DNA of 42,054 nucleotides from Bacteroidota bacterium (GTDB lineage Bacteria; Bacteroidota; Bacteroidia; Palsa-948), in NCBI GenBank assembly GCA_003164895.1, contig PLUL01000048.1, forward strand, positions 2,109-44,162, given 5' to 3'. The notes beneath the pieces are model-generated. The model saw only the letters and a list, made by a program, of their open reading frames with translations. It was not told where the DNA came from and searched no databases. Position numbers and translations under genes: made by a program. Each line of letters begins with the position of its first letter. Within the stretch, counting starts at the first letter, position 1. Of this stretch, positions 1 through 42,054 are shown one piece after another.

Positions 1-51
1 ATTGGTTGCCGCCTTTTGATATAGTGGCGAAAGACAGGGAGTTACAAACAG

Positions 52-83
52 AAAAAACAAAAAGTCCCGACCATGCGGGACTT
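52..83 (-). terminator. Rho-independent terminator of tRNA-Ser
   Basis: Read on the minus strand, an 8-bp perfect stem (AAGTCCCG / CGGGACTT, + strand 62-69 and 76-83) with a 6-nt loop is followed by a T-rich tail (complement of 52-61). It lies about 35 nt beyond the 3' end of the tRNA and closes the hom-atpC-tRNA direction of transcription. Confidence 0.85.
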
Positions 84-119
84 AAAAAAACGGGGAATAA
101 AAAAAGAATTACCGATTGG

Positions 120-207
120 CGGAGAGAGTGGGATTCGAACCCACGGTACCCTTGTGAGGCACACACGCTTTCCAAGCGAGCTCCTTAAGCCACTCGGACA
201 TCTCTCC
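120..207 (-). tRNA. tRNA-Ser (GGA anticodon)
   Basis: The minus strand folds as a class II tRNA. The 7-bp acceptor stem is GGAGAGA/TCTCTCC with discriminator G at 120. The anticodon loop TTGGAAA gives anticodon GGA (Ser, codons UCC/UCU). There is a long variable arm typical of tRNA-Ser, and a T arm with GGTTCGAATCC. The 3' CCA is encoded (complement of 117-119). It starts 9 nt after the atpC stop, so it may be co-transcribed with atpC. Confidence 0.96.
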
Positions 208-216
208 GGATTTAAA

Positions 217-453
217 TTATTCAGCCAACACAATGATTTTATTTTTTAAAACTTCTATCACACCGCCTTTAATTGCGAAAGAATGATTTTGTTTTTGCTC
301 GTCAATCACTTTTATATTTCCTTTTTTTAGCGAGGAAATTAATGGAGCGTGATCTTTTAAAACTCCAAAAGAACCCGCTGTGCCTGGGAGTTTTACGGAT
401 TTAATTTCTCCGCTGAAAAGTTTTTTGTCGGGTGTGATGATTTCTAAAAGCAT
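217..453 (-). CDS. atpC: F-type ATP synthase subunit epsilon
   Basis: Epsilon subunit of F1, part of the central stalk of the membrane ATP synthase; it couples rotation to catalysis and can inhibit ATP hydrolysis. The 78-aa product begins MLLEIITPDKKLFSGE and contains TAGSFGVLKDHAPLISSLKKG, the conserved N-terminal beta-sandwich of the family. The C-terminal helical hairpin of longer epsilons is absent, as is usual for the short forms in Bacteroidota. The reading frame is open 12 codons further upstream, but that start would overlap the hom stop; the start at 453 matches the family N-terminus. The gene follows hom by 23 nt and precedes tRNA-Ser. It is not next to atpD, the usual partner, within this window. 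Confidence 0.9.
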   Translation of the reverse strand: MLLEIITPDKKLFSGEIKSVKLPGTAGSFGVLKDHAPLISSLKKGNIKVIDEQKQNHSFAIKGGVIEVLKNKIIVLAE

Positions 454-476
454 ACTATTGTTTTTATAAATACTGT

Positions 477-1685
477 TTATACTTCGCAAATAAATACTTT
501 GCTGTCGTGATTTCCGCAGAAATGAAACAGCGATTTGAATTTTACAATTGCAATGATATAATTATTTTTTGCAGATTTATATTCTTCTTCAATGGAAACG
601 ATCTCTAACTTTTCGATTTCGCTCTTATTTGAAAAACGAACATACACTTTAATATTGAAATCTGAGTCAAGTAATTTTGCTGAATCAGGAGCGGTACTAT
701 TTCCATTCAGGAGTTTTTTTAATTTTTTATATCCATATCGGTAATTATAAGTGAGAGCGGAAATATCAGAAAGCACAGCGCTGCCGGTTGGATGACTGCC
801 TGCTCCTTTCCCTGTAAATAATTGTTTGCATGAAAATGCACCTTCAACTTCCACGGCATTATATTCATAAAGCACATTGAAAAGTTCGGACGATTTATCT
901 ATGAAATGAGGCATTACATAAACCCGGTATTTGTCACCGAGTTTTTCTGCACGCGTAAGAAGTTTTATCCGCAGACCTTTTTCTTTTGCGTACAAAATAT
1001 CTTCGTAGCAAATATTTTGAATTCCAAGATTAAGAATTTGTTCGGGTTTTAATAGGAGCCCGAAGGCATGAACAGCTATTAGCAAAATTTTATACTTGGC
1101 ATCGCATCCTGAAACATCCAGCCAAGGATCTGCTTCAGCAAAACTATTTGACTGCGCATCCTTTAGGATTTCTCCGTAATCTTTTCCTTCCAGTTCCATC
1201 CGCGTAAGAATGTAATTGCAGGTACCGTTCAGGATGGCGCGCACGCTTTGCAAAAGTTCGTTGTCGTAATATTCCTCAAGATTGCGCAGGATGGGAATGC
1301 TGCCTCCTACCGAGCCTTCATAAATAAGAGAAACATTATTTTCCTGCTGGAGTTTGAAAAGCTGAAAGAAGTTTTTTGCAAGCATTTCTTTGCTTGCACT
1401 CACCACATTCACTCCGTTTTTCATAGCGGTGCTTACAATTTCGAGTGCTTCATTTGTGTCGCTGATGAGTTCGACAACAACATCTAAGTCTTTGCGCTTG
1501 AGAATATCGTTTTTATCAAAAGTAAACCGATTTGCATCTAATCTTCGCTTCTTGGTTTTGTCGCGCACGCAGATTTTTTCAATCGTTGCTTGCAATCCTT
1601 GCGACATGTTAAGCACATCGTAAAGACCTTGACCCACACACCCGAATCCGAATAAACCGAGAGATATTTTTTTGTTATTGTTCAT
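477..1685 (-). CDS. hom: Homoserine dehydrogenase
   Basis: Cytosolic NAD(P)H-dependent reduction of aspartate-4-semialdehyde to homoserine (EC 1.1.1.3), the branch point to threonine and methionine. The N-terminal Rossmann domain has GFGCVGQG (residues 13-20). SASKEM (about 96-101) supplies the conserved lysine K99. The catalytic region has YEGSVGGSIPIL, NGTCNYILTRM (153-163) and the signature EADPWLDVSGCDAKYKI (184-200). The cofactor/substrate loop GKGAGSHPTGSAVLSD lies at about 292-307. At 402 aa it is a stand-alone enzyme, not fused to aspartokinase. The last roughly 80 residues correspond to the C-terminal tail and lack a clear ACT signature. A TACCTTCG -7-like element lies 15 nt upstream of the start. 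It is probably co-transcribed with atpC. Confidence 0.95.
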   Translation of the reverse strand: MNNNKKISLGLFGFGCVGQGLYDVLNMSQGLQATIEKICVRDKTKKRRLDANRFTFDKNDILKRKDLDVVVELISDTNEALEIVSTAMKNGVNVVSASKEMLAKNFFQLFKLQQENNVSLIYEGSVGGSIPILRNLEEYYDNELLQSVRAILNGTCNYILTRMELEGKDYGEILKDAQSNSFAEADPWLDVSGCDAKYKILLIAVHAFGLLLKPEQILNLGIQNICYEDILYAKEKGLRIKLLTRAEKLGDKYRVYVMPHFIDKSSELFNVLYEYNAVEVEGAFSCKQLFTGKGAGSHPTGSAVLSDISALTYNYRYGYKKLKKLLNGNSTAPDSAKLLDSDFNIKVYVRFSNKSEIEKLEIVSIEEEYKSAKNNYIIAIVKFKSLFHFCGNHDSKVFICEV

Positions 1686-1700
1686 AGTGAAATAGGAAGG

Positions 1701-1708
1701 CGAAGGTA
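1701..1708 (-). promoter_or_regulatory. Putative -7 element for hom
   Basis: The minus strand reads TACCTTCG 15 nt before the hom start. This is a one-base variant of the Bacteroidota -7 consensus TAnnTTTG. No TTG was seen at the -33 distance. The same variant precedes the kinase gene at 13692. Confidence 0.4.
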
Positions 1709-1767
1709 GAAAAAGTTATGACTTTATTTCTTTTTAGAATTGTTTTGGACGAACTTAAATTCAAAAA

Positions 1768-2553
1768 CTAAAGTGATCCTGTTCTTCCTCCATCCACCGG
1801 AATATTTATGCCATTTATATAAGAAGCAGCTGGTGAAGCGAGGAATGCAGCAGCAGCAGCAATTTCAGATGCTTCAGCAAATCTTCCAAGCGGAATTTCT
1901 TTGAGCCAGTCTTGTTTTTCTTCAGTTAAACTTATGCCGGCTTTTTTTGCTCTTATTTCCTGAAGAGAGTTTAATCGTTCAGTATTGGTTGCTCCGGGAA
2001 GAATATTATTTACGGTAATTCCAAATTGCCCTAATTCTCCTGCTAAAGTTTTTGACCAGTTAGCAACCGCAGCACGAATGGTATTTGAAACGCCTAATCC
2101 TTTTATCGGTTGCTTCACCGAAGTGGAAATTATATTGATGATGCGTCCGTATTTTTCTTTTTTCATTCCGCTAACTACCGTCTGAACCAGAATATGATTG
2201 CAGATAAGATGATTTGAAAATGCCTGCGTGAATTCTTCTGTTTTTGCTTCGGTAATCGGTCCACCTGCAGGTCCGCCTGTGTTGTTAATCAGAATGTGAA
2301 CAGAATTTTTACTTGTGTATTCCTCGATCTTTTTTTTCAGCTCTTCGGGTTTTGTGAAATCAGCAACTATGAAATTATGTTTCTGTCCTTTTGACGAATC
2401 AAGAGCGGCAGAAACATTTTTCAGTTTGCTTTCATCTCTTGCAACAAGCGTAACAGTTGCTCCAAGTAACGCGAGTTCAACCGCAATTGCTTTGCCGATT
2501 CCCTGCGTACTTCCACAGACAATTGCGTTTTTATTTTTCAGATCAAGATTCAT
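1768..2553 (-). CDS. Atypical short-chain dehydrogenase (BKR-like SDR)
   Basis: Rossmann-fold SDR of 261 aa. The cofactor loop is GSTQGIG (14-20) and the NNAG position is NTGG (91-94). The substrate serine is present (S143 in IISTS). The catalytic YxxxK is not: the aligned segment is SNTIR at 156-160, so Tyr is Ser and Lys is Arg. This fits the subgroup of BKR-like SDRs that is known to lack a full catalytic tetrad. The C-terminus ([20 protein letters not shown]) is typical of the superfamily. The ATG overlaps the cyclophilin stop (ATGA), so translation is probably coupled. Substrate unknown; annotation as a FabG-type ketoacyl reductase would be overconfident. Confidence 0.85.
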
Positions 2554-2990
2554 TTTGATTCGGTGATTACAATTTTTTCGATCTTGTCTCCAGCTTTTAT
2601 TTTGTCAATAACATCCAAACCTTCTGTAACTTTTCCAAAGCAAGTATGAACACGATCTAAATGTGCTGTATTATTTCGACTGTGACAAATAAAAAATTGA
2701 GAACCTCCGGTATTTTTTCCGGCATGAGCCATACTTAAAACTCCGCGATCATGATATTGATTTCCACCCGAAGTTTCGCAATCAATTTTGTATCCTGGTC
2801 CTCCTGTTCCTGTTCCGTTCGGGCAACCTCCTTGAATTACAAAATCGTCTATTACACGGTGAAAAGAAAGTCCGTCATAAAATCCTTTTTCGCTCAACTT
2901 GATAAAGTTTGCTACTGTGTTCGGCGCGTCCTTTTCGAAGAAGTCAACCTTCATTACGCCTTTTGATGTGTGTATCTCTGCTTTTTTCAT
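2550..2990 (-). CDS. Cyclophilin-type peptidylprolyl isomerase
   Basis: Cis-trans prolyl isomerase (EC 5.2.1.8) of 146 aa, a single cyclophilin domain without a signal peptide, so probably cytosolic. Conserved motifs are [13 protein letters not shown] (about 43-55), [26 protein letters not shown] with the active-site glutamine of GSQFFI, and [15 protein letters not shown]. Length and motif order match the short bacterial PpiB type. It heads a two-gene unit with the SDR (4-nt overlap). A TACTTTTG element lies 13 nt upstream of its start. Confidence 0.94.
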
Positions 2991-3003
2991 ATTAAAGTTT
3001 TTA

Positions 3004-3011
3004 CAAAAGTA
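3004..3011 (-). promoter_or_regulatory. Putative -7 element for cyclophilin-SDR operon
   Basis: The minus strand reads TACTTTTG, an exact TAnnTTTG match, 13 nt before the cyclophilin start at 2990. No clear -33 TTG was found at 17-23 nt. Confidence 0.55.
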
Positions 3012-3021
3012 ATGTTATTGT

Positions 3022-3111
3022 GATTACACCGATTTCTTAATGAAGAGAAGATTTCACCGATGAAATGCAAAAATGTAATCGGTGGAATCTTTCTAAAAAA
3101 TCGGTGGAATC
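3022..3111. repeat. Intergenic repeat block, ATCGGTG/CACCGAT units
   Basis: Four related units lie between the divergent cyclophilin and cvfB genes: GATTACACCGATTTC (3022), GATTTCACCGAT (3050), and, in the opposite orientation, GTAATCGGTGGAATC (3075) and AAATCGGTGGAATC (3098). The last ends 6 nt before the cvfB -7 element. The same unit recurs upstream of ruvC at 29161-29194. Confidence 0.75.
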
Positions 3112-3117
3112 TTAATA

Positions 3118-3125
3118 TACCTTTG
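3118..3125 (+). promoter_or_regulatory. Putative -7 element abutting cvfB start
   Basis: TACCTTTG matches TAnnTTTG exactly and ends 4 nt before the ATG at 3130. Transcription would start at or next to the start codon, giving a leaderless or nearly leaderless mRNA. Confidence 0.55.
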
Positions 3126-3129
3126 TAAT

Positions 3130-3966
3130 ATGATAAATCTGGGAGAATATAATTCGCTTGTTGTTTTAAGAAGTGCGGAACAGGGTTTTTATCTTGGCGA
3201 TGATTCGGGAGAATCGGTTTTGCTTCCTAACCGTTATATTCCACAAGGTGCGCAAATTGGCGATACGCTCAATGTTTTTATCTATAACGATTCAGAAGAC
3301 AGAATAATTGCTACCACGCTCACGCCAAAAATTACACTGAATAAATTTGCCTGTCTTGAAGTTGTGACTGTTACCAGTCATGGAGCATTTTTAGATTGGG
3401 GACTGGCAAAAGATATTTTTGTCCCTTTCAACGAGCAGTCGAAAAAACTGGAAGTGGGAAATCATCCGATTGTTTTTCTTTATCTCGATAAAATCACAAG
3501 CCGATTAGCGGCGTCGGCAAAAATTAATAAGTTTCTTAATAATGAAACTATTGAAGTGAAAGAAAAAGACGAAGTGGATTTGCTGATTGCAGAAATAACC
3601 GACATCGGAGTTAACGTAATCATCAACGATCATTACAAAGGAATACTTTATCAGAATGAAATTTTCAGAAAACTTCAATATGGCGAGCGGGTGAAAGGGT
3701 ACATAAAAAAAATCAGAACAGATAATAAGATCGATGTGAGCTTGGAAAAACTGGGATACGAAAAGGTTCAGTCGCACGAAGAAAAAATTCTTGCCAAACT
3801 AAAAGATAACAACGGATTCCTGAAACTGAACGATTACAGTTCTCCCGAAGAAATCACCGAGATGTTAGAGATGAGCAAGAAAACTTTTAAGAAAGCAATT
3901 GGCTCACTTTTCAAGCAGAGAAAAATCAGAATCGAAGAGAAAGGGATTTATTTGAACAACAAATAG
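3130..3966 (+). CDS. cvfB: CvfB-family S1-domain RNA-binding protein
   Basis: Protein of 278 aa with the CvfB/YitL layout: S1-like OB domains followed by a C-terminal winged helix. The first region ends at about 65 (NSLVVLRSAEQGFYLGDDSG). The second starts at FACLEVVTVTSHGAFLDWGL (about 77-96) with DIFVPFNEQ and a TSRLAASAKI close. The third contains ITDIGVNVIINDHYKGILYQNE, and a short KGYIKKIRTDNKIDVSLE follows. The winged helix is residues about 215-278 (SSPEEITEMLEMSKKTFKKAIG), closing with a charged tail. Members bind RNA and affect expression of virulence or surface genes in Firmicutes; the role in Bacteroidota is not established. Length is normal. Confidence 0.88.
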   Translation: MINLGEYNSLVVLRSAEQGFYLGDDSGESVLLPNRYIPQGAQIGDTLNVFIYNDSEDRIIATTLTPKITLNKFACLEVVTVTSHGAFLDWGLAKDIFVPFNEQSKKLEVGNHPIVFLYLDKITSRLAASAKINKFLNNETIEVKEKDEVDLLIAEITDIGVNVIINDHYKGILYQNEIFRKLQYGERVKGYIKKIRTDNKIDVSLEKLGYEKVQSHEEKILAKLKDNNGFLKLNDYSSPEEITEMLEMSKKTFKKAIGSLFKQRKIRIEEKGIYLNNK

Positions 3967-3996
3967 TCAATTTAATTATCGCTCTTTTTCTTTTTC

Positions 3997-4004
3997 TATA
4001 TTTG
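3997..4004 (+). promoter_or_regulatory. Putative -7 element for M42 peptidase
   Basis: TATATTTG, an exact TAnnTTTG match, 17 nt upstream of the ATG at 4022 and inside the 55-bp gap after cvfB. No -33 TTG at the usual distance. Confidence 0.5.
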
Positions 4005-4021
4005 TCCACAAAAAATTATTT

Positions 4022-5134
4022 ATGGCAACAAAAAAATCAAGTGTTCTTACACCGCAATCAATCGACTTTTTAAGAAATTACATCAACCTTCCTGCTCCAA
4101 CAGGATTCGAATGTCGTTTGCCGAATGGAGAAAAAACCGGTCAACAATTGTGGTTAGAATATATTAAACAATATGCGGATGATTTTTTTGTGGATACTTA
4201 TGGAACCGCAGTTGGAGTAATCAATCCAAAGGAAGAATATAAAATTGTAATTGAAGCGCACGCAGATGAAATTTCATGGTTTGTTCATTACATAACGAAA
4301 GATGGTTACATTTATTTAAGGCGAAATGGCGGAAGCGATCACCAGATTGCTCCTTCCAAGCGAGTGAACATTCATACAGCCAAAGGAATTGTGAAAGCGG
4401 TTTTCGGCTGGCCTGCAATTCACGTACGCGAACCCGGTAAAGAAGAAACGCCTTCGATGAAAAATATTTTTCTTGATTGCGGATGCAAATCCGACAAAGA
4501 ACTTGAAAAACTTGGAGTGCATGTTGGATGCGTTGTTACCTATGAAGATGAGTTCATGATCCTCAACAATAATTTTTTTGTTGGTCGCGCACTCGATAAT
4601 CGCATGGGTGGATTCATGATTGCTCAGGTGGCGAGAATGATCAAAGAAAAGAAAACAAAACTTCCATTTGGATTGTATCTTGTGAATTCTGTTCAGGAAG
4701 AAGTTGGATTGAACGGAGCAAAAATGATTGCGAACAATATAAAACCTGCTTGCGCCATCGTTACCGATGTTACTCACGACACACAAACTCCGATGATGAA
4801 TAAAATTCAAAGCGGAGATATTGCCTGCGGAAAAGGTCCTGCACTGACTTACGGTCCTGCGGTTCACAACATTCTTCTCGACCAAATAATTCAAACTGCC
4901 AATAAAAATAAAATTCCATTTCAGCGAGAAGTAGCTTCACGATCCACAGGTACGGACACCGATGCGTTTGCTTATTCAGGGAACGGAATTGCTTCTGCAT
5001 TGATTTCGCTTCCGCTTCGTTATATGCACACCACCGTTGAATCGGTTCATCGTGATGATGTGGAGAGTGTGATAAAACTTATTTACGAAACGCTACGCGG
5101 CATCAAAAAAAATCAGACGTTCAATTATTTGTAG
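4022..5134 (+). CDS. M42 family metallo-aminopeptidase
   Basis: Cytosolic dinuclear zinc aminopeptidase of the M42 (FrvX/glutamyl aminopeptidase-like) family, 370 aa. Metal-site motifs are in order: EAHADEI (first His ligand, about residue 80), GRALDNRMGG (bridging Asp), VNSVQEEVGLNG (catalytic Glu and neighbouring ligand), VTDVTHD (Asp ligand), and RYMHTTVESVHRDD (last His ligand). The middle segment with KGIVKAVFGWPAIHVRE is the PDZ-like dimerisation domain of the family. The N-terminus has a family-typical PAPTGFE motif (NLPAPTGFE). All ligands are present, so it should be active; substrate specificity cannot be read from sequence. Confidence 0.93.
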   Translation: MATKKSSVLTPQSIDFLRNYINLPAPTGFECRLPNGEKTGQQLWLEYIKQYADDFFVDTYGTAVGVINPKEEYKIVIEAHADEISWFVHYITKDGYIYLRRNGGSDHQIAPSKRVNIHTAKGIVKAVFGWPAIHVREPGKEETPSMKNIFLDCGCKSDKELEKLGVHVGCVVTYEDEFMILNNNFFVGRALDNRMGGFMIAQVARMIKEKKTKLPFGLYLVNSVQEEVGLNGAKMIANNIKPACAIVTDVTHDTQTPMMNKIQSGDIACGKGPALTYGPAVHNILLDQIIQTANKNKIPFQREVASRSTGTDTDAFAYSGNGIASALISLPLRYMHTTVESVHRDDVESVIKLIYETLRGIKKNQTFNYL

Positions 5135-5224
5135 GAGAAAGAATATCTTTTTGAACCTTCTTTTATCAACATTTGATTGTGGCTAAATTTCTGTTAGGAC
5201 TTTTTCAAGCTGATGTTTTATTTT

Positions 5225-5232
5225 TACATTTG
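5225..5232 (+). promoter_or_regulatory. Putative -7 element for lipoprotein gene
   Basis: TACATTTG, an exact TAnnTTTG match, 21 nt upstream of the ATG at 5254. The -33 region holds T-runs but no clean TTG at 17-23 nt. Confidence 0.55.
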
Positions 5233-5253
5233 TAGAGTAAATAATTAATCACC

Positions 5254-6114
5254 ATGTTGAAAAAATTTATTGTCCCCATATGTTTTATTGCTGCTGTTCT
5301 TTCTTCCTGCGGAAGCGGAAAAAATGATCAGCAAAATACTGCTACCGATGCAACATCTACTTCTTCCACGAAAAAAGACACAGGAAAAATAGACGGACTT
5401 ACTCAATTCAAATACGACAAACTCATAGGCAATATTCCCATTCCATTTGATATTCTCCGCTTTCATTTAGAAGTTCCTTTGACTTACAATGCAAGTGTGT
5501 TGAATCCAACATCCAACCTTCCGTTTTATTCTTCTAATTCATCCAAATCTTTGAACCTTGGAATTTATGGAGCAGATCTTGCCTACAACATTACCTACGA
5601 GAAATTTGACGACATGGGAAATTATTTGAAGTGTGCAAAAAAACTTGCTGATGATCTCGGAATTCCTCTTGCATTCGATCAGCGTGCACTTGCTACTTAT
5701 AATAAATTCGGAACAAATAAAGACAGTTTGGAAAAAGTTGTTTTTGCTTCTTACAGCGAAGTGGATAAAACATTGAAATCGAACGAACGCATCGGGCTTG
5801 CTTCATTGGTAGTTTCGGGAAGTTGGGTGGAAGGATTGTACACTACGCTGAAAACTCTTGGAAGCACTCCGAAAACCGAAAAGTCAAAAGTATTGTATGC
5901 TAAAATTTGGGAGCAAAAAAATCATCTGGATATGATTCTGAATTTACTCGGACAATTCAAAGACGATGCTGCATTTACTTCACTAATGCAGGAATTCAAC
6001 GGCATCAAATCTGTTTATGATGGACTTTCTGTGAAGACCGAAATAAATGAAGCGGAAGTTACTACCCTCACCCAAAAGGTGGAAGAGGTGAGAAATAAAA
6101 TCGTTGCCCGCTGA
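5254..6114 (+). CDS. Lipoprotein of unknown function
   Basis: I do not recognise the family. The 286-aa product begins with a signal peptide ending in lipobox LSSC (C19), so it is probably a lipoprotein. Residues 20-45 are a low-complexity Ser/Thr/Asp/Lys linker (GSGKNDQQNTATDATSTSSTK). The rest is predicted soluble and mainly helical, with a motif NLGIYGADLAYNITYEKFDD near 105-125 and two helical stretches that may be a repeat. It has its own -7 element and is closed by a 12-bp hairpin at 6150-6177, so it is likely monocistronic. The GH3 gene follows, but with a separate promoter. Confidence 0.85.
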   Translation: MLKKFIVPICFIAAVLSSCGSGKNDQQNTATDATSTSSTKKDTGKIDGLTQFKYDKLIGNIPIPFDILRFHLEVPLTYNASVLNPTSNLPFYSSNSSKSLNLGIYGADLAYNITYEKFDDMGNYLKCAKKLADDLGIPLAFDQRALATYNKFGTNKDSLEKVVFASYSEVDKTLKSNERIGLASLVVSGSWVEGLYTTLKTLGSTPKTEKSKVLYAKIWEQKNHLDMILNLLGQFKDDAAFTSLMQEFNGIKSVYDGLSVKTEINEAEVTTLTQKVEEVRNKIVAR

Positions 6115-6149
6115 TTTTTCATCCTGCAAATTACAATTTTCAAAATCCA

Positions 6150-6177
6150 AAAATAAGAATAGTGTTATTCTTATTTT
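6150..6177 (+). terminator. A+T-rich 12-bp hairpin, likely terminator
   Basis: AAAATAAGAATA and TATTCTTATTTT form a perfect 12-bp stem around loop GTGT. The 3' arm ends in TTTT. It lies 36 nt after the lipoprotein stop and just before the GH3 promoter, so it could insulate the two units. Confidence 0.6.
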
Positions 6178-6178
6178 G

Positions 6179-6186
6179 TATATTCG
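6179..6186 (+). promoter_or_regulatory. Putative -7 element for GH3-LysE operon
   Basis: TATATTCG, a one-base variant of TAnnTTTG, lies 20 nt upstream of the GH3 ATG, directly after the hairpin at 6150-6177. No -33 TTG was seen. Confidence 0.35.
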
Positions 6187-6206
6187 TATTTATTAATTTG
6201 AGTTAG

Positions 6207-7736
6207 ATGGCAATTCTCGGAAGCATATTGAAACAAGCGATCGGATTGAGAAAAGCAATGCCACGCATTTCGAAAAATGCTTATAAGATTCAAACAAGAA
6301 CACTGCGCAGACTGCTATCAAGAGCTGAATACACAGCCTTTGGCGAACAATATAATTTCTCCAAATTGCTGAATGAAAAAGATCTGGTGCATGCGTTTCA
6401 GAATGCAGTGCCGACTCACGATTACAATAAAATTTTCCGCAGATGGTGGTATCGTTCTTTGAATGGAGAACCATTTATCTGCTGGCCCGGCAAAGTAAAA
6501 TATTTTGCACTCAGTTCAGGAACATCCGAAGCATCGAGCAAGCAAATTCCTGTAACAAAGGATATGATCCGTGCGATTCGAAGAGCCAGCATGAAACAAA
6601 TTCTTGCTCAATCACATTACAATTTACCGCAGGAACATTTTGAGCGCGGCATACTGATGCTCGGAGGAAGCACGCACCTGAATTTCAACGGAACTTATTT
6701 TGAAGGCGACCTCAGTGGAATTACTGCGAGCAATCTTCCGTTTTGGTTTCAGCATTTTTATAAACCCGGGAGAAGAATTTCGCGTGAGCGCGACTGGACT
6801 GCCAAGTTGGATGACATTGTTCAGAACGCAAAGAATTGGGACATCTCCACCATCTGCGGAGTTCCTGCCTGGATACAAATTCTTTTTGAACGCATCATCG
6901 AACATTACAACGTGAAAACCATTCACGACATTTGGCCTAATCTTACCATTTATGTTCATGGTGGCGTGGCGCTTGCTCCTTACAAAAGCGGTTTTGACAA
7001 ATTGGTTGCGCGTCCGCTTATTTATATGGAAACCTATCTTGCCAGCGAAGGTTTCATCGCGTATCACGACAATCCGAACAGCGAAGGAATGCGTATGGTG
7101 ATCGGCAACGGAATCTTTTTCGAATTTGTTCCTTTTAACGAAAATAATTTTGGTGCTGATGGAAATCTGAAAGAACATGTGGAAGCATTTTCCATTGCCG
7201 ATGTTCAGGAAGGAGTGGAATATGCACTGCTGATGTCAACTTGCTCGGGTGCGTGGAGATATTTGATCGGCGACACGATAAAATTCACTTCGGTGGAGAG
7301 GCAGGAAATAATTATCACGGGACGCACAAAACATTTTTTGAGCTTGTGCGGAGAACATCTTTCTCAGGATAATATGAACCGCGCGATCGAACTGGTGGCG
7401 AACGAGCTGATCATTGACATCAAAGAATTTTCCGTGGTCGGAATTCCTTACAGTTCGCTCTTTGCGCACAAATGGTACATCGGAACCGATGATGTAGTGG
7501 ACGCAACTGTTCTGAAAGAAAAATTGGATGAACATTTGAAAACACTGAACGATGATTACCGCGTGGAACGCATTGCGGCATTGAAAGAAGTGCTGGTGGA
7601 AATTCTGCCGACCTCAGTATTTTACGCCTGGATGGAACAAAAGGGAAAAATGGGCGCGCAAAATAAATTTCCCCGTGTGATGAAAAATAAACATCTTGCG
7701 GAGTGGGAGTTATTTCTCAAGGATAGAAAAAAATAA
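6207..7736 (+). CDS. GH3-family acyl-adenylate amido synthetase
   Basis: Member of the GH3 family (509 aa; PF03321). In plants these adenylate a carboxylic acid with ATP and transfer it to an amino acid. Motifs: the nucleotide-binding loop FALSSGTSEASSKQIPVT (about 98-115), WQ-like region with GVPAWIQILFERI (about 220-232), LTIYVHGGVALAPY (about 249), YMETYLASEGFIAY (about 273-286), and the C-terminal domain with YLIGDTIKFT and ITGRTKHFLSLCGEHLSQ (about 371-390). Length is normal. Bacterial substrates are unknown. The exporter gene starts 3 nt after the stop, which suggests that the product, or a precursor amino acid, is exported. Confidence 0.9.
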   Translation: MAILGSILKQAIGLRKAMPRISKNAYKIQTRTLRRLLSRAEYTAFGEQYNFSKLLNEKDLVHAFQNAVPTHDYNKIFRRWWYRSLNGEPFICWPGKVKYFALSSGTSEASSKQIPVTKDMIRAIRRASMKQILAQSHYNLPQEHFERGILMLGGSTHLNFNGTYFEGDLSGITASNLPFWFQHFYKPGRRISRERDWTAKLDDIVQNAKNWDISTICGVPAWIQILFERIIEHYNVKTIHDIWPNLTIYVHGGVALAPYKSGFDKLVARPLIYMETYLASEGFIAYHDNPNSEGMRMVIGNGIFFEFVPFNENNFGADGNLKEHVEAFSIADVQEGVEYALLMSTCSGAWRYLIGDTIKFTSVERQEIIITGRTKHFLSLCGEHLSQDNMNRAIELVANELIIDIKEFSVVGIPYSSLFAHKWYIGTDDVVDATVLKEKLDEHLKTLNDDYRVERIAALKEVLVEILPTSVFYAWMEQKGKMGAQNKFPRVMKNKHLAEWELFLKDRKK

Positions 7737-7739
7737 AAA

Positions 7740-8381
7740 ATGACATTCGGTTTGTTCTATCAGGGTTTTATCATTCTTCTTCTGATGACTTTTTCATTCG
7801 GACCGGCTTTTTTTTCACTGATAAATACGGGAATAAAACATGGATACAAACAAGGATCGCTGCTGGCGATCGGCGTGGTGTTCAGCGATTTTTTTCTGTG
7901 TACCACCATGTGCCTGCTCGTATATTTTGGTGCGGTAAATTTATTGCATTCCGAAAAAGCGCAAACATTTTCCGCCATCATCGGTGGAATTATTTTAATT
8001 GTTTTTGGCGCTTTCTATTTTAAAAAACACGTTACCAAAACCGATGACTCGGTGGAGGTGGATAACAAAACACCGCATCCCATGCTGATGATCACCAAAG
8101 GATTTCTCCTCAACTTTTTTAATCCCACCGTTTGGTTCTTGTGGCTGGGATATGTAACGGCAGTGAGCAAAACGCTCGATTACTCGCTGGTGAAAATGAT
8201 CATCTTTTTTTCCATCGTGCTGGGTGCCATACTGTGCGTTGAACTCACCAAAGTTTTTCTTGCCGAAAAAATAAAAGTGTATCTCACCGATACGCTCATG
8301 ACCATTATCAACTACATTACCGGAACCATATTAATTATTTTTGGTTTGGTGCTTATCTATAATCACTTCTTCGCGAAGTAA
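7740..8381 (+). CDS. LysE/RhtB-type amino-acid exporter
   Basis: Inner-membrane protein of 213 aa with about six hydrophobic segments and the LysE-family N-terminus (FSFGPAFFSLINTGIKHGYKQG, a variant of the PGP-containing first-helix motif). The N-x-K-N-P-like motif is GFLLNFFNPTVWFLWLGYVTA (about 122-142). The family exports amino acids or derivatives in exchange for protons. The gene is 3 nt downstream of the GH3 gene and surely co-transcribed. Substrate is not known; an amino-acid conjugate is possible. Confidence 0.88.
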   Translation: MTFGLFYQGFIILLLMTFSFGPAFFSLINTGIKHGYKQGSLLAIGVVFSDFFLCTTMCLLVYFGAVNLLHSEKAQTFSAIIGGIILIVFGAFYFKKHVTKTDDSVEVDNKTPHPMLMITKGFLLNFFNPTVWFLWLGYVTAVSKTLDYSLVKMIIFFSIVLGAILCVELTKVFLAEKIKVYLTDTLMTIINYITGTILIIFGLVLIYNHFFAK

Positions 8382-8434
8382 TCAAAATGGAATTTCTTTA
8401 TAGAAATTTCTTCTCGTATAACATCAAATATTTT

Positions 8435-8442
8435 TATCTTTG
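8435..8442 (+). promoter_or_regulatory. Putative -7 element for toxin-antitoxin operon
   Basis: TATCTTTG matches TAnnTTTG exactly. It overlaps a TTG at 8440 that is in frame with the antitoxin, which argues that the real start is the ATG at 8461, 18 nt downstream. Confidence 0.6.
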
Positions 8443-8460
8443 GGGAAAAGTAGAAAACCT

Positions 8461-8664
8461 ATGAATGTCGCTATCGTAACATCAGAAAATAAAGCGCAAT
8501 TGAAAACGCTGAAAAGACCCGGAGTACAGGTTCACTTGGTATCAGACGAATCCATTGAGGATTTTTTGTTAGGCAAACTGGCAGAGGCGGCAATGAAAGA
8601 GAAAGGAGAAAAAAAAGTGGGCGACTCATTACAATTTTTAAGGAAGCATGGATGTTCGATATAA
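8461..8664 (+). CDS. Putative antitoxin of a RelBE-type module
   Basis: 67-aa protein (MNVAIVTSENKAQLKTLKRPGV...) with a short N-terminal region and a helix-rich C-terminus (EDFLLGKLAEAAMKEKGEKK). It is called an antitoxin mainly from context: it is small, is first in the pair, and overlaps the RelE-like gene by 17 nt in another frame. No DNA-binding domain is clearly recognisable. The start at 8461 is chosen because an in-frame TTG at 8440 lies inside the -7 element. Confidence 0.7.
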   Translation: MNVAIVTSENKAQLKTLKRPGVQVHLVSDESIEDFLLGKLAEAAMKEKGEKKVGDSLQFLRKHGCSI

Positions 8665-8932
8665 GCCGACCTATTCGCGCGATTTACGAAAAATAAAATC
8701 GGATGCCGATCTTGTAAAAGCACTCTTTAATACCATCAATAATCTCAAAGCTGCAAAGAACATTCAAGGAATTTACCATTTGAAAAAATTGCAGGACTAC
8801 ACTATTTTTTACAGGATAAAAATAAAACTAAATGAAAAAGCAGATTACAGATTAGTAATGGCTATTCGCGGAAATATTATTTGGCTGCTTAGATTCCTGC
8901 CTCGGCATAAAGTATATGACGAATTTCCTTAG
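8648..8932 (+). CDS. RelE/ParE-superfamily toxin
   Basis: 94-aa basic protein with the RelE/YoeB fold pattern: an N-terminal strand and two helices (YKPTYSRDLRKIKSD, LVKALFNTINNLKAAKN), then IYHLKKLQDYTIFYRIKIK, DYRLVMAIRGNIIWLLRFLPRHKVYDEFP. RelE-type toxins cleave ribosome-bound mRNA; the conserved Leu-x-Gly/Tyr-R-hydrophobic block and the terminal HKxxYxxFP motif are present. The ATG lies inside the antitoxin gene, so translation is probably coupled. Whether it acts as an RNase or a gyrase poison cannot be decided. Confidence 0.85.
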   Translation: MDVRYKPTYSRDLRKIKSDADLVKALFNTINNLKAAKNIQGIYHLKKLQDYTIFYRIKIKLNEKADYRLVMAIRGNIIWLLRFLPRHKVYDEFP

Positions 8933-8992
8933 GTTATAATTTGACATGATTCTACTCATGTTTTCAGAAAAATGAAATTGCTTAAAAAGGTT

Positions 8993-9000
8993 TATCTTTA
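8993..9000 (+). promoter_or_regulatory. Putative -7 element abutting a GTG start
   Basis: TATCTTTA (one mismatch to TAnnTTTG) ends 4 nt before the GTG at 9005. The transcript would be leaderless or nearly so. Confidence 0.35.
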
Positions 9001-9004
9001 ACCT

Positions 9005-10201
9005 GTGAAAACAAAATTAATCCTTGCATTACTTACCATTTGTGGCATTGCCTCCGCCCAAGGCACTTGGACGCAGAAAGCGGATTTTGGTGGAGCAGCA
9101 AGATGTGGAGCGGTTGGATTTTCGATTGGAACTAAAGGATATATCGGAACGGGTTACGATGGTAGCACTTTATACAAAGATTTTTGGGAATGGGATCAGG
9201 CAACAAATGTGTGGACACAAAAAGTAGATTTTGGTGGCATTGGAAGAGATGAAGCCATTGGATTTTCGATTGGAACAAAAGGGTATATAGGAATGGGATC
9301 CTATTTCAATGGCAGTATTTGGACTTCACTGAAAGATTTCTGGGAATGGAATCAAACAACAAATGTCTGGACACAGAAAGCGAATTTTGGTGGAACTGCT
9401 AGAAGTGGCGCTATTGGTTTTTCAATCGGTACAAAAGGTTATATCGGAACAGGTTTGGATTCAACAAATGCCACTCAGGATTTTTGGGAATGGAATCAGG
9501 CAACAAATATTTGGACGCAGAAAGCGAATTTTGGCGGAACAATAAAATATACGTCTGTAGGATTTTCAATAAATACGATGGGATACATCGGAACAGGTTT
9601 GGATTCAACAAATGCCACTCAGGATTTTTGGCAATGGAACCAAGCAACAAATGTCTGGACACAAAAAGCAAATTTTAGCGGAACAGCAAGAGGTGAAGCC
9701 ACTGGATTTTGCATTAATTCAAAAGGATATATTGGAACAGGAACAGGTATGCATCCCTATGGAGATTTTTGGGAATGGAATCAAGCAACAAATGTATGGA
9801 CACAAAAGGCAAACTTCGGTGGAGTAGCAAGATATTTAGCTGTTGGCTTTTCTATATCCTCGAAGGGATATATTGGGCTTGGCTCTGACGGTAATAATTT
9901 TCAGGATTTTTGGGAATTCGATCCAAATGGAAATGGAGTAAATGAAATCTCAAACAAAATTTCAGTTTCAGTTTTTCCAAATCCATCTAGTGGAATGTTT
10001 ACAATACAAGCCAATAGCCAACAGCTATTAGCTAATAACCAAATAGAAATTTATAATGTTCTCGGAGAATGTATTTATCAGCATATCTGCATATCGGCTA
10101 ATCAGCAAATCGATTTAAGTTCTCAACCAAGCGGAGTTTATCTCTATCAAATTTCTTCCAACGCAAAAATTCTTGCAAGCGGTAAGTTTGTGAAGGAGTA
10201 A
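9005..10201 (+). CDS. Kelch-like repeat protein with T9SS type A sorting domain
   Basis: 398-aa secreted protein. The GTG start gives a signal peptide (MKTKLILALLTICGIASAQ). Residues about 20-310 are six tandem copies of a 47-52-aa unit built on WTQKANFGG-ARxxAxGFSIxTKGYIGTG-DFWEWNQATN, a Kelch-like beta-propeller blade pattern. The C-terminal 75 residues are a T9SS type A sorting domain (VFPNPSSGMFTI ... GVYLYQISSNAKILASGKFVKE). The protein should be exported by the type IX system and attached to, or released from, the cell surface. Binding partner unknown. The gene ends 4 nt from the convergent M28 gene. Confidence 0.9.
   Translation: MKTKLILALLTICGIASAQGTWTQKADFGGAARCGAVGFSIGTKGYIGTGYDGSTLYKDFWEWDQATNVWTQKVDFGGIGRDEAIGFSIGTKGYIGMGSYFNGSIWTSLKDFWEWNQTTNVWTQKANFGGTARSGAIGFSIGTKGYIGTGLDSTNATQDFWEWNQATNIWTQKANFGGTIKYTSVGFSINTMGYIGTGLDSTNATQDFWQWNQATNVWTQKANFSGTARGEATGFCINSKGYIGTGTGMHPYGDFWEWNQATNVWTQKANFGGVARYLAVGFSISSKGYIGLGSDGNNFQDFWEFDPNGNGVNEISNKISVSVFPNPSSGMFTIQANSQQLLANNQIEIYNVLGECIYQHICISANQQIDLSSQPSGVYLYQISSNAKILASGKFVKE
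9068..9920 (+). repeat. Tandem 141-156-bp coding repeats (six copies)
   Basis: The TGG codon of each WTQK unit falls at 9068, 9212, 9368, 9512, 9656 and 9797, giving periods of 144, 156, 144, 144 and 141 bp. Copies remain similar at nucleotide level (for example GGATTCAACAAATGCCACTC at 9457 and 9600), which points to recent duplication. Confidence 0.9.
10013..10040 (+). repeat. Degenerate heptanucleotide repeat (AATAGCC-like)
   Basis: Four consecutive 7-mers, AATAGCC, AACAGCT, ATTAGCT, AATAACC, lie in the sorting-domain region of the Kelch-like protein (residues NSQQLLANN). Similar heptamer arrays occur in three other genes of the window. Confidence 0.5.
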
Positions 10202-10205
10202 AAGA

Positions 10206-11807
10206 TTATTTCTTCTCTTTCTCCTGTGGCACATCCGATTTAATTCTGTCTTTTCGGTTCGCAACTTCCCACGCGGTGTAAAAAACCAACTGCGCGCGTT
10301 TTGCCAGCAGGTCAAAATTTATTTTCGCCACCTTATCCGTTGGCTGATGGTAATCATCGTGCACTCCGTTGAAATAAAAAATTATCGGCACGCCTTTCTT
10401 GGCAAAGTTGTAATGATCGGAGCGGTAATAAAAACGGTTGGGATCGTTCGGGTCATTGTATTTGTATTCGAGTTTTAATTTTGTATAAGTAGCGTTGGCG
10501 TTCTCATTTATTTTGTGCAGCTCCGTGCTAATCTTGTCCGAGCCGATGAGATACACATACGCAGAATCTTTTTTGTGGTCATCGTCAATTCTGCCTATCA
10601 TATCAATGTTCAGATCGCACACGGTATTTGCAATCGGAAAAATCGGATGGTCGGTGTAATAGGAAGAACCGAGCAACCCTTTTTCTTCGCCTGCAACGGT
10701 CATGAAAACCATCGTGCGTTTTGGCGCAAAGCCGACTTCTTTTGCTTTCATGAATGCATTTGCAATTTCCAGAACGCCTGTGGTTCCCGAGCCGTCATCG
10801 TCCGCACCGTTATACACTTTTCCATCGTGAACGCCAAGATGATCATAATGCCCGGTAACAAAAATAACTTCGTCTTTAAATTCAGTTCCTTCGATCATTC
10901 CCAAAACATTTTCTGAGCTCAGCGTGTCTTCTTTCGCTGAAATTTCCAATTCAAAAGAAGTTTTCATTTCAAACGAAAAGGATTTTTTTGTGGTACGGAT
11001 TTTTTTCTTCAGCTCATCCACCGTTTTATTTTCCGAAGCAAGAATATCGTTCGCGGTTTTGGTTGAAACTCCTACCTGCGGAATTTTCCTTCTTTCATCT
11101 TTTTTCTCCGGATCTTTCTCGGTAGTTTTTTCTTTGGCTAATTTCATAGATGGAGAATCAAGAAAGCGTTTTACAAACTTGAGATTTCCTTCGTAATTAG
11201 TGCTGATGACAATGAGCGCGCTTGCTCCATTTTTTCTGGCGAGATCGGCTTTCATGCGGTAGTTGGTAGCCCATTCAGAAAGTTCTTTTGTGCCGGTGAT
11301 GAATGAAACCGAATCATCAGTAATCGGTTCGCCACCGAGCACAAGAACGATTTTGTTTTTCACGTCCGCATTTTTGTAGTCGCTGTAAAGTGAATCGGAA
11401 ATTCCGTAACCGAGAAAGAGAATTTCTTTCGATTCTAATTTCAGATCTTTTCCATAAGGCAAAACATAAAAATCATTGATGTTTGCATATTTTTTTCCCT
11501 TCACTTTCAGTTTCACGCTGTCGGGCGTGCTGAGCGTAAGCGGAAACTTCTGAAAATAATTATTGTCTTTTGTCGGTTTCAAACCAATGCTTTTGAAATC
11601 TTCCGCAATATATTTGGCAGCTTTTTTCTGTCCGGCTTTTCCGGTTTCTCTGCCTTCATATTCATCCGAAGCAAGAACGGAAAGATGTTTTTTTGCATCT
11701 TCAGCAGTAATGATTTTTGCAAATCGCGTTGCTGTGTTATCTGTCGATTGGGAAAAACCAAAGGAAACCGCAAAAACCGAGATAAAAAGGAGATAAATTT
11801 TTTTCAT
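10206..11807 (-). CDS. Secreted M28-family metallopeptidase
   Basis: 533-aa zinc exopeptidase with a signal peptide (first 19-20 residues, ending FGFSQ). Residues about 30-90 start the peptidase fold, a PA-like insert spans about 95-290, and the catalytic part follows. The zinc-site motifs are complete: GHYDHLG (H320), YNGADDDGSGT (D336), VAGEEKGLLGS (E374/E375), LNIDMIGR (D402) and DDYHQPTD (H487). Family members act as aminopeptidases or carboxypeptidases in the periplasm or outside. There is no T9SS tail; the C-terminus is charged. It is convergent with the Kelch-like gene with a 4-nt gap and no terminator between them. A TAGGTTTG -7 element lies 17 nt upstream. Confidence 0.93.
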   Translation of the reverse strand: MKKIYLLFISVFAVSFGFSQSTDNTATRFAKIITAEDAKKHLSVLASDEYEGRETGKAGQKKAAKYIAEDFKSIGLKPTKDNNYFQKFPLTLSTPDSVKLKVKGKKYANINDFYVLPYGKDLKLESKEILFLGYGISDSLYSDYKNADVKNKIVLVLGGEPITDDSVSFITGTKELSEWATNYRMKADLARKNGASALIVISTNYEGNLKFVKRFLDSPSMKLAKEKTTEKDPEKKDERRKIPQVGVSTKTANDILASENKTVDELKKKIRTTKKSFSFEMKTSFELEISAKEDTLSSENVLGMIEGTEFKDEVIFVTGHYDHLGVHDGKVYNGADDDGSGTTGVLEIANAFMKAKEVGFAPKRTMVFMTVAGEEKGLLGSSYYTDHPIFPIANTVCDLNIDMIGRIDDDHKKDSAYVYLIGSDKISTELHKINENANATYTKLKLEYKYNDPNDPNRFYYRSDHYNFAKKGVPIIFYFNGVHDDYHQPTDKVAKINFDLLAKRAQLVFYTAWEVANRKDRIKSDVPQEKEKK

Positions 11808-11824
11808 GAATTTATATTAGGATA

Positions 11825-11832
11825 CAAACCTA
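11825..11832 (-). promoter_or_regulatory. Putative -7 element for M28 peptidase
   Basis: The minus strand reads TAGGTTTG, an exact TAnnTTTG match, 17 nt upstream of the start at 11807. Confidence 0.5.
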
Positions 11833-11850
11833 ACAATTATTTCTTTTTTC

Positions 11851-11858
11851 TATCTTTA
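11851..11858 (+). promoter_or_regulatory. Putative -7 element upstream of hppD leader
   Basis: TATCTTTA (one mismatch to TAnnTTTG) ends 5 nt before a 16-codon ORF. It is the only promoter-like element seen before hppD. Confidence 0.3.
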
Positions 11859-11863
11859 CGCTG

Positions 11864-11914
11864 ATGAAACAAAAAACCTCCGCAATTCTTTCTGTTCAAT
11901 TAGCTATGTGGTGA
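11864..11914 (+). CDS. Possible 16-aa leader peptide upstream of hppD
   Basis: ATG to TGA encodes MKQKTSAILSVQLAMW. It begins 5 nt after a -7-like TATCTTTA and is followed by a hairpin with a T-run (11931-11964) before hppD. The layout resembles a leader-peptide attenuator, but the peptide has one Trp and no Tyr or Phe, so it does not point to the expected amino-acid signal. It may be chance. Confidence 0.2.
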   Translation: MKQKTSAILSVQLAMW

Positions 11915-11930
11915 TTGGCGATTTAATAAT

Positions 11931-11964
11931 TCGGCAATTTGAAAAAGTGCCGATAAAGTTTTTT
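11931..11964 (+). terminator. Hairpin plus T-run in hppD leader
   Basis: TCGGCA (11931-11936) pairs with TGCCGA (11948-11953) around an 11-nt loop; six T residues follow at 11959-11964. It is a weak terminator or attenuator candidate, 29 nt before the hppD start. Confidence 0.35.
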
Positions 11965-11993
11965 AAATAAATAATTATTAAACCCCCAAAACA

Positions 11994-13139
11994 ATGACAA
12001 CAAAAACTGCCCCTATAAATAAGCTTGACGAGCTTCATAAAAATACAACTCCCGATTTTCTTCCGCTTCTCGGAACGGATTATATTGAATTCTATGTCGG
12101 CAATGCAAAACAATCTGCCTATTATTATCAAACAGCATGGGGATTTGAACTCGTGGCGTATGCAGGATTGGAAACCGGTGTGAAAGACCGCGCATCCTAT
12201 GTTCTTCAGCAGGGAAAAATCCGTTTGGTGCTCACCACTTCTTTCGACCCGAACAGCGAAATCACCAAGCATGTTGCTAAACACGGTGACGGAGTGAAAG
12301 TGCTTGCGCTTTGGGTGGACGATGCCGAAAAATCTTTTAATGAAACGGTAAAGCGCGGTGCGAAATCTTTTTCTGCTCCGCAAATTTCAAAAGATGAATT
12401 CGGTGAAGTTAAAACAGCTTCTATTCATACTTACGGAGAAACGCTTCACACATTCGTGGAGAGAAAAAATTATAAAGGAGCATTTCTCCCCGGCTATAAA
12501 CCTGCAAAATCGCTTTTCAAAATAAATCCTGTTGGATTGAAAGTGGTTGACCATTGTGTTGGAAATGTGGAAGAAGGAAAAATGAACGAATGGGTAAAAT
12601 TTTATGAAGGCGCAATGGGTTTCAAATTGCTCATCACGTTTGACGACAATGATATTTCTACCGAATACACCGCGCTGATGAGCAAAGTGGTTTCCAACGG
12701 AAATGGTTATGTGAAATTTCCGATCAATGAACCAGCAAAAGGAAAAAAGAAATCACAAATCGATGAGTATCTTGAATTTTATCGCGGAGCAGGAGTTCAG
12801 CATATTGCGGTTCTCACCGATGATATTATCAGCACCGTAACCGAACTTCGCAAGCGCGGAGTGGATTTTCTTTATGTTCCCGAAACTTATTATGATGATT
12901 TGTTTGCCCGTGTTGGAAAAATTGACGAGGACATCGAAAAAATAAAAGCGTTGAATATTCTTGTAGATCGGGACGAAGAAGGATATTTGCTGCAACTTTT
13001 TACCAAGCCTGTGGAAGATCGTCCGACAGTTTTCTTTGAGATCATTCAGCGCAAAGGAGCGAAAAGTTTTGGCAAAGGAAATTTTAAAGCGTTGTTCGAA
13101 TCAATTGAAAGAGAACAGGAGTTGAGAGGAACTTTATAA
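11994..13139 (+). CDS. hppD: 4-hydroxyphenylpyruvate dioxygenase
   Basis: Non-haem Fe(II) enzyme converting 4-hydroxyphenylpyruvate and O2 to homogentisate and CO2 (EC 1.13.11.27), the second step of tyrosine catabolism. The 381-aa protein has two vicinal-oxygen-chelate halves. The first half begins TDYIEFYVGNAKQSAYYYQTAWGF. The iron ligands are in the second half: H187 (VVDHCVGNV), H270 (GVQHIAVLTDD) and E349 (FFEIIQRKG). The gating C-terminal helix KGAKSFGKGNFKALFESIE is intact. Length matches the family. No homogentisate dioxygenase or other tyrosine-pathway gene lies next to it. A 9-bp hairpin follows the stop. Confidence 0.97.
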   Translation: MTTKTAPINKLDELHKNTTPDFLPLLGTDYIEFYVGNAKQSAYYYQTAWGFELVAYAGLETGVKDRASYVLQQGKIRLVLTTSFDPNSEITKHVAKHGDGVKVLALWVDDAEKSFNETVKRGAKSFSAPQISKDEFGEVKTASIHTYGETLHTFVERKNYKGAFLPGYKPAKSLFKINPVGLKVVDHCVGNVEEGKMNEWVKFYEGAMGFKLLITFDDNDISTEYTALMSKVVSNGNGYVKFPINEPAKGKKKSQIDEYLEFYRGAGVQHIAVLTDDIISTVTELRKRGVDFLYVPETYYDDLFARVGKIDEDIEKIKALNILVDRDEEGYLLQLFTKPVEDRPTVFFEIIQRKGAKSFGKGNFKALFESIEREQELRGTL

Positions 13140-13155
13140 TCTACTATCTAAATCT

Positions 13156-13177
13156 AGGGGGAGATAATTCTCCCTTT
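13156..13177 (+). terminator. Hairpin after hppD
   Basis: AGGGGGAGA (13156-13164) pairs with TCTCCCTTT (13169-13177) around loop TAAT, a 9-bp stem including two G-U pairs. The T tail is short, so termination may be partial. It lies 16 nt after the hppD stop. Confidence 0.55.
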
Positions 13178-13197
13178 GGATTTTGGACAAACAAAAA

Positions 13198-13662
13198 ATG
13201 CACGCAGCCACCAACTACATATATATAATTTTCGCGGTGGTGTATGTAATTTACAGCATCATCAAAGCGGGAAAAAAAGTAACAAAGAATCGCCCGACTA
13301 TTGACCAACAACCACAATCATCTCCAACCGTTCAACCGCCAATAGAAAAACAACCCCCACAGCAGGATTTTAAAAAAATGCTGGAGGATTTATTGGGTGG
13401 AACACAAGAAGAAAAAATTCCGGAACCGCAAGTTATTCAACCTAAGCCGCAACCTGTTGCGATAAAACCTCACCCGACAAAAATTATTACTCATTCCGAA
13501 AAAAAAGATAAAATAATTCCTTCACACTTGCATTCGAAGAATCCGAAGGAAACGCCAAAGAAAATTTTTGCTGAACCGGTTGCTCTTGAAGAGCCGGAAT
13601 TTGATTTTGATATTCGAGAAGCAGTAATTTATTCTGCAATCCTGAACAGACCGGAATATTAA
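13198..13662 (+). CDS. Small membrane-anchored protein of unknown function
   Basis: 154 aa. The N-terminus has one membrane segment (YIYIIFAVVYVIYSIIKAG, about 7-25). It is followed by a Pro/Gln-rich, charged linker (about 30-115) and a C-terminal block FDFDIREAVIYSAILNRPEY. I recall similar C-terminal AVIYS-ILNR blocks in other Bacteroidota hypotheticals, which suggests a small binding motif. The frame is open to a TTG at 13183, but the ATG at 13198 gives a cleaner N-terminus. Function unknown. Confidence 0.75.
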   Translation: MHAATNYIYIIFAVVYVIYSIIKAGKKVTKNRPTIDQQPQSSPTVQPPIEKQPPQQDFKKMLEDLLGGTQEEKIPEPQVIQPKPQPVAIKPHPTKIITHSEKKDKIIPSHLHSKNPKETPKKIFAEPVALEEPEFDFDIREAVIYSAILNRPEY

Positions 13663-13680
13663 TTAGGCAGGGAAACTTTA

Positions 13681-13688
13681 TACCTTCG
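13681..13688 (+). promoter_or_regulatory. Putative -7 variant abutting the kinase start
   Basis: TACCTTCG (variant of TAnnTTTG) ends 3 nt before the ATG at 13692, as in the possible leaderless arrangement at cvfB. Confidence 0.35.
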
Positions 13689-13691
13689 CTT

Positions 13692-16685
13692 ATGTTTCTT
13701 AAAAGAAGAATATTTTTTATTTTTATTTTTTTTGTTTACTGCTTTTTGCCAACTGCCAACAGTTTTTCCCAGTCCTACAATTTTAAAAATTATTCTGCCG
13801 AACAGGGACTTCCGTTCGTACAGGTTTACACAATTTTTCAGGATAGCAAAGGAAATTTATGGACCGGTGGTTATGGTGGATTGAGCAAGTTTGACGGAAA
13901 TGATTTTACAAATTATTCTCCTAAAAACGGATTGGCAAATCATTGGGTTACGAGTATTGCAGAAGACAATGAAGGAAACATCTGGATTGGAACTATCAGC
14001 GGGCTCAGCAAATTCGATGGCAGAAATTTTTCAACTTTCACCAAGAAGCACGGGCTGGTGGGAGATAATATCACTTCGCTTACAAAAGATAAAAATGGAA
14101 ATCTTTGGATAGCCACTACCGAAGGAATCGCCATTTATGATGGAAAAACTTTTTCATCGCTTACCACAAAAAAAGGTTTGCCGTCAAATAATATTTCTTT
14201 GATCTATGCAGATAAGAGCGGGAATATTTGGCTGGGAACGGACAGCGGAGTGAGTAAAATTGTTTTTGAAAAAAAACTTCATCAGGATAATTTGCCGTTT
14301 GATAATTATTCAGTCGTAAAAGGAATTTATGATTCTCTTATCACCAGCATTGCCGAAGATGCAAATGGAAATATTTGGTTCGGAACAAACAAAGGAGTTT
14401 TGAAATATGATGGAATGAGTTTGAAAAAATTCACAACAAAAGATGGTTTATCCGGCAATCAAATCCATTCTGTGATAAAAGATGAGCACTCAAATGATAT
14501 TTGGGCTGGAACAAATAACGGTTTGAATAAAATTTCTGAAAATGGAATTGAAATATTCAAGGTGAGTGATGTGCTGAATGGAAATAAAGTAGGGAAACTT
14601 TATTCGGACGAAGAAGGAAATCTCTGGCTTGGAACTTCAAATGGTTTGTACCGTTTTCGCGATGAAGCGTTTTCAACTTTCACTTCTAAAGACGGGCTGA
14701 CGAATCCAACTGTCTTTCCGATTTTTCGCGACAAAAAAAATAATCTGTGGGTGGGAACAAGCGAAGGAGGATTTTATAAATACGATGAAAAAACTTTTAA
14801 GAATTTTTCTGAGAAAGACGGACTTATCGGCACGCGGATGAATGCAGGAATGGAAGATAAGGACGGCAACATCTGGATGGGAACGAATAAAGGGGTTTCA
14901 GTTTATGATGGAAAAAATTTCAAAAATATTCATGGCAAAAAAGATGGATTGAAAAGTGATTCGGTAACCTCTATAATTCAGGATAGAAAAGGAAGAATCT
15001 GGCTGGGTGGAAATAAAGGCGGAACAATTTTTGAGAATGGAAAACTGAAAAAATTTGATTTAAATTCGGATGCTGAAAATTTTGATGTGTGGTGCGAATT
15101 TGAAGACAGCAAAGGAAATATATGGTTCGGGACTTATCTCGGTGGGCTATTTCGCTATGATGGAAAAAAGTATGAAGACTTTTCAAAAAAAACAAATCTG
15201 AAAAGCAAAACATATCTTGCCATCACAGAAGATAAGGAAGGCAATTTATATTTTGGAAGTTTTGACGGAGTTTACATTTATAATCCCAACACTAAACAAA
15301 TTTCCATCGTCAGCGAAAAACATGGTTTGAGTTCTGATTTGGTTTATGTAATGGAATTCGATTCCGCATACCAAAAACTTTATATCGGCACTAATCAGGG
15401 CGTAAATAGTTTGGATGTAAAAGAATTTAAAAAATCAGGAAAAATTATTTTGCAGAATTTTGGAACCGAAGAAGGATTCAGCAGCCTGGAAACAAACTCC
15501 AACGGAATTTGCCGCGATAAGGACGGAACATTTTGGTTCGGAACGATGAACGGACTTATTCATTTTAATCCGTATGCGCTTCATCACAATCACACCGAAT
15601 CCAAAACAAGTATAAAAAATATCCGCATATTTTATAACGACACAATTCTGCCGGCTAATTCGGAGCTTCCATATTATCTGAATAATATTTCGTTTGAATA
15701 TATTGGTATTTGTCTTTCAAACCCTGAAAAAGTCCGATACAAATTCAAGCTAGAAGGATTTGATAAAACCTGGTCGCCCGAAACAAAAGAAACTTTTGCA
15801 AGCTATTCAAATCTTCCTGCAGGAAAATATATTTTTAAAGTCATCAGCTGTAATAATGAAGGAATGTGGAACAAAGAACCTGCCGTATTTTCGTTTACTA
15901 TTCTACTGCCGCTATGGAAAATATGGTGGTTTAGAACTTCTATTATTGTCGCAGCACTGATTTTTATTTTCATTCTTTTCCGTTTGCGATTGGATTCCAT
16001 CCGCAAAAAAGAAGCGGAAAAATTATCCAGAGAAATTCAACTGGCAAACAACGAACTCAAAGCACTGCGGGCGCAAATGAATCCCCATTTTATTTTTAAT
16101 TCGCTCAGTTCCATTCAGAGTTTCATTATGACGAAAGATGAAGAATCTGCTCTTCGTTACATGAATAAGTTTGCAAAACTAATGCGCATGATTCTTTCGA
16201 ACAGTGAAAAAGTTTCTATAACCATTCAGGAAGAAATTGACTCACTCAAATTATATCTTGAACTGGAAGCGCTCCGCTGGGATAATAAATTTGATTACAA
16301 AATCGAGATTGACCAGAAAGTAGAAACTGATTTCCATAAAATTCCCGGAATGTTGATTCAACCTTATGTGGAAAATGCAATCATTCACGGTGTGATTCCG
16401 AAAGAGAACGGAAAAGGGAAAATCGAAATTCGAATTTCACAAAGTGACATCTTTATTATATGTACCATTCAGGATAACGGCATTGGCAGAAAAAAATCGC
16501 AGGCAAGCAGAACACATTCAAGACATCCTGAACATGAGTCTATGGGAATGAAAATCACCAGCGACCGTTTGGAGGTTCTGAACCGTATCCATCATTCTGA
16601 CTTAAGTGTTCAAATAACGGATTTGGAAGATGAAAACAGAAAAGCTCTTGGAACAAAAGTTGAAATATTTATTCCGATAAGTTAA
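13692..16685 (+). CDS. Reg_prop/Y_Y_Y sensor kinase, LytS-type
   Basis: 997-aa inner-membrane sensor. Signal peptide 1-26 (ending NSFSQ). A large periplasmic part of about 14 Reg_prop repeats (each NIWxGTxxGxxxYDGxxF-like, about 30-620) should form beta-propellers. A Y_Y_Y domain follows (RYKFKLEGFDKTWSP, about 680-735). One membrane helix at about 743-765. The cytosolic part is a His_kinase domain (PF06580) with the phospho-acceptor in AQMNPHFIFNSL (H799) and a HATPase with IQPYVENAIIHG and DNGIGRKKS. It is a LytS/YehU-type kinase rather than a hybrid (no receiver domain). The paired LytTR regulator starts 34 nt downstream. Ligand unknown. Confidence 0.95.
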   Translation: MFLKRRIFFIFIFFVYCFLPTANSFSQSYNFKNYSAEQGLPFVQVYTIFQDSKGNLWTGGYGGLSKFDGNDFTNYSPKNGLANHWVTSIAEDNEGNIWIGTISGLSKFDGRNFSTFTKKHGLVGDNITSLTKDKNGNLWIATTEGIAIYDGKTFSSLTTKKGLPSNNISLIYADKSGNIWLGTDSGVSKIVFEKKLHQDNLPFDNYSVVKGIYDSLITSIAEDANGNIWFGTNKGVLKYDGMSLKKFTTKDGLSGNQIHSVIKDEHSNDIWAGTNNGLNKISENGIEIFKVSDVLNGNKVGKLYSDEEGNLWLGTSNGLYRFRDEAFSTFTSKDGLTNPTVFPIFRDKKNNLWVGTSEGGFYKYDEKTFKNFSEKDGLIGTRMNAGMEDKDGNIWMGTNKGVSVYDGKNFKNIHGKKDGLKSDSVTSIIQDRKGRIWLGGNKGGTIFENGKLKKFDLNSDAENFDVWCEFEDSKGNIWFGTYLGGLFRYDGKKYEDFSKKTNLKSKTYLAITEDKEGNLYFGSFDGVYIYNPNTKQISIVSEKHGLSSDLVYVMEFDSAYQKLYIGTNQGVNSLDVKEFKKSGKIILQNFGTEEGFSSLETNSNGICRDKDGTFWFGTMNGLIHFNPYALHHNHTESKTSIKNIRIFYNDTILPANSELPYYLNNISFEYIGICLSNPEKVRYKFKLEGFDKTWSPETKETFASYSNLPAGKYIFKVISCNNEGMWNKEPAVFSFTILLPLWKIWWFRTSIIVAALIFIFILFRLRLDSIRKKEAEKLSREIQLANNELKALRAQMNPHFIFNSLSSIQSFIMTKDEESALRYMNKFAKLMRMILSNSEKVSITIQEEIDSLKLYLELEALRWDNKFDYKIEIDQKVETDFHKIPGMLIQPYVENAIIHGVIPKENGKGKIEIRISQSDIFIICTIQDNGIGRKKSQASRTHSRHPEHESMGMKITSDRLEVLNRIHHSDLSVQITDLEDENRKALGTKVEIFIPIS
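13747..13760 (+). repeat. Heptanucleotide repeat (TGCCAAC, two copies)
   Basis: Two perfect TGCCAAC copies inside the signal-peptide coding sequence of the sensor kinase (residues about 19-23, LPTAN). It is short and may be chance alone, but three other heptamer arrays occur in the window. Confidence 0.4.
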
Positions 16686-16698
16686 TTATCCAAATTTG

Positions 16699-16706
16699 TA
16701 CATTCG
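16699..16706 (+). promoter_or_regulatory. Putative -7 variant before LytTR regulator
   Basis: TACATTCG (variant of TAnnTTTG), 13 nt before the ATG at 16720, in the 34-nt gap after the kinase gene. It could give regulator expression independent of the kinase. Confidence 0.3.
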
Positions 16707-16719
16707 TATTTGAAATACT

Positions 16720-17463
16720 ATGATTAAATCAGTAATAATAGAAGACGAAAAAAAAAGTGCGGAAGTTCTTGCGCAGCTTTTGCAGAAAAATTGTCCCGAA
16801 GTAAATATTGTTGGCAGAGCAGAAAATGTGAAGGAGGGAATAGAATTAATTCGCAATCTTAAACCTGAACTTGTTTTTTTAGATGTGATGATGCCCGATG
16901 GAAGCGGATTTGATGTGCTGGAAAAACTGACGGATTTAAAATTTGATGTCATCTTTACAACTGCCACCGATAAATTTGCGGTGAAAGCAATTAAATACAG
17001 CGCACTTGATTACCTTCTGAAACCGATTGAAGAGGAAGAATTAAAAATTGCGGTTAAAAAAGTTCTTGACAGTAAAAAAAATCTTTCCGCAGAACAAAAT
17101 ATAAAATTCTTACTGGAGAATATTAAACACGGTGACGACCAGTATTCTAAAATTACTTTGCCAACGGGAAGTGCCTACGAGGTGGTTCTTGTAAAAGACA
17201 TTATCAAATGCGAAGCGAACGACAACTACACAAATATTTATCTCACCAATGGAAGAAAATTTCTTGTTACCGGAACATTGAAACATTACGAAGACCTGTT
17301 GCCGGAAAAAGATTTCATTCGGGTTCATCACAGATTTCTTATTAATATGAACCACATGGTGCGGTTTATGAAGGAAGAAGGCGGTTGCGCTGTGATGAGT
17401 GATGGAAGCCAAGTGGAAGTTTCCAGAAGAAAAAAGGACGATTTCTTAAAAAAATTGATGTAA
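16720..17463 (+). CDS. LytTR-family response regulator
   Basis: 247-aa cytosolic regulator. The N-terminal receiver has the acidic pair in IIEDEKK (E8, D9) and the phospho-acceptor D55 in LVFLDVMMPDGSGFD, with T/K switch residues in TTATDKFAVKA and LKPIEEEE. The C-terminal LytTR DNA-binding domain spans about 140-247 (YEVVLVKDIIKCEANDNYTNIYLTNG, FIRVHHRFLINM). LytTR proteins bind direct repeats about two helical turns apart. Such a pair lies 40 nt after the stop (17503-17535). It forms a two-component system with the preceding kinase. Confidence 0.95.
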   Translation: MIKSVIIEDEKKSAEVLAQLLQKNCPEVNIVGRAENVKEGIELIRNLKPELVFLDVMMPDGSGFDVLEKLTDLKFDVIFTTATDKFAVKAIKYSALDYLLKPIEEEELKIAVKKVLDSKKNLSAEQNIKFLLENIKHGDDQYSKITLPTGSAYEVVLVKDIIKCEANDNYTNIYLTNGRKFLVTGTLKHYEDLLPEKDFIRVHHRFLINMNHMVRFMKEEGGCAVMSDGSQVEVSRRKKDDFLKKLM

Positions 17464-17502
17464 CAAATTCGGTTTATTTGTATTTCGACTGTTGATTTCT
17501 TA

Positions 17503-17535
17503 CCAGTTACTAAAAAAATCCGACCACTTACTAAA
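17503..17535 (+). promoter_or_regulatory. Candidate LytTR box pair (21-bp direct repeat)
   Basis: CCAGTTACTAAA (17503-17514) and CCACTTACTAAA (17524-17535) differ by one base and start exactly 21 bp apart. LytTR regulators such as AgrA bind direct repeats at this spacing (consensus near ACAGTTAAG). The second box is centred about 48 bp upstream of the start expected from the -7 element at 17564. Confidence 0.55.
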
Positions 17536-17563
17536 TTTCTCTAACAAGTGATTGGTGTTGCCG

Positions 17564-17571
17564 TATATTTG
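17564..17571 (+). promoter_or_regulatory. Putative activator-dependent -7 element
   Basis: TATATTTG matches TAnnTTTG exactly. There is no TTG 17-23 nt upstream; the direct repeat occupies that region instead. This is the pattern expected for a promoter needing an activator. Confidence 0.5.
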
Positions 17572-17637
17572 CTGTGAAAAGAAATTCAAACACAATGCTT
17601 CAAAAGAACCACATAAAATACTTTAAAAAAAAATTGG

Positions 17638-17665
17638 TTGAGGAATTTATATTTTTATACATTTG
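17638..17665 (+). promoter_or_regulatory. Full Bacteroidota-type promoter before TonB receptor
   Basis: TTG at 17638-17640, a 17-nt spacer, and TACATTTG at 17658-17665. This fits the Bacteroidota primary sigma consensus (TTG, N17-23, TAnnTTTG). The leader to the ATG at 17841 would be about 170 nt. Confidence 0.7.
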
Positions 17666-17691
17666 TCCGCTCTTTTTAATCAAACGCTTTT

Positions 17692-17719
17692 CTTTTTCCG
17701 AAACCCATTCGGGGAAAAG
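17692..17719 (+). other. Leader hairpin of the TonB-receptor mRNA
   Basis: CTTTTTCCGAA pairs with TTCGGGGAAAAG around loop ACCCA, with one bulged G and one G-U pair. There is no T-run after it, so it is not a terminator; it may stabilise or regulate the leader. Confidence 0.4.
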
Positions 17720-17840
17720 TGCAAAAACAAATACTTTGATATCGAATTATAAGATATACATTAATGCTTTCTTTTTGTCAAAGAATTTTTCTTTTTCCTC
17801 GAATTTAAACTTTAGAATTTCAACATCAAATTTTTAAAAT

Positions 17841-20800
17841 ATGTTTAAAAAAATCTACGCTACCATCTTAATAGCAATTACAGCCGGAACAGTAGCCCTT
17901 GCACAATCGGGTGCATTAAAAGGAAAAGTTATTGATGCAACAACTTCCGAAGGAATTTCTTTTGCCAATGTTCAATTGGAACAGGGTGGATCTGCAATAG
18001 CAAAAACAGTTGCAGATATTGATGGTAATTTCACCATCAAACCAATCACTCCCGGAAAGTATGATCTTAAAGCCGCTTCGGTAGGTTACCAGCCGCTTGT
18101 AATGACTGGGGTGATTATTGGAGGCGATAAAACAACATATCAGGACATGAAAGTTAAGGCAAGTGCAGGAGTTGAATTGAACACATTTGAAGTGGTAGAA
18201 TATGAAAAGCCACTTATTCGACCCGATAATATTCAAGGGAAAGATGTTACGAGAGCAGAGTTTGATGCAATGCCATCAAAAAATATTAATTCGGTTGTCT
18301 CAACCGCTGCCGGAGTCTCTCAAGCAGACGAAGGTTCTGCTCTCAGCATGAGGGGTGGTAGGCAAAATACAAAAAGTGGTAGTGCTAATGGAAATAGTGC
18401 AGATGGTGGAAGCACATTATATATGATTGATGGTGTGCCAACCCGCGGAACTTTGGGGTTACCACAAAATGATATTGAGCAAGTGTCGGTTCTTACAGGA
18501 GGAATTCCTGCGCAGTATGGAGATGCAACGGGTGGAATTATCAGTATCACAACCCGTGGTGGCGTACGCCCTGATTTTTATGGAAATGTTGAGGTGGTTT
18601 CTTCTCAACTAACCGATAAATATGGTTATAACCTTGCTGATTTTAGCGTAGGTGGTCCATTAATTTCGAAAAAGGATAGTAGTGGGCATAAAACTCCGAA
18701 GCTTGGTTTCTTTTTATCAGGCCAGGTAGGTACAACTAAAGATCCTTCGCCCTCTGCTATTGGATATACTAAAGTAAGTGATGCGGCGCTTGCAAAAATT
18801 CAACAAAATCCACTGACACTTGCTCCTGACGGCTCAGGTCTTCTTCCAAGTGCAGATTTTCTAACTGCTAAAGATTTTCAACACATTCAAGCTGCCCAAA
18901 ACGCAAGAAATAATAATGCATCATTTGGCGGTAAGATTGATTTTAAAGCCAGTGAAAAAATCACACTCACTTTGGGTGGTTCTATGGATTATGCAAATTA
19001 TCGTTCGGCTACAGACTATTTTTCGTACTCTTTACTCACCCCATCAAGTGATCCTCAGGTTATATCTAATAATATGAGAATATATGGAAAAATTACTGGC
19101 AAACTTGGCAGGCAACATTCTAAAGATGAAAAATCCACTTCACTTATTTCAAATGCTTATTATTCTTTGCAAGTAAGCTACAACAACTATTCATATGTAC
19201 AGCAAAGCGAACAGCATAAAAATAATTTCTTTGATTATGGTTATGTAGGTAACTTTACACAATATAGATCCCCTTCTTATGTTGCTGTAAAAGATAGTGC
19301 CGGACATATAAAAAAATATGTTCAATCTTCTTGGAATACGGACTCCGTAAAATTTACACCAGGCACACAAAACCCATTGGCTGCCAACTACACCCTTGAT
19401 TATTATAAGCTAATGGGAACTCCAAGCAACGAAACTAATATTCAGCCTTATGGACTTTTAAATGGTGATAATCCTGCAAGCCCATATTCTATATTCAATG
19501 GAACTGGCAGATCTTATCCTTTGTATTATTCTAGTAAAGAAACGCAATTACGAGTTACGGGAACTTTTTCAGCAGATATTAAGAATAATGCAATCCAAGC
19601 CGGATTCGAGTATGAAAAAAGAGCCGACAGTTATTTTCAAGTAGCTCCTGTTGGATTATGGACATTGGCTCGTTTAGAAACTAACAAACACCTTACACAA
19701 TTAGATACGAATATACAGCATTATGATCATACTGCTGGTGGAATTAATTATTATACGAGCCCTTATGTTGATAATTCTATCAATACCCCTTCGTCGCAAA
19801 GCCAGTTTGATAAATCACTTAGAAGCGAATTACATATTGCAAATAACCAATGGATTAATACCGATGCCTTAACCCCAAGCCAGCTTTCTCTTAATATGTT
19901 CTCTCCCGATGAACTGCTTAATAGTGGAAGTGGCTACATTTCTTATTATGGAAATACCTACGATGGGAATAAACTCAGCGGCACTCCTTTTAATATGACA
20001 GCACTGACATCTTTTTATAAAGACAAAGATGCTAATGGAAATTTTATTCGAAATATCCCCGCCTTTCAGCCAGTTTATATGTCAGGATATATTCAGGATA
20101 AGTTTGATATAAAAGATATGAAGTTCAACATCGGTTTGCGTGTGGATGCTTTTAATGCTAACCAACCCGTGCTGCATGACAAGTATTTGATGAATGAAGC
20201 ATACACGGTTTCGCAAGACACCAAATTTACGCATCCTTCGAATATGGCTGGAAATTATGTTGTATATGTTGATAATGTTAACAACCCAACAAAAGTGGTT
20301 GGATACCGTAATGGTGATACTTGGTATAATTCTCAAGGGGTTGTTGTTCTTGATCCTGGACAAATTGCAAGTCAAACCACCAGTGGAAGTATACAGCCAT
20401 ACCTGAAGTATCCGCATGAGAACTTTTTGGATACATCTAAAGTGAGTAACGTGTTTCAAATGTATAGTACTCAAGTTAACTTAATGCCGCGTATTGCATT
20501 TGCATTCCCTATTTCTGATCAGGCAAACTTTTTTGCTCATTACGATGTACTTACCCAACGGCCTCCGACAAATGGTCGTTTTGATCCAACCAATTATTTA
20601 TTCATCCAGAGTTTATATGGCGCCGCAATTGATAATCCTGCTCTAAAACCTGAGAAAACAACCGATTATGAAGTGGGCTTTACCCAAGTATTGAACGAGA
20701 AAAAAAATTCATCCATCACCATTTCTGCCTTTTACCGAGAGATGCGCAATATGGTGCAAATGATAAATGTATTTGATGCATATCCTGTAACCTACAGAAC

Positions 20801-21584
20801 TTATGATAATGTGGATTTTGGAAATGTCAAAGGACTTTCTATAGCTTATGATCTCCGCAGGACACAAAACTCCCAACTTACAGCCAGTTATACACTACAG
20901 TTTGCTGAAGGTACCGGTTCAGCAGGTTCCTCTAATGCTGGTGCTGTACAAGCAGCAGTTTCGGGTCAACCAAATTTACGCACTACCAGTCCATTGGACT
21001 TTGACCAACGGCATGCCATTGTGCTGAATTATGATTATCGCTTTGGCAGTGGTAAGGATTATCGTGGACCTCAGGCAGCTTGGGCAAAAGCTATTTTTCA
21101 AAACTTAGGAGGTAATCTTATTTTCCGTGTAGGTAGTGGATTACCTTATAGCCGACTTGCAAATGTGGTGAGTGGAAATGGTAATAACGGCACGCAGGTA
21201 ATAACAGGACTTAATCAATCTAGCACCCTTGGGGGGAACATAAATGGATCGAATATGCCATGGCAATATAGAATGGACATTCGTATTGATAAAAATTTTC
21301 AGTTAAAGTGGGGAAAAGGTAAAGAGGATAAAATTAAAACCTCTAATCTTACCGTTTATGTGCAGATATTAAATGTACTAAATACACAGAATGTATTAGG
21401 TGTATATCGTTATACCGGTGATCCTAAAGATGATGGGTATTTGTCTTCTGGTGGAGGTCAGGCATCCGTAGTCAGTGCTGCCAGTACGCAAGCATACATT
21501 GATCAATACAATGCTAAATTAGCAAACCCAGGTTTTTTCAGTATGCCAAGACAGACAAGGATTGGAGTAATATTGAATTTTTAA
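17841..21584 (+). CDS. TonB-dependent receptor with carboxypeptidase-like domain
   Basis: 1247-aa outer-membrane beta-barrel. Signal peptide 1-21 (ending ALAQ). A carboxypeptidase-regulatory-like domain (about 24-110: GALKGKVIDATTSEGISFANV, SVGYQPL) precedes a likely TonB-box region (FEVVEYEKPLI). The plug spans about 125-245 (SALSMRGGRQNTKSG, YMIDGVPTRG, GIPAQYGDATGGIISITTRGG). The barrel continues to the terminal IGVILNF, which ends in Phe as expected. No SusD-like gene follows, so it is not a classical Sus pair; a 1.6-kaa protein and a PorV-like protein follow instead. It probably imports, or secretes with help, an unknown substrate. Expression is probably under the upstream LytTR pair (inference). 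Confidence 0.93.
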   Translation: MFKKIYATILIAITAGTVALAQSGALKGKVIDATTSEGISFANVQLEQGGSAIAKTVADIDGNFTIKPITPGKYDLKAASVGYQPLVMTGVIIGGDKTTYQDMKVKASAGVELNTFEVVEYEKPLIRPDNIQGKDVTRAEFDAMPSKNINSVVSTAAGVSQADEGSALSMRGGRQNTKSGSANGNSADGGSTLYMIDGVPTRGTLGLPQNDIEQVSVLTGGIPAQYGDATGGIISITTRGGVRPDFYGNVEVVSSQLTDKYGYNLADFSVGGPLISKKDSSGHKTPKLGFFLSGQVGTTKDPSPSAIGYTKVSDAALAKIQQNPLTLAPDGSGLLPSADFLTAKDFQHIQAAQNARNNNASFGGKIDFKASEKITLTLGGSMDYANYRSATDYFSYSLLTPSSDPQVISNNMRIYGKITGKLGRQHSKDEKSTSLISNAYYSLQVSYNNYSYVQQSEQHKNNFFDYGYVGNFTQYRSPSYVAVKDSAGHIKKYVQSSWNTDSVKFTPGTQNPLAANYTLDYYKLMGTPSNETNIQPYGLLNGDNPASPYSIFNGTGRSYPLYYSSKETQLRVTGTFSADIKNNAIQAGFEYEKRADSYFQVAPVGLWTLARLETNKHLTQLDTNIQHYDHTAGGINYYTSPYVDNSINTPSSQSQFDKSLRSELHIANNQWINTDALTPSQLSLNMFSPDELLNSGSGYISYYGNTYDGNKLSGTPFNMTALTSFYKDKDANGNFIRNIPAFQPVYMSGYIQDKFDIKDMKFNIGLRVDAFNANQPVLHDKYLMNEAYTVSQDTKFTHPSNMAGNYVVYVDNVNNPTKVVGYRNGDTWYNSQGVVVLDPGQIASQTTSGSIQPYLKYPHENFLDTSKVSNVFQMYSTQVNLMPRIAFAFPISDQANFFAHYDVLTQRPPTNGRFDPTNYLFIQSLYGAAIDNPALKPEKTTDYEVGFTQVLNEKKNSSITISAFYREMRNMVQMINVFDAYPVTYRTYDNVDFGNVKGLSIAYDLRRTQNSQLTASYTLQFAEGTGSAGSSNAGAVQAAVSGQPNLRTTSPLDFDQRHAIVLNYDYRFGSGKDYRGPQAAWAKAIFQNLGGNLIFRVGSGLPYSRLANVVSGNGNNGTQVITGLNQSSTLGGNINGSNMPWQYRMDIRIDKNFQLKWGKGKEDKIKTSNLTVYVQILNVLNTQNVLGVYRYTGDPKDDGYLSSGGGQASVVSAASTQAYIDQYNAKLANPGFFSMPRQTRIGVILNF

Positions 21585-21649
21585 TAAAAGTAATTGAAGG
21601 CAGCAATAGAATTAAAAGATATATGATTATAAACTTAATATTTGTTAAT

Positions 21650-24600
21650 ATGAAAACACTAACTAACAATCTCATCAACTCAGTTAAATGGAGATTTAGA
21701 AGAGGACTATTGTCTATTGTCTGTTGTTTATTGGCTATGGGTTTTGCTTATGCGGGTCCACCAAAACATTCCGCTAATACAGGCAGTAAAGTAAATCCAC
21801 TTCCTTCACCTCTTCTTAACGGTTGCACACCTGGAGCTGCGATGACTGATCTTACAATTAATAATGTACGTGCTCGCATGTGTACAGGCGGAGATATGTG
21901 GTGGGACTATGCAAAGCAAATAGGTCAATATGAAGTACCTTATAACCCACAAGAAACAAGTCCTGGTCCTATGCCTATTTATGCTGGTGCTCTTTGGGTA
22001 GGAGGGATAAATGCTGGTAATTTGTATCTTGCAGGCCAGGAATATCGCAATGGTGGTAATGATTGGTGGCCTGGTCCCTTAGATACTCTTGGATCTGCTA
22101 ATATTACTCCTGATGTTTGTCTATACTACGACCAGCATTATAAAATTACTCAGGCAGAGGTTGCTGCCTTTGCCAGCGGTACAGGTCCAGCCACTACAGC
22201 TATAACTAATTGGCCTGGAAATAGTACCCCTCAGCAGCAAATTAAGGGTGTATCAAAATTTCTTGCTCCATTCGTTGACCTAAATGGAAACGGAAAATAT
22301 GAACCTGCTTTAGGCGATTACCCTGCCTTTGACCTTTATTCAACATTAAATTGCCAAGTTAAAAATTGCGTTCCGGTGGACCAGCTTTTTGGTGATGAAT
22401 GTCTATGGTTTGTAATTAACGACAAAGGAAACATTCATACTCAAACGCAAGGTTTACCGATGGGGCTTGAAGTTCATATACAAACATTCGGCTTTTCTAC
22501 TGATGATGAAATCAATAGCATGACTTTTGTAAATTACCGAATGTACAATCGCTCTAGTTTAGAGTTAGACAGCACTTTTATGGCGCAATGGTGCGATCCG
22601 GATTTGGGTTGCGCTACAGATGATCATGTGGGTTGCGATGTTACAAGAGGAGTTGGCTATGTGTATAATGAAACAAATAATGATGTAGCGTGTTCAGGGG
22701 AACTAGGGTATGGTGCGAGTCCGCCTGCAATGGGGATTGATTTCTTCAGAGGTCCCGTTGCCACCGACCACAAATTTAATTATAACCATACATGTCCGCA
22801 TGATACTGTTTGTGAAGATATACTAATGACTCATTTTTGTTACTTTACAAATGGAGCACCTCAAGGATATGGTGACCCAACCATAGCTAAAGAATATTAC
22901 AATTACATGACTGGCTCTTGGGCAAATGGAAACCCAATGTATTATGGTGGAACAGGATATCCTCCAACAAGTACATCCACCCCAGCTGCATATACCTATT
23001 GCTGGAATCCTGCAACTGGTCTGAATTCTGATCCAGTGGGATGGGGAATAGGGGGAACTTGCGCTAATCATATTGCAGCTCCCACTACAAATTGGTGGGA
23101 CCCACTTCCTGGCAACCCCGGACAAGATGATCGTAGATTTGTAGAATCGGCAGGTCCTTTTAAACTAATGCCCGGTGCAGTAAATGTGGTTACCGTAGGT
23201 GTGGTGTGGGCACGATCTACCGGAGGTAATTTATCGTCTGTCAATTTAATGCTGGCAGCAGATGACAAGGCGCAAAAATTGTTTGATAACTGTTTTAAAG
23301 TACTTAACGGACCAGATGCTCCCGATTTAACTATTCAGGAGTTGAATAATAAATTAATTATTTATATAACCAATAAACCTACTTCAAACAATTACAATGA
23401 AAATTATTTAGAATACGATCCATCTATTTCTTTGACAGATGCATCAGGTATTGCACTTCATTGTATTGATTCTTCCTATCACTTTGAAGGATATAGAATC
23501 TTCCAATTGAAGGATGGAACTGTTTCTGCCGGTGATTTATATAATGCGGATGGTTCAGTTAATACTGCCAAAGCCCAGCAGATTGCTGAGTGTGATGTGA
23601 AAAATGGAGTATCTACTATTGTGAATTATGTTTTCAATCAGGATATTGGAGCAAGTGTTCCTATGACAGAGGTGCAGGGTGCTGACAAAGGTATTTTTCA
23701 CTCCCATGTTGTTACCACAGATGCATTCAATGGAACTGCTCTTGTTAATCATCAAACTTATTACTTCATGGCTACTGCCTACGGCTATAATAATTATAAA
23801 CCATATAAACAGGATGTAACACCAAATTTAGCAGATAATATATGTGCTAATTTTCCAAATGGAGTTCCAAAGTCTGCTATTACTCCAGCTTATGATGGAC
23901 AAAAAAAACCATACAAACAGGGACGAAGAAACATTCAATCCTATTCCGCTATTCCGCATATTTCCACTCCTTATACTGGTGGAACAAATATGGAAGGTTC
24001 GTATGGTAGTGGAACGATTATTACTCGTGTTGAAGGAAATGGAAATGGTGGTAATGTGCTTGATTTCAATTCTGCAACTACAAATGCTATTCTTTCTTCT
24101 GCATCAGGAAAAGCTGCAAGTCTTACTTACCTTCCTGGTAAAGGTCCTTTGAATGTTTCTGTTGTTGATCCTTTAAATGTTCCAGTTGGAGAATCATTTA
24201 CATTGAAATTCGATACATTATCAATAATTGCTTATAAAACTGCATCTTTAACGGGTGGAGCATTTAAAGTAGGCGAAACCGTTAAAGGGGGGTCATCTAA
24301 TGCAACAGGTGTTGTAATAGACAACTACCGTTACACTCTTCCACCACCACTTCCTCTTCCGGCAGTATCTTTTTCCATATTACACTTATCAGGTATTGTT
24401 GGAACATTTAAAACTGGAGAAACTATTACGGGGGTTACAAGTGGTGCTACAGCTCTTAGCATTCCTAAAACCCTTGATAATGCAGATTGGATATTAACCA
24501 ATAATACCACAGGTACAGTAATTAATTCCGATAAAACAATTCATCTAACAAATGAACAACTGTTTTTACAATATGGTCTGGCTATTTCCATTGGGCAACC

Positions 24601-26479
24601 ACAAAATCCGGGTGGTGAAAAATCTCCATCCAACAATGGGTTTTTGGAAGCAACAATGTCATCAAATAGCTGGCTTACTGGTGTTCAAAATGATGATGCA
24701 TCTACCTTTGACCACTGGATTCGCTCTGGTGTTGCTGCTGCACCTCTTTCCATTTCAGGTCCTAATTCTGATACGAGCCTTATTTATGAAAGTCTTATTG
24801 TGCCTAAAGGCGGCACAGGCGGTACTTGGGCTCCTTATGCTTTAACGCCATACACTGTTTCTCCTTTTAATCCTGTTAATTATTATACAGGACCAAGATA
24901 TGATGATGGTACGAACAGTTTTGTATCCATGGCGGACCTTGCAAGCGTGGATATAGTTCTTACAAGTAATCAAGCAAATTGGACACGTTGTGATGTTCTT
25001 GAAATGTGCGAGGACACAGCGTATGCTCAACATATAGGTGGAAATGTTGCAAAGAAATTTGATAAACGCGTAGCTCCCTCGGTGGATAAAAACGGGAATC
25101 CGGATGGAACAGGATATGGAATGAGTTGGTTCCCTGGATATGCTATTAATCTTGAAACAGGCGAACGCTTGAACATGGCTTTTGGTAGTAACTCTGCTCT
25201 AACAACAATTGCAGGAAGGGGTGTAATTACTTATAATTTACGTGGCACTATTTCTTATACACTTGTTAAAGGGCATTTTTCGACAAGTGAAACTATAATA
25301 GATTCCCTTAGTAAGGGTACGGCTGTTATTGTTAATGATAATGGCTCAAATTCTATGGAAGTTCAATCCATACGTGGAAATATTTTCCCTGCAGATACTA
25401 TATATTATTCAAATATAGCTAAAGCGGGTGTTATTTCATTTACCGCTAATACATTTCAATTAGGCGAAACAGTTACAGGAACAACATCTGGAGCAACGGG
25501 AGTTATTAAAAATAACAATCAGGATACTACTGTCATGATAGTAAATATTACTTCGGGAACATTTGTAGCTGGCGAGGAGATTACCGGTGCACTGAGTGGT
25601 GCTATAGCAGGTATCACATCCTATTCTCCTTATAATTTTGAACAAAATGGTGCAGACATGAAATGGAATCCAACATCTGTGAGTGTTGGAAAAGTTCCTT
25701 GGGATACAAGTTTATCTGCGCCCGTTTTTGGCGGACAGCATTACATTTATGTTTTTGGACATAACAATAAACATAGTTTTGGTGATCCTAATGTGCCTCG
25801 TTATGACGCAGCGCATTATATGGATTCTGTTCTTAGTTTAAATGGCGGTCACCCAATTACTGCGAGTAAAAGAGGTGTTTTTAGAGATGCAATGTGGGTG
25901 AATTTTCCCTTGCTCGTGCCTGGTCATAATAAACTGGAATCAGATGTAACTATTCGTTTGCGAGTTGGAAAACCTTATAAAACTGGCTACGCTACAGTAA
26001 TGGATACAGCAGCGTCTTCACAGAATAAAAATTTGCCAATGTACACATTTGGCACAGATGGCATAGCAACGCAAACAGAGCAAAAAAGTATTGCTGTTTC
26101 TGCATTGGATTTAATTAATGTAGTTCCTAATCCATACTATGCTTATTCTTCTTATGAAACCAGCAATTTGGATAATCGTATACGAATTACAAATCTCCCA
26201 GAGCAATGCACGGTTTCAATCTACAATCTGGGAGGAACACTTATAAAAAGGATTAAAAAAGGAGAACAATCCTATGAAGCAGCATACAATAGCACTCCTA
26301 AAAGCAGTAACGGTACCATTGCTTGGCACGATGGATCTTTAGATTGGGATTTAAAAAACACGGCAGGTACTCCTGTATCCAGCGGAGTATATCTAATTCA
26401 TGTTGAAGTGCCGGGTGTTGGAGAAAAAGTGATAAAATGGTTTGGAATAATGAGACCAATAGATCTCGGTTCATTCTAA
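21650..26479 (+). CDS. Giant secreted/surface protein with GETITG repeats and T9SS-like tail
   Basis: Protein of 1609 aa if started at 21650; an ATG 9 codons upstream (21623) is also in frame, but MKTLTNN gives the better signal peptide (ending GFAYA). The large N-terminal part has many Trp, Gly and Asp residues (GGDMWWDYAK, WVGGINAGN, DLNGNGKYEPALGDYPAFD) and several Cys pairs. A second region (24255-25610) has five beta-repeats of the form F-x-x-GETVTG-x-TSGATG. The C-terminus (NVVPNPYYAYSSYE ... GVYLIHVEVPGVGEKVIKWFG) resembles a T9SS sorting domain but ends IMRPIDLGSF. It should be exported to the surface. Enzymatic role unknown. It sits between the TonB receptor and the PorV-like gene. 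Confidence 0.85.
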   Translation: MKTLTNNLINSVKWRFRRGLLSIVCCLLAMGFAYAGPPKHSANTGSKVNPLPSPLLNGCTPGAAMTDLTINNVRARMCTGGDMWWDYAKQIGQYEVPYNPQETSPGPMPIYAGALWVGGINAGNLYLAGQEYRNGGNDWWPGPLDTLGSANITPDVCLYYDQHYKITQAEVAAFASGTGPATTAITNWPGNSTPQQQIKGVSKFLAPFVDLNGNGKYEPALGDYPAFDLYSTLNCQVKNCVPVDQLFGDECLWFVINDKGNIHTQTQGLPMGLEVHIQTFGFSTDDEINSMTFVNYRMYNRSSLELDSTFMAQWCDPDLGCATDDHVGCDVTRGVGYVYNETNNDVACSGELGYGASPPAMGIDFFRGPVATDHKFNYNHTCPHDTVCEDILMTHFCYFTNGAPQGYGDPTIAKEYYNYMTGSWANGNPMYYGGTGYPPTSTSTPAAYTYCWNPATGLNSDPVGWGIGGTCANHIAAPTTNWWDPLPGNPGQDDRRFVESAGPFKLMPGAVNVVTVGVVWARSTGGNLSSVNLMLAADDKAQKLFDNCFKVLNGPDAPDLTIQELNNKLIIYITNKPTSNNYNENYLEYDPSISLTDASGIALHCIDSSYHFEGYRIFQLKDGTVSAGDLYNADGSVNTAKAQQIAECDVKNGVSTIVNYVFNQDIGASVPMTEVQGADKGIFHSHVVTTDAFNGTALVNHQTYYFMATAYGYNNYKPYKQDVTPNLADNICANFPNGVPKSAITPAYDGQKKPYKQGRRNIQSYSAIPHISTPYTGGTNMEGSYGSGTIITRVEGNGNGGNVLDFNSATTNAILSSASGKAASLTYLPGKGPLNVSVVDPLNVPVGESFTLKFDTLSIIAYKTASLTGGAFKVGETVKGGSSNATGVVIDNYRYTLPPPLPLPAVSFSILHLSGIVGTFKTGETITGVTSGATALSIPKTLDNADWILTNNTTGTVINSDKTIHLTNEQLFLQYGLAISIGQPQNPGGEKSPSNNGFLEATMSSNSWLTGVQNDDASTFDHWIRSGVAAAPLSISGPNSDTSLIYESLIVPKGGTGGTWAPYALTPYTVSPFNPVNYYTGPRYDDGTNSFVSMADLASVDIVLTSNQANWTRCDVLEMCEDTAYAQHIGGNVAKKFDKRVAPSVDKNGNPDGTGYGMSWFPGYAINLETGERLNMAFGSNSALTTIAGRGVITYNLRGTISYTLVKGHFSTSETIIDSLSKGTAVIVNDNGSNSMEVQSIRGNIFPADTIYYSNIAKAGVISFTANTFQLGETVTGTTSGATGVIKNNNQDTTVMIVNITSGTFVAGEEITGALSGAIAGITSYSPYNFEQNGADMKWNPTSVSVGKVPWDTSLSAPVFGGQHYIYVFGHNNKHSFGDPNVPRYDAAHYMDSVLSLNGGHPITASKRGVFRDAMWVNFPLLVPGHNKLESDVTIRLRVGKPYKTGYATVMDTAASSQNKNLPMYTFGTDGIATQTEQKSIAVSALDLINVVPNPYYAYSSYETSNLDNRIRITNLPEQCTVSIYNLGGTLIKRIKKGEQSYEAAYNSTPKSSNGTIAWHDGSLDWDLKNTAGTPVSSGVYLIHVEVPGVGEKVIKWFGIMRPIDLGSF
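21707..21741 (+). repeat. Heptanucleotide repeat (CTATTGT) in signal-peptide coding region
   Basis: CTATTGT, CTATTGT, CTGTTGT, TTATTGG, CTATGGG: two perfect and three degenerate 7-mers in series. They encode the hydrophobic core LLSIVCCLLAMG of the signal peptide of the giant protein. One unit gained or lost would shift the frame. Confidence 0.65.
24255..25610 (+). repeat. Five F-x-x-GETITG-x-TSGAT protein repeats
   Basis: Repeats at about 24255 (AFKVGETVKGGSSNATGVV), 24401 (TFKTGETITGVTSGATAL), 25273 (HFSTSETIIDSLSKGTAVI), 25451 (TFQLGETVTGTTSGATGVI) and 25557 (TFVAGEEITGALSGAIAGI). They form two groups separated by about 800 bp. Similar short beta-repeats occur in phage and other surface proteins. 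Confidence 0.75.
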
Positions 26480-26513
26480 AAGCAGTTAATAAAAAACGAA
26501 TAAAGTAAAAACT

Positions 26514-27602
26514 ATGAAACATACAACAAAAATTCTAACTGCAACAGTTCTAGTTGGAATCCTGTTTGGAGGAAACGTGTTTGCAGGAAATCAAGACCGT
26601 GTTGGACAAGCAGGTGCTTCGGAACTGCTAATAAATCCATGGGCACGAGGTTCTGGATGGGGAGATGCTAATATTGCAGGATGTAGAGGATTGGAATCTA
26701 CGTTCTTGAATGTGGCAGGGACTGCCTTCACTCAAAAAACAGAATTGCTTTTTGATCATACAGATTATTTATCAGGTTCTGGAGTTGGTATAAATGCCAT
26801 TGGATTTACTCAAAAAGCTGGTGCGTCTGGAGTGCTTGGTCTTAATATAATGTCCATGAATTTTGGAAACATTCCTGTAACTACCACTAATATGCCTGAA
26901 GGTGGTTTGGGTAATTTTAACATAAATATGATCAATATTGGACTTTCATACGCAAAAGCATTTACAGACCATATTTTTGGAGGTATGAACTTCAAAGTTG
27001 TTGACGAAGCAATTCCAAATGCCAGGGCTGCAGGAGTAGCACTTGATGGGGGTATTCAATATGTTTCTGGTCCTATGAATAATATTCATTTTGGAATTTC
27101 TCTAAAAAATATTGGACCACAGATGCAGTTCTCAGGTGATGGACTTGCTTTTAAAGCTATAATGAATCCTGGTTTAACTCCACAAAATAACTTGACAGTG
27201 CAACAAAGGTCTGCTCCTTATGAAATGCCGACGCAACTTAATATTGGTGGAAGTTACGATTGGTATTTTGGGGATACTGTAAGTAAAGCTCATAGAATTA
27301 CTGTTGCACTTGCATTTGCTTCTAATGCGTTTGGTAAGGATCAAACAAGATTAGGGTTGGAATATGGTTTTAAATCGTTCATAATGCTGCGTGCAGGGTA
27401 TTGTTACGAACAAGGCATCACAAATAATGATGATACTAAATCCATATACCGTACAACTGCTTTTACAGGAGTATGTGCTGGTTTCACGATCGTACTTCCA
27501 TTGAACAAAGAAAAACATTCAACATTTGATTTGGATTATTCCTATCGTGCATCAAATCCATTTGGCGGTTCGCATTGTATTGGAGTCCGCATTAATTTGT
27601 AA
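26514..27602 (+). CDS. PorV/PorQ-family outer-membrane protein
   Basis: 362-aa beta-barrel protein with signal peptide (ending NVFAG). The N-terminal family signature AGASELLINPWARGSGWGDANIAG and RGLESTFLNVAGTAF are clear. Repeating beta-strand patterns run to the terminal SHCIGVRINL. PorV-type proteins shuttle or anchor T9SS cargo at the outer membrane; paralogues encoded next to large cargo proteins are common. It is 34 nt downstream of the giant protein gene and co-transcribed with it, so it may serve that cargo. It is unlikely to be the essential PorV itself; hence no gene symbol. Confidence 0.88.
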   Translation: MKHTTKILTATVLVGILFGGNVFAGNQDRVGQAGASELLINPWARGSGWGDANIAGCRGLESTFLNVAGTAFTQKTELLFDHTDYLSGSGVGINAIGFTQKAGASGVLGLNIMSMNFGNIPVTTTNMPEGGLGNFNINMINIGLSYAKAFTDHIFGGMNFKVVDEAIPNARAAGVALDGGIQYVSGPMNNIHFGISLKNIGPQMQFSGDGLAFKAIMNPGLTPQNNLTVQQRSAPYEMPTQLNIGGSYDWYFGDTVSKAHRITVALAFASNAFGKDQTRLGLEYGFKSFIMLRAGYCYEQGITNNDDTKSIYRTTAFTGVCAGFTIVLPLNKEKHSTFDLDYSYRASNPFGGSHCIGVRINL

Positions 27603-27625
27603 TCTCAAATAGATTTCTATCTTTG
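27597..27625 (+). promoter_or_regulatory. Full promoter for greA overlapping the porV-like 3' end
   Basis: TTG at 27597-27599, an 18-nt spacer, and TATCTTTG at 27618-27625. It fits the Bacteroidota consensus well. The start site would fall at or just before the hairpin at 27629-27662. Confidence 0.7.
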
Positions 27626-27628
27626 TAC

Positions 27629-27662
27629 AACCCCTCGGTACCAAAAGTATCGGGGGGTTTTT
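27629..27662 (+). terminator. Strong hairpin/T-run between porV-like gene and greA
   Basis: AACCCCTCGGTAC pairs with GTATCGGGGGGTT (13 bp, with G-U pairs) around loop CAAAA, then TTTTT. It closes the surface operon, but it also lies inside the greA leader, only 4 nt after the -7 element, so most greA transcripts may terminate there too. Confidence 0.9.
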
Positions 27663-27691
27663 ACTCATCAATCACACTAATATTTTTTGCC

Positions 27692-28162
27692 ATGTCTCAG
27701 AGTTATGTTACCGAAGAAGGTTTGAAGAAATTGAAAGAAGAACTTCATCAGTTAAAAACAAAAGAACGTCCAAGTATTTCCAAGCAAATTGCTGAAGCAC
27801 GCGATAAGGGCGACCTTTCAGAGAACGCCGAATACGATGCGGCAAAAGATGCGCAGGGACATTTGGAATTAAGGATTTCAAAATTAGAAGCAACAGTACG
27901 AAATGCAAAAATTGTAGATAGGTCGCAACTTGATGCATCTAAAGTTTCAATACTTTCTAAAGTGAAAATTAAAAATACTTCTAACGGAAAACAGATGACC
28001 TACTGGATAGTTCCCGAAACGGAAGCCAATCTCAAAGAAGGAAAAATTTCAGTTGAGTCCCCAATGGCAAAAGGATTGCTCGGAAAAAAAATTGGCGATA
28101 AAGCGGAAGTTCAGGCGCCTGCCGGAAAACTCACATTCGAAATAATTGAAATTGGACAATAA
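27692..28162 (+). CDS. greA: Transcription elongation factor GreA
   Basis: 156-aa RNA-polymerase factor that stimulates cleavage of backtracked RNA. The N-terminal coiled coil (about 1-75) contains SKQIAEARDKGDLSENAEYDAAKDAQG, with the acidic tip D and E residues. The C-terminal FKBP-like domain includes TYWIVPETEANLKEGKISVESPMAKGLLGKKIGDKAEVQAP. The frame is open to a TTG at 27623, but that start would lie in the promoter; the ATG at 27692 gives MSQSYVTEEGLKKL, the family N-terminus. HIT follows by 11 nt and is probably co-transcribed. Confidence 0.96.
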   Translation: MSQSYVTEEGLKKLKEELHQLKTKERPSISKQIAEARDKGDLSENAEYDAAKDAQGHLELRISKLEATVRNAKIVDRSQLDASKVSILSKVKIKNTSNGKQMTYWIVPETEANLKEGKISVESPMAKGLLGKKIGDKAEVQAPAGKLTFEIIEIGQ

Positions 28163-28173
28163 ACTTCAGGAGA

Positions 28174-28569
28174 ATGCCATCCATCTTTTCTAAAATTGTT
28201 AAAGGCGAAATACCGTGTTACAAAATTGCCGAAACTGAAAACTATTTAGCTTTCCTTGATGTATTCCCGCTTGCAAAAGGACATACACTTGTGATTCCCA
28301 AAAAAGAAACCGATTATATTTTTGATATTGAGGATGATGAATTTGTTGGACTACATTTGTTTTCAAAAAAAGTTGCGCAAGCAATTAAAAAAGCAATTCC
28401 ATGCAAACGAATTGGAGTAGCGGTTATTGGTTTGGAAGTTCCTCATGCGCACATTCATCTTATTCCGCTGAACAATGTGAGCGACATTAATTTTTCCCGC
28501 CCCAAATTAAATTTATCAAAGGAGGAATTGGAAGAAACAGCTGAAAAAATTCGGGAAAAACTAATTTGA
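28174..28569 (+). CDS. HIT-family nucleotide hydrolase/transferase
   Basis: 131-aa histidine-triad protein. The triad H91-A-H93-I-H95 (HAHIHLIP) carries the catalytic His (H93). The N-terminus MPSIFSKIVKGEIPCYKIAE and LAFLDVFPLAKGHTLVIPK match the Hint branch. These proteins hydrolyse adenosine phosphoramidates and related nucleotides. It shares the greA operon. Its last 9 bases overlap the convergent ruvC 3' end. Confidence 0.93.
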   Translation: MPSIFSKIVKGEIPCYKIAETENYLAFLDVFPLAKGHTLVIPKKETDYIFDIEDDEFVGLHLFSKKVAQAIKKAIPCKRIGVAVIGLEVPHAHIHLIPLNNVSDINFSRPKLNLSKEELEETAEKIREKLI

Positions 28570-29154
28570 TTTTTTTACTACACTTATTTGTCTGTTTGGG
28601 TTTTCCGACAAAAACGATTTCCATCCTGAAAATTTCTTTTTTCCGTTTGCCGAATTGTTATTGATATTCTGCATCGAATACTGAAAGTGATGACACATCG
28701 CTGCACCAAGTGCATCTGTTGCATCTAAATAATGGGGAAGATTTTTTATCAGTAAAAGTTTCTGAAGCATAGAGGCAACTTGTTCTTTTGTCGCATTTCC
28801 ATTTCCGGTAACCGATTGTTTTATTTTTTTCGGAGAGTATTCAAAGATTGGAATATTGCGAACAAGAGCGGCTGCGATAGCAATGCCCTGCGCCCTTCCG
28901 AGTTTCAGCATGGACTGAACATTCTTTCCGAAAAAAGGTGCTTCAATGGAGAGTTCATCGGGCTGGAATTGTTCTATCAACTCTATTGTTCCTTCAAAAA
29001 TGTGTTTCAGTTTCATCGGATGATCTTTTATTTTCTGCAAAGAAATTATTCCTGCTCCCAACAATTTTATTTCTTTACCTACAATATGGATTGCGCCATA
29101 ACCCATAATGTTTGTGCCGGGATCAATTCCTAATATAATTTTATCTGTCTTCAT
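28561..29154 (-). CDS. ruvC: Holliday-junction endonuclease RuvC
   Basis: Dimeric Mg-dependent nuclease that resolves Holliday junctions in recombination. At 197 aa it is slightly longer than the usual 160-190, with an Asn/Ser/Lys-rich C-terminal extension after about 160. Acidic catalytic residues: D11 (LGIDPGTN), E71 (LSIEAPFF), D144 and D147 (LDATDALGAA). The basic segment KKIKQSVTGNGNATKEQV is conserved. A TACATTTG -7 element is about 60 nt upstream, nose to nose with the promoter of the glycosyltransferase gene. Confidence 0.96.
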   Translation of the reverse strand: MKTDKIILGIDPGTNIMGYGAIHIVGKEIKLLGAGIISLQKIKDHPMKLKHIFEGTIELIEQFQPDELSIEAPFFGKNVQSMLKLGRAQGIAIAAALVRNIPIFEYSPKKIKQSVTGNGNATKEQVASMLQKLLLIKNLPHYLDATDALGAAMCHHFQYSMQNINNNSANGKKKFSGWKSFLSENPNRQISVVKKSN

Positions 29155-29160
29155 AAAGAT

Positions 29161-29194
29161 GATTACACCGATTTTTTCAGATTACACCGATTCC
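29161..29194. repeat. Second copy of the ATCGGTG/CACCGAT repeat
   Basis: GATTACACCGATTTT (29161-29175) and GATTACACCGATTCC (29180-29194) form a 19-bp-period tandem just upstream of ruvC. They match the block at 3022-3111 in 13-14 positions. Confidence 0.75.
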
Positions 29195-29200
29195 ATATTC

Positions 29201-29208
29201 TATATTTG
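29201..29208 (+). promoter_or_regulatory. Putative -7 element for glycosyltransferase operon
   Basis: TATATTTG, exact TAnnTTTG, 37 nt before the glycosyltransferase ATG. It is nose to nose with the ruvC element 5 bp away. Confidence 0.5.
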
Positions 29209-29213
29209 TATAA

Positions 29214-29221
29214 CAAATGTA
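29214..29221 (-). promoter_or_regulatory. Putative -7 element for ruvC
   Basis: The minus strand reads TACATTTG, exact TAnnTTTG. It lies 59 nt upstream of the ruvC start. Together with 29201-29208 it forms ATTTGT-ATA-ACAAAT, so the two promoters probably exclude each other. Confidence 0.5.
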
Positions 29222-29245
29222 TAACCGATTACAGATTTCATTTCC

Positions 29246-30367
29246 ATGACTTGGTTTTATTTACTAACATATTTTATTTGTTTCTGTTACGTTGCGCTGA
29301 TGTGTTCGTATGTGATTGGCTGGGAGAAAACCAAAACTTGGCTGAATCCATCAACCATCAATCATCAACCATCAACCATTGTTAGTATAATATTGCCGGT
29401 GAGAAATGAAGAAAAAAATATTTTTTCCATTCTTCAATGCCTTTCAAAACAGAATTATCCAAAAAATAATTATGAGATTATTGTAGTAGATGATTTTTCT
29501 TCTGATAATACTTCTGAGTTGATAATGAAAGAAAATATTTCTAATCTTAAATTGATTCGTTTATCGCAAGGACAAGGAAAGAAAAAAGCAATTGAGGAAG
29601 GAATAAAAAATGCAAACGGTACTTTAATTGTTACTACCGATGCAGATTGTTCAATGAATGAAAACTGGCTTTCAACCATCGTTACATTTTATGAAGAACA
29701 AAAACCTAAGATGATAGTTGCTCCGGTTCTCCTGAAAAATGCAAACGGATTTCAGCAAATAATGCAATCGCAGGAAATGACGGTACTTACTTCAAGCGCA
29801 TGCGCCTCTGCTTTTTATAACTCGCCAATTTTATGCAGCGGAGCGAATCTTGCCTATGAAAAAGAAGCGTTTCTTTCTGTGAATGGTTTTGAAGGTGTTG
29901 ACAAAACTGCAAGCGGCGATGATGTTTTTCTGATGCAGAAAATTCACAAACGATTTTCGCAAGGAATAAAATATCTGAAATCAAAAGATGCAATTGTATT
30001 TACTCATCCTGAAAAAACAAGTTCTTCTGCGTTGAGTCAACGGAAACGCTGGGCTTCAAAAAGTTTTTCTTATGGTTTTAGTTCAATAGCAGGAATTGCC
30101 ATTCTTGTTTTTATCACAAATGTTTTAATTCTTATTTCAGGAATATTATCCGTGATAAACATTAAATTTGTACTTGTCTTTGTAATTACATTTTCGGCAA
30201 AACTCATAGTTGATTTTATGCTGTTATATTTTTCATCTGTATTTTTTGGAAAACGAACATATCCCGTTTTATTTTTCTTTTCATCGCTCGTATATCTTTT
30301 ATATGTGAGCGTTATCGGATTAGTGTCTCCATTCACAAGTTACACATGGAAAGGCAGACAATCTTAA
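29246..30367 (+). CDS. GT2-family glycosyltransferase, membrane-anchored
   Basis: 373-aa processive-type or biosynthetic GT-A enzyme. N-terminal helix about 3-24. GT-A domain about 45-270: VSIILPVRNEEKNI, DDFSSDNTSE (donor binding), TDADC with DAD at 132-134 (metal), SGDD (223-226) and QRKRW (265-269), the acceptor/processive motif. Two to three helices lie between about 285 and 360. It probably transfers sugar to a lipid or glycan in the inner membrane; the sugar is not known. The OppC-type permease starts 3 nt after it. Confidence 0.9.
   Translation: MTWFYLLTYFICFCYVALMCSYVIGWEKTKTWLNPSTINHQPSTIVSIILPVRNEEKNIFSILQCLSKQNYPKNNYEIIVVDDFSSDNTSELIMKENISNLKLIRLSQGQGKKKAIEEGIKNANGTLIVTTDADCSMNENWLSTIVTFYEEQKPKMIVAPVLLKNANGFQQIMQSQEMTVLTSSACASAFYNSPILCSGANLAYEKEAFLSVNGFEGVDKTASGDDVFLMQKIHKRFSQGIKYLKSKDAIVFTHPEKTSSSALSQRKRWASKSFSYGFSSIAGIAILVFITNVLILISGILSVINIKFVLVFVITFSAKLIVDFMLLYFSSVFFGKRTYPVLFFFSSLVYLLYVSVIGLVSPFTSYTWKGRQS
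29349..29376 (+). repeat. Heptanucleotide repeat (CATCAAC, four copies)
   Basis: CATCAAC, CATCAAT, CATCAAC, CATCAAC run in tandem inside the linker between the first helix and the GT-A domain (residues about 35-44). Unit number is not a multiple of three, so slippage changes the frame. Confidence 0.65.
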
Positions 30368-30370
30368 AGT

Positions 30371-31630
30371 ATGATCTTTAGTAATAAAAAGCGCAAGCGT
30401 TCCACTTATTCATTTTCTGCGATGATGTGGCATCGCTTGAAGAAAAATAATTCCGCCATCTTCGGAATGGTCATTATTGGATTTTCAATTGTCATTGCAT
30501 TGCTGGGTTACCTCATCACACCCGATTCTACTCCGAATGCCAACGCACAGTTTCCTGAACTTAACATAAAAAAACCCGGTTTCAAAATGCGCTTTTTGAA
30601 GGTGAGAAAAAATGAAGCGAGCAACGAAACAGGTTTTATCAAAAAGATGAGTGATGGAGAAGCCAGTAATTATCGGATGATTCCCTTACATGATTTTTAT
30701 TTTGAAGGAAATGATATTGTGGTGGAACAATACACCGGATCAGAACCAAACAACGGTCAGCAAATTCGTTTCAACCTTGCAGATGTAATTTATCCTCTCG
30801 ATTTCAGCAAATCATTTAACAGCTATCCCAATCGAGGACTGGTGGAATTTTCGGCAATAGGAGATACCAATCGAATCAGTAAATCAATAGAAGAACTTCG
30901 CAAAGAAGTTGAAACGAATAGTATTGTCGAAAAAAAATATTGGCTTGGTACGGATCGGTTAGGTAGAGATCTTCTCAGTCGTCTTATGCTTGGCACGCGA
31001 GTTTCTCTCATCGTAGGATTAGTATCTGTTTTAATTTCTCTTTTCATCGGAGTTTTTATTGGCGCTACCGGAGGATTTTTCAGAGGATGGATTGATAATG
31101 TAATCATGTGGCTGATAAATGTGGTGTGGTCTATTCCTACTTTACTTTTGGTAATTGCGATTACGCTGGTTCTCGGAAAAGGATTAGTACAGGTTTTTAT
31201 AGCGGTGGGATTAACGATGTGGGTGGATGTGGCGCGCGTGGTGCGCGGACAAACGCTTGGCTTGCGCGAACAGGAATTTATTGAAGCGGGGAGAGCACTT
31301 GGTTATAAAAATTCACGATTAATTTTTCGCCATGTGCTTCCGAATATTCTGGGACCGGTGATTGTTATTTGTGCTGATAATTTTGCAAACGCAATTTTAA
31401 TGGAAGCAGGGTTGAGTTTTCTCGGGCTGGGAGCGCAACCTCCAACTCCATCTTGGGGTGCGATGATAAGTGAACACCGCCCATATATTACCACCGATGC
31501 AGCTTACTTAGCCATCATTCCTGGGCTTGCAATTATGCTCATGGTGCTTGCGTTTGTTATTCTTGGCAATGGTTTGCGCGATGCGATAGACGTTAAAGCG
31601 GTTGGAAAGGAACAGTCGTTGGGTGTTTGA
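30371..31630 (+). CDS. Lone OppC/DppC-type ABC transporter permease
   Basis: 419-aa inner-membrane permease. First helix about 30-50. A periplasmic insert of about 145 residues (51-195, charged) separates it from the family signature WLGTDRLGRDLLSRLMLGTRVSL (191-213). Helices 2-6 follow. The EAA loop is EAGRALGYKNSRLIFRHVLPN (about 300-320) and GLSFLGLGAQPPTPSWG is conserved. The family moves peptides or related solutes across the membrane with a second permease, a binding protein and one or two ATPases. None of these is next to it here, so partners must be elsewhere. It is coupled to the GT2 gene. Confidence 0.9.
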   Translation: MIFSNKKRKRSTYSFSAMMWHRLKKNNSAIFGMVIIGFSIVIALLGYLITPDSTPNANAQFPELNIKKPGFKMRFLKVRKNEASNETGFIKKMSDGEASNYRMIPLHDFYFEGNDIVVEQYTGSEPNNGQQIRFNLADVIYPLDFSKSFNSYPNRGLVEFSAIGDTNRISKSIEELRKEVETNSIVEKKYWLGTDRLGRDLLSRLMLGTRVSLIVGLVSVLISLFIGVFIGATGGFFRGWIDNVIMWLINVVWSIPTLLLVIAITLVLGKGLVQVFIAVGLTMWVDVARVVRGQTLGLREQEFIEAGRALGYKNSRLIFRHVLPNILGPVIVICADNFANAILMEAGLSFLGLGAQPPTPSWGAMISEHRPYITTDAAYLAIIPGLAIMLMVLAFVILGNGLRDAIDVKAVGKEQSLGV

Positions 31631-31662
31631 GATAGTTATCCACTGTTAACAGTCAGATTATT

Positions 31663-34359
31663 TTATAATTTTTCAAAATCAGATTTTTCAAAACCGTTTC
31701 CGAGTTTAATAACGGGCTTGTCGGTTGAACCGGAAATGCTTATCGGTATTTTTATTCTGGTGAATGGAGGAGTAGATAGTTTTATTAAATATTCGATATT
31801 GCTGCTAATAATATCCTGAAACCCTTCCACTTCAGTAATAAATTTGCTCACTTTAAAAGTAAACGGATGCAAAATAAATTTTCCACCTTTGATTTCGGTT
31901 TCCAACGCAATGTCGTTCAGCTCAGGATTGTTGAACTCTTCTTTGTGCGAAACATTTTTGATATGATTCATCAGTTTCATTCCTTTCATGGATACTTTTT
32001 CAATAGTAATTTTCCCATTTCCTACTAAACTGGAATATACCGGAGAAAAACCCGGTGTTAAATCTCCTTTCAAATTATAATTGGTGGAAAAATTTCCATC
32101 TGCCGGAGCTTTATCTTTATCACTAATAAACATATTGTAAGCTTTATTAATATCTAATCTGTCAATGTCAATATTCAAATCAAACTTCGGATGTTTCACA
32201 TCTTTGGTTATGTAATCGCCATTCAAAATAAATTTTGAATCCATGGTATTAAAATGTGTATCGCTCAAAGTCAAAACACCATCCTTAATTGTTACTGAAC
32301 CATTCAAACTATCAATATCCATTTTTCCGAACTTAACTGTTTTGATATCCGAAGTAACATTAAATCCAATGTTCTTAGGAATCACAAGCACCTCACTCTG
32401 CGTTGGTGAAGCAGAAACAGTTGCCGATGAAACTGATTTTGGAAACCACTGATTAAAATCTATGGTATCGCATTTCAAATTGAGATCTCCTTGTATTGGC
32501 GAATCGTGCTTGAGAAAGAATGGCATGTAATTATAAAGATGACCGCTCAGCGCAATATTGGTGTAACCATATTCTGCTGTAAACCTGTCGAGTTCAATTT
32601 TTTCTGGGGTGAAAGTTAACAGTGCATCATCCAAATGAAATGGAAATGTTAAGTCCTTACTTTTATAAACTAAATTTTTTATCTCCACGGTTCCATCCGT
32701 ATTTAAAAGATTGAACTGTTTGGCTTCTATTTTTGTGAGGCTTCCTTGCGCGGTATAATCAAAATCAAGAGTTCCGCTTATTGAAGCGTTAGGAACCGGA
32801 TATAATTTTGTGAGTTTTCCAAGGTCAAGTAAACCTGAAACCGTTAAATCGTAATTATAATCTTTCATGTCCGAAATAATGCCGTTTACTTTAAATGGTT
32901 CTCCATCAAGATAGAAATTAACATTCGTTAAGCTGATTCGTGTATCGGCTAATTGCCCGCTGGAATTTAAAATTTCGGTTTTCATATTGATGCTATCCAT
33001 TTCCAACTGAGATTCTTTTGATTGCACATAACCGTTTTTTAAATTAAGAAAAGCATCAACCTTTGGAAATTGTTTCAATGAATCATTATAATTTCCATCA
33101 ATCTTTATTTCGGAATTGAGCAGTCCTCTCATGACAAAATCTTTTATTGGATAGATATTTTCAATCTCCGCAAGATCTGCCTCAAGTTTGATATCGGCTT
33201 TCACATAATTATTGTTCTTTTTATTTAACAGAAAATTTCCATGAATAGCTTTTTTGTCAATCTCCATGTGAAATGTTTTCACATTAAACGAACCGTGGTT
33301 AGCTATGCCATCGGAATTATCGGCAATTAAATGCAAATTAATATTTTCAATTGCTTTTGGGAGTTTAATATATTTCAATTCTGCATCTTCAACGCTTAAA
33401 TCAAAATGAAAAGAAGGAACTTTTTTTGATTTCACATCATAAACTCCTTTAATAAATCCGGAACATAAAAATTCGCCTTTTGTTTTTATTCCTTTTAAAT
33501 CCTTGTTATAAATTCCCGGTAGCAAGGAAAGAATATCCTTGAAAGCAGTTTTTTTGACAACAAAAACCAAATCCGTTTGGTAGCCGCTTTTCAGAAGTTT
33601 AAAAAATCCATCAAACCCAAACTTGAAATCACCTAATTGGAAATTGTGATCTTTAAAAGTAAATTTATTTTCTTTGAAATTCATTTCCATTTGCAAGTTG
33701 GCTTCGAATTTCTTTTTGTTTAGGTATTTCATCCCATTGTACGCAACGGTTAATTCAGAAATCTGAGTAGTGATGTCAAGATCGGAAATATCCTGCTGAA
33801 AATCTCCGGAGCCGTTGTGATTCAAGCCATCCACTTCAATATATGTTTTTTGCAATTTGTCATCGTAAATGATACGACCGTTTTTAATCGCCCACTTATC
33901 AATTTTAATATCAAGTTTTTTATCTGTTGTGTTTTTATCTGAAGTGGAATCCGGTTTCATAATATTATAATTCACTTCTCCATCCGCAAGAACACGGGCA
34001 TGAATAAAAGGTTCAATAAGTTTTATAGCTCTGATCTCCATTTTATGTCCTTTGAGAAATTGATAGAGGTTAAAAGAAACTCTAACTTCTTTTGCCGATA
34101 CAAGTGTGTCCTTCTCAAATTTATTTATGCCTTCCACCGTTAAATCATGCAACGAAACACTGAAACGCGGAAAGTTGGAGAATGCAGAAAAACTTATTTG
34201 ACCAAAATTAACTTTTGCATTAACATTTTTATCAATCTCTTCCACCACTTTGGCTTTAATTTTATCTCTGTAAAAATAGGGAACTGAAACAGCAAGCACA
34301 AGCAGAATCAAAATGCCGATAAAAAAATATTTTAGTATTTTTTTTATTTTAGCGAACAT
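31663..34359 (-). CDS. AsmA-like envelope protein
   Basis: 898-aa protein with an N-terminal membrane anchor (ILKYFFIGILILLVLAVSVPYFY, about 8-30) and a long periplasmic beta-rich body of the AsmA/TamB bridge-like type. N-terminal signature: INKNVNAK-like VNFGQISFSAFSNFPRFSVSLHDLTVEG. C-terminal AsmA-2 region contains DGNFSTNYNLKGDLTPGFSPVYSSLVGNGKITIEKVSMKGMKLMNHI. Members take part in lipid transport or outer-membrane homeostasis in Gram-negatives. Alone on the minus strand between the permease and the MFS gene; no partner visible. Confidence 0.88.
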   Translation of the reverse strand: MFAKIKKILKYFFIGILILLVLAVSVPYFYRDKIKAKVVEEIDKNVNAKVNFGQISFSAFSNFPRFSVSLHDLTVEGINKFEKDTLVSAKEVRVSFNLYQFLKGHKMEIRAIKLIEPFIHARVLADGEVNYNIMKPDSTSDKNTTDKKLDIKIDKWAIKNGRIIYDDKLQKTYIEVDGLNHNGSGDFQQDISDLDITTQISELTVAYNGMKYLNKKKFEANLQMEMNFKENKFTFKDHNFQLGDFKFGFDGFFKLLKSGYQTDLVFVVKKTAFKDILSLLPGIYNKDLKGIKTKGEFLCSGFIKGVYDVKSKKVPSFHFDLSVEDAELKYIKLPKAIENINLHLIADNSDGIANHGSFNVKTFHMEIDKKAIHGNFLLNKKNNNYVKADIKLEADLAEIENIYPIKDFVMRGLLNSEIKIDGNYNDSLKQFPKVDAFLNLKNGYVQSKESQLEMDSINMKTEILNSSGQLADTRISLTNVNFYLDGEPFKVNGIISDMKDYNYDLTVSGLLDLGKLTKLYPVPNASISGTLDFDYTAQGSLTKIEAKQFNLLNTDGTVEIKNLVYKSKDLTFPFHLDDALLTFTPEKIELDRFTAEYGYTNIALSGHLYNYMPFFLKHDSPIQGDLNLKCDTIDFNQWFPKSVSSATVSASPTQSEVLVIPKNIGFNVTSDIKTVKFGKMDIDSLNGSVTIKDGVLTLSDTHFNTMDSKFILNGDYITKDVKHPKFDLNIDIDRLDINKAYNMFISDKDKAPADGNFSTNYNLKGDLTPGFSPVYSSLVGNGKITIEKVSMKGMKLMNHIKNVSHKEEFNNPELNDIALETEIKGGKFILHPFTFKVSKFITEVEGFQDIISSNIEYLIKLSTPPFTRIKIPISISGSTDKPVIKLGNGFEKSDFEKL

Positions 34360-34501
34360 ACCTTTTTATGATTTTTTTGTAAATATATAAATACGATGGT
34401 TTGTTGTGAAGAAAATTTATAGCATGAAATAAATTTAGCAATTTTATTCCTGCTATATATTAAACATCTCAGCTTTTAGTGTTGAGTGATTGCATGATGT
34501 A

Positions 34502-35749
34502 TTAATTATCAAATTCTAAAGGTTCTATTTCATCCTTTCTATTCAAATTGTTTTTTCGCAGCAAATTGAAAAATAAAAAAGTAATTACTATGGCTGCTAT
34601 TCCTTCGGCTAAAATGGTATTGGGTGTGCCGATGTAATGCGATACGGATCCAATTAATAAACTGCCCAATGGCTGCATACCGAAAAATGCCATCGCAAAA
34701 TAACTGATTACTCTTCCGCGCATGTGCTGCGATACGGTGGTTTGAATAATGGTATTGCTGATGGTGGTTTGCGACATCATTCCGAAACCTATTAACACAG
34801 AAAAAAATAAGGCGATTGACAAATTAGCGATGTGCGAAAATAAAATAAGCGCGGTGCCGAAGATCAATGTATTGATGAACAAAATCTTTTTCAAATTTGC
34901 ACCCGATTTAAGTGAAGCAAGAAAAATAGTTCCGCAGATAGCTCCAAGTCCAATAAAACTGTTCAGGTATCCGAAGGTAGAAGCGTTGCCTTCAAAAATA
35001 ATTTTAGCATATACCGGCAGCAAGGTGGAAAATGGCAGCACCAATAAACTAATACAGGCAAGCAATAAAATTACATAGCCGATAGAAGGCGTATTTTTTA
35101 AATACACAAATCCTTCTTTGAGTTCACCCAACACCTTTTTTGTATGCACTTGTGCAACATATTTTGGAAGCCGCATGAGCAATAAGGAAAGTATTACTGC
35201 CAGAAAACTAAAGGCATTCAGTAAAAAACAAACTCCGGCGCCAAGCTTTTCCAACACAATTCCTGAAATAGCAGGACCGATTAGCCGCGCCAGATTTACC
35301 ATAGAGGAATTAAGCGCAATGGCATTTGCCAAATCTTCTTTGTGATCCACCATATCATATACCATCGATTGCCGCGCAGGAACATCAAAGGCATTTATAA
35401 TTCCTAACACCACACTGAGTGTAAGAATTTCCCAAACTGTATATTGATTAAATAATACCAACACGGCGAGCAACGTTGCCTGAACCATAGAAGCCACCTG
35501 CGTAAAAAGCAACACGCGGTAACGATTGTATCTATCGGACACCACGCCACCGAAAAGAGAAAATAAAAAGGAAGGAAATTGTGCGGCAAACACCGCCACA
35601 CCAAGCATAAAGGTAGAATGCGTTTGAATATAAATGAGCCAATAAACGGCTGTGCGCTGCATCCATGTTCCTATTAAGGAAACCGATTGTCCCCCAAAAT
35701 ACAACTTGTAGTTGCGGCTGCGAAATGCTTTAAAGGTGCTTATGTTCAT
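34502..35749 (-). CDS. MFS transporter (EntS/MFS_3 type)
   Basis: 415-aa inner-membrane carrier with about 12 hydrophobic segments. The N-terminus FKAFRSRNYKLYFGGQSVSLIGTWMQRTAVYWLI and the loop-2 motif GGVVSDRYNRYRVLL are typical of the MFS_3 group. Also FDVPARQSMVYDMV and LAGALGLSS-like ALNSSMVNLARLIGPAISG. Relatives export siderophores or small molecules. Substrate unknown. Same strand as the LuxR-type regulator operon upstream, with a 212-bp gap. Confidence 0.9.
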   Translation of the reverse strand: MNISTFKAFRSRNYKLYFGGQSVSLIGTWMQRTAVYWLIYIQTHSTFMLGVAVFAAQFPSFLFSLFGGVVSDRYNRYRVLLFTQVASMVQATLLAVLVLFNQYTVWEILTLSVVLGIINAFDVPARQSMVYDMVDHKEDLANAIALNSSMVNLARLIGPAISGIVLEKLGAGVCFLLNAFSFLAVILSLLLMRLPKYVAQVHTKKVLGELKEGFVYLKNTPSIGYVILLLACISLLVLPFSTLLPVYAKIIFEGNASTFGYLNSFIGLGAICGTIFLASLKSGANLKKILFINTLIFGTALILFSHIANLSIALFFSVLIGFGMMSQTTISNTIIQTTVSQHMRGRVISYFAMAFFGMQPLGSLLIGSVSHYIGTPNTILAEGIAAIVITFLFFNLLRKNNLNRKDEIEPLEFDN

Positions 35750-35961
35750 CTATCGGCATAATTACAGAAAATGCCTCACTCAGGAATATGTCTAATTCAG
35801 ACAATATTGTTGTTAGATACGTTTTCATATTTTGAGATTAAATCGTCGGTACAGGGGATTGTTACCTTACGCAATAAGGATTTGGTATGAATTAATCTTA
35901 GCATCCAATGCAGTAAGAAGATCATACACTTGTTCTTGGCAAAACTCGGTTCTTCAAAAAT

Positions 35962-36615
35962 CTAATCAATCAGTTTTAGTTTCTTGGCTTGCATTAGTAA
36001 GCCAGCAGTGTTTTTGACTTGAATTTTTTCTAATAAATTTTGCCTGTATGATTCTACCGTTCTTTTACTAAGAAATAACTTTTCTGCTATTTCTTTATTC
36101 GTATAAGCTTCGGCAATCAATTTAAGAACATCAAGTTCCCTTGATGATAAATTTTTTTTCGAAGGGTTCTTTTCATCCTTTATAGAATCATCATTTGCAT
36201 GAATCAACTTAACAGCCACCTCATTGGAATAATAATTTTTTCCGCTCAAAATAATGCTTATCGCTTTTATCAATTCATCGGAATCAATATTTTTTAACAT
36301 ATATCCTTTTGCACCTGCATTCAAAATATCTTTTATCATTAGCGTTTCATCGTAATTGGATAATGCCAGTATATTAATGTTCGGCTTCAACTTTACCATT
36401 TCCCGTGTGGTTTCTGCTCCGTTCATATCAGGCATCTGATAGTCCATTATAACCATATCGTACTTGTTTTTTTTTATTTTTTCTATTCCTTCTGATCCGG
36501 ATGCAGCTTCTTCAAATAAAAAAATATACTTGCTCTTATTCGCGTCCAGCATAGTGCGAAGCCCGTCGCGTATTATGCAGTGGTCATCAACAATCAGAAT
36601 TTTAATTTTCTTCAT
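35962..36615 (-). CDS. NarL/LuxR-type response regulator
   Basis: 217-aa cytosolic regulator. Receiver: acidic pair D10/D11 (VDDH), phospho-acceptor D58 (MVIMDYQMPDMNG), K107-type switch in GAKGYMLKN. C-terminal LuxR helix-turn-helix about 150-215 (LSSRELDVLKLIAEAYTNKEIAEKLFLSKRTVESYRQNLLEKI). The ATG overlaps the kinase stop (4 nt), so the two are made together. The divergent palindromes at 38424-38472 are candidate targets (inference). Confidence 0.94.
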   Translation of the reverse strand: MKKIKILIVDDHCIIRDGLRTMLDANKSKYIFLFEEAASGSEGIEKIKKNKYDMVIMDYQMPDMNGAETTREMVKLKPNINILALSNYDETLMIKDILNAGAKGYMLKNIDSDELIKAISIILSGKNYYSNEVAVKLIHANDDSIKDEKNPSKKNLSSRELDVLKLIAEAYTNKEIAEKLFLSKRTVESYRQNLLEKIQVKNTAGLLMQAKKLKLID

Positions 36616-37772
36616 TCTGTATTTGTTTTAACAGGAAGTGTTATCTGATACGTTGTTCCTTTATTAACAGCGCTTTTGATTTCCACCTCTCCATCGTATG
36701 AGCTAACTCTGGATCGTACATTTTGAAGCCCCATCCCATCAAATTCCCTTGATTTATTATACTCAAATCCTACTCCATCATGTTTAAGAGTGATAATTGT
36801 TTTTTTTCTATCCTGTTGCATTTTGATAATGATATTTTTTGCTTTGCCGTGTTTGATTGCATTGTTTACAAATTCCTGCACGATTCTAAAAAGTGCAATC
36901 TCAAGAGGTATATTTGAAATAGAAAAATCTTTGCTGGCGGAAATTTTGAATTTCAAATTCCACATAGATTCAATCTTTTCGTGCAGTTCTGAGATGGCGC
37001 CAATCAATCCGAATTGTTTCATGGTGCGGGGCATAATATTAAAACAAATATTTCTTAACTCGTTTACTACATAGTTAATTGCATTTTTGGATTTGGCTAT
37101 TGTTTCGAGCATTTTTTCATCGGATGTTTTACTTGTTAATGAATCAATATACGATCTTAAACCTGATAATGGTATCCCCAAGCCATCATGCAGATCTTTT
37201 GCAAAACGTTCACGCTCTTTTTCCTGAGTGTCCACAATGGTGCGAATAACTAAATTCTCCGCCTCTTTTTCTTTTGTCATGTCTTTGATTATTCCCTGAT
37301 ACTCTGCCGCTTTTTTTCCTTTGTCTTCAATTTTATTTACCGAAATCATACACTCAAACACTTTTCCGTTTTTATCTTTCAGCTTGACGTGCATATTTAT
37401 TACCAAATCAAATTTATTTAGTTGATTTTTGAAATCAACCAGCTCATTTTTATTTTGAAAAAGATGAAACAAATTAATCGCACCAAGTTTTTCAGAGGGA
37501 TATTTGAGCAATGCAAATCCGGCATGATTCAAATCTAATATCTCCCCATCTTTTTTCATGATAAAAATTATATCGCTGACCGATTGAAAGATGTTGTTGA
37601 AATAATTTTTTGAAATGGTGGTTGCTTTCAATTCTTCTCCCAGCATATTAATGCTGGAAATAAAAGCATCTATCTCATCTAATTTGGAAGACGGCTTTAC
37701 TTTATAATCAAAATTTCCCTGAGAATAATTAATAAATAAATCATTTATTTTTTCAAAGCGCGAGTCTGCCAT
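36612..37772 (-). CDS. Soluble PAS sensor histidine kinase (HisKA_3)
   Basis: 386-aa kinase with no membrane segment. A HAMP-like coil (about 1-50) and a PAS domain (about 55-165: IIFIMKKDGEILDLNHAGFALLKYPSEKLG, with a PAC tail) precede the dimerisation helix with phospho-acceptor H195 (RERFAKDLHDGLGIPLSGLRSY). The HATPase follows (FRIVQEFVNNAIKHGKAKN, GVGFEYNKSREFDGMGLQNVRSRV). It is a LiaS/NarX-type kinase that must sense a cytosolic signal. It overlaps the regulator start by 4 nt and follows the SpoIIAA-like gene by 11 nt. Confidence 0.94.
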   Translation of the reverse strand: MADSRFEKINDLFINYSQGNFDYKVKPSSKLDEIDAFISSINMLGEELKATTISKNYFNNIFQSVSDIIFIMKKDGEILDLNHAGFALLKYPSEKLGAINLFHLFQNKNELVDFKNQLNKFDLVINMHVKLKDKNGKVFECMISVNKIEDKGKKAAEYQGIIKDMTKEKEAENLVIRTIVDTQEKERERFAKDLHDGLGIPLSGLRSYIDSLTSKTSDEKMLETIAKSKNAINYVVNELRNICFNIMPRTMKQFGLIGAISELHEKIESMWNLKFKISASKDFSISNIPLEIALFRIVQEFVNNAIKHGKAKNIIIKMQQDRKKTIITLKHDGVGFEYNKSREFDGMGLQNVRSRVSSYDGEVEIKSAVNKGTTYQITLPVKTNTE

Positions 37773-37783
37773 AAGAAATAAAA

Positions 37784-38158
37784 TTACTTAAATTGCTCTA
37801 ACCATTTAATTGCTTTTTTCCTATCAGTAAAAACTTTTGATGGAACTTTTGGCTTGGAAACTTTTAAAAAAAAATTCCCCATGAATGATTGAAAAACAGA
37901 ATCCACGTAGATAGCACCTGCTTTTATTCCTTTATTGGCTTCCTCTGTTGAAAAATAATCCCTCGCATCTTTATTAATTGCTGTCACATAAATAGTTTTT
38001 ACACATACAGGGTACGATTTTCCTTCAGTAAATTCCAATCTCGTTTTTACGACCTTTTTAGCAGATTCTAGTGTTATCCTTCCTTTATACGTGCCAAATA
38101 CTATACCTTCTTTGAGTTCAAAATAACAATGCGGAGTATCAAGAGTTTTGTCATTCAT
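37784..38158 (-). CDS. SpoIIAA/STAS-like small protein
   Basis: 124-aa soluble protein. The pattern FELKEGIVFGTYKGRITLESAKKVVKTRLEFTEGKSYPVCV, ARDYFSTEEANKGIKAGAIYVDS, GNFFLKVSKPKVPSKVFTDRKKAIKWLEQF fits a group of short SpoIIAA-like (STAS fold) proteins in Bacteroidota. Such folds often bind partner proteins or small ligands. It is the first gene of the operon with the kinase and regulator, so it may feed a signal to the soluble kinase. Function not established. Confidence 0.75.
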   Translation of the reverse strand: MNDKTLDTPHCYFELKEGIVFGTYKGRITLESAKKVVKTRLEFTEGKSYPVCVKTIYVTAINKDARDYFSTEEANKGIKAGAIYVDSVFQSFMGNFFLKVSKPKVPSKVFTDRKKAIKWLEQFK

Positions 38159-38162
38159 ATTA

Positions 38163-38170
38163 CAAAATTA
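38163..38170 (-). promoter_or_regulatory. Putative -7 element for SpoIIAA-like/kinase/regulator operon
   Basis: The minus strand reads TAATTTTG, exact TAnnTTTG, 4 nt before the start at 38158. Again nearly leaderless. Confidence 0.45.
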
Positions 38171-38256
38171 ACAATCTATTTCCTATCTTTTTTTTGCATT
38201 TTCACCAATTCAAATGGTGCATAGTACGAATTCTTTCAGGTAAATGTTTCATTATT

Positions 38257-38270
38257 CTACATATATGTAG
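38257..38270. promoter_or_regulatory. 14-bp perfect palindrome
   Basis: CTACATATATGTAG reads the same on both strands. It lies about 90-110 bp upstream of the minus-strand operon start. It could be an operator; no second copy was found in the window. Confidence 0.35.
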
Positions 38271-38423
38271 TGGGTCTGTGTTTTCATTTTATTCTTCCTT
38301 TGCTTACTTTACGCTCAGCAGGCATAACCCGAAAAGTATTTGTTGTCTCACTCATTAAAAGGATGCAAGTTTGAGCTTTCCGTGTCTGTTCACTTCTGAC
38401 TTCATTATTTTGTTCATGTATAA

Positions 38424-38472
38424 TACTACCGTATTTATACGGTAGTCAATTTGTAGTATAAATACGGTAGTA
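38424..38472 (+). promoter_or_regulatory. Palindromic operator array before the AOS-GNAT gene
   Basis: Site 1 (38425-38446) is a perfect 10-bp inverted repeat, ACTACCGTAT and ATACGGTAGT, around TT. Site 2 (38456-38472) is a 17-bp exact inverted copy of TACTACCGTATTTATAC (38424-38440). Centres are about 25 bp apart. There is no T-run on either side, so it is not a terminator. It occupies the place of the -33 element; site 2 is centred near -43 and site 1 near -69 of the expected start. Confidence 0.65.
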
Positions 38473-38490
38473 AAAATAAATTATTTGAAA

Positions 38491-38498
38491 TAGATTTG
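38491..38498 (+). promoter_or_regulatory. Putative -7 element for AOS-GNAT gene
   Basis: TAGATTTG matches TAnnTTTG, 25 nt before the ATG at 38524. No TTG at the -33 distance; the operator array lies there. Confidence 0.55.
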
Positions 38499-38523
38499 TC
38501 ATGCTAACCATTTAAGAACAAAC

Positions 38524-40959
38524 ATGAGCGGAAAAAATACATTTGTTGAAACGGTTTTTGAAGTAGTTACCGATGCAATAAATAAAGGCATTATACATCT
38601 CTATACAGAGGATAATAAACTTTCAGGCAATACAATTCATCTCAAAGGAAGAGGAGTTGTCAATTTCGGTTCTTGCAGTTATCTCGGATTAGAATTTGAT
38701 AAAAGAATGATTGCCGCTTCGCAAGAGGCGGTTCAGAATTACGGAACCACATTTGCCGAATCAAGAGCATACGTTTCCATCAGGCAGTATGAAGAATTAG
38801 AAAGTTTATTCGGTAAAATATTTAACTATCCCACATTGGTTGCTCAAACCACCACACTCGGTCATATCGCAGCAATTCCTGTTTTAATAAATGATGGCGA
38901 TGCAATTATATTAGACCATCAGGTACATTTTTCGGTGCACACCGCGGTAAATATTGTAAAGTCAAGAGGCATTCATGTAGAAATGATTCGCCACAACAGG
39001 ATGGACATGCTGGAAGACAGAATAAAAGTATTGCGTCAGAAATATTCGCGTATATGGTACATGGCGGATGGAATTTATTCCATGTATGGTGATGCTTCGC
39101 CTGTTAACGAAGTATATGAATTGTTGAACCGTTACAAAGAGTTGTATTATTATGTGGATGATGCTCACGGCATGAGTTGTTTTGGGAAAAACGGAAACGG
39201 ATATGTGTTGAGCCAAAAACCAATGCACGAAAGAATGATTCTCGCTGCTTCTCTTGCAAAAGGTTTTGCAACAGGCGGAGCGGTATTGGTTTTTCCATCT
39301 AAAGAACTGGCAAACAAAGTAAGAAAATGCGGAAGTTCATTTATTACTTCTGGTCCCATGCAGCCATCACAATTGGGAGCTGCCATTGCTGCCGCAAAAA
39401 TTCATTTGAGCAATGAGATTTATTCTTTGCAGGAAGATTTGCATGAAAATATAAAATTTGCCGGCATGATGCTGAAGAAATATGAACTTCCTTTGGTAGC
39501 TGAAACAAATTCTCCTGTGTTTTTTGTCGGTGTGAGTTTGCCAAAGCTAGGATACAGCATGGTGAAAAGAATGTTGGATGAAGGCTATTACCTCAATCTT
39601 GGAATTTTTCCGGCGGTACCGATAAAAAATACAGGCATCCGTTTCACCATTACTCGCCTGCATACATTCAAACAAATTGAAAGTATGATTGCCACTATGG
39701 CTCATCATCTACCGATAGCCATGGCGGAAGAAGGAATTTCTTTGAAGCAAATCTACAAAGCGTTTAGAATGGAATTGCCTGAAGAAAAACAAATAACAGA
39801 ATCTGTAACTTCCTTGTTGAATAAACTTAATTTACATACTGAACATTACGATTCCATCGCTCAGGTTAATAAAGAAGAATGGAATACTTTGTTAGGCGAA
39901 AGGGGAACTTATGATTGGGGTGGTTTAAAGTTTTTAGAAGATTCATTTAGCAATAATGAATTGCCAGAAGATAACTGGACATTTGATTACCTTATTATTA
40001 AAGATAACGATGGTAAGACTATTCTCGCCACTTTTTTAACCACTGCTATATGTAAGGATGATATGCTTTCGCCTGCTGCGATTTCCGAGCAAGTTGAAGC
40101 TAAGCGCATTGGCGACAAGTATTATCTTACTTCACGCGTTCTTTTTGTTGGCTCTTTATTAACGGAAGGCAATCATTTGTATTTAGACAGAACTTCTCCT
40201 TTGTGGAAAGATGCGATGTATATTTTGTTTGAAAAGATTTCTAACCTTCAGGAAAAACACAATGCAGCTGGAATTACCATAAGAGATTTAGATGCAAACG
40301 ATAATGAAATGGTTGCTTTTTTAATTGACAATGGATACTTTAAAACTTCCATGCCAGAGAATCATCGGATAAATATTGACTGGAATGATAAACAGGAGCA
40401 CATAAATAAATTATCTGCCGGTTCAAAAAAACATTTAAAAAGATTTGCTCTTCGGCACGAAAATAAATATGAATTGGATATAATTACAAATCCAACCCAT
40501 GAAGAAATTGCTCATTGGTATCAATTATACTTGAACGTGAAACAGGCAAATCTGGCATTAAACACATTTACTTTACCCTACAAGATTTTTGAAAATATGG
40601 TTGAGCATAGTCAATGGGAAATAATCACGCTCGCATTAAAATCCGAATTTGATAAAAGAGAGGAACGGAAACCAGTAACTGTCATATTCAATTATATCAC
40701 GCAAGAAAATTATAATCCTATGATAATTGGTATTGATTATGATTTTCAGGAAGAATATAAATGTTACAAACAGGCGTTATATCAGGTAGTGATGAGAGCA
40801 AAAGAATTAAACCTGAAAAATATACACTTGGGATTTACTTCTTCATTTTGGAAAAAAACACTCGGAGCAAAACCATTTTCATCTGTTGCTTATATGCAGG
40901 TAAAAGATCATTATAACATGGAAGTTCTTGGAACAATGAGTGCGTTAGCAACTGCCTGA
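38524..40959 (+). CDS. Alpha-oxoamine synthase fused to GNAT/FemAB-like acyltransferase
   Basis: 811-aa fusion. Residues about 1-405 are a PLP-dependent alpha-oxoamine synthase (BioF/KBL/CqsA fold): VNFGSCSYLGLE, VDDAHGMSCFGK (D212-D213-A214-H215-G216) and the Schiff-base lysine K246 (ASLAKGFATGGAV). These enzymes condense an acyl-CoA with an amino acid and release CO2, giving an aminoketone. Residues about 430-811 are a GNAT/FemAB-like acyltransferase (GSKKHLKRFALRHE, YQLYLNVKQANLALNTF, NPMIIGIDYDFQEEYKCYKQALYQVVMRAKEL, LGFTSSFWKKTLGAKP). The second half could acylate the amine. Exact substrates unknown. It starts an operon with a diheme cytochrome c 6 nt downstream. Confidence 0.88.
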   Translation: MSGKNTFVETVFEVVTDAINKGIIHLYTEDNKLSGNTIHLKGRGVVNFGSCSYLGLEFDKRMIAASQEAVQNYGTTFAESRAYVSIRQYEELESLFGKIFNYPTLVAQTTTLGHIAAIPVLINDGDAIILDHQVHFSVHTAVNIVKSRGIHVEMIRHNRMDMLEDRIKVLRQKYSRIWYMADGIYSMYGDASPVNEVYELLNRYKELYYYVDDAHGMSCFGKNGNGYVLSQKPMHERMILAASLAKGFATGGAVLVFPSKELANKVRKCGSSFITSGPMQPSQLGAAIAAAKIHLSNEIYSLQEDLHENIKFAGMMLKKYELPLVAETNSPVFFVGVSLPKLGYSMVKRMLDEGYYLNLGIFPAVPIKNTGIRFTITRLHTFKQIESMIATMAHHLPIAMAEEGISLKQIYKAFRMELPEEKQITESVTSLLNKLNLHTEHYDSIAQVNKEEWNTLLGERGTYDWGGLKFLEDSFSNNELPEDNWTFDYLIIKDNDGKTILATFLTTAICKDDMLSPAAISEQVEAKRIGDKYYLTSRVLFVGSLLTEGNHLYLDRTSPLWKDAMYILFEKISNLQEKHNAAGITIRDLDANDNEMVAFLIDNGYFKTSMPENHRINIDWNDKQEHINKLSAGSKKHLKRFALRHENKYELDIITNPTHEEIAHWYQLYLNVKQANLALNTFTLPYKIFENMVEHSQWEIITLALKSEFDKREERKPVTVIFNYITQENYNPMIIGIDYDFQEEYKCYKQALYQVVMRAKELNLKNIHLGFTSSFWKKTLGAKPFSSVAYMQVKDHYNMEVLGTMSALATA

Positions 40960-40965
40960 TACCGA

Positions 40966-41940
40966 ATGAAAAAAGTATTCAAATACATAGGATACACACT
41001 TGGAGGTTTGATTTTCCTTTTGATTTTATTATTTGTTTTTGTCTATGCATCCAGCACCATTCAAATCAACAAACAATACGATATTAAACCATCAGCGTTG
41101 AAAATACCTTCGGATAGTTCTACAATTAAAAACGGAGAACGGTTGTATGTTTTAAGAGGATGCACTTATTGCCATGGCATTGACCTTAGCGGAAAAACAA
41201 TTATGTCCGATCCGTTGTTGGGCGTAATAGCAGGACCAAATTTGACAAAAGGAAAAGGCGGATTACCTGCGGATTACAGCGATCAGGATTATGTAAGAGC
41301 AATAAGGCATGGAGTAGGTCGCAGTAGAAAAGGATTAATGTACATGTCTGCGGAAGAATTTTATTATTTCAACGATAAGGATTTATCCGCCATTATTGCA
41401 TACATAAAAACTATTCCTCAAGTTGATAATGTTCCGGAAACAAACGTGGCAGGTCCATTAATGAGGTTGTTGTTCCTGATGGATAAAGCGCCCATCATTG
41501 CCGCAAAAGTGATTGACCATAATGCCCCCAGACCTGCCGATGTGAAAGAAGATACCACCGCGGAATATGGACACTACATGTCTATAAGCTGTGCAGATTG
41601 TCATGGTGCCGGATTATCAGGTGGCGAAGTGCCGGCGGCTCCTCCGGGCACGCCCCTTGCTCCAAACATTACGTTTGATAAAAAAACAGGAATAGGAAAC
41701 TGGTCAAAAGAAGATTTTGCAAAAGCAATGCGTGCCGGAATAAGACCGAATGGGAAACCCATTGACCCATTTATGCCATGGCAAAATTTTAGCCGGATGA
41801 CGGATGTTGAACTTAATGCCATGTGGGTTTATCTCCGCTCACTGCCACAAAAATCTTTTGGAGAGGAATTGGCAAAATCAGAACAATCGGTTCAAGAACC
41901 AAAAGAAAATAACGAACGTAATTTAAAAGCACAAAAATGA
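40966..41940 (+). CDS. Membrane-anchored diheme cytochrome c
   Basis: 324-aa protein with one N-terminal membrane helix (about 8-30). Two c-type haem sites: C66-T-Y-C-H (GCTYCHGIDLSG) and C209-A-D-C-H (CADCHGAGLSGG). Each domain has a GPNLT- or APNIT-type segment and a YxxxG-like loop, and possible Met ligands (LMYMSAEEF; FMPWQNFSRMTDVEL). Domain layout resembles cytochrome subunits of PQQ- or FAD-dependent dehydrogenases. It follows the fusion gene by 6 nt and is likely co-transcribed. Role unknown; it could pass electrons from an envelope dehydrogenase. Confidence 0.9.
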   Translation: MKKVFKYIGYTLGGLIFLLILLFVFVYASSTIQINKQYDIKPSALKIPSDSSTIKNGERLYVLRGCTYCHGIDLSGKTIMSDPLLGVIAGPNLTKGKGGLPADYSDQDYVRAIRHGVGRSRKGLMYMSAEEFYYFNDKDLSAIIAYIKTIPQVDNVPETNVAGPLMRLLFLMDKAPIIAAKVIDHNAPRPADVKEDTTAEYGHYMSISCADCHGAGLSGGEVPAAPPGTPLAPNITFDKKTGIGNWSKEDFAKAMRAGIRPNGKPIDPFMPWQNFSRMTDVELNAMWVYLRSLPQKSFGEELAKSEQSVQEPKENNERNLKAQK

Positions 41941-42039
41941 TGCTGCCAATCACAATTAATGAGTTTATCCAAAGGAGAATTTAGTCGGTTTAATCTAAAA
42001 TCAAAAATAACGCTGCTAAAAGATAATGGAAAGATTTTG

Positions 42040-42054
42040 ATGAAGAAAAAAATA
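42040..42054 (+). CDS. Possible start of the next gene (window edge)
   Basis: ATG AAG AAA AAA ATA reads MKKKI, a typical start of a secreted protein, with a purine-rich stretch 9-15 nt upstream. It runs off the end, so nothing more can be said. The 99 bases before it (41941-42039) hold no recognisable feature. Confidence 0.25.

Follow-up and report, generated by a model that had tools for sequence, protein, structure and literature searches.

A Widespread Alpha-Oxoamine Synthase–FemABX-like Fusion of Bacteroidota and Its Linked Cytoplasmic PAS Sensor: A Candidate Synthase/Receptor Pair

Introduction

Two described signaling systems invite comparison with the locus analyzed in this work. In the CqsA/CqsS (CAI-1) system, a synthase of the alpha-oxoamine synthase (AOS) type is linked to a sensor kinase, and in the second system the regulator, VqmA, is a cytoplasmic PAS-HTH protein. 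DPO, a small nitrogenous molecule derived from amino-acid metabolism, is an autoinducer that arises via threonine catabolism, needs Tdh, and activates VqmA (PMC6451090). AOS condensation followed by N-acylation is, in turn, the chemistry of two lipid pathways, i.e., the bacterial ceramide route, which combines an AOS (Spt) with the N-acyltransferase bCerS (PMC11334938), and the sulfonolipid route with its cysteate fatty acyltransferase. It should be added that sphingolipid pathway genes are often scattered in Bacteroidota (PMC11334938). Finally, Alb29, the AOS of the albogrisin pathway, was reported to use L-glutamate (PMC11906848).

Cell–cell signals of Bacteroidota are poorly known. A search of the open-access literature gave no signal pair based on an AOS for this group, and nothing specific on an AOS-FemAB fusion or on the mobile elements that carry it.

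Results and Discussion

Architecture and Catalytic Residues of the Fusion Protein

The fusion gene (38524..40959, plus strand) lies in the window, i.e., the whole 42,054-nucleotide stretch of DNA analyzed here, at the coordinates given in the preliminary description. It starts with ATG and encodes a protein of 811 aa, in which a PLP-dependent AOS domain (residues ~12–394) is followed by a tandem-GNAT, FemABX-like domain (residues ~420–811; PF13480/PF04339). The Pfam model PF00155 matched residues 45–376 (1.6e-15), and AOS models of NCBIfam also matched the N-terminal half. The DDAHG motif (residues 212–216) and the PLP lysine (K246), described as intact in the preliminary description of this DNA, are indeed present and align with those of the KBL and BioF proteins encoded by the same genome. 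Furthermore, H135, D212, H215, K246, and the carboxylate-binding R373 align with their counterparts in the KBL, BioF, and cysteate acyltransferase of this genome, two of which have E at the site of D182. Among 79 fusions, 87 positions were near-invariant, and these include all six AOS catalytic residues (H135, D182, D212, H215, K246, and R373) as well as, in the C-terminal half, K511, D513, E525, R528, R587, and K777. The structure model of the whole 811-aa protein was a confident one (pLDDT 89, pTM 0.77), and in Foldseek searches the AOS half gave target-normalized TM-scores of about 0.85–0.90 with most bacterial AOS structures. With a fold-type I PLP domain and the catalytic set in place (a His that stacks on PLP, an Asp/His pair, the Schiff-base Lys, and an Arg for the substrate carboxylate), the N-terminal half is a member of the AOS superfamily, as had been proposed.

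Relation to Known Alpha-Oxoamine Synthases

In the equivalog test, in which scores are compared with curated NCBIfam cut-offs, the fusion reached 106 and 129 bits with the KBL models (cut-offs 493 and 460, respectively), 149 bits with BioF (cut-off 426), 159 with SPT (640), 94 with ALAS (339), and 65 with the CqsA-type model (428), so that none of these identities was reached. The best curated model was NF005697/PRK07505 (a "hypothetical protein" AOS), with 251 bits at a cut-off of 342. This model was also the best one for the standalone AOS relatives, which together with the fusion spanned 251–265 bits; a Rhizobium protein scored 521 bits. Judging from these scores, the fusion is a sister group to PRK07505 and no member of it.

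The cysteate fatty acyltransferase structures 7u7h and 28eh matched the fusion with 54–61 bits, and a different gene of the same genome, which scored 615 bits to 7u7h and 585 bits to 28eh, encodes the enzyme of this type. The genome also encodes a KBL elsewhere (680 bits, above the cut-off) and a separate BioF inside a biotin cluster. As the scores of the fusion are low and separate KBL, BioF, and cysteate acyltransferase genes are present, a simple function as any of these three enzymes could be ruled out, and the fusion is a fourth AOS with another role.

Some indication of the substrate comes from the "gatekeeper" position, V79 of ThAOS, where KBL has Val whereas SPT and AONS have Ser (PMC11906848). 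The corresponding position 80 of the fusion, aligned with V78 of KBL, is an invariant Ser in the fusions, so glycine would not be an obvious amino-acid substrate. The closest solved structure to the AOS half is Alb29 (PDB 8xhk/8xha; Foldseek 8.7e-33, 25% identity), which is also the best PDB sequence match of the fusion; it differs in being a standalone enzyme without a fused transferase.

The C-terminal FemABX-like Half

A Pfam search with the C-terminal half of the window's protein alone (residues ~420–811) gave no match. Within 35 aligned members of the family, Acetyltransf_6 (PF13480) matched 28 (best 3e-9) and FemAB_like (PF04339) matched 10. The AlphaFold model of this half alone, likewise confident (pLDDT 89, pTM 0.84), found FemX/FemA first in Foldseek (FemX 7z5y, 1.7e-12, probability 1.00, for a predicted model), followed by Sbb17/Sba18 (peptide synthases that depend on aminoacyl-tRNA) and A-PGS, and then by tandem GNATs. 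By its predicted fold and PF13480, the C-terminal half can be placed among the FemABX/tandem-GNAT transferases, and the earlier "GNAT/FemAB-like" label was a correct one. The tandem-GNAT fold is what it has in common with FemX/FemA and other FemABX proteins; however, identity to FemX/FemA is about 12%, this half is fused to an AOS, and a peptidoglycan-precursor acceptor cannot be assumed.

With both halves active, the AOS domain would join an amino acid and an acyl thioester by condensation, giving an alpha-aminoketone and CO2, and the FemABX-like domain would then either acylate the new amine from acyl-CoA/ACP or aminoacylate it from aminoacyl-tRNA. In the latter case, the product may cyclize to a pyrazinone-like compound, in analogy to DPO and its receptor VqmA. 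Each of the 11 best structural matches to the C-terminal half is an aminoacyl-tRNA-dependent transferase or synthase, and DPO provides a precedent for such a molecule. Nevertheless, the TM-scores of these matches are modest (about 0.44–0.58 on the query, at about 10–13% identity), tandem GNATs using acyl-CoA rank close behind, and the linked PAS sensor (see below) gave no significant match in a PDB sequence search, VqmA included. The aminoacyl variant, a special case of the signal reading presented below, appears improbable to us. The same search result ruled out naming a PAS ligand by homology.

An acyl-CoA donor is hinted at by the nearest standalone relatives of the C-terminal half, which in two genomes lie directly before a putative acyl-CoA thioesterase gene (recognized by eye from the sequence). 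Such a donor, together with the PF04339 matches and the Spt/bCerS precedent, would suit an accessory lipid enzyme, the main rival of the signal reading, whose long-chain aminoketone product, N-acylated and similar to a ceramide or sulfonolipid, would serve the cell envelope, with the PAS sensor and its DUF7793 partner only controlling expression under stress or redox conditions. However, no ketone reductase is recurrently linked to the fusion (there is one isolated SDR-like neighbor, in locus L178), although the dispersal of such genes in Bacteroidota limits what this says; a separate cysteate acyltransferase is already encoded in the genome, and the AOS half scores far short of the SPT cut-off. 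In view of these points, as well as of the patchy, mobile distribution presented below, we consider the lipid explanation rather unlikely. Even if the product were a lipid, the AOS-FemABX fusion would be an unstudied one-protein route that both makes and caps an aminoketone.

Distribution of the Fusion and of Its Standalone Relatives

A scan of genome contigs for the same two-domain order, one of the checks proposed in the preliminary description, revealed the AOS-GNAT fusion in 80 other loci (41–62% identity), which were chosen by likeness to the window. The genes are nearly all full length (a single one, L058, is split by a frameshift) and belong to Bacteroidota wherever the group is named. 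The in-frame junction of the two domains is thus real and no product of chance.

In an even draw of 395 Bacteroidota genomes, eight carried the fusion (nine copies), and none of six genomes of the window's own genus had it. In Aequorivita antarctica, three copies are present on different contigs. This identifies the fusion gene as an accessory and patchily distributed one. In the tree of AOS halves, standalone AOS enzymes were basal, with several deep nodes weakly supported, and the topology suggests that the fusion was probably gained once and then lost a few times.

The fusion is widespread in Bacteroidota and is no rarity or oddity of the window's genome.

Among AOS relatives lacking the GNAT domain, histidine kinase genes occupied 9 of 45 adjacent slots versus 0 of 132 slots farther away (Fisher 2e-6, for loci that are partly non-independent). 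These kinases have mostly four or five N-terminal transmembrane helices, as predicted by simple hydropathy, and a profile search of the surroundings of the standalone AOS genes found no GNAT encoded by a gene of its own. The combination of a standalone AOS with a multi-transmembrane kinase recalls the CqsA/CqsS layout, in which the receptor is in the membrane and not in the cytoplasm.

The Divergent Sensor Neighborhood

The conserved partners of the fusion lie upstream in divergent orientation, outside the interval 38524–41940 covered by the preliminary description. In the window, these are genes for a DUF7793 (PF25056, SpoIIAA-like) protein of 124 aa (37784..38158, minus strand), a soluble sensor histidine kinase of 386 aa (36612..37772, minus strand; HAMP-like N-terminus, PAS, HisKA_3, and HATPase_c, with no transmembrane segment), and a NarL/LuxR-type response regulator (Response_reg and GerE; 35962..36615, minus strand), whose gene shares 4 nt with that of the kinase. 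The three genes are packed as an operon. The DUF7793 gene was present in 73 of the 80 loci, and the N-terminal part of the cytoplasmic PAS sensor was found within four genes of the fusion in 75; some of the loci without one or the other are cut contigs or have genes hidden by overlapping ORFs. The search for shared neighbors thus showed the divergent sensor and DUF7793 to be kept beside the fusion.

By size, 47 of the sensors are kinase-like and 28 are AraC-like. Most lineages, including that of the window, have a histidine kinase as the sensor, often accompanied by a LuxR-type regulator, and Flavobacteriaceae have the same N-terminal sensor fused to an AraC-type HTH domain; it is the N-terminal homology that joins both types. 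If the sensor acted solely as a regulator of a lipid enzyme, the occurrence of one sensor type with two outputs would by itself be left unexplained.

Since the 80 loci had been picked by their likeness to the window, the link was retested on the even sample of 395 genomes, where all nine fusion copies (in eight genomes; the copy of G057 is frameshifted) directly adjoin the sensor. The same sample contained 12 short sensors, i.e., nine beside the fusion, two beside an AOS remnant, and one beside an integrase. One of the two loci with a truncated AOS also has a confirmed TraG-D fragment, and both are decayed copies. The sensor beside an integrase (locus L200) is next to a tyrosine recombinase without any enzyme, and in the family of genome G037 the fusion genes mostly have no such sensor nearby. 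The link between fusion and sensor is therefore strong in most lineages, although it is not universal.

The enzyme–sensor distance correlation was 0.81–0.84, and that between the enzyme and RteC was 0.86. As the former is no higher than the latter, inheritance as a block may explain the congruence, and specific enzyme–sensor co-evolution was rejected as a reading of it.

A synthase gene adjoining a dedicated sensor gene is the arrangement known from AOS-based quorum sensing. By analogy, the fusion and its sensor resemble CqsA/CqsS or DPO/VqmA and would belong to neither: the fusion is far below the CqsA cut-off and carries a fused transferase, and the kinase of the window is a soluble protein that contains PAS and HisKA_3; on the other side, a PAS–DNA-binding protein (of the AraC type) occurs here too, but DPO requires Tdh and involves no AOS fusion. 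The reading that we put forward, as plausible although still short of probable, is that the linked PAS protein senses an alpha-aminoketone made by the fusion and carrying an N-acyl, possibly an N-aminoacyl, group, so that enzyme and sensor form a synthase/receptor pair. The product or its cyclized form would then be the ligand of the divergent cytoplasmic PAS sensor, working with DUF7793, and the output would pass through the kinase and the LuxR-type regulator in the window or through the sensor's own AraC domain on conjugative elements. The signal idea of the preliminary description is a reasonable one in this respect, and it is strengthened by the PAS-sensor linkage, which that description did not report; the part that did not stand is an oxidation step by the neighboring cytochrome.

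It should be kept in mind that PAS domains bind many ligands, and that a sensor merely regulating the enzyme would give an identical neighborhood; both points speak against a signal pair, as does the lack of a conserved exporter next to the gene.

Association with Conjugative Elements

In Flavobacteriaceae, the fusion gene is followed by genes for RteC (210.8 bits) and an HTH protein and by conjugation genes, with a TraG ATPase nearby (214 bits, its ORF cut by the end of the locus). In this lineage, the block is thus cargo of RteC/TraG-type conjugative elements; within the window, no conjugation genes were seen. In CTnDOT, the RteA/RteB two-component system stands over RteC, which controls the excision and transfer genes (PMC1976400). 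Both cases present an RteC-type conjugative element with an adjoining regulatory system, but that of CTnDOT is the tetracycline-induced RteA/RteB, whereas here it comprises AOS-FemAB, DUF7793, and PAS-AraC. Judging from this analogy, the AOS-FemAB/PAS-AraC block beside RteC might control transfer.

The cargo-like place on RteC/TraG elements, as well as the similarity to Alb29, could also be expected of a secondary metabolite or defensive product (an antibiotic-like aminoketone) with a dedicated regulator and no signaling role. Around the fusion, however, neither a biosynthetic cluster nor a conserved exporter was found among the loci, and no partners other than the sensor and DUF7793 are constant, for which reason such a product seems very improbable. 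Returning to the synthase/receptor pair, its broader form would be a hitherto unrecognized Bacteroidota system for small-molecule signaling, in which the acylated or aminoacylated aminoketone of AOS-FemAB, or a pyrazinone derived from it, is read by the PAS sensor with DUF7793 as its partner; on RteC-type elements, a signal of the system's own making would be coupled to element transfer or to the MauE/DUF6520/SusCD cassette that adjoins the block; we regard this extension as possible but doubtful. A synthase that is kept with a single type of sensor, the output domain of which differs between lineages, and that is located on conjugative elements, is nevertheless a concrete and testable signal candidate.

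Other Features of the Locus

Within the divergent promoter region, a 22-bp palindrome (ACTACCGTATTTATACGGTAGT, 38425..38446), with a second partial copy after it, was considered as a candidate operator. It was absent from the other loci and has one exact site in the window's genome, so it is specific to this genome and its reading as a conserved operator was ruled out.

Downstream of the fusion gene, between it and the small ORF described below, a membrane-anchored diheme c-type cytochrome of 324 aa is encoded (40966..41940, plus strand). As previously described, its gene starts 6 nt past the end of the fusion gene; CxxCH motifs are present at residues 66 and 209 of the protein, and its N-terminus has a single hydrophobic segment. 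The cytochrome, searched for in all loci, was found in none of the other 80, so it lies outside the conserved module and was ruled out as a partner in the pathway, which leaves the later oxidation that had been suggested for it unsupported. The last gene of the window (41959..42054, plus strand), of which only the start is present before the contig end, encodes a small conserved protein of about 80 aa, which in 31 loci has its gene on the downstream side of the fusion.

Genes and sites adjoining the module

A second recurrent cassette, composed of genes for a MauE membrane protein, a small signal-peptide protein (DUF6520-like) and SusD/SusC, adjoins the module (fusion, divergent DUF7793 and PAS sensor genes) in two different arrangements: it lies beyond the sensor gene in loci L114, L198, L199, L200, and L202 of other genomes, and downstream of the fusion gene in L021, L023, L024, L031, L041, and L045. 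Where the module is located on mobile elements, an S9 peptidase is an additional member of this cassette. Within the sampled Flavobacteriaceae-type genomes, MauE follows every copy of the short AraC-type sensor, including the one lacking the enzyme (L200). The MauE/DUF6520/SusCD cassette may be the target of regulation.

Proteins of a further family (about 80 aa), for which no match was found in Pfam, are encoded after the fusion gene in the window (41959-42054) and in 31 other loci, all of which belong to kinase-type lineages. The window's cytochrome gene separates the fusion gene from the gene of this family.

Upstream of the fusion gene, a 22-bp palindrome, ACTACCGTATTTATACGGTAGT, was found at 38425-38446 (78-99 nt before the start of the gene), accompanied by a second, partial copy. 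The exact site occurs once in the window's own genome, and a search of the other fusion loci did not reveal it.

Module components and decayed copies

DUF7793 is a multi-copy family in the window's own genome (7 copies in 7 places over the cut-off), and of the others, the three that were inspected have no histidine kinase next to them. The sensor (HAMP-like plus PAS) also exists in a distant version (E about 1e-21 to 1e-28), carried by proteins of about 600 aa in G042, G081, G092, G285, and other genomes of family f22, in which no AOS match was found; the one such protein inspected (L201) is a histidine kinase.

Decayed fusion copies were identified in L198 (6059-6879), L199 (5849-6681), L117 (6934-9361), and L058, either as a remnant beside other sequence or as two ORFs created by a frameshift. 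In L199, the remnant is adjoined by a TraG fragment. Beside these four copies, the DUF7793 and sensor genes are still open.
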